Positions 1 to 64,000 of a stretch of 64,000 bases of DNA are shown in pieces. The notes under the pieces were generated by a model that was not told where the DNA came from, did not search any database, and saw only the letters and a program-made list of their open reading frames with translations. The DNA is taken from contig OY754473.1 of assembly GCA_963575645.1 (NCBI GenBank), positions 6,758,001 through 6,822,000 of the forward strand, given 5' to 3'. This DNA comes from Xanthostigma xanthostigma (Eukaryota; Arthropoda; Insecta; Raphidioptera; Raphidiidae). Each line of letters starts with the position of its first letter. Positions within the stretch are counted from its first letter, which is position 1. The translations under genes and the position numbers were made by a program.

Positions 1-99
1 CCGACTAAACAGTCGTAAGCTTCGTTCACATTCGGCAAAATAGTCTTCGGCCACCTTCGGCAAAGTATTTCGGTTATCTTCGGCGACATAATCGACTTC

Positions 100-375
100 A
101 CTTGTCCATATATTTAATACCATCTATGTTGCTAGCAAAGATCGGGAGAAAGACTTAAACACTACGGTGCAGACATAATATCACTTATTATATTATGTTC
201 GTGAATGGATGCGCGTCAGTTTGCGCATGGAACTAAGCTCTATTCCACTTATTAATTGCCCCACTACAGACGCGACACTTGCGCACAACGGGCCAAGTAA
301 AAAGAAAGAGATAGAAACAGTCATTTGCTGTCTCACTTACGGCTACTAGCAATGTAGAAGTTATTAAATATACGC
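100..375 (-). repeat. dispersed repeat P, copy 1
   Basis: The reverse complement of this stretch matches 40,725-41,002 and then resumes at 41,585-41,665. Shared blocks include GCGCATCCATTCACGAACAT and CGATCTTTGCTAGCAA (both read on the minus strand). The second copy is split by a Helitron, so this copy shows the unoccupied site. No coding sequence is visible and the element class is not recognised. Confidence 0.6.
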
Positions 376-403
376 CTTTGCAGCTATTTCAGCGTGGTAC
401 CTT

Positions 404-455
404 TATTTTAAGGACGGACGGACATACGGGGATCCTATAAGGGTTTCAATTAAAA
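404..455 (-). repeat. fragment of dispersed repeat G
   Basis: The block GATCCTATAAGGGTT recurs in the better-preserved copy near 42,368. Only this short end is recognisable. Confidence 0.4.
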
Positions 456-1362
456 AAAAACAGTTGTGTGGTTTTAAGAAACCACGACGCAAGTGAAACT
501 TTTATTGGATTGTAGACACTTATCCATCACGATTAATTATAAACAACAATATCCACATGAATACACGAATAAAAACATGTAAACACTGTACAGCACTTGC
601 CCGAATGACAGACTGACTATGTGTTATACATACTACACGGTCAGGCTGATGCTAACCATGGGCGCCGCCATATTGGTCTTGGCTGCTCTACCGAGCGCCT
701 ACTCCAAGCGCCTTTCACTTTACCCCTACTCCCCGGTCGCCTGTAATGCGACATGCAACAGACGGCCAGAAAAATTCGGGGCGATAGAATAAAAGTTTCA
801 CTTAAAAAAAACGACATTAATGCTAATGAATTGCAGACTTCTTCTTTCAAGTAAAGAATACTAAACACATTCCAAAGAAACAAACCATATTTAGCAGAGC
901 ACATTAACTTGTTAAGCGAGTGTGACAACCCCTTAATTTATACAGAACACGGTATTTTTTCGTGTTCTGGCATTATAAGAAATTGTATTGTTGTTGTAAA
1001 ACAACAATAAACAATGTTGTTGGTTTGCATTGTTGAATTGCTAGGACGTGGGTGGCGGGTTGCAAGGATTAAAACAGCGTCTGCAGGATATCAACCTATT
1101 GTTTCAGTGTTAAACACCTGCTCACTATTTATTTCTTGTATGCTGTACTTCTTTTTAAGCAGTGTTGCCAGATTAGTGACTTTATTTATTGCAGTGTTGT
1201 CTGAGACAAATATGCTTTCTTAAATTGTATACTAAATAAATTAACAAACGCACAATGAAAAATAATACAGTTAGAGTATTTTCAACACCATCTCTTTTTA
1301 ACGGATTTTACTTTCGTATTTTCAAGCTTTTAGTCTCTATTTCTTACGCAAAGTGTTTTCTC
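456..1362. other. unassigned stretch
   Basis: I see no repeat boundary or family match here. A local GC-richer patch at about 640-780 contains one short open frame, listed separately. The remainder is AT-rich with no supportable gene. Confidence 0.4.
658..792 (+). other. 44-codon ORF with signal-peptide-like start, uncertain
   Basis: The frame starts in a good initiation context (ACCATGG). It reads a hydrophobic leader (MGAAILVLAALPSAYS) and then a short tail with two Cys, ending in a stop that overlaps an AATAAA. Third codon positions are GC-rich compared with the surrounding AT-rich DNA. The minus strand is also open here and the peptide is very short, so chance cannot be excluded. No homologue is recognised. 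Confidence 0.2.
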
Positions 1363-1634
1363 TAAAGCGGCCTACACACCTTGATACAATCGACTCTTAT
1401 GTTTCATGATGCAAGTAGCAGTGTGTGTAGTACTGAATCACGTATTTGGCATCAGTTGCGGCTTGCAGCGATGCAGAGTCTGGAATCCCATTTTGGTCGG
1501 CGAGCCACGACGCCGAGTCGGCGATGCTGATGCAAGTTTCAGCGTGTATAGAATTGCGTCGATGCCAAGACGATATTAATTTATTTTCCCGCGCCATTTT
1601 AGAGGTTACTTTGTTGTTTGTGTGTGTAATTTCC

Positions 1635-1711
1635 ATGATGGAAAGTGATCGTGTATTTTGGGAAGAGTTCATTAACATTTATCATCTGCATACGTGTCTT
1701 TGGAATACAAA
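1635..1711 (+). pseudogene. MADF-domain protein, N-terminal remnant
   Basis: The frame reads MMESDRVFWEEFINIYHLHT followed by CLWNTK. This matches the start of MADF domains (aromatic-xx-FI-x-x-Y-x-x-H-x-x-LW). The domain breaks off after about 26 residues at the deletion junction. It is interpreted as the accessory DNA-binding protein of the surrounding Harbinger element. Confidence 0.5.
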
Positions 1712-1884
1712 ATATGTACTTTTAGCTCTTCCAATAAAGCATTTGAATAACGTTTGCTTTCTATAAACCATCTTTTTGACCATTTCCTTTTTGATTTCCT
1801 TTTTCTATTATGGAGTATAAAGAGTGCCCCAACTACTGCTAATAAAACTGGTGTTGGCAAAACGTATCTCATTTTATTCGTCAA
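1712..1884 (-). pseudogene. Harbinger transposase N-terminal remnant
   Basis: The minus-strand frame contains KRKWSKRWFIESKRYSNALL followed by EELKV. This resembles the conserved pre-catalytic segment of Harbinger transposases (basic-W-x-x-x-W-hydrophobic ... LL-x-E-L). The DDE nuclease part is absent. Two similar remnants lie near 39.7 and 48.8 kb. Confidence 0.5.
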
Positions 1885-2110
1885 GCACTAAGGTACCTAG
1901 AAAATAACTTAACCTACTGTTCTTGTGTTGCATGAACATGGAGTCGATTCAGGCAATAGGTTTCGATATGCAACTGATGCAAGTTTCATGAAACATAGAG
2001 TCGATGCCTGCATCGCAGCTTGTATCAAGGTGTGTAGGCCGCTTTACGCTGCTCAGGCAATGAAAAAATACGTTTATGAACAAAAGTTAATTTTTTTTAA
2101 TTGAACTATG

Positions 2111-2404
2111 CAGTGGCGTAACTATACTTCCTGAGGCCCGTGGAAAATTCATCGGATGGGGTCCTTCCTTAATATAAAAAATCTTCAGTCCTAGTTTCAT
2201 CTTTATAAATCACGAAGTAAAGAAGATAGATATTTGTATAATTCGTGTATGTTCTTCAGTTAATACCTATATCAGTTAAATTGCTACAAAATTAATATTT
2301 TTTACCAAATGTAATAAATGTTAGGTTCTTCCTGTCCTAATGGCCTCTCGGGTCGGGGGCCCATGGCATTTTGCACGTTCTGCCACCCTATTCTTACGCT
2401 ACTG
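2111..2404. mobile_element. hAT-like MITE, degraded
   Basis: The left end CAGTGGCGTAACTATA is mirrored by the right end, which reads CAGTAGCGTAAGAATA on the minus strand. The flanking 8-mers GAACTATG and GGTTTATG agree at 5 of 8 positions, as expected for a decayed 8-bp target duplication. There is no coding capacity. Confidence 0.5.
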
Positions 2405-3317
2405 GGTTTATGACTGCCACGAAATAAGGAACTTGAAAAGATATATAAGACGTATACGCAATTATTATGAGACACACTGTATAATCAATTTGACAACACT
2501 GTTTAAAAGATATATAAGTAGAGTGAAGAAAAAATGGTGATTTCACGTTCATTTAAATTTTAAAACAAAGTAGAAGAAACTTCGGTCACGGAATACTTTC
2601 TTCTAAATACGGACTATCGTACAATATGGCTTCGGTACAAAATCGTTCGTTTTGTTCTCGACATTTTTGTCCTTTTTCGAGTTGCACTTATTAAATATTC
2701 CACATTTTTTTTTCAATCGAACATGCAATCTACAAGCTATAATATAAGAGAAAAATTATACAAAATGTTATCTGTTAAAATAAATGATCTCAAAACGATA
2801 CGAAACGGTTTTGAGAAACTAAATTTTGGGAACGCTCTAAGATTACACATGTCATGTAATGTGACAGCGTCGATTTAAAATCTCACTTTCTATTGTTGTT
2901 TGATCTTAAACAACCTGTACATGTGCTTGTTAGCCAATTAGCCTGCTCTGAAAGCAAAGCGACAATCGTGCATAAAACAACAGGAGATATTATGACCACA
3001 ATATCAATATGTCAATCTTAATTGTAACCACACCCATGCGCCGATATCGTCAGCTCTCGATATATATCCATGGACTCAAAACAAAAGTGCGTATTTTTGA
3101 TATTTAGGAGTCCTTACCGAAATGGCAAAAAAACAGAGCCCCGTCGTATGATAGTCATACTTTGGTACATAGATGGAGTGCTGTTTCTCAGTAATTTCAG
3201 GGGGCGTTTGACGTACGTGCGTTCGCAGTTATACTTCTTTGGCGTGATTAAAAATTCTTTTTAATTTGCTTGCAAATAATTTAGTGCATTAAATTAATAA
3301 AAATATAAAATAACTAA
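2405..3317. other. unassigned AT-rich stretch
   Basis: No repeat family or gene is recognised. Only short open frames without recognisable motifs are present. Confidence 0.4.
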
Positions 3318-3866
3318 TCTATACTAATATATAAAGCTGAAGAGTTTGTTTGTTGGTTTGTTTGAACGCACTAATCTCAGGAAATACTGGTTCAAATTGA
3401 AAAAAAAAAATTTTGTTGGATAGCCCAATTATCAAGGAAGGCTATATAAAATCAGGCTACGACCATTAGGAGCGGAGCATTAATGAAAAATGTTGCAAAA
3501 TGTATCTCAAAAATAAGCTTCTATTCATGTGAAATGCACTAACTAGATATACTCATATTAGCGTTGCCAGAATACAGCGCCGGATAGCTCAATCGGTAGA
3601 GCACACGACTCTCAATATCAGGGTCGTGGATTCAAGCCCTACATTTAAATTTATTTCAATATTATTTAATTAATTAAAAAAAATTATTAGTTAAAAAAGG
3701 TTAAATACTGCTTTTTATCGACAAAAACTTTTGAACGGTAACTCCGATAATAATGAAATTTAGACACAACATTAATTTCGGTAAACTAAGATGAATGTGT
3801 GTACTCATGTTCCTCCCTTCCCCATTCGTTCTTTTACACCCGGGTGAAACCGGACGGGACCGCTAG
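3318..3866 (+). mobile_element. non-autonomous Helitron family B, copy B1 (tRNA-Lys module)
   Basis: The element starts with TC after A and ends with CTAG before T, as canonical Helitrons do. The palindrome CACCCGGGTG lies 16 nt before the CTAG. A tRNA-Lys-like module lies at 3,579-3,651, with an A box (TAGCTCAATCGGTAGAGC) and a degraded B box. Conserved internal blocks such as GGTAACTCCGAT are shared with copies at 30.5, 45.2, 45.8, 47.7 and 51.7 kb. There is no ORF. Confidence 0.8.
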
Positions 3867-3867
3867 T

Positions 3868-4317
3868 AAATATATAAAAGGAAACTGTGACTGACTGATC
3901 TATCAACGCACAGCTCAAACCATTGGACGGATTGGGCTGAAATTTAGCATACAGATAGTTATTATGACGTAGGCATCCGCTAAGAACAGATTTTTGAAAA
4001 TTCAACTCCTAAAAAGGTGTAACGGGGGTTCAAAATTTGCACGGAGAAATCATATAATATAATATAAATAATAAAAATATAATATAATAATAAAAATACG
4101 TTTCATGCTTTTTCAAAAACAACCCCTTCAGAGGGTGAAAAGAGGTAAATAGTCTAAAAATCAACATGAGTGTCATTTTCAAGGTTTCTTAAGGCGTTGA
4201 TTACATGAATGTCATCAATTTTGAAATTTATTAGAGGGGTCTACGTCGAGAAAGCAAATAATGGGAACGCATCCGTGTTTCGTCTCAATCGCGTGCAAAG
4301 CCGCGGGTAACAGCTAG
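3868..4317 (+). mobile_element. Helitron-like family C, 5' end interrupted by B1
   Basis: The unit begins TATATAAAAGGAAAC and runs to GCCGCGGGTAACAGCTAG before T, a typical insect Helitron 3' end. B1 appears to have inserted at its extreme 5' end, since the body starts directly after the CTAG of B1. It is non-coding. Confidence 0.55.
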
Positions 4318-4476
4318 TCTAAATATTTATTATTTTATTTTTTTAAGATGCAGTTTTTTATAAAAATGTGCAAGGATGGTTAGATTTGAACCGATGACAG
4401 TTTGATTCAAAGCTACACGAAATTAAGATTCGACATATACAGTTTTGCCTTGTGACCGCAGATCTATCGATATACA

Positions 4477-4723
4477 GTAGTGGACAATTTATGTTACCAC
4501 AATGTCATCGTAGTGGGCGAGCCAATCCAGTTGCATTTTATTTTTTTTAAGTTGGTAAAAGCAATAAATTTGTGGAAAGGCAAATCCGAAGAAATCGATA
4601 GCATTTTTTGTCGATTGTTGTTGATTTATACATGTCGTATAATTGGGTGACTCTATATTATGGAATATTATCAGACTTGCGCTAGTGAGTTTTAGTTTGG
4701 TCGATGAGTGCTCATAAGGGGCA
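4477..4723. mobile_element. possible Tc1-like terminal fragment
   Basis: The stretch begins CAGTAGTGGACAATTT, which resembles Tc1-type termini. It runs up to the start of the large foldback at 4,724. No matching right end is visible and the transposase is not recognisable. Confidence 0.25.
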
Positions 4724-5892
4724 TCTAGATGGAAAAGTCGAAAGCAGAACATTTGACTTAGGAACTTTGTTTGGACTAGCTAGGAGATAAACATACTAAA
4801 AGTCCTTGCCCCTCTGAGGTACGCCCGAAGGGGGGGAATACAAAGAAGGTCCCGTTTTTTGGTTTTTTGCTTTCATCTCGAAAACGGTACGTCGTACGAA
4901 ATTTTGTTGTAAAACATAATGAAAGCTGATAAAATTCTCTACAACTTTAGCTTTCACACTTTTTATCTATCTCCAATCTTTGCCTAGCTATGAGCTCCGA
5001 AAAATGGTCGATTTTCAAAAATGTGTTAAATTCTCTGTAGCACATTGTAACAATACGAATTTGTCAAAATCATTTCGTATCGCTCATCCACACTATTAAA
5101 AACACCCACACACTATTAAAAAATGACATAAGCTTTAACCTATTGAAGGCCCTGGGCACATTAGGATTATGGGGCCCCTATGACCTTAACAGAGCACTAT
5201 TTTGTTAGAATAGACAAAGAAAATAGATAAACAAGGTTCTAGATTCTAAGTCGAGGAATGTGATATAAAATGCATATATTTAAAAGGATCACGTTCCCAA
5301 TTTTAACATGAAGGACACAAAAAAAATAAGTATATGAAAAATAGTTCACTGATGATTTTTGTTTAAAACAGTTTAGGTACTTAGTATACCATTAAACTAG
5401 GGGGTCCCTATCGATCGCGGGGCCCTGGGCACGTGCCAGAGTGCCCAGTGGGAAAGAGGGCCCTGCGTGGAGGTACTCCCAGCTTATGTTATTTTTTAAT
5501 AGTGTGTGGGTGTTTTTAATAGTGTGGATGAGCGATACGAAATGATTTTGACAAATTCGTATTGTTACAATGTGCTACAGAGAATTTAACACATTTTTGA
5601 AAATCGACCATTTTTCGGAGCTCATAGCTAGGCAAAGATTGGAGATAGATAAAAAGTGTGAAAGCTAAAGTTATAGAGAATTTTATCAGCTTTCATTATG
5701 TATTCCAACAAAATTTCGTACGACGTACCGTTTTCGAGATGAAAGCAAAATACCAAAAAACGGGACCTTCTTTGTGCTCCCCCCCCTTCGGGCGTACCTC
5801 GGAGGGGTAAGGACTTTTAGTATGTTTATCTCCTAACTAGTCCAAACAAAGTTCCTAAGTCAAATGTTCTGCTTTCGACTTTTCCATCTAGA
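4724..5892. mobile_element. large foldback element, arms about 411 bp
   Basis: The left arm (4,724-5,134) and the right arm (5,481-5,892) are inverted copies with few differences. The arms include shared blocks such as GTACGCCCGAAGGGGGGG and GCTATGAGCTCCGAAAAA. The 346-bp centre (5,135-5,480) carries a second, poorer inverted motif around GGCCCTGGGCAC. There is no coding frame. The element superfamily is unknown, and no clear target duplication was seen. Confidence 0.75.
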
Positions 5893-6052
5893 ATTATTCG
5901 TTGCTTAAGCTATTTGTTTAAAAAAGTTCTAGAATTTACTAAACTTATAGCTAACAATATAGAAAACTTTCGTGATTTAAGCGGCTCTCCCACGCGCAGC
6001 TTATAGAGGGAACTTTGAAGCTGAGATAATTTTTCATCGGCCACCCTATATA

Positions 6053-6290
6053 CATTCAAACCTGAGTTAGTGATAACTGGGTAAGCAGGAACACTCTCTA
6101 AGTGAGAGTAATTAATAGTTCTACGAAATTTAAGAATGAGTCATAAATAGCTGAACTAACTAACATTGCTTTTGTATAGTTTCTATAGACCTCTATTATA
6201 AGTGAGACTCCTATACCTCGTAAGCTAGAAACTCGAGTTAGTGAAGAACCTCCTTGTTTGTTTGAACTCTTGCTTATCCAGGTTCGACTG
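6053..6290. mobile_element. pogo-like MITE, degraded
   Basis: TA-flanked ends. The left end reads CATTCAAACCTGAGTTAG and the right end, on the minus strand, reads CAGTCGAACCTGGATAAG. This is the pattern of pogo/Tigger-type MITEs elsewhere in the window. A hAT MITE inserted at its right edge. Confidence 0.45.
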
Positions 6291-6297
6291 TAGATAA

Positions 6298-6887
6298 TAG
6301 TGATGTGTCGCTCCTGAGCGAGTCGTTCATAATAAACGACTCCTTTCTCGGAGCGGAGCGATCGCTCTTTTTTTTGTGAATGACTCACTCCGAGCGCCAT
6401 TGCTCTGTGCTGAGCTATTCTGTACTATTGCATTCGCACATTTGCAGAGCGCACACAGCACAGGGCACAGAGGCACTAGTGAACTTTGCACGTGCAGAGT
6501 TATCTTTACCGAGTCGTTTAATGTTGAATGACACACTGTTTACAGTGACTTAAACCATTCACATTGACGTCGTTGACAAAGATATAATATTGTAACAATA
6601 AACATTATTATTGTTGAGCTTTTATTATACTTTATAGTTTATCCGAAATGCAAATATTATAACTTATAAGATCAGAATCATATTAAAATGAGCTCAGAGC
6701 TGAGTGTGTGTATTGTGCTGTGCAATGCTAAGCGACTCCTGAGCATGCATGATGACAGTTCACACCTCTGCAGTTTGCACTCTTGTGTAGTGCGTACTGT
6801 CTGATGTTGCTCCTCTGAGCGACTCTTTTTAGTGAGCGGAGCGCACGGAGCCAGTTCCCAATAAAGAGCCATGTGAACACATCACTA
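6298..6887. mobile_element. hAT MITE with 8-bp target duplication
   Basis: The inverted ends TAGTGATGTGT are flanked on both sides by GTAGATAA (6,290-6,297 and 6,888-6,895). The 8-bp duplication and the TAGTG start fit the hAT superfamily. The 590-bp interior has no transposase; it is rich in GAGCGACTC-type repeats. Confidence 0.85.
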
Positions 6888-6895
6888 GTAGATAA

Positions 6896-7320
6896 GTAGG
6901 TATTTCTTAAAGGTAGGTACATATTATACACTTGCTTCTTTAAATTCCACAGCAAATCATTATCTTGCTCTTCATTGGATCTGTCAATCAATATATGTAA
7001 TCACTTACAAATCGTCCATCATGTCTCTATGACTGGTAAATTCTAGACTACTGGTTAGCTTAAATCCTGACCTAACCATTCAAAGCAGCATTTTATTGTC
7101 TGTCAGAGATTCTCAAACTGGTTTAACAGCACGGACGAGGATTTCCCTAGCACTAGCGTTTTGCTAAGTTGAACAGAAAACAATATAAACCGTTATATTT
7201 ATAATTATATAATTTGTTTCAAAAGATGATAAATACATAAATATAGTGGAAACATTCTTTGATTAACCCAGAACTATCAGTACTGTGAAGGTGATTATCT
7301 AGCGTTACTTGACCGTATAG
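6896..7320. other. unassigned stretch
   Basis: No gene or repeat family was recognised. Confidence 0.4.
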
Positions 7321-8062
7321 AAAAAAGTGCGCTGAATCGAATGAGCACAAGCGCAGAACTGTATCTCTTCTGGTTTCGAAGTTATGATCATTTGAAAGTT
7401 TGACAATTTCAAACTCGATTATCTCCGAAACCAGACAAGATACAGAGCTGCGCCTGTGCTCATTGGATTCAGCGTGTCAAAATCTGCCGGGTAACCTTAA
7501 TATTGACCCGTTCTGGGAGACTTCGATTTTTAAAATTTTTACAGGGGGGGGCCGACGATTAAATTTTCATTTTAAAATAAGTGCAGTATCGACCAGAAAT
7601 TTATAGAATATATGGTTGAAAATGACTTGGTCCTATGCAAAAAATCATGCTGAATTGAATGAGCGTATCTAGAAGTCTGTAGCTATTGTAGTTTTCAAAT
7701 TATAGCGTTTTTAAATTTTTCAAAAAAAAATTATAAAAACGCAATCTCATTGGATTCAGCGTGATTTTTTCCATAAGACCACATAATATTAACCGCATCG
7801 GAAGGCTCTTAGTTCTTCAAAAAGCCGCCGATTTGCGAAAACATCGAAAAACTTCATTTTTTTCATTTTTTTGGGAAATATAAATTTACTTTACCTTATA
7901 GAAAAAAGTGCGCTGAATCGAATGAGCACAAGCGCAGAACTGTATCTCTTCTAGTTACGAAGCTATGTCGATTCGAAAATTTTAAAATTAAAAATTCGAA
8001 TATCTCCGAAAGGAGACAAGATACAGGGTTGAGCCTGTGCACATTTGATTCAGCGTGTCAAA
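7321..8062. repeat. three successive imperfect hairpin units
   Basis: The motif CGCTGAATCGAATGAGCAC and its inverse (ATTGGATTCAGCGTG) alternate. Units sit at about 7,328-7,480, 7,650-7,775 and 7,905-8,060. Each is a foldback of about 50-bp arms containing TATCTC(T/C)-type blocks. The first and third are close copies and the middle one is divergent. There is no coding sequence and the family is unknown. Confidence 0.55.
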
Positions 8063-8582
8063 ATCTATAAGGTAGCGTTTATAATTAAAAAAACAAACGT
8101 ATACTGACTCAAGAAGCGTCAATAAATCAAAAAAGAAAACTACTTCATTTTGGACAAAATTGAAGAAAGTAACGATGAGACAAATTCAGTGATAAGTTTT
8201 ATAGTTGTTACCTGTTCTTCTAGTTACTTATTTAGAACCACTGGTCTACTTGTATAGGAAATGTAAATAGGCATGTTTTAAAATTTTCTTAATTATAAAT
8301 TCGGTATTTATTTTGTATACATAGAAAAAAAACATCGAAATACATGTATTAATAAATTTAATAAGATCTAAGAACAACGACACTTTACTATTGAAATTAG
8401 GTTATGTACACTTTTTGCTATGTTCTGCTTTAATAAATTGTAATTTGCATAATACGTATTTTTATTTTCATTCAAGTATATATTAAGATCCAGATTAAGG
8501 TCGTTTAAAAAAAATGTAAACGTGAAAAAATATTTGTCGAAATGCTAAACCATGCCGATAAAATAATGAACTCTCATTATAG
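8063..8582. other. unassigned AT-rich stretch
   Basis: No gene or repeat family was recognised. Confidence 0.4.
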
Positions 8583-8584
8583 TA

Positions 8585-9090
8585 CAGTGTAAACTCTTTA
8601 TAACGAAACTCAAGGGACCGAGCATTTTTTATAGTTATAGAGAGTTACCGTTATATGGAGTGAAGAAAGAAAAACAACCAAATTAACAATAATCTTCAAT
8701 GTACTGCATAATCTCTTTATAACGAATTTTAAGGGACCGAACATTTTTTTCGTTATAAAGAATTTTCGTTATATGGAGGGAAGAAAGAAAAATAACCAAT
8801 TTTCACAAAATTAATTTATTCCAAACACATATACAAACACATATACCTATAGTTTGGCGTCATCAAGTGCTTGTTGAATAGATGGTGATGGTTCAGAATG
8901 GTCCTCTTTACGTCTGTAAATTTGCTGACGCCTAAATATGAACATATTTCTTCGTAATAGAGAATGGCTGTTGCGTTATAAAGAGGGTATTAATGTATAG
9001 GTTTTAAGGTAAACCAACCAAATCGTAAAAATTTCGACGTTATAGGGAGTTTTTCGTTATAACGAAGGACGTTATAAAGAGTTTACACTG
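8585..9090. mobile_element. pogo/Tigger-like MITE, TA target
   Basis: Perfect inverted ends start CAGTGTAAACTCTTTATAAC, flanked by TA on each side (8,583-8,584 and 9,091-9,092). The left subterminal region is duplicated internally at about 8,695-8,790. There is no transposase frame; it looks like a deletion derivative. A broken right end of the same family lies at 25,820-25,893. Confidence 0.75.
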
Positions 9091-9092
9091 TA

Positions 9093-9591
9093 TTTAAATA
9101 TATAATTATGTGAAAATTTTTATACAAAATAAAAATTCAACCCCTTATTACAGGCCTTAAAATATTTTTAACCTCAAAAATCGGTCGACAATTTTCAGTA
9201 ATTTGGCAAGTCCGGCGCGGTCTAGCAGATCTTGTTAAAATTTCAGAACACTACAAATTTTGATTTTGAAACGATTACCCTATTTTTTATGCTGTTATAA
9301 AGGCCCTCGACCGATTACTACGACTATAGGTATCGACGAATAAATTTTATTCGATGCGTAGCTCTTAAAGTTTAATAACGTTGACAAATATTAATTGTCC
9401 ATTTAATATGCAACTATTAATTATAATATTCTATGTACCGATGATATTAGCTAATAGTCTAAGAGCCCGGTACATAAAAACCTTTGGGAAATAGACTGAG
9501 TACTATTTTACACGAGAGGTTATTTGGGGGTCAACAGGAAACGCTTAAGTGTGTCGGATTTTCCTTGGAAATTAATCTCTTCTTTTTCGGT
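9093..9591. other. unassigned stretch
   Basis: No gene or repeat family was recognised. Confidence 0.35.
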
Positions 9592-9691
9592 TACTAGCAG
9601 TACCCGGCTCAGTCTGGTTATAGCGTGTGTTGCTGTTATAAACGTAACAGCAACACACGCTATAACGAGACTGAGCCGGCTACAGCTAGTA
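9592..9691. repeat. near-perfect 47-bp-arm hairpin
   Basis: The arms (9,592-9,638 and 9,645-9,691) pair with about three mismatches around a 6-nt loop. The stem includes GCGTGTGTTGCTGTTA and its complement. Outer ends read TACTAGC/GCTAGTA. It could be a tiny foldback transposon or a transcribed hairpin; nothing in the sequence decides between them. Confidence 0.7.
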
Positions 9692-10199
9692 CAGGCGGCG
9701 CTCTCGTTGCGGTAAAATATTTAGTTGTGGACAAAAAAGTATCCACCGTGGACATAAGTGTCCACCGTGGAAATAACACGCCCGTATGCGAAAGCAACGT
9801 CGTGTGTCAAAATTTCAAAGAAATCGGTGAAGAACTTTCAAACGTTATATTTTTGTTTGTGTAGACTTTTTGTGTTTATAACACCATCTTAATTAATCTA
9901 TCACCTGTAACAAGGCGGATAGAAAAATTACCTTAACATATATTTGTGTTGTTAATTATTAACTGGATCGAGCAACTAGTACCGCGGTACGACTTTTGCA
10001 ATGTAAAAATTAATTCGAACAAATGATCGTAGATAAAAATAATAGGGTATGCATGACGTATAGCAATTTCGTTTTTATATGTTTTTATATGTCACAATTT
10101 TCAACAGTAGATTCTAATAAACGTTTTGAAAATAATGAAGTCCTTAAAAACAAATGAGGGCGTGTAACCTTTAGGGCTCTTGTTAACGACCGTTTTAGT

Positions 10200-10381
10200 C
10201 AGTGGCGGATCCAGGATTACGGCAAGGGGGGGTCTTGAAAATTTGTTACTCCTTTTGCAGAGAATTCATGAAAAACATGAAAAGCTTTTTTTTTATTGCG
10301 CAGTAAGATTTTAATTTGAGATTTTTGATTCTCTGGAAGGGGGGGGTTTGAACCCGACCCCCCCCCGTGGATCCGCCACTG
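10200..10381. mobile_element. hAT MITE with 8-bp target duplication
   Basis: The ends CAGTGGCGGATCCA and their inverse are flanked by GTTTTAGT on both sides (10,192-10,199 and 10,382-10,389). It is 182 bp long and non-coding, with G- and C-homopolymer runs near the ends. The host sequence continues across it (CCGTTTTAGTCAACGGG). Confidence 0.9.
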
Positions 10382-10389
10382 GTTTTAGT

Positions 10390-11739
10390 CAACGGGTAAC
10401 GGGCCGACGCGAAACGGTTACCTTTGTACACGATCCGCTAATATACGTGAGCGCGTCCGTTGTTATCGATATCGGTTCTATACTAATTGAAGGGCGAAGA
10501 AGTGCAAGTACGTTATGTCTTGCTTTATTTTTTGTAATTTTCTAAAGTCTTGTCCCAACACTGGCCTATTATGAACAAGGCTAATTAATAAATCCATATC
10601 AATATCAATTTTAAACTCCATATTCACATTAAGCAGCACAAGGTAGGTATAGGTAAAAACGTGCGCGCACATCTGTCGTCGTCAATAGACTTCAATGAAA
10701 TCACGTGGTCCACTGCATCGGACCGACCGCTGTCGCGCCAAGGGGCGACGTGCGGGTATCCGTTGAGTTTTGTTGCAACGGTTACATGCCCCGGATCTAC
10801 GATTTTTTCGAACCGGGGCAGAAACTTGATAAAGGCATTCCTCTCTCCGGCGTTTGAGATAATTTACTTATATGGTCTGATAGTAAATAAAGTGAATAAA
10901 ATAAATAACCCAAGGCAATCTAACAAAAATAGCGATCTGTAGAGTCGTGACGTACATACGTACAGTCCAACCGACAACTGCTGTTCGTGATTTTCAATTA
11001 CAATTTTAGTAGTATTTATGAACTCGAATTGATTTAAAAATGGTTCTGTTTTATAGATCAGAATCTCCTCTTTTCAAAAAGCTTCATTTTGAATGGATTT
11101 CGTGCGAAATTAACTAAGATATCACTTCTTATGTGAACGAAAGTCAGCTCTGACGCGCAAAGCGATAATAAAGCACATACCGCTAGGTTAGCGGTATGTG
11201 CAATAATTACAAATATTTATTTCTAAGATAGATACATTTCCAAATATCGTCAATCCGTCAAATTTCGACAGAGCTAGATCACTGAAATTTTATTTGTCGA
11301 CTGTATTTTGAAGTTAAACAAAAAGAAATAAATCCGGGATCAACACTTTTTTTCTCTTTGGGTCATTCAATGTTCATTAGTTTTTAGTTAACGACATTTT
11401 TGTCATTTTACATATTTTTGCCGGCTTTTAATTTCAAGTTCCTCTTTGAAAGGTATTAGCGATCACAAATTCCTCGTCGAAATATTTTCTTTACTTGTTG
11501 CATAAAAAGCAAACTTTCTATCTTCGCGCTAAAATATCTGTCAGAGTTAAGCCGATGAGGTCTGATCTTAATACGATGACCGGTCGCTGATTTATATTTG
11601 GAATTTAAAATTAAGCGCTTGTTGAAGGTTCGCGTAATAAATAACAGATCCGATTCTCTTTTCTAAAATTATCATCTTTATGAAATATACAGTGCGATCA
11701 CCGAAAGAACTAACATTGAAAAATTCCTGTATCCCTAGT
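10390..11739. other. unassigned, locally CpG-rich stretch
   Basis: About 10,640-10,860 is CpG-rich compared with the rest of the window. On the minus strand it has an open frame of about 70 codons without a clear start, with no recognised domain. A perfect 12-bp-arm hairpin (GCACATACCGCT) lies at 11,174-11,202. No gene can be supported. Confidence 0.3.
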
Positions 11740-12172
11740 AAATACAAGAAAAGAGTTTAAATATTTTTTGGTCAACTCGAGATTTACTATCTTCAAACTC
11801 AAGTTCCAAATCTTCTTGGTTCCCGAGCTTGTATGCCGTGGTCCATTGGTATTACTACCTGACGTTTCGTCTACAACTGCGGTAGGCGAGGCGATGTGGT
11901 AGCGGGCGAAGTGTCCTTCTAGGCTGCTTGTTAATGTCTACCACCGTTGTAGACGAAACGTCAGGTATTAATACCAAGCCCGGAAACCAAGAAGATTTGG
12001 ATCAACACCGGCCGGCCGTGAAAGCCTACACACTTGGATCAACCGGAAGTGTACATGCATTTTTTTTTCAAATGGCAACTTATATATTCAAAATCTCCAA
12101 TTTTTTCACTATAAAGTCATATAAAATTTTCATAAGGTTACGTAAGAAAATATTCGAGAAATTTATTAAGTA
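11740..12172 (+). repeat. dispersed repeat L, copy 1 (interrupted)
   Basis: This matches 24,895-25,112 in direct orientation, including CCGGAAGTGTACATG and AAGAAAATATTCGAGAAA. It is split by the inverted-repeat insertion at 11,803-12,042, which is missing from the other copy. Non-coding. Confidence 0.6.
11803..12042. mobile_element. Penelope-like terminal inverted repeat, insertion
   Basis: Two inverted copies of a block containing GTAGACGAAACGTCAGGTA face each other across a spacer of about 60 bp. TCAA occurs at both junctions. The empty site is visible at 24,985. Repeats ending in a stem plus CGAAACGT are familiar from Penelope-like elements; here the full hammerhead core is not preserved. 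A fragment of the same unit lies at 14,455-14,512. Confidence 0.45.
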
Positions 12173-12263
12173 GGTACACAGTAATAATTTTTTTTCCTAG
12201 CGCTCCACACATGTGTAAATTATTGATAATAATTACTGCGTACCTATTTAATTAATAAATTGA

Positions 12264-12868
12264 CTAGAGTGACCTGTGCAAATTATTCGCACTAAATAAG
12301 TATAACAATTATCACTTTACAAAATTATTTTTTAAATATGATTGCAGGTATTCAATTCGTTTCTAATTTTGCAAACTGCTTATAACGTTCTTCTTTTTGT
12401 TGTACTTATTACAATATGAAGCTCAGATGACAGATCGAAGAAATATTTTACTAAAATTGTCATTTAGAGGCGCAAGTAGCAAAAGCGTTGAGCTAAGCCG
12501 TCAGATGGCATCATGCAGCATTGCTGTGACGTTGTTCAGCGTTGCTCGCTGTTTCAAAATTAAATCCGTTAGATGGCAGTATGCAGTATTGTGTCTGTTG
12601 TATTACAATATGAAGGTCAGATGACAGATCGAAGTGTTGACGTTGTTTCAAAATTAAAGCCGTTAGATGGCAGACGTTGTTCAGCGTTCCTGTATTTTAA
12701 TTAATTTACAAAAACAAAAGCAATAATAAATTTTTTAGTTGTCGATGTCAGTAGAGCAAGCAATTATCTGTAAAATGATATAGTATAATTTATGTGGAGA
12801 AATTGTGAGGTTTTTTCTAAAAAGGGAGGCAAACATCTTAAACCTTAGCGTATTAATATAATATATGA
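12264..12868 (-). mobile_element. non-autonomous Helitron family A, copy A1
   Basis: Canonical Helitron ends: TC after A at the 5' end (minus strand), and CTAG before T at the 3' end. The 3' hairpin is degraded here (one base changed from GTGCGAATAATTCGCAC). The copy is 605 bp long. It shares its full length with six further copies and has no Rep/helicase frame. Confidence 0.85.
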
Positions 12869-13421
12869 TGCGTTACCAAATTTGCTCTTTATGTTTCTCC
12901 GGCGTTGAATCATTTCGATTTCCGCTTTAACGTTACAGCAAAACACATGCGTCTCTTGAGAAGTTTCACTTCAAAAACTGTCTAAACGAGTTTAAAAAAG
13001 GGACGACCTGTACACCGATACAATCGCAAACGGATCAGCATGTATGGGATCCAAGAGCTCTCGGGATTTCTCGACGCGCTGATTGACTGACATGACACCG
13101 GTTCATGAATGTTTGAAATGTTTGTCGGTGAATCGATTGAAACGCCATTCAATGACCTGATTTAAATATTATATAGTTTTTTAATATTATATATTTCACA
13201 AACAGTGTTCGTCCTAACATTAGGTTTGTCACTCGAATAAAATATTATCTCCTATTTAAAAAGACACAACACCGCCGTTACATGACAAAAATTGACATTT
13301 TTTTCAGTCCACATACAAATAAAGTTTGTATCATATACTTTTATTCTATACTGAGCATAGGAATAAAATCGCAATCGAACTATAATTAGGGTGCAAACAT
13401 ATACTTCTGTCTTTTTTTTAC
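12869..13421. other. unassigned stretch
   Basis: No gene or repeat family was recognised. Confidence 0.4.
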
Positions 13422-13655
13422 GCCGTAAGCACTGGCGTATTCAGAAGGGCAATGCAAGCACGGGGGACCCGGCTCAAGAAATTTTGAATTTGCCCCTCCT
13501 GGGCCAAAAACTGGGTACGCCCATGTTAACGTTTTTTTTAAGCCGTAAGCACTGGCGTATCCAGGAAGGCACAACAAGCACGGGAGATCCGGCTTAAGAA
13601 ATTTCTAATTTGCCCCCTCCTGGGCCAAAAGCAGGGTACGCCCATGTTAACGTCA
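13422..13655 (+). repeat. tandem duplication, 120-bp period
   Basis: Two adjacent units each run from GCCGTAAGCACTGGCGTAT to GGGTACGCCCATGTTAACG. The inner CACTGGCGTA and TACGCCCATG blocks look like the inverted ends of a small DNA element that was duplicated. Non-coding. Confidence 0.65.
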
Positions 13656-13842
13656 TAGAAAAACACAAAGTTTTTGAAACAGAGATACTTTATTCAGATT
13701 GAATGCAAGTACATCAACCAATCATATCATATGAGAAATCAGGGAATTACATCGAAGAAAAAGACGCAGATATATTCTCGATACGCTTTGTTGCCTTCAC
13801 TCACCGCATATTGAGTAGATAGGCAATGATTCATATAGGTTA

Positions 13843-14403
13843 TCATAATATATTAATACGCTAAGGTTAAAGATGTTTGCCTCCCTTTTTAGAAAAACCT
13901 CACAATTTCTCCACATAAATTATGTATCATTTTACAGATAATTGCTTGCTTTACTGACATCGACAACTAAAAAATGTATTATTGCTTTTGTTTTTGTAAA
14001 TTAATTAAAATACAGCAACGTTGAGCAACGTCTGCCATCTGACGGCTTTAATTTTTAAACAACGTCAACACTTCGATCTGTCATCTGACCTTCATATTGT
14101 AATACAACAGACACAATACTGCATACTGCCATCTAACGGCTTTAATTTTGAAACAGCCAGCAACGCTGAACAACGTCACAGCAATGCTGCATGATGCCAT
14201 CTGACGGCTTAGCTCAACGCTTTTGCTACTTGCGCCTCTATATGACAATTTTAGTATAATATTTCTTCGATCTGTCATCTGAGCTTCATATTGTGCAAAA
14301 TTAGAAACGAATTGAATACCTGTAATCATATTTAAAAAATATTTTTGTAAAGTGATAATTATTATACTTATTTAGTGCGAATAATTCGCACAGGTCACAC
14401 TAG
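13843..14403 (+). mobile_element. Helitron family A, copy A2
   Basis: TC after A at the start. An intact GTGCGAATAATTCGCAC hairpin lies 8 nt before CTAG, which is followed by T. It lacks about 37 bp that the other copies have near the 3' end, between CTTCATATTGT and GCAAAATTAGAAACG. Confidence 0.85.
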
Positions 14404-14922
14404 TTATTAAATATAATATGGTCTGTGTACAGTTTGTAATGAAACGACTCGTAGATGCAAATCTTCTTGGTTTTCAGGCTTGTAGGCCGTGGTTCATCGA
14501 TATTTCTACCTTGCTATGCAAATCATTAGAGGCTCTCCTCGGGATCTGCCGTGTCTGTACAGGAATTTGTCTAATTTCGATACCTAACTGTACATTGGAG
14601 TGATAGTCAGCTGTCAGTGTTGACGGTCCGGAGTCCCCCCTTTTTTCTTAATTGATTACTGATTAATTGATTAACATTTTTTGTCGATTTGCAATGGAAT
14701 GCGATCCGTCTAATAAAAAAAAAACAGCCAGTGAGTCGGTGAGTGAGTCTAACGTACATGTATTGTTTGACGGTTCGTTTGATTTATTATATAATATCAG
14801 CTGATCAACTCCTGTTAACAGAAGATAGGAATTCGATACTTAAAAACAGGCCCTGAGCAAACACTAAAACCTTGAATCGCAATACAAAACTCCGTCGTCA
14901 AAATAGTAGGTATATATTATTA
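14404..14922. other. unassigned stretch with a Penelope-like fragment
   Basis: At 14,455-14,512 the sequence matches the left side of the 11.8 kb Penelope-like unit (AATCTTCTTGGTTTTC, GGCCGTGGTTCATC). The rest is not recognised. Confidence 0.4.
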
Positions 14923-15512
14923 CTAGAGTGACCTGTGCGAATTATTCGCACTAAATAAGTATAATAATTATCACTTTACAAAATTGTTTTTTAAATATGA
15001 TTGCAGGTATTCAATTCGTTTCTAATTTTGCACACTGCTTATAACGTTCTTCTTTTTGTTGTATTACAATATGAAGCTCAGATGACAGTTCGAAGAAATA
15101 TTTTACTAAAATTGTCATATAGAGGCGCAAGTAGCAAAAGCGTTGAGCTAAGCCGTCAGATGGCATCAAGCAGCATTGCTGTGACGTTGTTCAGCGTTGC
15201 TCGCTGTTTCAAAATTAAAGCCGTCAGATGGCAGTATGCAGTATTGTGTCTGTTGTATTATAATATGAAGGTCAGATGACAGATCGAAGTGTTGACGTTG
15301 TTTCAAAATTAAAACCGTCAGATGGCAGACGTTGTTTAGCGTTGCTGTTAATTAATTTACAAAAACAAAAGCAACAATAAATTTTTAATTGGCGATGTCA
15401 GTAGAGCAAGCAATTATTTGTAAAATGATATATAATTTATGTGGAGAAATTGTGTGGTTTTTTCTAAAAAGGGAAGCAAACATCTTAAACCTTAGCGTAT
15501 TAATATATATGA
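14923..15512 (-). mobile_element. Helitron family A, copy A3
   Basis: CTAG at the left edge is followed by the GTGCGAATTATTCGCAC hairpin. The 5' end (TCATATATATTAATACGC on the minus strand) is at the right edge. The target is A|T. It is 590 bp long and non-coding. Confidence 0.85.
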
Positions 15513-15927
15513 TGATGATTGTATTTTTATGTGAATTTAAATTTGTTTATGGTCAAAATTAAAATATGTAACGCCTTAAAACATCGTTTGAAATGATTTT
15601 TTTTTTGTTCAGTAATCAGTTCCAATACCCAATGTTTACTAAAAAATTAAATTTTATTCTTGACACAAATACGATATATTTTTCATTCGTCAATTCTTGT
15701 TTTACCGCGATGACGTCATAATGCCACTGTTGACTGATCTACTCGAATCAAATTAATCTCGTAATATTAAACAGTTCTTGAGCTCAGTTTAGTTTTCATT
15801 AAAGCAAGAATTTGTGTAAATTCTTAAACTGATCTACTACTGTTTCAATTTTTTTTTAAACGGCGCTTTGATATATAAATACACGGGCAAGTACCGACAT
15901 TGATGAACAAGTAAGTTCCAAGACTGC
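15513..15927. other. unassigned stretch before the 14-bp array
   Basis: No gene is seen. A TATATAAATAC block occurs at about 15,870 without other promoter support. Confidence 0.35.
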
Positions 15928-17195
15928 AAGATCATTGAAAATGATTCAGTAAACACGATTCTATGAAAATAAATCTACGTAAATGAATCATTGAAAATGA
16001 ATCTATGAAAATTAATAATTGAAAACTAATCCATGAAAATGAATCATTGAAAATGAATCATGAAAATGAATCCATGAAAATTAATAATTGAAAACTAATC
16101 CATGAAAATGAATCATTGAAAATGAATGCTTGAAAATTAATAACTGAAAATGAATCTATGAATATGAATCATTAAAAATGAATCCCTGAAAATGAATGCA
16201 TGAAAATTAATAGCAGAAAATGTATCACTGAAAATAAATCCCTGAAAATGAATCATTAAAAATGAGTGCATGAAAATTAATAACTGAAAATGAATCAATA
16301 AAAATGAATCCTTGAAAATGAATAATTGAAAATGAATGCATGAAAATTAATAACAGAAAATGAATCAATGAAAATGAATCCCTGAAAAAAATCATTGAAA
16401 ATGAATTAATGAAAATTTATAACTAAAATTGAATCTATGAAAATTAATCATTAAAAATAAATCCCTGAAAATTAATAATTGAAAATGAATCATTGAAAAT
16501 GAAAGCATGAAAATTAATAACTGAAAATGAATCAATGAATATGAATCAATAAAAATGAATCCCTGAAAATGAATAATTAAAAATGAATGCATGAAAATTA
16601 ATAACAAAAATTAATCAATGAAAATGAATCCCTGAAAAAAATCATTGAAAATGAATGAATGAAAATTTATAACTAAAAATGAATCAATGAAAATTAATCA
16701 TTAAAAATGAATCCCTGAAAATGAATAATTGAAAATGAATGCATGACAATTAATTGCAGAAAATGAATCACTGAAAATAAATCCCTGAAAATGAATCATG
16801 AAAAATTAGTGCATGAAAATTAATAACTGAAAATGAATCAATGAATTTGAATCAATAAAAATGAATTCCTGAAAATGGATCATTGAAAATGATTGCATGA
16901 AAATTAATAACAGAAAATGAATCCCTGAAAATGATTCATTGAAAATGATAGCATGAAAATTAATAACTAAAAATCAATCAAATGAAAATGAATCATTAAA
17001 AATAAATCCCTGAAAATTAATAATTGAAAATGAATCCATGAAAATGAATGCATGAAAATTAATAACTGAAAATAAATCAATAAAAATGAATCCCTGAAAA
17101 TTAATAATTGAAAATTAGTCCATAAAAATGAATCATTGACAATGGTTAATTAACAACGATTCTTTGAAAATGAATCAACGAAAATGAACCGTGGA
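15928..17195 (+). repeat. tandem array of 14-bp units
   Basis: About 1.27 kb is built from variants of GAATCATTGAAAAT (GAATCCCTGAAAAT, GAATGCATGAAAAT, TAATAACTGAAAAT and others). The variants recur in a fixed order, which suggests a higher-order unit of four to five 14-mers. The period is not a multiple of three and stops are frequent, so it is not coding. Both edges decay gradually. Confidence 0.9.
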
Positions 17196-18516
17196 AACTG
17201 ACCTTCAGACGAATAAGAATGTCTGGCTTATATAAGAGGCGTGAATTAATTTTTTTAGTGTGGCGGCTCCGTCTTGGTGGTATTTTGTTCTAGATTTTTG
17301 AGTACGGTCCTGTTTGTTTACATATAGTTCCTCTCTCTTTAATTATAACATTAATGCATACAAAAAAACCGCGTAACTGTATTAATGTTACATTTTGTAA
17401 CATGTTAATATTTTTTTCATCCGGACCCCTGGTGTCTATTTAAAGCATAGATCGTAGTTGAAGACAATTTCTCATAGCTTAAATCAAATTTATTATTCGA
17501 AACCTGTCAATATTTTGACACTTGTTGAAAAATTAACATTATAAAATTATGTTCTTTTAATGTATCGTTCTTTATTGTGTTGATCATAGTCTAGAGACTT
17601 TTCTTTGCTTGACTATTTTTCATTATTTTATTATAATAAATTACGTAAAATTAGGCTAGCTAAAAAATCGACAAATCAGCGAAAAGTATCATAACTACAA
17701 AATTTTGGTTACCTTCGTATGATCAAACTTTTTGTGGCCAATTTGTGTTCCAAATTAAATTCTACTAGCTTTTGATGAAAATATATTATAGGTATACCTT
17801 AATATTTGGAAAGATTGGAAGTCCCCCGACTCGTTCCTTTCGCGGTTGAATAAATTCATTTAAAAATTATTTTTTTACTTTTTTAAAGCCATATTATTAT
17901 AAAACTGTTTTTTTGAGTTTTTTTAAACACGAATTTTAATTACAGCTCTAAAAAACTACACTCAAATGACTAAGTTTATAAAAATTATTTATATATTTAT
18001 AAATATTTATATAAATTATTGTATCGTCACGGGTTCCTAACGAGTGTGCAAAATTTCAAATTATTTGAACGTCCGGAAGTGGATAAAAATTAAATTGGAA
18101 GATTCCATTACATACAGGTGAAGTTAATAAAAGAGTGTTATCATGAAATGAAATGTTTAGAATTTTTTGGATAAGTGTTTTTGTCCGGTTCTTCCTCGAA
18201 TCGCCGTTCCAAATTTCGTCATTATTATATAAATTGGAGGTCGCCTCTTGGCTTCCAATCGCTAAAGCTTCAGGTACATTAAGGTTCATTAATAACTTCA
18301 TTATCTAACGTATTACACTAACAATGAGCCGAAATCATGTACCGAAGAATGGCCAACTAAAATTGACGCGTTATGCATTTTAAAATTCTTTAGACAATTT
18401 CGTCTAGTAAAATTTTGACGAAATGAGGATTATTATAATCTACTCTGTAACAAAAGTTTTGCTACATATTACACGTCGGACATGCGCGTCGTATCCCAAC
18501 AGACTAAAGTCATGAT
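17196..18516. other. unassigned AT-rich stretch
   Basis: No gene was recognised. Around 18,040-18,300 the sequence resembles generic insect repeat material, but I cannot define ends. Confidence 0.35.
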
Positions 18517-18729
18517 CAATATGAAAAAAAGGTCCAAGTTCGATACAAAGATCAAGTGAGTTTACCGGCTTTGCCGAAAAAAAGAAGTGAGATCTAAGGA
18601 CGTGCCAAGTTTTTCACGCGCACGAGTCATTTATTTATAATATAAAACATAAGACTTGGCACCTCACTTCTTTTCTTCGGGAAGACCCACTTGGTCTTTG
18701 TAATGAGCTGGGCCTTTTTTTCATATTTA
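18517..18729. repeat. small foldback
   Basis: The left part (AATATGAAAAAAAGGTCCAA, GATCAAGTG) is inverted at the right (CCACTTGGTCTTTG, TTTTTTTCATATT). The arms are about 65-75 bp with several mismatches. Non-coding. Confidence 0.55.
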
Positions 18730-18762
18730 TATTTTCGGTGGAATTTCAAAACTTTTCGTAAA

Positions 18763-18915
18763 GTTATTCTGCAATATTATCTGGGCACATAATATTATAT
18801 ATATCACCAACTAGACGCGAGTAATATTCGGACCATCGGTTGATGTATTCGGGGTCGATGCTCATCCCAGCACCGGCTAGACGCTTATGAATCATATGAT
18901 GATATCCATCAGTCA
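18763..18915 (-). other. 50-codon ORF, possible exon fragment
   Basis: A minus-strand frame, too short to be notable by length, reads HKRLAGAGMSIDPEYINRW and ends in a natural stop after IAE. Its composition looks protein-like. No splice sites or homologue are recognised. The large foldback at 18,967 lies just upstream and may interrupt it. Confidence 0.2.
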
Positions 18916-18966
18916 TTCAAATCGTGATTTTTTGACACTCGTATCTAGCAAACTGTTCCACCTGGA

Positions 18967-19701
18967 CATACCGGGTGAGGCAAAAGTCCCGGAACGGTTG
19001 AATATCTCGCATACTACGCATCATATAAAAAAAAAAAATACGTGTCAAATATTTTTCGCAAAACTATTTTTTGATACCACACATGACTCCCCACCCCCCA
19101 CCCAGATGGTGGGGGGAGGGGCAACTTTAAAATTTTAAATAGGAACCCCTATTTTTTATTGCAGATTCGGATTCTACGGGAAAAATTACATCAATTGTAT
19201 GTAATTTTTTTTTTTATTTTAATATTACTATCAATACAACAAATTAAATTCACCCTTCACTAAATAAATCCATATCTACAAACTAACGTTTTCATAAAAT
19301 TTTTAAGTCTGGTCCTGTCGGGCCGATTTTAATAAAATTTTGGTAGCACATTTTAATCATTACTAAAGGGTTAAATTTCAATTTTGAAACGATTCGGAGA
19401 AATTTTTCGGTATTTTTGGGCCCAAAAATATTTTTCAACCGCTAAAACCCACGGGAAAAATTACATCAATTGTATGTAATTTTTCCCGTAAAGTCCGAAT
19501 CTGCAATAAAAAATAGGGGTTCCTATTTAAAATTTTAAAGTTGCCCCTCCCCCCACCAACTGGGTGGGGAGTGGGGAGTCATGTGTGGTATCAAAAAATA
19601 GTTTTGCGAAAAATATTTGACACGTATTTTTTTTTTTTTTTATATGATGCGTAGTATGCGAGATATTCAACCGTTCCGGGACTTTTGCCTCACCCGGTAT
19701 G
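18967..19701. mobile_element. large foldback element, arms about 250 bp
   Basis: The left arm (18,967-19,214) and right arm (19,451-19,701) are near-identical inverted copies. The outer ends are CATACCGGGTGAGGC and its inverse. Each inner end carries a smaller palindrome, ATTACATCAATTGTATGTAA. The spacer of about 236 bp is AT-rich. There is no ORF and no recognised superfamily. Confidence 0.75.
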
Positions 19702-19889
19702 AAATTTGGGTTGTTACTTATGTATGATAACCTTATCCTCCCTGAAAATTTTCAGTTCTATAACGCAACTAGCCTCTGAGATATAAGGGAGTCGAAAAGC
19801 ACTCGAATTAGGGCGTATAAAACTTGCACATTGCTATGCGATAACTTATCTTTATTGCACAATAAAGATTAGGGGTCAACTATAACACA

Positions 19890-20046
19890 GGTCAATTGTA
19901 ACAGTGACTATTTTAGTGACATCTACCAACAAAATGAGAAAATAATTCTACTGCATTGATGTACATTCAGTCACCAGCGACTGAATAGTATCAGTATCTC
20001 ATTTTGTTGGTAGATGTCTCTAAAATAGTCACTGTTACAATTGACC
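19890..20046. mobile_element. short palindromic MITE
   Basis: The ends GGTCAATTGTAACAGTGAC and their inverse form arms of about 49 bp. The centre contains a second hairpin, ATTCAGTC/GACTGAAT. Non-coding, 157 bp. Confidence 0.65.
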
Positions 20047-20709
20047 CCGTCCTCCCCTACTAGGTGTGCTTCAAATTCACCAGGCATGCGTGTAGCAATA
20101 ACGCCCGGACATTCTAATGTTTTCACTTCAAGATTTTTTCGCTAGACGATCCGTCGATGGATAGATACTTATTGACGTATAACAATATATAATTAAAAGC
20201 TACACGTTGGATATAATTTGATTGGCACCGAGCCATTTTATTTACCATATTAAGTGGTCTGTGCCTATTCAATCATGTACTTACTTACATGAACACGGGC
20301 ACTCTTAGATCAGAACTTGTTCAGAAATTTGTCAGGTTTCAATCGAACAGTAAAGCCTATCGCGTATGACACATTCCCTCATACTGTGGGAGGCTGACAT
20401 GGAGAATAAATAACCAGAAGCGCTTTAATTCTTCCAGTAACCTGGAATTCTATCCAGAAACGGTCAGTGCCGTACCGTCTCGAGGGTTCGAAGGTATGCA
20501 GCGAATTGTTTCTTATGCGTCAGGTTTAATATAATAGAATAGAATAGTATAGTTTGTAGAGCCAAGTATGGATACAGTCGTCAAAATAATTGGAAAAAAA
20601 ATCAGAATATATAATATGGCACAGTTCCTACAAGATCAAGTTAGAAAAAAAAAATTGGTTGTCTGTAAAGTCGGTTTACGGACGATAGTTTTACGTGATA
20701 ACGTATTCC
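20047..20709. other. unassigned stretch
   Basis: No gene or repeat family was recognised. Confidence 0.35.
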
Positions 20710-21165
20710 GTATTCCGCTTATCCTTGGTGTCGGAATGATAAGAAATGTCAAAAGTGACGTTTGCAACTTACAAAGTATTATGTTCTAATAATAATTGGT
20801 TATTCCAATACTTAACTTAGCAGGCTTTGCATTTCACAATATACTAATGTCAAAAAATTGAATTAAACATTAGAAATGCAGCTGTTTTCATGTTAAGACA
20901 AGACATACGTTTGCTTCTAATTTCCATGTACGGCAAACAAAGACAACCGACCGCGTCGTGCCATGCATTACACAACATTGCATTTATACAGCTATTTCTC
21001 TATATAAATTTGTATAAAATATTTTTCTATATAAATTTGTATAAAAAAACTGTTTAGGCAAATTCTGTTATACGAAATCTATGTAAAATGTTCTCCTCTT
21101 TCGTTTAAGACTGGTTTCAAACCGATCTGATTTAAATTGAGCGAGAAATTAGCAAAAAGCACGCA
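20710..21165 (+). repeat. dispersed repeat, direct copy of 27,280-27,672
   Basis: Shared blocks include GAAATGTCAAAA(A/G)TGACG, ATAAATTTGTATAAAAAA and TCTCCTCTTTCGTTTAAGAC. Non-coding. The class is unknown. Confidence 0.55.
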
Positions 21166-21315
21166 CAGGGTCAGGCGGAACGTTACGCGTTAGGAACGTT
21201 AGGAACGTTAGGAACGTTACGTTACACTTTTTCGAACATGCAGCCGGTGTTTTATCAATTTATAATATTGGTGATTCATCAATTTATAAGACGTTATCAC
21301 GTCAATAATTTAAAT

Positions 21316-21582
21316 AAAAAAAAGTTTAAAAACTAAAACCCGACTACTGAAAAGTATGAAACAAGAAAATATTCTCATCTGAGGATAAAATTTGTCATAT
21401 ATATGAGGCCCCTCTAGATGTATAGCGTGATGCACTTTGCTCTAGAGCTTATGATCGCTTACTACAGTTAAAATGTAATGTTTTGCGAGGGTAGGTGGCA
21501 TACGACCACGGCTATCCTCAGATGAGAATATTTTACTGTTTCATACTTTTCAGTAGTCGGGTTGTGGTTTTTGAACTTATTT
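21316..21582. repeat. foldback, arms about 70 bp
   Basis: The left arm contains CCCGACTACTGAAAAGTATG and ATTCTCATCTGAGGATA, and both recur inverted in the right arm (21,513-21,582). The centre of about 125 bp is unrelated. Non-coding. Confidence 0.65.
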
Positions 21583-21975
21583 TTGATTGATCTGCCAATA
21601 GTGTGTGTGATTTCAATGGCTTCCTGTAATATTTGCGATTTATTTTTGATACAAGGATGTTCTATACCAGACAACTGACATGTGATCTAATGTTATTAAA
21701 ACTAATGAGGCTTTCGCAAGCAATCCATCAAAATAAAATGTATTTATCTAAACTTTTATATGAAAAAAAAAATGGTTACCCAATACATAAAATTATCGTG
21801 TCCGAATACAGAATATGTACGACTCTAATATACATGAAGTTGTCATAATGTCTTTTTCGAGCTGAGAATAAATTTAAATTATTTTAAAAGGAATTTATTA
21901 TTTTTGTTGATAGATAATTGCTACGATGATTTCACAGAAGTTAAATGTAAAGAAATATTTAAATTAAATTATTTT

Positions 21976-22295
21976 TTGAAGTAAAACTTCTTTACGCACG
22001 CTTGACTTGAAGAGTAAGCTGGTGAATGCGTGACGAGAGTTTTACGGAAGTGTAATCGGGCGAGGCGAACGGAAGTTGAGAGGGAGATATAAGTTAGTGA
22101 AGATAGAAAGAGGATGACAAATACTTCACTGGCTAGTGGCGCCATCAGGTGGCCGAAAATATAAGCAGTACTAACAATAGAATGAGACATACTTTACTTG
22201 CTAGTGGCGCTATCGGGTGACAAAAAAAAGTTTTGTAAACATACTTTAAATAATATTTCATAAAGATTTACGCTTAAAATCCAACGAGAGCTAAG
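21976..22295 (+). repeat. dispersed repeat J, copy 1
   Basis: Direct match to 35,218-35,580. It includes GTAAAACTTCTTTACGCACG, GTGATCGGGCGAGGCGAACG-like sequence and CTTCACTGGCTAGTGGCGCC. No coding function is recognised. Confidence 0.6.
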
Positions 22296-22956
22296 TAATT
22301 GCAATGTATTACTTTTGTTTTCATTTCTTTCTTCTTACATTAGACTATTCATTTCGTTCTTGAACAATTTTATAAATTAATATTTTGTTCAATACATTAA
22401 ATATTCTACGTTTAAAGTGAATAAAATTGTAAATTCATTTTAAAGTTCATATTTAGTGAATTTTCGGGTGAATAATAACAAATTATGGCAGGAAGAAGTT
22501 TTACTTCAGTCGTGTGGTCTAAAGCACACTGTTTTTTTTATTTCAGATGCCTTCAACCACGCTTGTAGGTTATACGCACTCACTTTTTTAATCAATAATA
22601 ATTACCAATTGTATTATTTTTATAATGTAAATTACATTTTAATGTTGTGGCAACGATAAAATTACGAAGGTGTGTTTACAAAACTGTCCACGCAAGTAAT
22701 ATTATTGACTAGGAAACAGCTTGGGTTATCTTCTCTTAAACCTTGGGCTCCCAGCATTGTTTTATGGATGGGATAGTTTTGTGGGAGTTTATTACGTTTT
22801 ATAGGTTAGGTTACGTCTGCATCGATATTTTATACAAAGATCAAATTATTTTTAATCAAATTGTTTCCGTCTAGGTTATTTAAGTCTCGGAGTTCGAGGC
22901 TAAAAAACAGTTTCACGACAGGAATTATTTCGGGAACATCCGTAAATACAAACATA
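22296..22956. other. unassigned AT-rich stretch
   Basis: No gene or repeat family was recognised. Confidence 0.4.
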
Positions 22957-23550
22957 CCAGAGTGACCTGTGCGAATTATTCGCACTAAATAAGTATAATA
23001 ATTATCACTTTACAAAATTATTTTTTAAATATGATTGCAGGTATTCAATTCTTTCTAATTTTGCACACTGCTTATAACGTTCTTCTTTTTGTTGTAATAC
23101 AATATGAAGCTCAGATGACAGATCGAAGAAATATTTTACTAAAATTGTCATATAGAGGCGTAAATAGCAAAAGCGTTGAGCTAAGCCGTCAGATGGCATC
23201 ATGCAGCATTGCTGTAACGTCGTTCAGCGTTGCTCGCTGTTTCAAAATTAAAGCCGTCAGATGGCAGTATGCAGTATTGTGTCTGTTGTATTACAATATG
23301 AAGGTCAGATGACAGATCGAAGTGTTGACGTTGTTTCAAAATTAAAGCCGTCAGATGACAGACGTTGTTCAGCGTTGCTGTATTTTAATTAATTTACAAA
23401 AACAAAAGCAATAATAAATTTTTTAGTTGTCGATGTCAGTAGAGCAAGCAATTATCTGTAAAATAATATATTATTTATGTAGAGAAATTGTGAGGTTTTT
23501 TCTAAAAAGGGAGGCAAACATCTTTAACCTTAGCGTATTAATATATATGA
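22957..23550 (-). mobile_element. Helitron family A, copy A4
   Basis: Full-length copy, with A|T at the target. The 3' terminus reads CTGG on the minus strand instead of CTAG, still within the CTRR rule. The hairpin is intact. It faces copy A5 across a 345-bp spacer. Confidence 0.85.
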
Positions 23551-23895
23551 TACATAGACTGCTAAACTCATATAACCCTTGCTTTTGACTTCGCCGTAGT
23601 CGGGTAAAAATTGTGTGGAGCCATCCTGAAGATAATAATTAATCGACAATGTAAACGCAGTCTTATAGCTCATTGAAAATATGAATCACTTTAAACATTA
23701 ACGCTATTGAAATAACATAAACATCAATCAGTGGTAACAGTAAAATCAATTAATAATTTTTATATCATCATATAAAATGAAAAACACTTCCTTTGCACCC
23801 AGGCTTCAATGTTATAAAGCATTCGCTCTAATTTGATCATTTTCTTGCAAATTGCAACGGCCTTATTGACACGCCAAGAACGTCTGTCTGTCACA
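23551..23895. other. spacer between two oppositely oriented Helitrons
   Basis: No gene or repeat is recognised. A4 and A5 point away from each other with their 5' ends facing here. Confidence 0.4.
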
Positions 23896-24497
23896 TCATA
23901 TATATTAATACGCTAAGATTAAAGATGTTTGCCTCCCTTTTTAGAAAAAACCTCACAATTTCTCCACATAAATTATATATTATCATTTTACAGATAATTG
24001 CTTGCTCTACTGACATCGACAACTAAAAAATTTATTATTGCTTTTGTTTTGGTAAATTAATTAAAATACAGGAACGCTGAACAACGTCTGCCATCTAACG
24101 GCTTTAATTTTGAAACAACGTCAACACTTCGATCTGTCATCTGACCTTCATATTGTAATACAACAGACACAATACTGCATACTGCCATCTAACGGCTTTA
24201 ATTTTGAAACAGCGAGCAACGCTGAACAACGTCACAGCAATGCTGAATGATGCCATCTGACGGCTTAGCTCAACGCTTTTGCTACTTGCGCCTCTATATA
24301 TCTAACAATTTTAGTAAAATATTTCTTCGATCTGTCATCTGAGCTTCATATTGTAATACAACAAAAAGAAGAACGTTATAAGCAGTGTGCAAAATTAGAA
24401 ACGAATTGAATACCTGCAATCATATTTAAAAAATAATTTTGTGAAGTGATAATTATTATACTTATTTAGTGCGAATAATTCGCGCAGGTCACACTAG
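23896..24497 (+). mobile_element. Helitron family A, copy A5
   Basis: 602 bp; TC after A at the start, CTAG before T at the end. The 3' hairpin has one changed base (GTGCGAATAATTCGCGC). Confidence 0.85.
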
Positions 24498-24517
24498 TCC
24501 TGTATAAATCCTAAAAC

Positions 24518-24850
24518 TTATAATAAGCGCCACGAATCTAAAAGGCTCGGAAGTTAGATGCGAATGCGGGCTTGCGCTTGTACAGTCTGTTGAAAAACTA
24601 TACAAACTCGCAGCTCAACAAAACTAATATAGCAATAACAACTTGACAACAGCGCACTCGACTGTACTTTAAAGCAGGAAAGCGACAAGTGACAAAGGCA
24701 ACGAGCGATCACGGTCAATCACCGACGAGCGCACGTTCCGTGCAGATAGCTAAGAGGCGGTGGGAGTATCAACGGCCCTAAAATGTGCCTTTGCGACGCT
24801 GTTTGTGACTAACTTTGGAACCTTTTAGATCTGTGGCGCGTATATTATAC
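24518..24850 (-). mobile_element. MITE family H, copy H1
   Basis: Long inverted ends contain CGCCACGAATCTAAAAGG and are related to ends at 37.8 and 50.96 kb. The orientation is opposite to the other two copies. About 330 bp, non-coding. The target duplication is not clear, so the superfamily is left open. Confidence 0.65.
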
Positions 24851-24894
24851 AACTGATTTTGATGAAATATCAAGTCTTTTATAGACAGTGTGGT

Positions 24895-25112
24895 ATCCTA
24901 CTAGATACAAAAAAATTTAAATAGTTTTTTGTTCAGCTCGGAATTTATTATCGGAAACTGTTAAGGTATATTTTTTTGTACTTCAAACTCAACCGGAAGT
25001 GTACATGAAGTTTTTTTTAATGGCAACAGATATATTTCTCAAATATTCGAAATCTCCATTCTTTTCTTTATACATTCATATTATAAAATTGTCATAAGGT
25101 TACATAAGAAAA
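24895..25112 (+). repeat. dispersed repeat L, copy 2 (uninterrupted)
   Basis: Matches 11,740-12,172 without the 240-bp insertion found there. The junction reads AAACTCAACCGGAAGTG. Confidence 0.6.
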
Positions 25113-25596
25113 TATTCGAGAAAAACGTAATAGTACAATTTTCGAAAAGCCGTTGAGTGAAAAAGACAGCGCGGTGAGTTGACTGACTTTAGCTTATATA
25201 GACGCTCGACAACCTCGGTGAAATGGATCCGTATCATTTATTTCAATTTTGATGACACAAAACGCGAATGGCGTGAAAGAATACTTACAGCGAACGTATT
25301 CGATTTCTGGTATAAATATTTGCTGAGAGCAAACTGAAAAAAACATGTACGTCTATGACGTCACCTTGCTGTGATTTCTATTAATGGTTTGTATTATTTA
25401 TTTCCCTTCTCGCCGCATATACTTATTTCATTTATGCCCTCACGCACTTTGGCAACCTGTACCTAAGTGAATTTCACCTCCTTCACTTGTTTTTTTTTAC
25501 TGAAAGACACTCATTTGTTTAAATTAAGACGAAAAATTGGCGAATGCAGAACGTGTCCGATGTTTAATCGCCCATATCCCTGAAACTACCGAGCGG
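25113..25596. other. unassigned stretch
   Basis: No gene or repeat family was recognised. Confidence 0.35.
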
Positions 25597-25665
25597 GGTG
25601 GCGTAGCGGTGAGAGCACTAGACTCGCATTTGGGAGGTACCGGGTTCGAATCCCGGCGGGGGCAG
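25597..25665 (+). repeat. tRNA-derived SINE head
   Basis: The A box (GTGGCGTAGCGGTGAGAGC) and B box (GGGTTCGAATCCC) are well preserved. The acceptor arms do not pair into a functional tRNA and a non-tRNA body follows. I therefore read it as a SINE promoter head and not as a gene. Confidence 0.6.
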
Positions 25666-25819
25666 ATGTGACTAAGACTTTTTCCTACGCATGATGCCGA
25701 CAACAAAGCAACAAAATAACAAACAAGTACTGATTATTGCTTCGTGATGACGTATTGTTGTCGCTGTTTAGAGTGGGTGTGTCGTTATTTAGAGTGCATC
25801 ATTGTATGAGCAACTAGAG

Positions 25820-25893
25820 TTAAGTAATTTCGACGTTTTAACGAGCTTTTGTCGTTATGTCGAGTGACGTTAAATGGAGTTTACACTGTATAA
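25820..25893. mobile_element. right-end fragment of the pogo-like MITE
   Basis: Ends in GGAGTTTACACTGTA, the terminus of the family at 8,585-9,090. No left end was found. Confidence 0.5.
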
Positions 25894-26168
25894 ATATAAA
25901 ATAAATATAGTTTAAAAAAATATTGTCTGAAGACAGAAGTAATTCAAGAATTACAAGGCGCGAAATTTTATAAAATATACCCCGGCGTTATGTTTACAAA
26001 TTGTTGTATATTTTTAACGACACTTTGAGCTTAATAAAATAATTTAATTAACTTAATCTACGAAAAAAATTACAGTTGAAAATATTGAAACACAGAAAGG
26101 AAAAAATCATTTTAATAATTTATTAATAATTAGTCACAACCAACTTTTTTATAATTATTACCCTAAAT

Positions 26169-26705
26169 CAGAGGCTCTCAAACTTTTTTGTCTCGTAGAC
26201 CACTTGCCATGTTTTTCGGTTTTGGATAAACCCCCTGCTTATCTGATATTGATTTTTTGCAAATTCATTAATTTCAAATGTATTTTTGACAAACGGCATA
26301 GTCCTACTCACTTTGAACGATTTAAATTTAAACGGTAGTGAAATGTAGTGTGAAATGTCTAGTTTTATGCATTTATTAATTAGATTCGCATTAAAACGAA
26401 CCAAATTAAAATTAACTTTCTGTTACATAAAATAACTAAGCAAAAAATAAATTCTTTTAGGGTGAGGGACGAACCTGATGCTTTAATAATAAATTTTCAA
26501 CATTTGGCATCAATTTAGTTATTTTTAACCTTAAATCTCTTCGGTTAACGATGTCCAGTTTGTTTCTTTTTTTGTTAGGAGATTCACTATCGTTGACCCC
26601 CATTTTCATTTCATGGACCCCCAATTTTTCTTCCCCCTGATATGGACCCCTTGCAAGTTGTCGTCGACCCCTGGGGGTCGATATAGACCACTTTGGGAAT
26701 CACTG
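26169..26705. mobile_element. hAT MITE with 8-bp target duplication
   Basis: CCCTAAAT flanks both sides (26,161-26,168 and 26,706-26,713). The ends CAGAGGCTCTCAAAC and (minus) CAGTGATTCCCAAAG fit the hAT end pattern. The interior contains runs such as GACCCCCAATTTTT and no transposase. Confidence 0.9.
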
Positions 26706-26797
26706 CCCTAAATTATTAAAATAATGATATTTCCATTTTGGTACATTTCAATAAAAACTTTCTTTTTATTATTATTTTATTTTTCTTGTAATAACAT

Positions 26798-27240
26798 ATA
26801 TCTCTGATGCGCATGCGCCGATTTTTCCCGAAATAAAATACTAAAATTTCTTGTAAAACAGATAGAATAATAAGCCGCTATGAAAAGTATACCATTGTTA
26901 TATAAAAAACGTTATAGCACATAATATCTCTTGCGCATGCGCCGATTTTCCCCAAAAATAAATTACAAAACTTTCTTGTGAAACAGATAGAATAATCAAC
27001 CGTTATGAAATGTAAAGCATTATTATATAAGAAACAACGTCATAGCTCATATCTCTTTTGTGCATGCGCCGATTTTCCCCAAAAAATTTACAAAACTTTC
27101 ATGTAAAAATAGATAAAATAATAAGTCTTTTTAAAAACTATATTATTATTATATAAAACAACATTATAAAAGATATACTCTTTTACGCATGCGCCGATGT
27201 TCCCAAAAAACAATAGGCTACTTCATATTTGCATATCAAA
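26798..27240 (+). repeat. tandem array of about 123-bp units
   Basis: Roughly 3.5 units, each opening with ATATCTC(T) and GCGCATGCGCCGATTTTCCC, followed by a poly-A-rich middle and ATTATTATATAA. Single related units occur inverted at about 52,860-53,000 and direct at 55,180-55,350. Confidence 0.7.
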
Positions 27241-27279
27241 CATCCTCCCAAAATTTGGTTTCAATCCGCTCAGCCGTGG

Positions 27280-27672
27280 TGTCGGAATGGTAAGAAATGT
27301 CAAAAATGACGTTTGCATCTGTCAAAGTATTATTTTCTAATAATTAGTTATTCAAATTGTTAACTCAGAAGGCGTTGCATTTCACAAATATAAATGCCAT
27401 CCGTTTTTGAACAAATGCAATCGTTTTATTTTAAGACAGAACAAACGTAATCTTTATATTACCATATTAAACCGTGCAACAGAGAGAGATAACCGAAAGA
27501 TGTTTGCCATCGATTATATCAAATTGAATTTATTTCCAAATAAATTTGTATAAAAAACCTGTTTTGGCAAATTCTGTTGTACGAAATTTATGTAAAATTT
27601 TCTCCTCTTTCGTTTAAGACACGTTTCGAACCGATCTGAATTAAATTGAGTGAGTTATAAGCAAAAAACTTC
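27280..27672 (+). repeat. dispersed repeat, copy of 20,710-21,165
   Basis: Same block order as the 20.7 kb copy. It continues into an unassigned tail ending near 27,880. Confidence 0.55.
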
Positions 27673-27883
27673 GTTTTTTCTTTATTGCTCCCCACTGGGG
27701 TCAAAATTCAAAAATCGGGCGACGTTAGGATTTAAGTTACCCGGAGACGAATCGAACAAAAAAAAGTTTTTTAAAATCGGTTAAGGCGTTTGGGCTGTAC
27801 GCTGGATACAAAAAGCGTGACTCACAGATTCACAGACAAAGCGAGTACATATAAGGCGCTTTAGCTTACGCTAATCGCGCCTA

Positions 27884-28480
27884 AAAACTAAAAAACACAC
27901 TTTATATCAAACTAAAAAGTAAAAAATATTTTTTTTTAAATAAGCTTAAAACAATAATGAATAAAAAATACTAGTATTATTGTGAAAAAAGCGTGGGGCG
28001 CTTTGTTCCACATTTTCGTACATTGAGCGCCCCACGCTTTTTTCACAATCATACTAGTATTTTTTACTCATTATTATTTTAAGCTTATTTTAGAAAAAAT
28101 ATTTTTTACTTTTTAGTTCGATATAAAGCGTGATTTTTAGTTTTTTTTTAAACTATATTTATTTTCCACTTTTTAGTTCGATTTATTGTCAAAAATTTGC
28201 CGAAAAAAAACAAATTTTTTATTTCGGCGTGGACGGGATTAGAACCCACGACCGGTGAACCCGAGAGTTGACGTCAGCGAAGACTAGCGCCTTAGACCGC
28301 TCGGTCAACGATTGCTCTTGCAGTAGTGGCATAACATACTAACAGTAATAAACCACTTGCTGCAGTCCAAACGAGATTACAAACAAACATACATACATAC
28401 ATACAAACTTACAAGTGAAACTCATATAAAGCGTGTAATAATAAACATTGAACGAATAAAGTAATTTTGCGACAACATTA
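27884..28480 (-). mobile_element. compound foldback plus tRNA-derived SINE, copy 1
   Basis: A long hairpin has arms 27,884-28,000 and 28,026-28,145, with GAAAAAAGCGTGGGGCGC at the tip. It is followed by a minus-strand tRNA-like segment (28,226-28,310; A box TGACCGAGCGGTCTAAGGC, B box GTGGGTTCTAATCCC). The same two parts occur together, inverted, at 35,650-36,280, so they probably move as one unit. Confidence 0.6.
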
Positions 28481-28932
28481 GTGGAGTCTTCAGCTCCACC
28501 GTATTGCAGGACAACTTTAAAACACTATGTCTATATTACACTTTGTATTTCATATGTAATTACCGTTTTGTCTATAGAAGACAGATCAATAATGCTGATA
28601 AGACATAATATGTGGGCAACATACGAAGGCCCCGACCGGGCGGCCGGGTCCACGACGTGGCACACTAAGATTAATGAATTGAAATGTGTCAATAAAAATA
28701 TTATATTTGAATTGTATGCATTTCAATGAACGAGTTACGTTGCATAAATAAATGAACCCATTGTCTGATCTGCACAAACAAATTATTAGAAAAACAATTC
28801 GAAATTAATTTAACTGTTGAGGACCCCTGGGTGTTCGCTATCGTCGAAGCTGTCAGATTACATACAATCAAGGCCGGATGTGCATAGTCTCAGAACATTC
28901 TATAACCAGATACAAATCTATCTATACTCTAG
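28481..28932. other. unassigned stretch
   Basis: No gene is seen. A short GC-rich patch (CCGACCGGGCGGCCGGG) is at 28,630. Confidence 0.35.
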
Positions 28933-29676
28933 TCTATACTAATACTAATCTTTATAGGTATATAAAAATCACATGTTTGTCCGCGATGAACTCCTAAACT
29001 ACTGAACCGATTTTTAATTTGATTTGCACACCGTGTGCAATTCGACCCAACTTGAAAAATAGGTTAGCTTACATTTCAATTTATAGTCGCAATATTATTT
29101 TATTGCAAATTATTTGTCTATTCCTTGACAGTCATAATACAACCATTAAGATGGCGATACCTGTTGACTGGATTGAGTGAATATTCAATAGATGGCGCAA
29201 CGAACTTAACAACCATATACGATGGCGATACCTGTTGACTGGATTGAGTGAATATTCAATAGATGGCGCAACGAACTTAACAACCATATAAGATGACGAT
29301 ACCTGTTGACTGGATTGAGTGAATATTCAATAGATGACGCAACGAACTTAACAACCATATATCTAGATCGAGGATGTAAAAAAACTGATTATCGTTTAAA
29401 ACAAATGCTTTTTTTTTTCGAGCACGACGGCGCAGCCGGAGTGAGCCCTCGAAATAGAGCAAGTGTTTTAAAGACCAGTTATCCACTATTACTTTACGCT
29501 ATTCTTTTTCGAGCACGACGGTGCAGCCGGAGTGCTCGACATACACACATATACGCCCATGTATATTTTAAAATAGCTAGCAATTAATAAAATAGATAGA
29601 TAGATAGATAGATGTTCCAATTAAATTGTTTTATTATTTCACTTTATACGTAGCGAAGCACGTACAGGGCCGCTAG
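28933..29676 (+). mobile_element. Helitron-like family F with internal minisatellite
   Basis: It begins TCTATACTAATACTAATC and ends GGGCCGCTAG before T, with a TACG...CGTA hairpin just upstream. The exact 5' base is uncertain because TCTATACT is repeated. It contains a 3 x 71-bp array and a GATA microsatellite at 29,593-29,613. Confidence 0.6.
29141..29363 (+). repeat. minisatellite, 3 units of 71 bp
   Basis: Units contain ACCTGTTGACTGGATTGAG and GAATATTCAATAGATG, nearly identical to each other. They lie inside Helitron-like element F. Confidence 0.85.
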
Positions 29677-29720
29677 TATAATATAAATCTGAAGAATTTG
29701 TTAATAATATTTTTTACATA

Positions 29721-30291
29721 CAGTATGTAAACACGTAAGGCGCACATAGGGAAATTAGCATTGGGAAAAAATACTTGGATCAGAGTTAGCCATGACTGCA
29801 TTAATTGTTATTTCTATTGAATTATCGTGATAATCTTGAGGATTTCTATTTTATTTTGATTTATTTTTACTTTACTTGGCTTTTTTAATAATAAAAAGCT
29901 CTTATAAATCATTTTAATTTTTTTTGTACAAAAATAAAACAAAAAAATAACTCCATCTGTTTGGAAACATTTCATTCAAAAATTGTCTGACTGGTATGAC
30001 GTATGCGCGTTGGTAAATCAGTGAGACTATGTCTTTAGGTTCAACACGAATAGGCGGAGATATTTGATTTCGCACCATATTTAAGTATTTTTGGGAATTT
30101 AATGTCCCATTAATAAAAAAAGTCCGATTATGTTGTAATCATTTGAATATTTTCATCGGTAGGATACACATTCATTTTGCAAAAGAATATTATCTGTCAA
30201 ATTGAAAAACAAGATTTCAAGGCTCACTCTGATCCAGTCATTTTTTCCCAATGTTAATTTCCCTATGTGCACCTTACGTGTTTACATACTG
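29721..30291. mobile_element. Tc1/mariner relic T1
   Basis: Inverted ends of about 50 bp start CAGTATGTAAACACGTAAGG and are flanked by TA. The minus strand (about 30,115 to 29,950) still reads a degraded mariner-type transposase tail related to PVRQFLNEMFPNRW in the sister copy T2. It is 571 bp, internally deleted. Confidence 0.75.
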
Positions 30292-30512
30292 TATAATACG
30301 GAATGGTTGTCCGGTGTCTGTATATATAGTAACGGATTACAAAATCCATATACTGTGAGAGTTGTTTTTTTTAATGAATTATACAGACGTTAGCTCAATT
30401 AATTCAAATAAATAAAATCGTAATTTAGTCTGTAATTGAGCAGTTTTAAAGGTTCCTAGAGTAAATTTTCAGTTTTCATCATTTTTTTTTCTATTTATAT
30501 TTTTTGTACCTA

Positions 30513-30860
30513 TCTATACTAATACCTATATAAAGCAGAAGAGTTTGTTTGCTTAGTTGAACGCGCTAATCTCAGGAACTACTGGTTCGAATTGAAAAAA
30601 AATGTTTTTTTTTTGATAGTTCATTTATCGAGGAAGGCTATAGGCTATATAATATCACGCTACGACCAATAGGAGTGGAGCATCAATGAAAAATGTATCT
30701 CAAAATTTGTCTGTCCGACAAAACTTTTGAACGGTAACTCCGATCATCATGAAATTTGGACACAACATTCATCTCGGTAAACTAAGGTGAATGTGCGTAC
30801 TCATGTTCCTCCTCCCCATTCGTTCTTTTGCACCCGGGTGAAACCGGGCGGGACCGCTAG
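30513..30860 (+). mobile_element. Helitron family B, copy B2 (no tRNA module)
   Basis: Same ends as B1 (TC...CTAG, CACCCGGGTG palindrome), but the whole tRNA-containing middle is absent. The sequence passes directly from ATGTATCTCAAAA to ACTTTTGAACGG. It is inserted at the 5' end of element D1. Confidence 0.8.
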
Positions 30861-30861
30861 T

Positions 30862-31033
30862 ACTTATATAAAGAGGTAAAGTTTGTAAGTTTTGACGTAA
30901 GGAGGTAATCTCTGAAACTACTAATCTGACTTTAAAATTTTTTTCACCAATATTTAGAATGGACTTTAAAGATGGAAAGACGAAGAAACGGTGGCAAACT
31001 ACAAATTTGGGTGAAATCGGACCGGGTCGCTAG
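30862..31033 (+). mobile_element. Helitron-like family D, copy D1
   Basis: TATAAAGAGGTAAAGTTTG near the start and GACCGGGTCGCTAG before T at the end. Three relatives occur at 36.7, 38.5 and 40.4 kb. Its extreme 5' end is displaced by B2. Non-coding. Confidence 0.6.
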
Positions 31034-31095
31034 TATTTTATAAACTAATATGACGTGCTAATACAAATATTAGGAGCATTGTGGTTGAAACAAAA

Positions 31096-31270
31096 ATAAA
31101 GAATAGTTACTTCATACCACAACAGTTTTATTAGCGGATGTACATTTCGGGAGCTATGCTCTCCTCTTCAGCAAACACTAAACTTTAGTGTTTGCTGAAG
31201 ATGAGAGCATAGCTCCCGAAATGTACATCCGCTAATAAAACTGTTGTGGTATGAAGTACCTATTCTTTAT
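31096..31270. mobile_element. palindrome with hammerhead-like cores (Penelope-like?)
   Basis: Arms of about 87 bp are centred on base 31,183. Each arm, read outward, carries CTGAAGA, then a short stem closed by AGC-ATA-GCT, then GAAATGTACATC. On the plus strand these are at 31,195-31,201 and 31,218-31,229. This is the order of the hammerhead ribozyme core (CUGANGA, stem II, GAAA, short stem III, UH cleavage site), which Penelope-like terminal repeats are known to carry. Folding is inferred by eye only. Confidence 0.5.
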
Positions 31271-31336
31271 TTATTTTTTAATAATGTGTGTTAGCATAGA
31301 TAAGCTTTTGCTTGCATTTTCGCTCTCGTTAAAATA

Positions 31337-31648
31337 CGGTAGCACTTCTTTAAGTCGAACTTCGATAAGTCGAAAACCTCCAAAACTCGAAAAAATGCTT
31401 TGTTCCCTTCCCTTCAAGCCCCAAAACCTTCACTACTAGAAATCTCTACAAGCCATTTCGGTACATATTTTCGCTCCATAATTCGAAAAAATAAATCGGA
31501 CTTCTGTATCTCGAACATAGCAATTCAAAATTAGAATGAATCTTAACCTCTACAAGTTGAATATTTCCTTACAAAATCCGCCAATGTTCTTCATATGTCA
31601 AAAACGCCATAACTCGAATGTTTTGGTGTATCCCTTGAAGTTCTACTG
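31337..31648. mobile_element. pogo-like MITE
   Basis: TA-flanked. The left end reads CGGTAGCACTTCTTTAAG and the right end (minus) reads CAGTAGAACTTCAAGGG. Internal TAAGTCGAA-type repeats are typical of this group. Non-coding. Confidence 0.6.
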
Positions 31649-31954
31649 TAGAATAAATAAACAGAGAGGTAGCGGATAATAGCGACTGGGTTGTAATATC
31701 AATAAATATAATATATTGATTTGAATCATTAGTAAATTGATTGATTTGCATAAACTGCCTTTTATTTGGTAAGCGGTCACTGTAATATTAAAAGAACTTC
31801 TGCCCACTTAAAATTCAAACTGCATTTGCCCACGGGACTTCGGTTTGTAGTTAAAGTATAATTTAAATCTACCTTAAGACAGTGATTTGCTACTCAAAAT
31901 AACTCTTGGGTTTCAGCAACAATTTAAAAAGCGTGTTCCGTGCAAATGAAACAC

Positions 31955-32803
31955 TATAATCACTTCGATGTCCGTCCGTATGTCACAAGCGATTTTCTCT
32001 GAAACTATTTGACTTAAAAAATTTGAAATTTGGCACAGATTTAGAGTGTATAGTGGCCCAATCATAGACGTGAAGTATAAAAAGTCGAATTTTGATTTCA
32101 GCGGTTAATTTTAGGGAGTGAAATTGTAGATAAAAAAAACTTTTTTCAAGGGCATCTTGTAGGGTATTTTTATTTTTGCATTTTTACGATTCCACACCTC
32201 AAAAAGAATCCCTACAGGATAACTTTGTTGCCCGTCTGTCTGTCTGTCAAGACTCTTGGGAATCGAAATCTATATGGTACTTCCCGTTGACCTAGAATCA
32301 TATGAAATTTGGCAAGAAGCAATGTCTTATAGCACAAATAAAGGGAAAAATTTGAAAGTTACATCACAAAAAAACAATGTCCGCTACAGGTGCGTTTATA
32401 CAGCAAACATGTGAGAACTCTCGCATACAACACGGTACGACAACTATGCTATTAGATATAGCCACGAGTTGGAATACAGTCCAGTAGTTCATCTGAACTC
32501 GTTGCAATTACACGCTTAGTTGGCAAACTGGCCGCGACGTTTGTCGATGTACGGTGGCAACAGTTGTCCAACGGCTAAGCGGGAAAAATCCCGTGATGGA
32601 CGAACTATCGAAGAATCTCGTTAGAGATTCTTTTCTGTGCTAAATGCCAACGAATCTCTAGCGTATTCCTATACATTGATTTTGCCTTTCTCCCATATAA
32701 CGCCGTGTATATAAAGCCAGTTTCCAAGTTTTATAGTTTTTACATATATCTACAAGTTTGTACGGAACCCTCGGTGCGCGAATCCGATTCGCACTTTGCC
32801 GGT
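31955..32803 (+). repeat. dispersed repeat G, copy G1
   Basis: Ends ACGGAACCCTCGGTGCGCG ... GCACTTTGCCGGT. Internal landmarks are GACCTAGAATCATATGAAAT and the CTGTCTGTCTGTC run. An inverted relative lies at 41.9-42.4 kb. I recall this as a widespread insect retroposon-like repeat; no coding frame is left. Confidence 0.6.
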
Positions 32804-33230
32804 AAAAAATTTAAAAATATCAGCAATCACCTAGTTTTCAAACGGTATTCTACTTATATTTTATTTTTGTGAGATCGATGCATCTGCCGGGAAACACGAA
32901 ATAAATTTCATATAGCTGATCGTAGATTAATCCCTTAATTAATATCACCGAGCAGATAATCTATGTTAATATTATTTAAATTACGCTTTAGACGTCTAGC
33001 GTTTGATTCGATCTAATTCCGATATTTCGTTTATTAATTCAGACCACCCAATTGCATAATCGATTACCAACTATTGATTGTACATGTGTAAGCTATAATT
33101 TTTGTGGTGTATTTTTTGATACGGTGGGCCACCAGAAAAAAAGTAATAATACCCATTGACTTCGAGTATAGACCACGCATTAACTGTTTCAACAATGTGC
33201 TGGAAAAGGTTCTGCAATGTATTACAGTAT
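32804..33230. other. unassigned stretch
   Basis: No gene or repeat family was recognised. Confidence 0.4.
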
Positions 33231-33576
33231 TCAATAAATAAAATTATGGACCAATTTTTCAGACAATATATTAACAAAAAATATAATTATTACATTAATG
33301 TTTTGATCCGGATTTGGATCATCTTCAGAATTGATCTAAAAAATATAAAAAATAATTAATGTTTAATTTCTAATTCGCTTTATATAAAATTCATTCAAAA
33401 TTATTAAGTAGTATCAAAATAAAGTGAATTAGAAATTAAATATTAATTATTTTTTATATTTTTTAGATCAGTTCTGAAGAAGATCCAAATCCGGATCGAA
33501 ACGTTAATGTATTAATTATATTTTTTGTTAATATACCTATTGTCTGAAAAATTGGTCGATAATTTTATTTATTGAA
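33231..33576. mobile_element. inverted repeat with hammerhead-like core (Penelope-like?)
   Basis: Arms of about 150 bp (33,231-33,381 and 33,421-33,576). The right arm reads CTGAAGA at 33,474, a GATCC/GGATC stem, then GAAACGTTAATGTA from 33,498. That fits a hammerhead core with ACGU-UA-AUGU as stem III. In the left arm the essential GAAA has become AAAA, so that copy should be inactive. Confidence 0.5.
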
Positions 33577-35074
33577 GAGTTCTAATCAGATGTTAATCAA
33601 AGATTTGAGTATTATAGTATTGTTGAAAATTTATAAGCAAAATTGAATCTCCTTGAAAATAATCCACCAAAATGCCTCGACCTAAGACTTTAAGATTTTA
33701 CGCTTTTTAGTGATTTTTTTTAACGGGATTCAATTTTATTTATTTTTTTTGTTGCGTTGCAATACATAGTTAAATCTAAGCATTATGAAAAAAAATTGCA
33801 CTCCAGGAGTGCCGGCAGAAGTGAAAACTTGAATATTACCTCTACTCTCCATCCGTCTTACGAATTTTCCATCAGGTCACGTGTCCTGACGCCAGTTTAA
33901 CATTTTTTACCCATTACAAAAAAAGTGTACAACGCCGCTAAAGAAGTTTTCACTTCAAAAATGGCGTTTAAATTTTTTAAATCGGTTAACCCCTCAAAAA
34001 GTCATTTACTAGACAAACATACAAAAAATATATTTTTGATTATTGGTTTAAAAAAAGAATTTGACGATATTTTAATTTGAATTTAGGCTCTATAAATACA
34101 ACAAAATCACATTTATGCATATATTTTATACAATAAATAAAATTTTCGACTAACTTTTCAAGACATTACATATATTTTATAGGATATAGACGCTTAACAA
34201 CTAATATCCTTACGAACGAATTCCATCAAATTACATAAAATTAAAATAAACGACATCACAAAAATCCATGACCATGGTGGGATTCGAACTTACGACATAC
34301 ACCATTACAAAATCTAGCCAACACTGGACAGAAAAGACTATATGAAGAGTGCAGCCACCACGCTCTATCCTTTTTTCTATTGCGTAATCTATTCTTTATG
34401 TCAAAAAAATATACCTAATTGTTGTTACCCGTCGGTAAATGTTAACTACCTACGTATCCACCATTTGAAGAGATTAACGACTATTGTTGATTGACCTTCC
34501 AATAGCTACCGTTGTTACCGTCATATTTACCTACCAAATTCAATAAATAAATAAAATGTCGGACGTTTCTGCAACCAAATAATCTATTTTCTGATCCAAA
34601 ATAGTAGGTTATGTATCTAGCGTGTGATAATTAATATTTTGACGAATGTGCCATTACGTTAAAAACGAGGGCTAACGAGTTTTAACAGCTGTATGAGTCA
34701 TATTATCATCACGCACGAGATATATGTATTGTTTTTGCACATATATAAAACAGCTGTTATTTACTTAATTTTTATCTGAACATGAACTAAAAACGGATGA
34801 ATATAATAATAACTGAGATCTCTATTTGGGTTTCGACTACTTTTTTCACGAGCCGCTGTAATCCATTAAGATAATGAATACAATGGTATTTACCATTGGT
34901 TCGGATCCATTGATCTATTTACTGAATGAAAATTAACAATTGATTGATTACTTGGTCGAGTCGCACTTGTTAATTATAAAACGTAACCTCAAAACTTATT
35001 ACTTTGCTCATTATGTTCTTTGATATTTTAATTTGATTTTCGTATGATTAGTTCAGGACCGGTTTTATGAATGA
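33577..35074. other. unassigned AT-rich stretch
   Basis: No gene is supported. A weak tRNA B-box-like block (minus, GTTCGAATCCCACC) at about 34,275 may be an old SINE head. Confidence 0.4.
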
Positions 35075-35215
35075 CTAGCCGCTACCCGCGGTTCCGCACG
35101 GGATCAAGATTATGTCCACGGTGGAAGAAGTTGTGTCCACGGGGACTTTGGGAGATTTCCCGGTAGACCGGGGCCCGCCGAAGTCGATACGCCGATCGTC
35201 TATATTATTTTATAT
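35075..35215 (-). mobile_element. Helitron 3' end fragment
   Basis: Reads CGCGGGTAGCGGCTAG before T on the minus strand, a typical insect Helitron terminus. The 5' side cannot be followed. Confidence 0.4.
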
Positions 35216-35217
35216 TC

Positions 35218-35580
35218 TTTTGAAGTAAAACTTCTTTACGCACGCTTGACTTGGGGAGTAAGCTGGTGAATGCGTGACGAGATTTACGGAAAGTGTGATC
35301 GGGCGAGGCGAACGGAAGTTGAGAGGGAGATATAAGTTAGTGAAAATAGAAAGAGGATGGCAAATACTTCACTGGCTAGTGACGCCATCAGGCGGCCGAA
35401 ACAAATACTTCACTGGCTAGTGGCGCCATCAGGTGGCCGAAAATATAAGCACTACTAACAATAGAATGACACATATTTTACTTGCCAGTGGCGCTATCGG
35501 GTGACAGAAAAAAGTTTTGTAAACCTACTTTAAATAATGTTTCATAAAGATTTACGATTAAAATCCAAAAAACAAAAGGG
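35218..35580 (+). repeat. dispersed repeat J, copy 2
   Basis: Direct match to 21,976-22,295. It has an extra internal duplication of about 45 bp around AATACTTCACTGGCTAGTG. Confidence 0.6.
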
Positions 35581-35649
35581 TTAAGTTCACTAAATAAAGC
35601 CACACTGCCTGTATTAGCAAATATACTATATTGTCGGCGGGGTTTCGCA

Positions 35650-36280
35650 CTGCGACCCGAGGTTTTTTTTACACGCTTTATATTAGTTTCACCTGTAAGT
35701 TTGTATGTATGTTTGTAAACTCCGTTTTGGACTACAGCAAGTGGTTTATATAGTGGTATAATATGCCAACACTGTAAGTACAGATGCTAGCCGTGCGGTC
35801 TAAAGCACGAGTCTTCGCTGACGTCAACTATCGGAATCACAGGTCGTGGGTTCTAATCCCGTCCACGCCGAAGAAAAATATTAGTTTTTTTTTCGGCAAA
35901 TTTTTGACAATAAATCGAACTAAAAAGTGGAAAATAAATATAGTTTAAAAAAAATTAAAAAACACGCTTTATATCAAACTAAAAACTGAAAAATAAATAT
36001 AGTTTAAAAAAAACTAAAAAACACGCTTTATATCGAACTAAAAAGTAAAAAATATTTTTTTTAAAATAAGCTTAAAACAATAATGAATAAAAAATACTAG
36101 TATTATTGTGAAAAAAGCATGGGGCGCTTTGTTCCACATTTTCGTACATCGAGTGCCCCACGCTTTTTTCACAATAATACTAGTATTTCTTATTCATTAT
36201 TGTTTTTAGCTTATTTTTAAAAAAATATTTTTTACTTTTTAGTTCGATATAAAGCGTGTTTTTTAGTTTTTTTTAAACTA
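35650..36280 (+). mobile_element. compound SINE plus foldback, copy 2
   Basis: A plus-strand tRNA-like head (35,785-35,870; B box GTGGGTTCTAATCCC) is followed by about three tandem copies of an AACACGCTTTATATC-containing unit. Then comes the same GCGTGGGGCGC-type hairpin as at 27.9 kb (centre about 36,143). It is in the opposite orientation to copy 1. Confidence 0.6.
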
Positions 36281-36673
36281 TGTATATTTATAATTATTAT
36301 TGTTGTAACGGTATATTGTCAAGGCGCGAGCTCTAAACCCACAACAATTGTACGTATTTTTTTATGTCGGTTAAAAAAATAGATCTCAGTTTTAAAACCG
36401 CCACTGTTCACGTTTCAACTATGTTTAAATACATTATAATTTTTAAAGGTAGCTGTATTTTGATTCAACAATAGTTGCCAATAGGATCGACCTGGCCTCA
36501 ATCATTCAATATTTAATATCAATACGAAATATTTTTAATATATACACTTATATAATATGAATAATAATATGTTACACGCTACGCTTACGGCTTCAAACAC
36601 GTTACGTTTTTCTATTAATTCAAATAATTTCAACGGTTCACAAATATCCCATACCAAAACTGAATCATTTTAT

Positions 36674-36861
36674 TTAGCGGCCCGGTCCGGCTTCGCCCGA
36701 ATTTGTAGATTGTCGCCGTTTTTTCGTCGATTTACTTATTAGCCTATGTCCGTCCTGAAGGTCCTTTCTAAATATTGGTGAAATTTTTTTTTAAATCGGA
36801 TAAGTAGTTTCGGAGATTACATCCAAAACTTTACCTCTTTATAATAGTAGGTATAGATAGA
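36674..36861 (-). mobile_element. Helitron-like family D, copy D4
   Basis: The minus strand starts TCTATACCTACTATTATA (right edge) and ends CCGGACCGGGCCGCTAA, so the terminal CTAG has decayed to CTAA. Confidence 0.5.
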
Positions 36862-37834
36862 TAAACTATAAGTTAAAAAACTCTTTAAAAACAAACTTAT
36901 ATTGAAATATAGTAAAAATAAAGCATATTTTAACTTTTTAAGTTCATAGTAAATATAAAAGCGTGGGTCGTGAGCATATAATAGTTTAATAATTCCTACC
37001 CATGCTTTTACAATAATACTACCTATATTATTTTTTTTGTGTATTGACTTAAAACATGTATTTAATAAAATCTATCTATAAAATAGCTGCCATGCATGCG
37101 TGTACAAAAGTCGTTAAATGACTTGTTTAACACTAGTGCGTAAAGTAGAATTCAATAGTAAATTACTATATTGGTAGTTAAATATTGTGTCAGAAATTTG
37201 CACAAACATTTTGAAAATATACCGAACATTAAATGAAAAATAGCTATTTTATTGAGAGTAGTACAAAAAAAATTGACGTTCATGACGTAATGATATTGAT
37301 TTTTAAAACTCGCTGACTCTCGTTATAACATAATGTCACTTACACGTTGTTAGATTTTAACTATTAAAACCATTATTATTTATTTTTAATTGATTATTAT
37401 TTATACGATTTATTCTTGTGTTGTGTTAGCCATGACAAACGTGATAATTTCTATGATAAAAAAATTGCGTTACTGAGAGCTAAGAAGTTTCACTTCCAAA
37501 ATGTAAAGAAGCGCTTCGTACTAAAGATATTTCTGAACCAAATCCAATTTATAAATCTTGATAGAATCTTGTTTTGTTATTTCAATAGAAATATTTGTTT
37601 TCTATTCATTAATCAATTGAATATAATTTAGACTCTATTGAAAATATTTTTATTATTAGTTACTTTGATTTCTTTTATTCAGTCAAGTAGTAATTGAGAA
37701 AAAAAATTGGGACTACTGTTATATTTTTTCTATTGATTGGATAAATACATTATACAAGGCCTTTTGTATCATTACCAAATATTAGTTTAATTTATTTTTT
37801 CGTTTATTGCACGCCCGAAATTTCGATTGAACAG
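36862..37834. other. unassigned AT-rich stretch
   Basis: No gene is supported. A weak hairpin related to the compound foldback (AAGCGTGGGT ... ACCCATGCTT) lies at 36,958-37,010. Confidence 0.4.
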
Positions 37835-38147
37835 TACAATAGGCGCCACGGATCTTAAAGGTTCGGAAACTAGTCACAAACAGCGTCGCAAAGGCACATT
37901 TTAGAGCCGTTGTGTCTCTCACCACCTCCCAGCTACCTGCACGGAACGTGCGCTCGTCGGTGATTGCCCGTGATCGCTCGTTGCCTTTGCCAATTGTCGC
38001 TTTCCTGCTTTAAAGTACAGTCGAGTACGCTATTGTCAAGTTTTTATTGATATTTTAGTTTTGTTGAGTTGCGAGTTTGTAGTTTTTTTAACAAGCCCGC
38101 ATTCGTATCTAACTTCCGAGCCTTTTAGATTCGTGACGCGTATTTAT
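37835..38147 (+). mobile_element. MITE family H, copy H2
   Basis: Inverted ends around GCGCCACGGATCTTAAAG and CTTTTAGATTCGTGACGCG. The interior includes GTGCGCTCGTCGGTGATTG. Non-coding. Confidence 0.65.
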
Positions 38148-38546
38148 ATAAAAGGGATTTTGTGTCGTTCTTCTATAGAAAAAAATATTTTATTAACTTA
38201 ATCTTTACTTTCAGACATTTTTTCCGCGAACGGTCCGAGCATGCACGCACAGCGACGATGAAAATTTGCAACGAATGCAGAGAGCGCGAACGGATTGAGC
38301 ACGAACGCACATGCGTACCTTCTCACCGCATTCGTGTGCCGGTCTGTACGCAGCTTAATAATATAGAGCTAGTTTTTTTTGTTTAAGTTACTACGAAGTG
38401 AATTTATTTTTCAAGTTGGTAAATATTGCAAAACATGTAAACGATAGGTAATGATAAATACCATTAAAGTCGTAATTTTATCGTATCAGGTACACTCATC
38501 TCTTTGCACTGAATTAGTAATGGTCGTTTGTACGCATAACGGGTGT

Positions 38547-39261
38547 TCATTTAGAATGAACCTTCAGGATGGACATAGGTCATACAGTATGTAAACGCTT
38601 AAGGTGCATATATAGGGAAATTAGCATTGGGAAAAAATACAGATCAGAGTTAGCCATGACTGCATTAATTGTTATTTCTATCGAATTATCGTGGTAATCT
38701 TGAGGATTTCTATTTTATTTTGATTTATTTTCATTTTACTTGGCTTTTTTAATAATAAAAAGCTCTTATAAGTCATTATTTTATTTTTTTGGACAAAAAT
38801 AAAACAAAAAAACAATTCCATCTGTTTGGAAACATTTCATTCAAAAATTGTCTGACTGGTATGACGTATGCGCGTTGGTAAATCAGTGATCCAATGTCTT
38901 TAGGTTCAACACGAATAGGCGGAGATATTTGATCTCGCGCCGTATTTAAGTATTTTTGGGAATTTAATGTCTCATTAATAAAAAAAGTCCGATTATGTTG
39001 TAATCATTTGAATATTTTCTTCGGTAGTATGTACATTCATTTTGAAAAAGAATTTTATCTGTCAAATTGAAAAACAAGATTTCAAGGCTCACTCTGATCC
39101 AGTCATTTTTTCCCAATGTTAATTTCCCTATGTGCACCTTACGTGTTTACACAATGTATATTATCGCGTTAATATACAAACGCTTTTCATCGAGACATAT
39201 TTGCAATAAAGTCGATGAAAAAACGGTGGAAAATTCGGGCGAAGCCGGACCGGACCACTAG
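38547..39261 (+). mobile_element. Helitron-like family D, copy D2, split by T2
   Basis: The flanks of T2 join into the same sequence as the unbroken copy at 40.5 kb (GGACATAGG(T/C)CATA ... TTATCGCGTTAA). The 3' end reads GCCGGACCGGACCACTAG. The exact 5' base is uncertain. Confidence 0.55.
38585..39156. mobile_element. Tc1/mariner relic T2
   Basis: TA-flanked 572-bp sister of T1. The minus strand (about 38,975 to 38,812) reads NSQKYLN and then PVRQFLNEMFPNRW, which matches the conserved tail region of mariner-type transposases. The rest of the gene is deleted. Confidence 0.8.
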
Positions 39262-39504
39262 GGTATTTATAAACAAATTATCTTACCTTTGCTGAACTGC
39301 TTTCTTGGACGCACAGCACTTTCAAAAAAGTTGTATCACACTATAAGTTACTTATTGTACCGAAATATTTACAAAAAAAAAATATAGATGTTTTAAATTA
39401 TCGATGCTCATTTTTTTACACCTCACCTGAGCGCAGAATCCTTTGAGATCACAAATCGCTTAAATAATATAAAAAGAGTACCTTCTTAATTATTCTACAC
39501 GTAA

Positions 39505-40016
39505 TGCCCGGTTTACATTATTCCAGTCCAGCGATCCAGTCCAGTGCTGGATTGCAACTGGAATAATGTAAACCCTCACTGGAATGCACTCCAGTCCAGT
39601 AACTGGATTCGCGGTCTACTTTTGAATCCAGTGCGATCAATCCAGTGCAACTGGAATAATGTAGACGGCCAATCCAGTGCCAGTCTATATTCATTGGGAT
39701 CTTCTACCTTCAGTTGTTGCAAAAGCATTACTGACCCTCCTTTTTGATCTCTTTCGCTGATCCAATTTCTCACCTACATCCGTTCCTTTTTTCTTAGTTC
39801 ATTATCAACCTCATTAATAACTTCTTGTAGCAAGAGTGATTGAGCACGTTTGAAACATTTTCGAAACTGATCTCTTTTTGAAATCATTGTCACTGTAGTG
39901 TGTTCACAATGAAAACGGCTTCTAAATGACTGGAATAATGTAGACAACGAATCCAGTCCAGCGATCCAGTCCAGCACTGGACTGGATCGCTGGACTGGAA
40001 TAATGTAAACCGGGCA
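39505..40016. mobile_element. internally deleted PIF/Harbinger element
   Basis: Perfect inverted ends of more than 40 bp start TGCCCGGTTTACATTATTCC. TAA is duplicated on both sides (39,502-39,504 and 40,017-40,019), the Harbinger target. The motif CCAGTCCAG is repeated in the ends. It retains only the first part of the transposase gene. Confidence 0.85.
39670..39886 (-). pseudogene. Harbinger transposase N-terminal remnant
   Basis: Minus-strand frames separated by one stop or frame change read MISKRDQFRKCF and then RNWISERDQKGGSVMLLQQL with KVEDPNEY. The second segment resembles the Harbinger motif W(I/V)xxRxxxGxxxxLLxEL. The DDE domain is missing. Confidence 0.55.
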
Positions 40017-40395
40017 TAAAATAAAAACGAAGCGAATGACACTGAATTATTATAATAATTTAGTAGGTACCTAAATGAATTGTTTTTATAACTCAACAAA
40101 AATACACTTTCACAAAATTTGTAACTTTATAAATGCTACAAATGTGTTCCCGAAATTAATAACAATACTTTGCGGCAATGCTTGTTTGTTCAGGCGTCAA
40201 CTAAAAACAAATTCGTATCTACCAAAAAATGGTATTATTTCAATAGACCAAGGTCAGATGTAAGGCGTTATAGTACTTATAAGTCAAAAAGGATTACGTA
40301 ACTTAAATTTTATATTAATAGATAGACGAATCTATACGTTTTCGGTTTTGTGAACCTAAAAAGTTATTTTTTAAAATGCCTGCTACTTTTTTTTA
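40017..40395. other. unassigned stretch
   Basis: No gene or repeat family was recognised. Confidence 0.4.
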
Positions 40396-40615
40396 TCTAA
40401 ATATTATAAAGAAGTAAAGTTTGTAAATTATAGTATATAGAAGTTAATCTCATCCGATTTCAGAAATGTTTTCACCAATATAATGGACCTTCAGGATGGA
40501 CATAGGCCATATATTATCGCGTTAAAATAAAAGCGCTTTTCGTGGAGACCAATTATTGTGCAACGCAAGTCGACGAAAAAACGGTGGAAATCTACAAATT
40601 CGAGCGAAGCCGGAC
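40396..40615 (+). mobile_element. Helitron-like family D, copy D3
   Basis: Starts TCTAAATATTATAAAG and runs to GAGCGAAGCCGGAC; the terminal CTAG is lost. It shows the unoccupied site corresponding to the T2 insertion in D2. Confidence 0.5.
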
Positions 40616-40724
40616 ATTATATACAGAGCACGGAGAATTCAATTCGGAGATTCGATTTTTTTGCTGGAATCAATTCAATCGCAATTTTTTCCCCAGATCG
40701 ATGCATCGTTCTATATTGGTAGTG

Positions 40725-41665
40725 GCCGTAAGTGGAAGCGTGGCCCATGAAGTGAGACAGCAAATTACTGTTTTCTATCTCTTTTTTTTTCACTTGACCC
40801 GTTGTGCGCAAGTGTCCTGCCTGTAGTGGGGCAATTAGTAAGTGAAATGAAGCAAGCCACCTCTCTTTCACTGTTCACAGCTTAGTTCTATGCGCAAACT
40901 GACGCGCATCCATTCACGAACATGCGCATGAGACTCAGAGTATAAGTGAGACAGACGTATATATAATATATATACGTCTGTCTCACTTATTATACATTTA
41001 TATCATATATATTAATACGCTAAGGTTAAGATGTTTGCCTCCCTTTTTAGAAAAAAATCACACAATTTCTTCACAAAAATTATATATCATTTTACAGATA
41101 ATTGCTTGCTCTACTGACATCGACAACTAAAAAGTTTATTATTGCTTTTGTTTTTGTAAATTAATTAATTAACAGCAACGCTGAACAACGTCTGCCATCT
41201 GACGGCTTTAATTTTGAAACAACGTCAACACTTCGATCTGTCATCTGACCTTCATATTGTAAATACTGCATACTGCCATCTGACAGCTTTAATTTTGAAA
41301 CAGCGAGCAACGCTGAACAACGTCACAGAAATGCTGCATGATGCCATCTGATGGCTTAACTCAACGCTTTTGCTACTTGCGCCTCTATATGACAATTTTA
41401 GTAAAATATTTCTTCGATCTGTCATCTGAGCTTCATATTGTAATACAACAAAAAGAAGAAGGTTATAAGCAGTGTGCAAAATTAGAAACGAATTGAATAC
41501 CTGCAATCATATTTAAAAAATAATTTTGTAAAGTGATAATTATTATACTTATTTAGTGCGAATAATTAGCACAGGTCACTCTAGTATTATATATGTCTGC
41601 AGCGTGGTGTTTCAGTCTTTCTCTCGATCTTTGCTAGCAATATAGAGAGGGTATTAAATATATGG
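40725..41665 (+). repeat. dispersed repeat P, copy 2, split by Helitron A6
   Basis: The inverted match to 100-375 stops at about 41,002 and resumes at 41,585. This copy also has an extra palindrome of about 50 bp (40,942-40,993, ACGTCTGTCTCACTTAT) absent from copy 1. Confidence 0.6.
41003..41584 (+). mobile_element. Helitron family A, copy A6
   Basis: 582 bp, TC...CTAG in A|T. The hairpin has one changed base (AATAATTAGCAC). It is inserted in repeat P. Confidence 0.85.
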
Positions 41666-41898
41666 TTGCATGTCAGTTTCCAGACGAACGTCCGGTATTT
41701 TTCAAACGTGTTGGTGGTTATTACGGCGCATGTCGAATTTATATCGGTGCATTTAATTGGCAATTAGAGCGGATATCGTCAATCTATGATAGGAAATCTT
41801 GCATGGGTATTAATAATAGTAAAAAACAGGGTTTGATATTTTATCTTGTCATGTCATCATATTTTATTTGTAACGATTTTATAGACTAAACATACATT
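41666..41898. other. unassigned stretch
   Basis: A 75-codon frame is present, with no recognisable motif or leader; treated as chance. Confidence 0.3.
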
Positions 41899-42415
41899 AA
41901 AGTGCGAGTCGGACTCGCGCGCCGAGGGTTCCGTACAAACTTGTAGGTATGTAAATAGTTCGACCATCGCGGGAATCGAGTCTCGAACATTTTTCCCGCT
42001 TAGCCGTTTGATACCGTTGCCGACATACATCGACAAACGTCGCGGTCAGTTTGCCAACTAATCATGTAATTGCACCGAGTTCAGATGGACTACTGAACTG
42101 TATCGTGGCTTAGTTGTCGCACCTTGTTGTATGCGAAAGTTATCATATTGTATAAACGCACCGGTAGCGGTTACTGTGTTACGTGCGTGGCATGTTGTTG
42201 CGGTTTTAAAAAAAAAAATTTTTTTTGAGATGTAACCACTAATTTACGGTTTTAGGATTTTTTTCCTTTACTTGTGTTAGAAGACATAGCTTCTTGTCAA
42301 ATTTCATGATTCTAGGTCAACGGGAGGTACCCTATAGGCTTTGATTTTGACAGACAGACAACAAAGTGATCCTATAAGGGTTCCTTTTTTTCTTTTAAGG
42401 TACGGAACCCTAAAA
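41899..42415 (-). repeat. dispersed repeat G, copy G2
   Basis: The left edge reads AAGTGCGAGTCGGACTCGCG and the right edge GGTACGGAACCCTAAAA. It is the inverse of G1 and shortened. Confidence 0.6.
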
Positions 42416-42659
42416 ATTATTTTTCGTATCTTGTTTGATGACAAAATGGACAAGAATACTTTACTTTAATATAATAAGAGCAAATTTTGTTAGAATTAAA
42501 TAATTATTTAACGTATATCGGCCTCTTTTAAGAACGCTCTGTTATCGTTAGATTGAAAGCTGAAAAAAATACAATATATAAATAATATAAATATAAATAA
42601 TATCGACACTTATTCGTGTATTACTCACTTCCGAATAAGTATTTAAAATTACTTTCCGA

Positions 42660-43560
42660 AAAATTTTTAATTTCTTATAACCTATTTATAATGCACCTAG
42701 ATTATAATGGGGAATTATAAAACGGTCGAAAAAAAAAAAATTGGTGACTGATGATGAGATACTGTTTTAATAACTTGAGATATTAATTAGTTGGGTGACT
42801 AAATTACTAACTGAGCGAGTAAATTACTAAGTGAGCGACTAAATTACTAAGTGAGCGACTAGAATGCTTTCGGTAATTTTGAAGCAGATATCTTCTTTTG
42901 TTTTTACTTTTTATTTTTTTTTTTCACTTTGAGACTATAACTTTATAAAACTCACATTTTCATGAAGATTGAAAACCACCGCTTTTTTTGATAGAGGGGT
43001 ATGCGAATTGGCTCGCAGTGAAACGCGATGGGGCAAAAGTGGAGTTTTTAAAAAAACAATTCCGGGGTGAACGATAAAGGGGTATGCGAATTGTCTCGCA
43101 GTGAAACGGGAAGGGGCAAATGTGGAGTTCTTAAAAAAACAATTCCGGGGTGAACGATAACGGGGTATGCGAAATAAATAGTTAATTGTTTGAATAGAAC
43201 TGCGTTTTGTAAAAAATGTATATTTAATTGACAGTCAATTAAATATATATTTTTTAGAAAACGCAGTTCTATTCAAACAATTAACTATTAACCAAATGCC
43301 GCTCAGAATAAATAAATCATTTGCCAAATTTTGAAAAAAATGCAGGACGTAACGTTGACACTCAAACAAATATTAGGTCGCTCAAATATTATGAAGTTTC
43401 CCATTTTGTATTTTAAGTAACTCAAATGGATGTTTGTAAGTTGCTGTTCTGTTGATTTCTCGTCACGCGCAGTCAGTCGCTCACTTAGTAATACAGTAAC
43501 CCAAATTGATTATTTTTGTCACCCAAAATTGTAATTTAGTCGCTCGTTTAAATACTACCC
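42660..43560. repeat. repeat-rich block: 20-bp and 76-bp tandems plus palindrome
   Basis: Four units of about 20 bp (TAAATTACTAAGTGAGCGAC) are at 42,795-42,862. About 2.2 units of 76 bp (GGGGTATGCGAATTG(G/T)CTCGC) are at 42,998-43,166. A palindrome with 56-bp arms is centred on 43,233. Motifs related to the 20-bp unit return inverted at 43,455-43,545, so the block may be one decayed foldback element. Confidence 0.55.
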
Positions 43561-43749
43561 GATTATAATCCGTATGCAGGACTATCCTGTACATTCATGA
43601 AAAGACAAAAAATAGACCAATAAAATTGTTCATTTCTTTTTATCAATTACCAGCTGATTAGGGGTAGGATAAGTATTAGGGTGTTTTTATCGGTAACATT
43701 GGTAATCTAAAATCTTATAGCATTAAACCCAAAAAAAACTCTCAAAATT

Positions 43750-46515
43750 TCAGCTTCCTGCGAACGGCGCAAACAGAGTTTGTTTCCCATTAAATTAACA
43801 TTTTTTTTGAATTTTTGATAGCAGCATTTTATCGAGAATTAAATTCCTCACAAAAAAGATCCTAAATACTAAATCCGTGAATTCATTATTTTCAAAGATA
43901 TGCTGATTTAAACATTCTCATAAAAATCGGATTTCATTTAATTAATTTACGTTTAAACGAACATATCTTTTAAAATAACAAATTCACGGATTTTGTATAT
44001 ACTTACGATGACACTCGGCATCTCCGCCATCTTGAAGACAAAAGCACCATGAATTTCCCCGTCTGAATGTTATGTTCCTTACACAATTATTTACTGAAAC
44101 ATCGGTGGCCGGTTCTAAAATCAACAAATCATACAAGACTACCTTATTCTCGTCATAGCGTGTGTTCTGTTCAGAGACAATAAACGTTCACTTTTGTTTA
44201 CATTCGAACCGTCACTGCGCGCGCATCAAACCCATCTACAGAGCAAGCTATACACGCATCGTGTGAAGCGAGCACATAAAAGCCATCGCGAAAGCCAGCG
44301 CTACAGTACGTTTGAAACCTAGCAGCCAAATCTAGCGGCAAAACCAGCCACGTAAACGACGAAATTTACGGTACTTACGGTTTCCGTTGCATGGTTCGGT
44401 GGTACACTCAGAAGCGATCCCATACATCGAGCAGATACAGGTGTTGCAATCCCTCATATAAGCTGTCAGTGGCTCACATTTGAAACCTTGAATAGATTTT
44501 ATCATATATATTAATACGTTAAGGTTAAAGATGTTTGCCTCCCTTTTTAGAAAAAACCACACAATTTCTCCACATAAATTATATATCATTTTACAGATAA
44601 TTGCTTGCTCTATACTGACATCGACAACTAAAAAATTTATTATTGCTTTTGTTTTTGTAAATTAATTAAAATACAGCAACGCTGAACAGCGTCTGCCATC
44701 TGACGGCTTTAATTTTGAAACAACGTCAACACTTCGATCTGTCATCTGACCTTCATATTGTAAATACTGCATACTGCCATCTGACGGCTTTAATTTTGAA
44801 ACAACGAGCAACGCTGAACAACGTCACAGCAATGCTGCATGATGCCATCTGACGGCTTAGCTCAACGCTTTTGCTACTTGCGCCTCTATATGACAATTTT
44901 AGTAAAATATTTCTTCGATCTGTCATCTGAGCTTCATATTGTAATACAACAAAAAGAAGAACGTTATAAGCAGTGTGCAAAAATAGAAACGAATTAATAC
45001 CTGCAGTCATATTTAAAAAATAATTTTGTAAAGTAATAATGATTATACTTATTTAGTGCGAATAATTCGCACAGGTCACACTAGTAAAATAATAATAATG
45101 ATAAAGTCCGTTACTCGACTTTATGTCATAACAAACGCCATTCGCACCATTACTATTTTCCATCTATTTTACTCGCGTTTCGGGCTTTGTGGATATCATA
45201 GACTAGCGGTCCCGCCCGGTTTCACCCGGGTGTAAAAGAACGAATGGGGAAGGGAGGAACATAAGTACACACATTCATCTTAATTTACCGAGATTAATGT
45301 TGTGTCCAAATTTCATGATGATCGGAGTTACCGTTCAAAAGTTTTTGTCGATAAAAAGCAGTATTTATACTTTTTTTAACTAATATTTTTTTTTTAATTA
45401 ATTAAATAAAATTAAAATAAATTTAAATGTAAGCCTTGGATGAAAGCAATGTAGAAAATTAAAAAAAAAATAAAAATATATTCGCCCAACGTAGGGTTTG
45501 CACATTCACGACCCTGATATTGAGAGTCGTGTGCTCTACCGATTGAGCTATCCGGCCCTGTATTCTGGCAACGCTAATATGAGTATATTTAGTTAGTGCA
45601 TTTCACCTGAATAGAAGCTTATTTTTGAGATACATTTTGCAACATTTTTCATTAATGCTCCGCTCATAATGATCGTAGCCTGATTTTATATAGCCTATAG
45701 CCTTCCTCGATAAATGGGCTATCCAACAAAAACAAATTTTTTCAATTTGAACCAGTAGTTCAAACAAACAAACAAACAAACTCTTCAGATTTATATAATA
45801 CTAGCGGCCCCGCCCAGTTTCACCCGGGTGCAAAAGAATGAATGGGGAAGGAAGGGACATGAGTACACACATTCATCTTAGTTTACCGAGATGAATGTTG
45901 TGTCCAAATTTCATGATGATCGGAGTTACCGTTCAAAAGTTTTTGTCGATAAAGAGCAGTATTTAAACTTTTTTTAACTAATATTTTTTTTTTAATGGAT
46001 TAAATAAAATTAAAATACATTTAAATGTAAGCCTTAGAAAAAAGCAATGTAAAAAATAAAAAAAATAAATAAAAATATATTCACCCAACGTGGGGCTCGA
46101 ACCCACGACCCTAATATTGACAGTCGCATGCGCTACCGATTGATCTACCTGAGGTTGTGTTCTTTCATCACTAATATCTAGTTAGTGCATTTCACATGAA
46201 TAGAAGCTTATTTTTGAGATACTTTTTGCAACATTTTTCATTAAAGCTCCGCGCCTAATGGTCGTAGCGTAATATTATATAGCCTATAGCCTTCCTCGGT
46301 AAATGGGCTATCCAACAAAAAAAATTTATTCAATTTGAACCAGTAGTTCCTGAGATTAGCGCGTTCAAACAAACAAACTCTTCAGCTTTATATATTAGTA
46401 TAGATACCTATAGATATAGATTAGTATTAGTATAGATAAAACAAAACTTACTGTCCGAGCAATGTGCTGCCACTATTACGCAACAAAATAATACGATTAT
46501 ATTAAAAGTATGCAT
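43750..46515 (-). CDS. secreted pacifastin-type protein, four exons
   Basis: Predicted coding exons (minus): 46,515-46,452, 44,486-44,379, 44,093-44,007 and 43,757-43,750. Together they give 88 residues. Exon 1 encodes a hydrophobic leader (MHTFNIIVLFCCVIVAAHC). Exon 2 encodes one complete six-Cys pacifastin motif (C-x9-C-N-x-C-x-C-x8-C-x4-C). Exon 3 repeats the same spacing, but Cys2 is Asn. The first three exons end at GTAAGT donors, and every intron interrupts the codon after base 1, so the frame is kept throughout. Pacifastin proteins are small arthropod serine-protease inhibitors acting in haemolymph or secretions. The expected reactive pair after Cys5 is Thr-Glu, unlike the Leu, Arg or Lys usual at P1, so inhibition is doubtful. 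The last exon (acceptor at 43,758; Arg-Ser-stop) is the weakest part, and other downstream exons are possible. Intron 1 is 1,965 bp, nearly all Helitron. Confidence 0.7.
44502..45084 (+). mobile_element. Helitron family A, copy A7, inside intron 1
   Basis: 583 bp, TC...CTAG in A|T, hairpin intact. Its 5' end lies 15 bp from the intron 1 acceptor. On the transcribed strand its terminal region supplies CTTTAACCTTAAC, which could serve as the branch-point region. Confidence 0.85.
45203..46436 (-). mobile_element. Helitron family B, copy B3, split by B4
   Basis: The 3' CTAG is at the left edge with the CACCCGGGTG palindrome. The tRNA-Lys-like module is at 45,483-45,556. The 5' end resumes after B4 and finishes TAGTATAGA before T at 46,436, 15 bp from the exon 1 donor. 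Confidence 0.75.
45801..46404 (-). mobile_element. Helitron family B, copy B4, nested in B3
   Basis: Complete element with CTAG left and TC (as GA) right, in A|T, inserted near the 5' end of B3. The tRNA-like module at 46,083-46,155 has a well-kept B box (GTGGGTTCGAGCCCC on the minus strand). Confidence 0.8.
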
Positions 46516-46589
46516 TTTGAAATTCGCCAGTTCAATATGATCAGTTAAATAATTAACGAGAAAATACTCTGTCGGTTGTTTTAGAGCCC

Positions 46590-46598
46590 CTTTTTATA
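46590..46598 (-). promoter_or_regulatory. TATA box of the pacifastin-type gene
   Basis: TATAAAAAG on the minus strand, about 75 bp upstream of the ATG at 46,515. A start site about 30 bp downstream would give a 5' leader of about 50 nt. The position and the adjoining signal-peptide exon make it convincing. Confidence 0.6.
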
Positions 46599-46749
46599 AG
46601 TTTTTGAGCTACTCACAACGTAGTGGGGATTATGTATTGTTTAATTAAAAAAAACAATAGATTAGTCAAGCAGCGTAAAGATAATTAAAATAGGTGTAGA
46701 AAAAGGTTTACGAACACTTGTAAATTTGTTCCTGTTTTGTTTTGTAATA

Positions 46750-46840
46750 CAGTAGAACGCCGATTATCCGAATTAATTGGGACCGGGGTCGATTCGGATA
46801 ATCGAAAATTCGGATAATCGGACATAGACTGGTAATAAAG
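46750..46840. mobile_element. pogo-like left end, fragment
   Basis: TA then CAGTAGAACGCCGATTATCC with repeated TTCGGATAATCG motifs. No matching right end was located. Confidence 0.4.
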
Positions 46841-47099
46841 AAAAACGAATCAATAATGAAACTATATGATTTCAACAATGAAACTGCATTTTTTTTTGTT
46901 GACTTTTAACGTTACTGACACATTGTTATCAAAAACGTAATCGCACAAAATAAAAAACCGGTAAATTATCGAATAATGAAATATAAATTATGCTAGTTGT
47001 AAAATCATAAAATTAAAATCACATAAAACCCGCATCACCTTGAACAATAATACAACTTTGAATCGATATCAGCTGTGAAATTTATAATGTAGGTAGGTA

Positions 47100-47180
47100 C
47101 TAGCCGCTACCCGCAGCTCCGCTAAACCATGTCAATACCTTTATACAATAGTAGTAGAGTCTTCGGCTCCACCGTATTAC
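47100..47180 (-). mobile_element. Helitron 3' end fragment
   Basis: GCTGCGGGTAGCGGCTAG on the minus strand, before T. The body is not traceable beyond about 80 bp. Confidence 0.35.
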
Positions 47181-47299
47181 AGTATTATTTGTTGACTATT
47201 TTATCAGATTTCTGCAATTTTGAGTATCATTTAAAACTAGCAGACATTTGACATTTTTTTTTAATTTATAGATTAAATAGTTAGCCTTCTTAGGGGACG

Positions 47300-47651
47300 T
47301 ATGGCACGCCGTTTTACTATTTAATAGTAAAATATTTTTCCAAAAATTATAAAAATATTTAACAATTTTAATGTCAGAAAAAAAATTTTGAGTAATTTTT
47401 TTTATGTGGTGACATAATAAAAATACATTATTATTATGTCATGACAATAAAAATACATTATTTTTATGTCATGACATAATTATAATTCGTCGTTTTTCCT
47501 ATCTCTTCCTATGTATATAATAATATTGTATTTTTATTGTCACCACATAAAAAATTCACTCAAAATGTTTTTTCTGAAATTAAAATTGTTAAATATTTTT
47601 ATAATTTTTGGAAAAATATTTTACTATTAAATAGTAAAACGGCGTGCCATA
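47300..47651. mobile_element. palindromic MITE with 7-bp target duplication
   Basis: Inverted arms of about 125 bp start TATGGCACGCCGTTTTAC. GGGGACG flanks both sides (47,293-47,299 and 47,652-47,658). An 8-bp AGGGGACG reading is possible if the ends are asymmetric, which would suit hAT. Non-coding. Confidence 0.75.
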
Positions 47652-47735
47652 GGGGACGGATGTTCTTAGTGCTTACCTATGTTATATTATAAGGAACTCA
47701 TGTACAAATTTTGTAGTATAAATTTGACGGAGTTA

Positions 47736-48358
47736 TCTATACTAATATATAAAGCTGAAGAGTTTGTTTGTTTGTTTGTTTGTTTGAACGCGCTAATCTC
47801 AGGAACTACTGGTTCAAATTGAAAAAAAATTTTTTTGTTGGATAGCCCATTTATCGAGGAAGGCTATAGGCTATATAAAATCAGGCTACGACCATTAGGA
47901 GCGGAGCATTAATGAAAAATGTTCCAAATGTATCTAAAAAATAAGCTTCTATTCAGGTGAAATGCACTAACTAAGTATACTCATGTTAGCGATGTAAGAA
48001 TACAACGCCGGCTAGAGCAATCGGTAGAGCACAAGACTGTCAATACCAGGGTCGTGGGTTCGAGCCCTACGTTGGGCGAATGCATTTTTATTTTTTTTTT
48101 TTTATTTTCTACATTGCCTTCTTCTAAGGCTTACATTAAAATCTATTTTAATTTTATTTAATTAATAAAAAAAAATTATTAGTTAAAAAAGTATAAATAC
48201 TGCTTTTTATCGACAAAAAATTTTGAACGGTAACTCCGATCATCATGAAATTTGGACACAACATTCATCTCGATAAACTAAGATAAATGTGTGTACTCAT
48301 GTTCCTCCCTTCCCCATTCGTTCTTTTACACCCGGGTGAAACCGGACGGGACCGCTAG
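47736..48358 (+). mobile_element. Helitron family B, copy B5 (tRNA module)
   Basis: TC...CTAG in A|T with the CACCCGGGTG palindrome. The tRNA-Lys-like module at 48,007-48,078 keeps an intact B box (GTGGGTTCGAGCCC) but an altered A box (CTAGAGCAATCGG). Confidence 0.8.
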
Positions 48359-48368
48359 TGTACACTAA

Positions 48369-49149
48369 AGGCCCCCATACACCTCGTTCTTTTTTGGCAG
48401 TTTTCATCGTCACGATAAAACACGTCGGTCAAAACCGAAGTGTATGGGCAAAAACGGTCGATGAAACACGGCAGTTTTTATATCTGCCGAATCTTGATTT
48501 TAAACACGACGTGTTTGCTGGTTGTCGTTTCAAATCGTAATGTGTGGCGCTTTCCGATAAGAATCGACGTGTTTATTCAGTGGTGCAACGTACAGCAAAT
48601 AAGTCATATTAATTAAATGATTGTAATTAGTTTGAGTATTGATTTATATTTTAATAATAACTCAAAATAAGTATGTTCGTCCATTCTCAGGTAATTGAAC
48701 CAATCCCCAGGTTCAAGTTTCAGCTCGCTCAATTCATACAATTGTATCGAAAATTAAACCAATCTCCTGGTTCTAGTCGTAAGTCATTTAGAAGATTTAC
48801 GTGTGAAAATTGCCTGCGTTTAAGTAACCATTCTTTAGTCCATTTTGAACGTTTTCTTTTTGAACATTTTAATTTTATAGCCACTGCGGCTGCAACTGCT
48901 AACGTTGTCGTAGGATCCATCAAAGCAGATCGTATTAATGATGCCACGACTTCAGAAAAACTGAACGAAACAACGCCTCTGTGTGGATATGGCCGTTGTT
49001 TGTGTTTAATTAACCGTACAGTTTTACCCGGGCGGTTAAAACTGCCATAAAAGAACGAGGTGTATGGGGATGGCCGTTGTTCGTGTTTAACCGTACAGTT
49101 TTACCCGGCGGTTAAAACTGCCAAAAAAGAACGAGGTGTATGGGGGCCT
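48369..49149. mobile_element. internally deleted PIF/Harbinger element
   Basis: The ends start AGGCCCCCATACACCTCG and are inverted. TAA is duplicated (48,366-48,368 and 49,150-49,152). The right terminal block occurs twice in tandem (about 48,999-49,068 and 49,069-49,149). It carries only a transposase start on the minus strand. Confidence 0.85.
48729..48947 (-). pseudogene. Harbinger transposase N-terminal remnant
   Basis: The frame includes KWTKEWLLKRRQFSHVNLLN followed by DLRLEPGDWFNF. This is the conserved Harbinger pre-catalytic segment, with an Ala/Val-rich leader before it. It stops before any DDE residue. Confidence 0.65.
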
Positions 49150-49152
49150 TAA

Positions 49153-49872
49153 AATACCAAACAAATCTAATATAACGAAGATTATTATTTAAGAGAAATG
49201 TTATTCAAATAATTATATAGAATGTAGTTTGAAAAAAATAAATAACAGATTTTTGACAGGCTTTCAGAAGCAACGGCAACTAATATGAAAGAACGTCAAT
49301 CTTATTACAAATTGAACAGTATTTGACATCGAATTAGCAAAAATATTTCAAGCTGCCAACACAGCCATTAAACTATTTAAAATCGGCGACTTTAATCAGC
49401 CCTGCGCGACAAAATTTGGAATTTTTTTTCGCGTTACAAAAAATGTGATCGTGTTGAAAACATTCATAAACATTTTTTTTTCAGTCGGACGCGTTTGCCT
49501 CTGAAAATATCACGCAATTGATGAGCAGTCGTTTTGTTTGTTAATTTATGATTTTTAATACGAAAAAGAAAGTTTTCTTGTGTAATTATCCTGTTTGTAT
49601 AATAAAAAGATTTTTACCTTATAAACGAATCATTTTATATATTTGAAAATTGTATGCCGAACCTTTAGGTACCCCATTTTATGTAGGATTTAGGTATAAT
49701 GGGCCGGCATTTTTTACGGTGCTCCTGGACGGCACTTAGAGTAAATCCAGCCCTGACTTTAATTTATTTTTTTTAAAGTAAAAGCAACTTCACTCTCCGT
49801 AACGGATAATAATAATATATGATTTATTTATTAACTGTACAAGTTTGTAAACGTCAAAAATTTGATATACTA
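49153..49872. other. unassigned AT-rich stretch
   Basis: No gene or repeat family was recognised. Confidence 0.4.
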
Positions 49873-49930
49873 CTAGCCGTTACCCGCGACTTCGCACGCG
49901 TTTCCATTATTTGGCATATTTCAAAATTAA
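49873..49930 (-). mobile_element. Helitron 3' end fragment
   Basis: GTCGCGGGTAACGGCTAG before T on the minus strand. The body is lost beyond about 60 bp. Confidence 0.35.
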
Positions 49931-49991
49931 CAAAGTCTTTAAGGTACGCCTTATGTAAATTTTATTTTCTAAGATCTCGTTGTCCTAAAGA

Positions 49992-50722
49992 TATGCTGGT
50001 AAATGTTTACTATATAAACTATGGTTTAGAATGTTGGGGTGGTGCATACTTTAATACATTCAAATCTATTAGTACTATGCAAAAAAAAAATTATACGCAC
50101 TATTCTTTTTAAAAAAACATACGAGAATAGCTTCCCACTCTTTCAAAAGCTAAATATTATGCCTATAAGAAATTTATATGTTAATAAAATCTTAAAAATT
50201 TATTATGATAATATCAAAAATGTTAATCCACGAATCAATTATTGTTTTTTGAAATTTAAATGTATTCATACCTAGGCCTTATAAAACTATATTCAAGAGA
50301 TACTTTTTGTATACAGCCCCAAATATATTTAATAAATTACCTATTAGTATTAAATCTGCTGAAAACAAAAATCAATTTATTAAAAGACTAAAATTATGGT
50401 TACTATCACACAATGATTCTGAAATATTGTTTTCCACAGTTCAGTAACAAATAAATATGAAAAGCCTGAAAATATTCATAACATCAAATGTAAATATTAC
50501 CTATTGTATAATTATTATTATTATTATTATTGTAATCCAATGTATCATTTATGTACTTATTTATGTAAGCTATATATATTTTTTTATTTTATTTTTTGCG
50601 TAGAGATAACCGTTCTATTCTATTTTTGATCTCGCTACTGCCACAGGATTACCTTTTGTAGCGAAAACATTTATGTATTATATATTAATTATTAATAATA
50701 AAATTATTCTTATTCTTATTCT
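49992..50722 (+). pseudogene. non-LTR retrotransposon 3' fragment
   Basis: Frames joined by a slip in an A run (about 50,080) read INYGLECWGGAYFNTFKSI, then FPLFQKLNIMPIRNLYVNKI, then APNIFNKLPISIKSAENKN. These match the C-terminal part of LINE reverse-transcriptase proteins (Jockey/CR1-like layout). The fragment ends in a TTATTC-type tail at about 50,695-50,722. The 5' portion is absent. Confidence 0.65.
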
Positions 50723-50962
50723 TTCTCGGCGAAGACACTCTTTAAGAACGGATTTGATGCAAATCCTAGCCAAAACGGAATGAGAGGATCTCCCACTTTT
50801 TCTCTGGAAATATATTGGCCTTCCAATCCACGCGACCATTCACACCCACCCACATAACAACTCACACCCAAATCCGTTTTGGATTGAACTTGCATAAAGT
50901 CCGTTCTTAGTCGGTCTACCTCGATAAAGTAGTGACTATGCAAAATTTTATGTCTATCAGGC

Positions 50963-51285
50963 GTATAATACGCCCCACGGATCTAACAGGTTCGGAAGTT
51001 AGTCACAAACAGCGTCGCAAAGGCACATTTTAGAGCCGTTGTGACTCCCACCACCTCCCAGCTACCTGCACGGTACGTGCGCTCGTCGGTGGTTGCCTGT
51101 GATCGCTCATTGCCTTTGTCACTTGTCGCTTTCCTGCTTTAAAGTACAGTCCGAGTACGCTATTCTCAAGTTATTTTAGTTTTGTTGAGTTGCGAGTTTG
51201 TATAGTTTTTCAACAGACTGTACAAGCGTAAGCCCGCATTCGCATCTAACTTCCGAGCCTTTTAGATTCGTGGCGCGTATTATAC
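50963..51285 (+). mobile_element. MITE family H, copy H3
   Basis: Best-preserved copy: the ends GTATAATACGC and GCGTATTATAC are perfect inverses and continue inward as CACGGATCTAA-type sequence. About 323 bp, non-coding. Confidence 0.7.
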
Positions 51286-51673
51286 AGTTTTGGAGATATC
51301 TTGATGACTCAGTCAGTCAGATATAGATATAAAATAAAGATAAAATTGACACGTTTGTTGTGAATATTCGGAACGTTTGTTCGTTGTGTGACCGACTTTA
51401 GGTCGCACGTGGAAGGTGTAAATAAAATATCAGTGTTAAATTGGATTTGAAGCGATTGTTGTCAAGGCCAATCTATTCAAAAACATCTATTTATCCACTA
51501 TGAGATTATTGAAAGGAAAATAAAAACTCGAGCTTTGGTTCATAACAATTTTGTATTGCCGTAGGGTCGTCCATGTTAAAGTAAAGCGTTAATCCCACCT
51601 CCATTTCTCCTTTCGAGCGACTGACGTCACTAGATTCGAATATTACGACATATTACTATGGCATTATAATATA
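51286..51673. other. unassigned stretch
   Basis: No gene or repeat family was recognised. Confidence 0.4.
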
Positions 51674-52282
51674 TTAGCGGTCCCGCCCGGTTTCACCCGG
51701 GTGTAAAAGAACGAATGGGGAGGAGGAACATGAGTATTCACGTTCATCTTAGTTTACCGAGATGAATGTTGTGTCCAAATTTCATGATGATCGGAGTTAC
51801 CGTTCAAAAGTTTTTGTCGATAAAGAGCAGTATTTAAACTTTTTTTAACGAATTTTTTTTTTAAATGAATTAAATAAAATTAAAATAAATTTAAATGTAA
51901 GCCTTAGAAAAAAGCAATGTAAAAATAAAAAAAAAAATAAAAATATATTCACCCAACGTGGGGCTCGAACCCACGACCCTGATATTGACAGTCGCATGCG
52001 CTATCGATTGATCTACCAGAGGTTGTGTTCTTTCAACACTAATAATATGAGTATATTTAGTTAGTGCATTTCACATAAATAGAAGTTATTTTTGAGATAC
52101 TTTTTGCAACATTTTTCATTAAAGCTCCGCTCCTAATCGTCGTAGCGTAATATTAGATAGCCTATAGCCTTCCTCGGTAAATGGGCTATCCAACAAAAAA
52201 AATGTATTCAATTTGAACCAGTAGTTCCTGAGATTAGCGCGTTCAAACAAACAAACTCTTCAGCTTTATATATTAGTATAGA
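51674..52282 (-). mobile_element. Helitron family B, copy B6 (tRNA module)
   Basis: The 3' terminus reads CTAA on the minus strand (allowed by CTRR). TC is at the right edge, and the CACCCGGGTG palindrome is present. The tRNA-like module is at 51,951-52,023. Close to B4 in sequence. Confidence 0.75.
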
Positions 52283-52796
52283 TTTGCAGACATTTAGTAC
52301 AGTTTCACTCCTGGATTTTAAAATTAGAACCGGGGTTATTTTTCATGCTTGTTTTGGGAAAGAACCAATCAAAAAACAGTATTTTGTCACGTGAGCGAGA
52401 TGGGCAAACGCCAGACTAGTAAAGCATTTGAGAAAAAGTATTTCAAAACAAATAAAAATACTTTTCTAGTATATTTTTATTTTACTTTTCTAGTATATTT
52501 TGTACAAACCTTGCTGATTGCTGAGTTCATGGCGGCAAAAACGCGTCAGTGTGAAGTGAGGTTAAGTATGTCAGCGTGTACTTTAATTACAAATTGACAA
52601 TTGCTGACATTCGCAAGATGCGCGGATCATCTGCTAACAAAATAACAAAAACTTTCTTAATATAAGTTTGATCAATAGATTAGGTATAGTTTATCGAGGT
52701 ATAAAAAGTCGTCTTCAAAGAAAGAAAATTTTCCTCATGTTATATAAACTAAGAACTCGTGACAAAAAAGATCGAGCGTTTTGGAATGGCTAGTAT
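52283..52796. other. unassigned stretch
   Basis: No gene was recognised. A 19-bp duplication (ACTTTTCTAGTATATTTT) occurs near 52,460-52,500. Confidence 0.35.
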
Positions 52797-53310
52797 TATG
52801 TTAATAATAGCGGTTTACAACAACTGGACCGATTTTGACGGGATTTTCACTGGCAGATAGCTATTGTTTTTGCGGAAAATCGGCGAATGCTCAGAAGAGA
52901 TATATGCTATAACGTAGGTAAATGTTTTTTTATATAATAATGGTATACTTTTCATAACGGCTTATTATTCTATTTATTTTTTCAAGAAAGTTTTGTTAAA
53001 AAATGTTTTTTCTAAACTTTATAGTTACGGAAATAGTTTGAAAATAAAAAAAAATCAGCGACTCTTTTGTTTTATGGATCTGTCAGAAATAAACCAGTTC
53101 AGCATGCTTTGATTAATTTTTACATGACGTGGACATATTATGTAGGTAACCATAGCAACGAATAGCAAATATCATATTGATTACTAGCCATTACCCGCGT
53201 CACCTCACACGAACTCAGAAATTTTATTTTCTTTATTATAATCAAATGTCAACATTTTTTTTTAAGTTGGAATGGTCCCGTCGCCCAATTGGCTAGATTT
53301 TTTTTCTTGT
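52797..53310 (-). repeat. inverted partner of 54,905-55,440
   Basis: The minus strand matches the later copy across a CTAGT junction. Shared blocks include CCAATTGGG(C/T)GACGG and GGGTAATGGCTAGTA, and both carry a unit of the 123-bp repeat. An older Helitron end thus lies inside a segment that was duplicated as a whole. Confidence 0.55.
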
Positions 53311-53499
53311 AACGGATTTGTGTATTTACCTATTAAATATAGACGCTCAACAACTCATTAACGGTCTCTTTTTAAATAGATATCCATAACAATTCTGCAA
53401 AGTAAACTAATGATCCAACACCAATTATTATAGTTCTATCAACAATTCAACATTGAAATGCACGTCTGCCAACTTAATAACGTACATACATACAGTGTA

Positions 53500-53930
53500 C
53501 AGTGGCTCGAAAAAATATCCCGTCATTTCAAAATATTATTTCTACATAAAATCCACGACGTGTCTATTTGTTTTCCGATGAATTTTTTTCGAAATGGAAT
53601 TTCCTAAAAATTCGAGACTGATGCTGGGTTGCTTAAAGGATTGCCAAAAAAAATAATTTTACAACGACCTTAGATTGTGATCATATAATTACAGTTTCCT
53701 TACATCAGGAGCAGTCTAATGTCGTATTCAAACTCCCTGTCATATAGAATTGTACTCACAAAAAAACAAACGATTGTTTTACATAGAAAAAAAATCGCTT
53801 TTGAAGCTAAATTTTGACCAAATGCAATCGTAGGATTTGCAACTATAGAAGTTTCACTTCTGTAATGCGTTCTTGTAACACTTTTTAACTTTTTTCGCAG
53901 AGTGTCCCACGACATGACTGCCATAGCCTG
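53500..53930. mobile_element. possible Tc1-like fragment
   Basis: A TA-flanked start, CAGTGGCTCGAAAAAATA, is typical of Tc1-like ends. No right end or recognisable transposase motif was found. Confidence 0.25.
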
Positions 53931-54205
53931 GGACTGTGTTGCTGGGGTGATTTCAAGTCAAAAGTGTCTAATGAACATATACCCGGAACGCTATCCTAAC
54001 TGAGCTAAGAAGCATTTGAAATTTTAAATAGTTGGCAAAACCAAAAGTGCACATCCCGCAAGTTTTCCACTGTACATTATATTATAATGAAAAAAATTGA
54101 GAAAATAGATTAAAACAAATAAAAAAAAAAAAAAAATATACGAGAAATATATTATAAGTATATAACAAGTGGAAATAAAGTGAATAGAAACATAAAGTTT
54201 TCAAT
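53931..54205. other. unassigned stretch with a faint tRNA-like block
   Basis: The minus strand at 53,990-54,010 reads TTAGCTCAGTTAGGATAGC, an A-box-like sequence; the B box is degraded. No gene. Confidence 0.3.
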
Positions 54206-54280
54206 GATGTTGTCGGGAATCGAACCTGACACCTTGCCATTACTGGCGTTACGCCTTGACCGCTCGGCCACAAAGCGCTC
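54206..54280 (-). repeat. tRNA-derived SINE head (Ser/Leu-like)
   Basis: A box GTGGCCGAGCGGTCAAGGC and B box GGTTCGATTCCCGAC are present. The type is Ser/Leu from the A-box wording. The arms do not close as a functional tRNA would. Confidence 0.5.
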
Positions 54281-54769
54281 ACATTGTATGCTATTATCTT
54301 CGTATAGAAGAATAGTACTTATTCTACAGTATTCTACACTTTACAGTAATAATTTCTTAATAACTGCAAAACAAAATATTTCGAGCGTTAGCGCTCGATA
54401 ACTTAAAATAATATTTTGGTGATCTCCATAACAGTACTTTCAGTGAGTCGTTCGGAAAAGTATAATATAAATAAAAGGTTTTGCTAAGAACTTTATTAAC
54501 TTTTACTTTAGTTTACGTTAGTCGTTACTATTTCAAATTAGAGTTCTATAAAATTTCCTGTTGTTTAAATGTATATTTACAATATTTTTTTATGGTTGAA
54601 AATAAATTTTTTATAATTAAAATAATATTGTTATTTTTTTTTAATTTCACTAAATCGCTTTACGTATTGGTATGCGCATGAAATATTAATTAACGAGTGA
54701 TAAAATGAAGCGAAAATTGAACAATCGAAGTAGTGAAAAATGGATACAAAAATTAGCAATTTTTTAAAA
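54281..54769. other. unassigned AT-rich stretch
   Basis: No gene or repeat family was recognised. Confidence 0.4.
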
Positions 54770-54900
54770 CAGTTGAACCTCCGTAAGTTAAAAATTGAAC
54801 TTCCAAAACCTCACTAACTTCAACTCTCGATAAGTAAAAAACTCGATAACTTAAATTTTTCAATGTTTCCCTTCAACTTTAACTTATCAAGGTTCTATTG
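54770..54900. mobile_element. short pogo-like MITE
   Basis: The left end CAGTTGAACCTCCGTAAG and the right end (minus) CAATAGAACCTTGATAAG are related. Internal TAACTT-type repeats are present. 131 bp. Confidence 0.5.
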
Positions 54901-54904
54901 TATA

Positions 54905-55440
54905 TAATAAAAAAAATTGCAGCCAATTGGGTGACGGTCCCATTCCAACTTCAGAAATATTGACATTTGATGTGGTATAATAAAGAAGAAAAATCTGTTA
55001 TGGCGTGCGGTAACGTGGGTAATGGCTAGTATTATATATGATATTTTTGTTATTCGTTGGCATGGTTAATTACATAATAATATGTTCTACGTCATGTAAT
55101 AATTAACGAAAGCCTGCTTAACAAATTTCTTTCCGACAGATCTACAGAACAAAAGAACAGCTGATTTTTTTATTTTCAAAATATTTCCAAAACTATAAAG
55201 ATTAAAGCAAATTTGTAACAAAACTTTTTTGAAAAAATAATTAGAATAATAAACCGTTACGAAAAATACCTATATCATTATTATATAAAAAAAACAACGC
55301 TATAGCAAATATCTCTTTTACGCATGTGTCGACTTTCCTCAAAAACAATAGGGCTTTTCATATTTGCATATCAAACAGTCTCCAAAAATTTGGTTTCAAT
55401 CCGCTCACCCGTTTGACCTGTATATCGTGTTCAGAACTTC
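54905..55440 (+). repeat. inverted partner of 52,797-53,310
   Basis: Same segment in the other orientation, with moderate divergence. It ends in TTTGGTTTCAATCCGCTCA, a block shared with 27,250. Confidence 0.55.
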
Positions 55441-55590
55441 AGAGACATACAGACATGCAGACTAACAGACATGCAGACTAACAGGCATACAGACTAACAG
55501 ACATGCAGACTAACAGACATGCAGACCTACAACAATACAGACTAACATACATACAGACTAACAGACAGACCGACTAACAGACGCACAGAT
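55441..55590 (+). repeat. minisatellite, ACAGACATGCAGACTA type
   Basis: Degenerate units of about 8 and 16 bp (ACAGACAT, GCAGACTA) are repeated over 150 bp, ending about 455 bp before the large ORF. Confidence 0.7.
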
Positions 55591-55736
55591 TTTTCCCAAA
55601 AATATGTTTTTTGGATTCGAGTGACCTCGAAACGAAAAAATATTGTAAAATTAAGAAAAGTGAATTTTGACCTAAATTAGTATCCACTTATGCTATTGAA
55701 TACTAAAATAAAATAAAAAAAAAAAAAAAAAAATAT

Positions 55737-55806
55737 GTTACCAACGTGTCTCGAACCGTAGACCTATTTGGCACTGATCAGGTACGCTAACCACTGGACC
55801 ACAAAG
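55737..55806 (-). repeat. tRNA-derived SINE head
   Basis: A box TGGTCCAGTGGTTAGCGTA and B box GGTTCGAGACACG on the minus strand, with an A-rich run just beyond. Not a functional tRNA by arm pairing. Confidence 0.5.
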
Positions 55807-56045
55807 CTGTTAGAAACAACACTGTTTCTATGGTATAGTAAGTAGTCTTTAAACTTGTACTTCTGTAATACATTGTAACAAATGATATATTGTCGCTATG
55901 GTTACTATTTAATAATAATTATTTAAAACAATATACTGAACGCGTTTTCACGAATATCAATATTGTGATTGTGAGTAAAGCGAAAATAAATAATTAACCA
56001 AGTTAATTCGTCAAGAGTTCCGGCCTGTAGCTTATACAATTTAAT

Positions 56046-59000
56046 ATGCCTCGAACAAAGAAGCAATCTATTCAAAAAATGCTTAAAAAAAACCGTGTCT
56101 CCAAAATAAAGATTCGGGAAAATGATACTTACCGTACAGCAGAAAATTTAAAGACTCAGCAAAGAATTGCTCAACTACGCAGTGATAAAAGTTACCGTGC
56201 TGAAGAAAATGTTCAAACACAGTTCCGAGTTGCTCAGCTACGCACCGATAAAAGTTATCGTGCTGAAGAAAATGCCCAAAATCAGATTCGAGTTGCTGAA
56301 CTACGCACCGATGAGAGTTACCGTGCTGAAGAAAATGTTCAAACACAGTTTCGAGTTGCTCAACTGCGCACAGATGAGAGTTATCGTGCTGAAGAAAATG
56401 TTCAAACACAGTTTCGAGTTGCTCAACTGCGCACAGATGAGAGTTATCGTGCTGAAGAAAATGTTCAAACACAGTTTCGAGTTGCTCAACTGCGCACAGA
56501 TGAGAGTTATCGTGCTGAAGAAAATGTTCAAACACAATTTCGAGTTGCTCAACTGCGCACAGATGAGAGTTATCGTGCTGAAGAAAATGTTCAAACACAG
56601 TTTCGAGTTGCTCAACTGCGCACAGATGAGAGTTATCGTGCTGAAGAAAATGTTCAAACACAGTTTCGAGTTGCTCAACTGCGCACAGATGAGAGTTATC
56701 GTGCTGAAGAAAATGTTCAAACACAGTTTCGAGTTGCTCAACTGCGCACAGATGAGAGTTATTGTGCTGAAGAAAATGCCCAAAATCAGATTCGAGTTGC
56801 TCAACTACGCACCGATGAGAGTTACCGTGCTGAAGAAAATGTTCAAACACAGTTTCGAGTTGCTCAACTCCGCAAAGATGATCATTTTCGAGAAAATGAG
56901 CAGAAACGAAATAAAGACTACAAGAAAAAAAATCGTCAGGATTCATTGAAAAGAAAATGTCACAGTAATTCTGTAAACAATGCTAAAAAAATAGCTCGTC
57001 TTGATGCAGAAATCGGTTTAGGAATACGTCAGCTTGATAAAAAATCTAAACATATAATGCGTTCGAATGATATATTAAAATACAATGAATCCTTTTCCTC
57101 TGTTATTATGAGGAAAGCTGGCAGTGGTGACAAAACTGCTATTCTAATTAAAAAATTATTGAATAAAGAGCATCAACAAGCAGAAGTTTGTACTTGTTGT
57201 ATGCGAAAACTTTACGATGGTGTACACGAATTGACAAAAAAAAAACGTGATATTATTAAAGAAAAGCTTATGTGCGAACATGCCTACAAGTTCAAAAATT
57301 CAAATTTTATATGTGATACCTGCTGGAATAAACTCAGATTAGGAAAGATCCCAAAACTAGCTGCGACTAAGAATCTTTCATTCATAACAATTCCTGATTT
57401 TCTTCAAAGGTTAAGTCCTTTAGGTGCTCGATTAGTTTCTCCTTTGCTGCCTTTTTTACAAATTCGTCCTCTTGACCAATACAGTCTCAATCCACAATTA
57501 TCTCTTAAAGGGAATGTTGTAAATATTCAGGTAGATATAGAGGAAATGATGAAGTGTTTGCCTAGATTTCCTGAAGAAGCGCGGGTCGTTCAAATCATTA
57601 TGAAACGTAAAATGGAACACAAGTCGCATTACTTGGCTGAGGCGATTATTGTAGAAGACGTTAAAAAATCTTGGCAATTTTTAAAACAGTCTACGCTTTA
57701 TAGAAAACATACTATTACAACTAATGAGGAATTTTTCAGTCAGTATTCACAAAAAGATTTTAAATTTGTTGTCGATGAAATCGACAAAGAATATATTTTG
57801 CACCCTGAAAATGAATTACTTACAAGCTTTTTCAGTCAAAATAATAACGTCATAAATAAAAACGATGATATTGGTAATAAAAATGAAATTATTTTCGATA
57901 ATACTACAAATACATGTAAAAATGAAACTGTTTTGAACGAAACTGAAGAGTTCCGCGGAGAAGACAAGTTAACTGAAAATATTTTTAACAATGAAGAACA
58001 GACAGAGCATGGTGAACAGAACTTCGATAATGACGAGGTTTTAATTATTGACCAAAATCGCGAGATTGCAGACCATACTCGAATAATTGCACCCGGTGAA
58101 AATAAATGTCCAACACCAATGTATAAAATTGAAGATTATGAAATTTTATGCAATCCAAAGGCATTCGGGGGTGAACCTTTTGATCAAGATAGGATTCTGA
58201 CAACTAATGAAAAACATAAATTATGGCTCGATCATCATGATCCTCGTTGCCGTCAAGATCCTACATTTGTTTTATTGCTTGGTCAAATGACTGTACAAAA
58301 ACGTACATACGACTCACTTAGTTTTATTACTAGAAAAACTAAAAAGAATCAGTGTTTAACTGCTGCCAAGATCTTAGACAACAGCGCGGTTGACGAAATG
58401 ATTAATTTAGATGAGGGTTACAAGTTTTTGAAGCCGGTCGTTGGTTCTCCGCCTTATTGGGAGGATAAAAAAAAGTTTATTATAGCAAAAATGGCACAAA
58501 TAGGATTTCCGAGTTTATTTTTAACACTAACAGCGACCATAGAAGAGTGGCCGTATTTGATGCAGCAACTGTATGAAGAAAGGTACAATGCATCAATTAG
58601 TTTGATAAAGTGTATGGAACTTGAAAATAATATCAAAGCAGATTTGATTCGTAATAATCCCGTTACTGTAGCACGTTATATTTACCGACGTTTCACGTCT
58701 ATTGTATTATTACTTACAAAGCCCGATGGTCCTTTTCGTGAGCATTTCATTGTAGACTACGATCAGAAAGAAGAACTACAATCGAAGGGTAATTTACATC
58801 GTCACATTATACTTTGGCCAAAAAATGCTCCGCAATACGAACCTGAAAATGAGGAATCTGAAAGTCGTTGTGTTGCATTTATAGACCGATTTATCACATG
58901 CCGATTAGATGAAAGTAATCCATACGTAATGAAAAATCAACGTCATAAACATTCGTTTACATGTTTCAAAGGTAAAAAAAACATGAAAAAATGTCGTTTT

Positions 59001-62000
59001 CATTATCCTCTGTGGCCAATGCCAAAAACTAGAATATTGAAAAAACTTCAAACAGAGGAACATAATAAATTAGTAAAATTTAATTACGAAAAGATAATAA
59101 ATTTCCTCGATGATTTGGGTAAGAAACCGAGGACAATTCCTTTCTCTGAAATTCTTGAAGAGCTTGATATATCAGAAGAAGAATATATTACCGCTGCTAG
59201 ATATTCGTTGAAAAATTCTCGTGTATTTTTAAAACGTCAAAGTACTGAAATTTTTATTAATGCGTATAACCTAGATATATTAAACTTATTAAAATCTAAT
59301 ATGGATATACAATTCGTATGTGACGCTCATGCTTGCGTGTCGTACCTCACCGACTATTTAGTAAAACCAGATAAAGAAATGACAAAAACATTTCGTTATT
59401 TGATTGAGCAATTCGCACGTGGGGATTTTACTAACCTTGAAAAAGTTAAAAAGTTTGCTAATGCTTTTGTCAATACACGTGTTATTGCCGCTCAAGAAGC
59501 TGCGTGCCTTATACTTCACTTGCCGCTATTTAAATCAAGCCGGGCTGGAATAATGATTCCTACATTTCCTCCGGAAGAGCGATGCCGGACAGTAAAACGC
59601 AATGCACAACTCAAGAATTTAAACCCTGAGTCTACTGATATATACAACGTAAATATTATTGAGAAATATTGTCAACGTCATAAACGATATAATTTGATGT
59701 GTCTAGCAGATTTTGCTACAGCATACCAAAACCTAAAAAAACTGTTGCCCGATAACGAAAATATTAATAAAGATGAAAATGACGATGATGAAAATGACGA
59801 AGGTGTTAATGATAATAGTAATAATGAAAATGAAAATAATCCAAATGCAGTTACACAACGTAAACAACGAAAAGTTTTACGAACACGCCATTATAATAAA
59901 TATCAAGATGAGGCCAATTATTATCGAGAACAATTACTTCTTTACTTACCATTTAGAAATGAAATTAAGGAAATTCAAAATGTAGATTATATAAAAACTT
60001 ATAAAAATAATGAATCTGTGATTGTTCAAAACCGTGCATTAATTTATGTAATGGATGAAGAATATTTAGAAAACATTCTGAAAGAAGTAGAAGTAGATGC
60101 AAGTGACGAGGAGAATAGTGATAGGGTCGACTCAAACATAAACAGTTCGTTTATAGATGAGATAGTTGATATTTTCGAAGATCCCTATAAAGACGATTCA
60201 AATTTTCATAAAAAAATTTGTGTTCCGAAAGTAATGGACGAAGTAGATATCTTGGCATTACTCTTGAAAGCCAATGACCAACAGCTTCAAATACTTATGC
60301 ACTGTTTACATGCTCATAAGATTAGAAAACCTGTACGTTTAATCATCAGCGGTCAAGCTGGAACCGGGAAATCCTTTTTAATTGGTCTTATTTATCACGT
60401 CATATCGAACTATTTTAATAAAAAAATTGCTTGTCAAAATATTCAATCAGCAAAAGTTGTCTTAGCAGCTCCTTCGGGTAAAGCAGCTTTCTTAATTGGC
60501 GGAGCTACTATTCATAGTTGTTTCCACTTGCCTGTTGACAACAGCCGAGGTCCACTTCCGAATTTGAGCTCAAGTGTTGTTACATCATTACGAGCAGAAA
60601 TGTGTGACGTGAAGTTAGTCATTATGGATGAGGTTTCCATGATCGGTCGACATCGCTTGGAACAAATTGATACTCGTCTTCAACAAATTACTGGTGTCAA
60701 TGAGCCTTTTGGTAACCTCTCAATTATTTTTGTAGGAGATCTAAGGCAACTTCCGCCAGTTATGGACAAACCTATTTATTATAATGCACAGCATTATTTG
60801 CAAGATCAAAAAAACAAATGGAACAAAGCAAATCCAAATAGAGCATTTCAACCCCTTGTCAATGATTCATCTTATGCCAAACTATTTGCAACAGATCACT
60901 GGGCTGATTTTGACTTTTATGAATTAACAAATGTAATGCGACAAGGCAATCTAGACTTTGTTAATGCGTTGAATAATCTCTCTATAGGAACAATGACTGA
61001 TAAAGATATTCAATTAATAAAGTTACGGTGCAATTTGCCAAATGTTCCAAATGATGCTATTCATTTATTTTATAGAAATGTTGATGTTAATGTATTTAAC
61101 GCAAAAAAAATGGAAAATATGCCGGGTGATTTGTATGAGCATGAAGCTGAAGATCATATCTTAGGTAAATTTAAGAATGAAACAGCCAAATCAAATGTTT
61201 TTCGTGACCTTGATAATTTACCAATCGGCAAAACCGCTTGTTTACCAAAAAAGATCAGTGCAAAAATAAATATGAAATTTATGATCACTCGCAATATTTC
61301 CACTGCTGAAGGTTTAGTAAACGGAGCAACGGGTATATTAAGGCACATTTCTCAAATTTCTGAAAAGAAAATAATTAATGCTTTCTGGCTGGAATTTGAA
61401 TCTACTAATATTGGAAGAACTACAAGGAGTCGTTATTTGAACTATCTTAAAAAAAATAACTTAAATATAAACCTTGTTCCAATCTTTCCAGTAACAGTTG
61501 CTGATATCAAAGTCAAAGAAAGGACGGCCGTACGAAAACAATTTCCGTTAGTACTTGCAGAAGCTGTCACAGTGCACAAAAGCCAAGGTCAAACTTATAA
61601 ATCAGTCTGTGTGCATATTTTCAAGATGACACGACAACTCCAGTATGTAGCATTTAGCCGTGTTACTTCAGTTGATGGTTTGTTCATTGATGGCCATTTT
61701 GAGGCTCCAAAGAATTTGAGCGATGGAGATAATCTAATAGTGGAATTGAAGCGTTTGAAAAATGAAAAGCATCTTTTAACTTTTGAACAACCGTTGAAAG
61801 AACTGACTGGCATAAAAGTTGTTTATCACAATGCTTTGTCATTAATTAAATACATAAATTATGTAAGGAATGACAAATGGTTTCACGGTGCCGATATTCT
61901 TATTTTTTCGGAAACACGTACTCAACCTACAGACGACGTTACTATAGATGGATTTGAAATCGTTTACAGATCTGATGGAAATAATGTTGGCCATCAATTT

Positions 62001-63560
62001 CTTCGCGGAATAATAGTTTATAAAAAAAATCAACTTGATATAGTAGTTGCCGAAAAAATAACTGAAAATAGTAGGTCTCCATATAAAGTGGAGCATGTTG
62101 ACCTTGTAACATTGATAACCAAAGAATTAACCATCATTGGAGGCTATAGTTCACCGCGAACTTCTCGTCCATTCTTGAAAAAATGTATAAATACTGTACT
62201 TTCTTCCTGCGGCGGAAACGGTAATATAGTAGTCATTGGAGATTTTAATTCAGACTGCTATACAGCAAATCAATCTTGGCTGGAAATATACATGTGTGAA
62301 CGTTTTAATCTAAAACGAGCTTTGCCTGTGGGGGTCGTTACAACTGATTTAAGTACGCAAATAGATATCATTTTCACCAATCAAGTAGACTATGTATCAG
62401 GCGTTTATGAAAGTATTACATCAGATCATAAACCGATCTTTTTTTGTAACAAAGCCAATGACGTATCTGACAGAAAATTAGCAGATCATAATACGACATC
62501 TAGAGAAACGATTCCATTACCATTGTGTATTTCTAACTCTCAAATATCAAAAGACAAGCCACAGGAAGATTCTCTGAAAAACGAGTCTCAAAGAACTTCT
62601 AAAACCGAAAATTCTTTCAGCACACCGGTCAAAAAGGAAAATGTTTCCGCCGCCGTAAAAATGCCTGTTAACAATTGTTCTCCAAAAAAGGAAAAATCTC
62701 TTTTAAATGGCCGTAGTTCGATAGACAACTTTAAACTTGAAAAAAATGTCGAAGATCGCCAGTGTATTTTAACATATGTACAAAACATTTTGGCTGAAAT
62801 AAGTCAATGTAGAAGTATAACGGAAATTCAACATATCTGGCAACATAATAATCAGCTGATTCAGGATATTTGTAATGAAATTATTGTTCAATCCGCTGCT
62901 AACGTAGACGCGGTTCCGTTTCAAAAATATACTTTTAAATTAAATGAGCGAGGTCAAGCAAGCGCACAAAAACTAAATTTCATATTCAATCGTTATTTCG
63001 GGATTAATAATGTGAAAGGTGACGGCAATTGTTTGTTCCGAGCATTTGCAGATTTAATTTTCTTTGATGAAAATAAATACTTGGATATAAAAGTTTTTAT
63101 TATTAATTACGTCCTTTGTCACGTTGATCTATTTGAACAATTATTGCTTTTACAAGTTCTCCGGGTTCCTCTTCATGATGTGAATAATAGGGACAATAAT
63201 ATGATTAATCCTACATCCGTTGATTTTTTGAAAATGATTGCTCGTGAGGGAGTATGGGGTAATGAAGGTTCAGTCTACGTGATGTGTGCAGGATTGAATC
63301 TTCATGTCGTTGTTGTTACCATTAATCCTGATACACATAAAATCGAATGCATTATGAAACACATTCCAGAAGCTCCACGAACTCAAACGCCTTTAACATT
63401 AATAAATAAAAGTAATGTACATTATATGGCGACTCATAGGAAAACTTTAACCTCTCCGATATTTGAACGGCAAAACTGGCAAGGTATCACAATAGCCAAA
63501 ACTAGTATAAGTTACTTATTTTCACTTTCGCATAGTGCTAATAACGTATCGTCTGTTTAA
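56046..63560 (+). CDS. Helitron/Helentron transposase: Rep-helicase-EEP-OTU
   Basis: 2,504 residues without a stop. Residues 29-280 are twelve 21-residue repeats. Cys pairs (C382, C384/C385, C423, C426) suggest a zinc site, followed by a segment resembling the DUF6570-type region of Helitron proteins. The Rep domain shows the HUH motif (HRH, 918-920) and paired tyrosines (Y1100, Y1104) for strand nicking. A PIF1-like SF1 helicase carries Walker A GQAGTGKS (1436-1443), Walker B MDEVSM, GDLRQLPP and a terminal QYVAFSR motif. Then comes an EEP endonuclease (E1956; GDFN 2065-2068; SDH 2126-2128) and an OTU protease (D2326-G-N-C2329; H2459). Family knowledge: Helitrons move by rolling-circle replication, and EEP domains mark the Helentron branch. 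All key residues are present, so the protein could be functional. The ATG at 56,046 is the first in the frame before the repeats. Confidence 0.95.
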   Translation: MPRTKKQSIQKMLKKNRVSKIKIRENDTYRTAENLKTQQRIAQLRSDKSYRAEENVQTQFRVAQLRTDKSYRAEENAQNQIRVAELRTDESYRAEENVQTQFRVAQLRTDESYRAEENVQTQFRVAQLRTDESYRAEENVQTQFRVAQLRTDESYRAEENVQTQFRVAQLRTDESYRAEENVQTQFRVAQLRTDESYRAEENVQTQFRVAQLRTDESYRAEENVQTQFRVAQLRTDESYCAEENAQNQIRVAQLRTDESYRAEENVQTQFRVAQLRKDDHFRENEQKRNKDYKKKNRQDSLKRKCHSNSVNNAKKIARLDAEIGLGIRQLDKKSKHIMRSNDILKYNESFSSVIMRKAGSGDKTAILIKKLLNKEHQQAEVCTCCMRKLYDGVHELTKKKRDIIKEKLMCEHAYKFKNSNFICDTCWNKLRLGKIPKLAATKNLSFITIPDFLQRLSPLGARLVSPLLPFLQIRPLDQYSLNPQLSLKGNVVNIQVDIEEMMKCLPRFPEEARVVQIIMKRKMEHKSHYLAEAIIVEDVKKSWQFLKQSTLYRKHTITTNEEFFSQYSQKDFKFVVDEIDKEYILHPENELLTSFFSQNNNVINKNDDIGNKNEIIFDNTTNTCKNETVLNETEEFRGEDKLTENIFNNEEQTEHGEQNFDNDEVLIIDQNREIADHTRIIAPGENKCPTPMYKIEDYEILCNPKAFGGEPFDQDRILTTNEKHKLWLDHHDPRCRQDPTFVLLLGQMTVQKRTYDSLSFITRKTKKNQCLTAAKILDNSAVDEMINLDEGYKFLKPVVGSPPYWEDKKKFIIAKMAQIGFPSLFLTLTATIEEWPYLMQQLYEERYNASISLIKCMELENNIKADLIRNNPVTVARYIYRRFTSIVLLLTKPDGPFREHFIVDYDQKEELQSKGNLHRHIILWPKNAPQYEPENEESESRCVAFIDRFITCRLDESNPYVMKNQRHKHSFTCFKGKKNMKKCRFHYPLWPMPKTRILKKLQTEEHNKLVKFNYEKIINFLDDLGKKPRTIPFSEILEELDISEEEYITAARYSLKNSRVFLKRQSTEIFINAYNLDILNLLKSNMDIQFVCDAHACVSYLTDYLVKPDKEMTKTFRYLIEQFARGDFTNLEKVKKFANAFVNTRVIAAQEAACLILHLPLFKSSRAGIMIPTFPPEERCRTVKRNAQLKNLNPESTDIYNVNIIEKYCQRHKRYNLMCLADFATAYQNLKKLLPDNENINKDENDDDENDEGVNDNSNNENENNPNAVTQRKQRKVLRTRHYNKYQDEANYYREQLLLYLPFRNEIKEIQNVDYIKTYKNNESVIVQNRALIYVMDEEYLENILKEVEVDASDEENSDRVDSNINSSFIDEIVDIFEDPYKDDSNFHKKICVPKVMDEVDILALLLKANDQQLQILMHCLHAHKIRKPVRLIISGQAGTGKSFLIGLIYHVISNYFNKKIACQNIQSAKVVLAAPSGKAAFLIGGATIHSCFHLPVDNSRGPLPNLSSSVVTSLRAEMCDVKLVIMDEVSMIGRHRLEQIDTRLQQITGVNEPFGNLSIIFVGDLRQLPPVMDKPIYYNAQHYLQDQKNKWNKANPNRAFQPLVNDSSYAKLFATDHWADFDFYELTNVMRQGNLDFVNALNNLSIGTMTDKDIQLIKLRCNLPNVPNDAIHLFYRNVDVNVFNAKKMENMPGDLYEHEAEDHILGKFKNETAKSNVFRDLDNLPIGKTACLPKKISAKINMKFMITRNISTAEGLVNGATGILRHISQISEKKIINAFWLEFESTNIGRTTRSRYLNYLKKNNLNINLVPIFPVTVADIKVKERTAVRKQFPLVLAEAVTVHKSQGQTYKSVCVHIFKMTRQLQYVAFSRVTSVDGLFIDGHFEAPKNLSDGDNLIVELKRLKNEKHLLTFEQPLKELTGIKVVYHNALSLIKYINYVRNDKWFHGADILIFSETRTQPTDDVTIDGFEIVYRSDGNNVGHQFLRGIIVYKKNQLDIVVAEKITENSRSPYKVEHVDLVTLITKELTIIGGYSSPRTSRPFLKKCINTVLSSCGGNGNIVVIGDFNSDCYTANQSWLEIYMCERFNLKRALPVGVVTTDLSTQIDIIFTNQVDYVSGVYESITSDHKPIFFCNKANDVSDRKLADHNTTSRETIPLPLCISNSQISKDKPQEDSLKNESQRTSKTENSFSTPVKKENVSAAVKMPVNNCSPKKEKSLLNGRSSIDNFKLEKNVEDRQCILTYVQNILAEISQCRSITEIQHIWQHNNQLIQDICNEIIVQSAANVDAVPFQKYTFKLNERGQASAQKLNFIFNRYFGINNVKGDGNCLFRAFADLIFFDENKYLDIKVFIINYVLCHVDLFEQLLLLQVLRVPLHDVNNRDNNMINPTSVDFLKMIAREGVWGNEGSVYVMCAGLNLHVVVVTINPDTHKIECIMKHIPEAPRTQTPLTLINKSNVHYMATHRKTLTSPIFERQNWQGITIAKTSISYLFSLSHSANNVSSV
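56130..56885 (+). repeat. coding minisatellite, 12 units of 63 bp
   Basis: Each unit encodes a variant of YRAEENVQTQFRVAQLRTDE plus S. Units 4-10 (56,319-56,759) are nearly identical, while the edge units are diverged. The pattern suggests recent unequal exchange or slippage. The charged, regular spacing is compatible with a helical or coiled region. Because 63 is a multiple of three, other frames on both strands are also open here. Confidence 0.95.
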
Positions 63561-63645
63561 AGCTATCTTAAAAAAATGAAGTTTTGAGAAAAGCGTTGTT
63601 GAAATAATAAAGCAAAAGCAATAATTCCGGCTAGTGAAAAATAAA
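63561..63645 (+). terminator. polyadenylation signals after the transposase
   Basis: AATAAA occurs at 63,606-63,611 and again at 63,640-63,645, 46 and 80 bases after the stop. A CTAG before T at 63,631-63,634 lacks an upstream hairpin, so it is not taken as the element end. Confidence 0.5.
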
Positions 63646-64000
63646 GCTTATTAACGCATTTTTTTAAATCAATAACAATGTTTTATTTAATTTTTAATGA
63701 AGTTATAAAGTAAATATACAGTCCCGAAAATTAACAATAAATTAATGACTCACTAATAAAAAAAATATCAAATAAAATGTCTCACTGTTTTGCATTATTT
63801 TTAATAGAAGTGTAAATATCCCTCTGTAAACACATGAAAATCTATTCTCCACTTTAAATTTATGAATATTTAAAAATATAAAAAAAAAATATTCTCCACT
63901 TTAAACTTATGAATAATATGTAAGTAAATTAGTTTTTAGTTTTTCTTTTTCTCTATTTTAAGTTCCTGAATGTACTCTAGGATACGAAATCTATTTTTTT
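63646..64000. other. unassigned 3' flank of the coding element
   Basis: AT-rich. A TATTCTCCACTTTAAA block is repeated at about 63,843 and 63,889. The 3' terminus of the element is not visible and may lie outside the window. Confidence 0.4.

Follow-up and report, generated by a model that had tools for sequence, protein, structure and literature searches.

A probable small spliced gene of the pacifastin family, predicted to encode a secreted inhibitor, among Helitrons and other repeats of an insect genome

Between positions 43750 and 46598, the minus strand of the window (the whole 64,000-nucleotide stretch of DNA that was analysed) very probably carries a host insect gene, a small, spliced member of the pacifastin family with a predicted secreted inhibitor as its product. 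The gene looks like one that encodes one complete inhibitor domain, PLD1, and a second, incomplete domain, PLD2. From the 5′ to the 3′ end of the gene, its features are as follows.

46586..46598, minus strand: promoter sequence of the TATA type (TATAAAAAGGGGC), with the ATG 83 nt downstream; weak evidence when taken alone
46452..46515, minus strand: coding part of exon 1, 64 nt, with the ATG at 46515; predicted signal peptide (MHTFNIIVLFCCVIVAAHCSD)
44487..46451, minus strand: intron 1, phase 1, 1965 nt (about 169 nt when three repeat copies are subtracted)
45197..46409, plus strand: two adjacent copies of an interspersed repeat of about 600 bp (ACTAGCGG...TAGTATAGAT) inside intron 1; outer ends approximate
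44502..45084, plus strand: nonautonomous Helitron of 583 bp inside intron 1, with 5′ TC and 3′ hairpin plus CTAG, lying between host A and T
44379..44486, minus strand: exon 2, 108 nt; complete six-Cys pacifastin-like domain, PLD1 (CEPLTAYMRDCNTCICSMYGIASECTTEPC)
44094..44378, minus strand: intron 2, phase 1, 285 nt
44007..44093, minus strand: exon 3, 87 nt; second pacifastin-like domain, PLD2, with Cys1, 3, 4, and 5 only (CVRNITFRRGNSWCFCLQDGGDAEC)
43758..44006, minus strand: putative intron 3, phase 1, 249 nt; GTAAGT donor, acceptor not distinctive
43863..44001, no strand assigned: palindromic, MITE-like element of 139 bp in putative intron 3
43750..43757, minus strand: coding part of putative exon 4, 8 nt, which completes an Arg codon and adds Ser and a TGA stop
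43687..43706, minus strand: candidate alternative last exon (HYQCYR, then a stop) with a Cys at the Cys6 place; such a match is expected by chance

Joined at these borders, exons 1 to 3 form a single open frame on the minus strand through phase-1 introns, with no stop or frameshift before the last exon; including putative exon 4, the product has 88 amino acids. A preliminary description of this DNA had reported GTAAGT donors and uniform phase-1 introns, and we observed both at all three introns (donors at 46451, 44378, and 44006). It had also placed every exon under 110 bp, which agrees with coding pieces of 64, 108, 87, and a putative 8 nt. Intron 2 contains an alternative in-frame acceptor that would start exon 3 at 44114 and make it seven codons longer. 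As for the proposed signal-peptide exon, the ATG at 46515 opens a 64-nt hydrophobic leader, whose hydrophobicity (3.44; runner-up 1.45) is the highest among the five phase-1 open stretches of 45 to 120 nt that lead from an ATG to a GTAAGT in the window, two of which are pieces of exon 2. Judged by hydrophobicity rather than by a signal-peptide predictor, the leader has the shape expected for a secretion signal. The TATA box is present, starting at 46598, but it is weaker evidence than had been claimed; TATAAA occurs 206 times in the window, and the promoter match adds little.

The preliminary description had called for a search of the joined exon translation against pacifastin families. In this search Pacifastin_I (PF05375) was the sole Pfam family listed, with a score of 30.7 bits (E 2.5e-7) against a gathering score of 27.9 bits. 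The exon 2 domain alone scored 29.4 bits, while a VWF-like family (E 0.014) remained under its cut-off. Exon 2, described earlier as a six-Cys pacifastin exon, has all six Cys intact and follows the family pattern C-x9-12-CN-x-C-x-C-x2-3-G-x3-6-CT-x3-C throughout (x9, CNTCIC, SMY-G-IASE, CT-TEP-C); no other six-Cys pacifastin motif occurs in the window. When the joined protein was compared to PDB sequences (E up to 10), the 15 best of the 19 matches listed were small pacifastin-type inhibitors, with 7sap at the top (E 1.9e-5); 2vu8, ranking after these 15, is a further pacifastin-type entry, and the remaining three are unrelated by name. Some of these matches are named only in terms such as "serine protease inhibitor I," and we take them to be pacifastins in line with the Foldseek result given below. 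The AlphaFold2 model of exon 2 was poor (58.4). In the alignment with 7sap, the reactive loop CTTEPC of exon 2 lies against CTLRAC, and by the usual numbering, PLD1 presumably has Thr at P1 and Glu at P1′. A Thr at P1 is described as unconventional, and as possibly suited to chymotrypsin-like enzymes, in a 2009 survey (PMC2689174). The survey locates the reactive site of pacifastins between the last two Cys and gives the bridges as Cys1–4, Cys2–6, and Cys3–5 (PMC2689174; also PMC5691223). It further outlines an insect gene plan in which the signal peptide is on exon 1 and whole domains are on later exons (PMC2689174), and the predicted borders reproduce this plan, with a leader exon and a whole domain on an exon. 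The Pfam score, the PDB matches, and the published exon plan support the earlier interpretation of the locus as a pacifastin-type gene.

The 3′ end of the gene can be read in three ways: exon 4 at 43757, read-through of exon 3, and an acceptor at 43706, which end the protein in ECHRS, ECHRKYIQNP, and ECHHYQCYR, respectively. These are variants of one best explanation, and the confidences that we attach to them therefore do not sum to one with that in the gene. Cys6 is present in one of the three (43706), and Cys2 is absent from all of them. Of the short last exon that had been described, the stop ending at 43750 is present, but what precedes it is two codons behind one of the 64 AG dinucleotides in 1.5 kb (43995 to 42501); the acceptor at 43757 is the first of these with at least 10 pyrimidines in 15. 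It is possible, although we do not assume it, that exon 3 is instead the last exon of the same gene and that translation passes the GTAAGT. The frame then stops seven codons past the exon 3 His, inside the palindromic element, and some 40 nt farther on, at 43942, comes an ATTAAA, whereas neither AATAAA nor ATTAAA is found for more than 500 nt past the putative exon 4 stop (next ATTAAA at 43228). Read-through would, however, disregard a GTAAGT at 44006 of the same form and phase as the other two donors, the occurrence of which by chance is unlikely because there are only 27 GTAAGT in the whole window, counting both strands.

Rather more doubtful is a last exon of the same gene that starts at 43706, which would fill the Cys6 place and possibly give PLD2 a reactive loop. 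The acceptor is in phase 1 (TATAAGATTTTAG, 8 of 15 pyrimidines), and the Cys falls at exactly C5-x4-C6. Chance is nevertheless sufficient for this match: A Cys at the exact Cys6 place follows 3 of the 64 AGs between 43995 and 42501, with 2.2 expected from the whole-window rate (200/5940), and a Cys three to five places on follows 6 of the 64, with 5.6 expected. The AG at 43706 is the nearest of those that restore Cys6, and Cys2, the partner of Cys6, is still missing in this reading. Just downstream of the gene, at 43177–43289, there is a 113-bp near-perfect fold-back (z-score –18.85 in single-stranded DNA folding).

Exon 3 resembles a duplicate of a pacifastin exon, sharing with exon 2 the four-Cys spacing, the phase, the distance from acceptor to Cys, and the GTAAGT donor. 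The second domain exon of the preliminary description is there as an 87-nt exon, but with four Cys instead of six: Asn occupies the Cys2 place, and the exon ends before Cys6. The six-Cys pattern does not match exon 3, and Cys6 is missing unless the putative last exon at 43706 provides one. Pairwise likeness to exon 2 is weak, with a BLOSUM62 score that was reached by 61 of 2000 free shuffles and by 201 of 2000 shuffles with Cys fixed; exon 3 also did not rank among the top 12 when 2050 stop-free stretches of the window were compared in this way. Searched alone in Pfam, exon 3 gave no Pacifastin_I match (only MIB_HERC2, E 0.11, under its cut-off). Among the four PDB sequence matches listed for exon 3 alone, the two best were pacifastins (E 0.023 and 0.053), with all four Cys aligned and the Asn opposite Cys2. 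Single-sequence AlphaFold2 prediction of exon 3 with the seven preceding residues yielded one confident model out of five (pLDDT 90.0, 68.9, 68.7, 50.2, and 47.1). In a Foldseek search of the PDB with the exon 3 model, the 13 best matches were pacifastin-type, some of them engineered, with 7sap the best; the probabilities were 0.75 to 0.96, and the E-values (0.8–1.7, none below 0.8) were not significant for any match. The linker between the domains, NGNLNN, is without a dibasic pair, and an RR sits inside PLD2.

Because Cys2 and Cys6 are both absent in the exon 4 and read-through readings, the two ends of one bridge appear to have been lost together. Such a matched-pair loss fits a re-shaped domain, with decay as the other possibility. 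We tentatively put forward, as a rather unlikely but specific proposal, that PLD2 might be a working, noninhibitory module of pacifastin fold that shed the Cys2–Cys6 bridge and the reactive loop jointly and was retained, with its two disulfides, as a scaffold that has taken on a new role in binding or signalling, next to a PLD1 with an unconventional Thr–Glu reactive bond.

We consider it unlikely that the locus is a decaying pacifastin pseudogene or relic, in which the second domain lost Cys and in which the Helitron at exon 2, together with the palindrome behind exon 3, interfered with splicing. Exon 3 does lack Cys2, and the exon 4 reading lacks Cys6; with the end of the Helitron 15 nt away, the exon 2 acceptor is left with an AT-rich tract and may have been damaged; the 500 nt past the exon 4 stop contain no polyadenylation signal; and the window holds no further six-Cys pacifastin motif. 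Yet all three donors read GTAAGT, the frame is open throughout, and the six Cys of exon 2 are intact. In addition, both Cys lost from exon 3 in the exon 4 reading are partners of one bridge, which fits re-shaping better than random decay.

Under the preferred reading of a resident host gene, intron 1 would have grown from about 169 to 1965 nt by the entry of the Helitron and two copies of the 600-bp repeat. Helitrons are recognized by a 5′ TC, a 3′ hairpin plus CTRR, and insertion between A and T, and the element in intron 1 has all of these (A/TC...hairpin...CTAG/T). Its family has seven copies in the window (common 3′ end in seven of seven and common 5′ end in five of seven, with up to three mismatches), and this, together with an open frame with a PIF1 helicase at 56031–63560, bears out the earlier statement that the gene lies among Helitrons. 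Only 15 nt separate the Helitron from exon 2, so the tract ahead of the exon 2 acceptor is part Helitron. Further copies of the approximately 600-bp repeat, some of them partial, are at 3.3–3.9, 30.5–30.9, 47.7–48.4, and 51.7–52.3 kb. The repeats have a lepidopteran look, from which a moth or butterfly would be a guess at the host. The 139-bp palindrome has no second copy of at least 40 nt in the window, so that its mobility is no more than presumed. All repeats in the gene (at least 40 nt with copies in the window, or palindromic) are intronic, leaving the coding exons free.

It is very improbable that the pacifastin gene is borne by a Helitron that captured it. Helitrons are abundant in the window and have been described as able to capture genes, but here the exons all lie outside the Helitron, which sits within intron 1, and no window repeat of at least 40 nt overlaps any coding exon. 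A strict hairpin-CTRR scan returned four ends, all of the 583-bp family and none enclosing the gene; the scan misses some ends, given that the family has seven copies. With no Helitron ends or repeats found to enclose the exons, we rejected capture.

The frame at 56031–63560 on the plus strand is a single one of 2509 amino acids with DUF6570, PIF1 helicase, and OTU protease and, below cut-off, a partial Helitron_like_N and an endonuclease-like stretch. It is probably an intact autonomous Helitron, perhaps of another family, as its flanks did not show the end motifs of the 583-bp family. Near its start (56167–56881), a 63-bp (21-aa) unit occurs about 11 times in tandem. Elsewhere in the window, tandem arrays lie at 15931–17188 (1.26 kb, about 90 copies of a degenerate 14-bp unit), 26794–27209 (125-bp unit, 3.3 copies, 80% match), and 29139–29361 (71-bp unit, 3.2 copies, 96% match). 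Outside the big Helitron, the longest open frames are two that overlap on opposite strands at 48661–49100 (129 and 123 aa), neither of which has a Pfam match. Besides the exons, 12 of 226 stop-free stretches of at least 55 aa outside the big Helitron were scanned against Pfam, with no match, and with this coverage other spliced genes in the window are possible. A tRNA scan of the window with bacterial settings and an Rfam search at gathering scores each returned nothing. Among viral contig records, neither relatives of the gene nor matches to two repeat patterns were found. One 16-residue match, in a Clostridia MAG among prokaryote contigs, was judged to be due to chance.

As to chance in the gene model itself, the six-Cys motif occurs once in the six frames of the window and in none of 100 simulated 64-kb Markov-1 sequences. 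When only Cys1, 3, 4, and 5 are required, with variable gaps, this looser pattern occurs twice, in exons 2 and 3, where 0.39 is expected (39 in 100 simulations). The exact spacing C-x12-C-x-C-x8-C is likewise confined to exons 2 and 3 (two in the window), compared to three in a simulated order-2 strand of 20 Mb; if an AG is also required 8 nt ahead of the first Cys, and likewise if a GTAAGT must follow, the count is two in the window and zero in the simulated 20 Mb. These patterns were framed post hoc, once the exons had been seen, and so the counts describe an agreement and are not blind tests. That the model is a chance alignment of unrelated sequence can be set aside almost entirely: Short exons can be combined in many ways in 64 kb that hold 206 TATAAA, but the Pfam score exceeds a curated cut-off and the motif controls disfavour it.

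By its sequence, the gene adds a further member, one whose second domain is incomplete, to a well-known family of insect inhibitors. The 2009 survey reports insect pacifastins from nearly all orders, butterflies and moths included, with usually one to five domains per precursor and dibasic sites in nearly 90% of multidomain precursors (PMC2689174); pacifastin is also noted among corn-borer bursa copulatrix transcripts. Insect pacifastin precursors (PF05375, LCMII/SGPI type) share with the present gene a signal peptide (predicted here) on its own exon, a whole-domain exon, the CNxCxC core, and the CT...C loop frame. They differ from it in that here the second domain is without Cys2 and, in two of three readings, without Cys6, the linker has no dibasic site, and P1 and P1′ are Thr and Glu. 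The CTI-homolog pacifastin 7sap ranks first both in the PDB sequence search with the joined protein and in the Foldseek search with the exon 3 model, and its reactive loop is CTLRAC where exon 2 has CTTEPC. BmSPI71, BmSPI72, and BmSPI73 of the silkworm and PxSPI58 of the diamondback moth are moth pacifastin genes with 2, 4, 13/11, and 4 domains, respectively (PMC3278429, PMC5309989); P1 in PxSPI58 is given as Arg or Leu (PMC5309989), as opposed to Thr in the exon 2 domain.

The precursor of about 88 amino acids, from three or four small exons, would consist of a hydrophobic leader, PLD1, and PLD2. PLD1 would be secreted with bridges Cys1–4, 2–6, and 3–5 and would bind a serine peptidase in a substrate-like manner through the Cys5–Cys6 loop; the Thr-P1/Glu-P1′ pair is unusual and makes the target, perhaps a chymotrypsin-like enzyme, hard to predict. 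PLD2 would retain the partners of bridges 1–4 and 3–5 and not those of 2–6, so its reactive loop could not be closed in the usual way. It is probably no longer inhibitory and may serve as a stabilising or binding appendage. Since the linker has no dibasic site, PLD1 and PLD2 are probably secreted as one chain.

The gene is of an ordinary insect type that length-based searches can miss. We conclude that a gene likely to encode a secreted peptide, its coding exons 64 to 108 nt long, is hidden here in repeat-rich DNA, beyond the reach of ORF-length filters, and that the domain on its exon 3 may have lost one disulfide pair together with the reactive loop.
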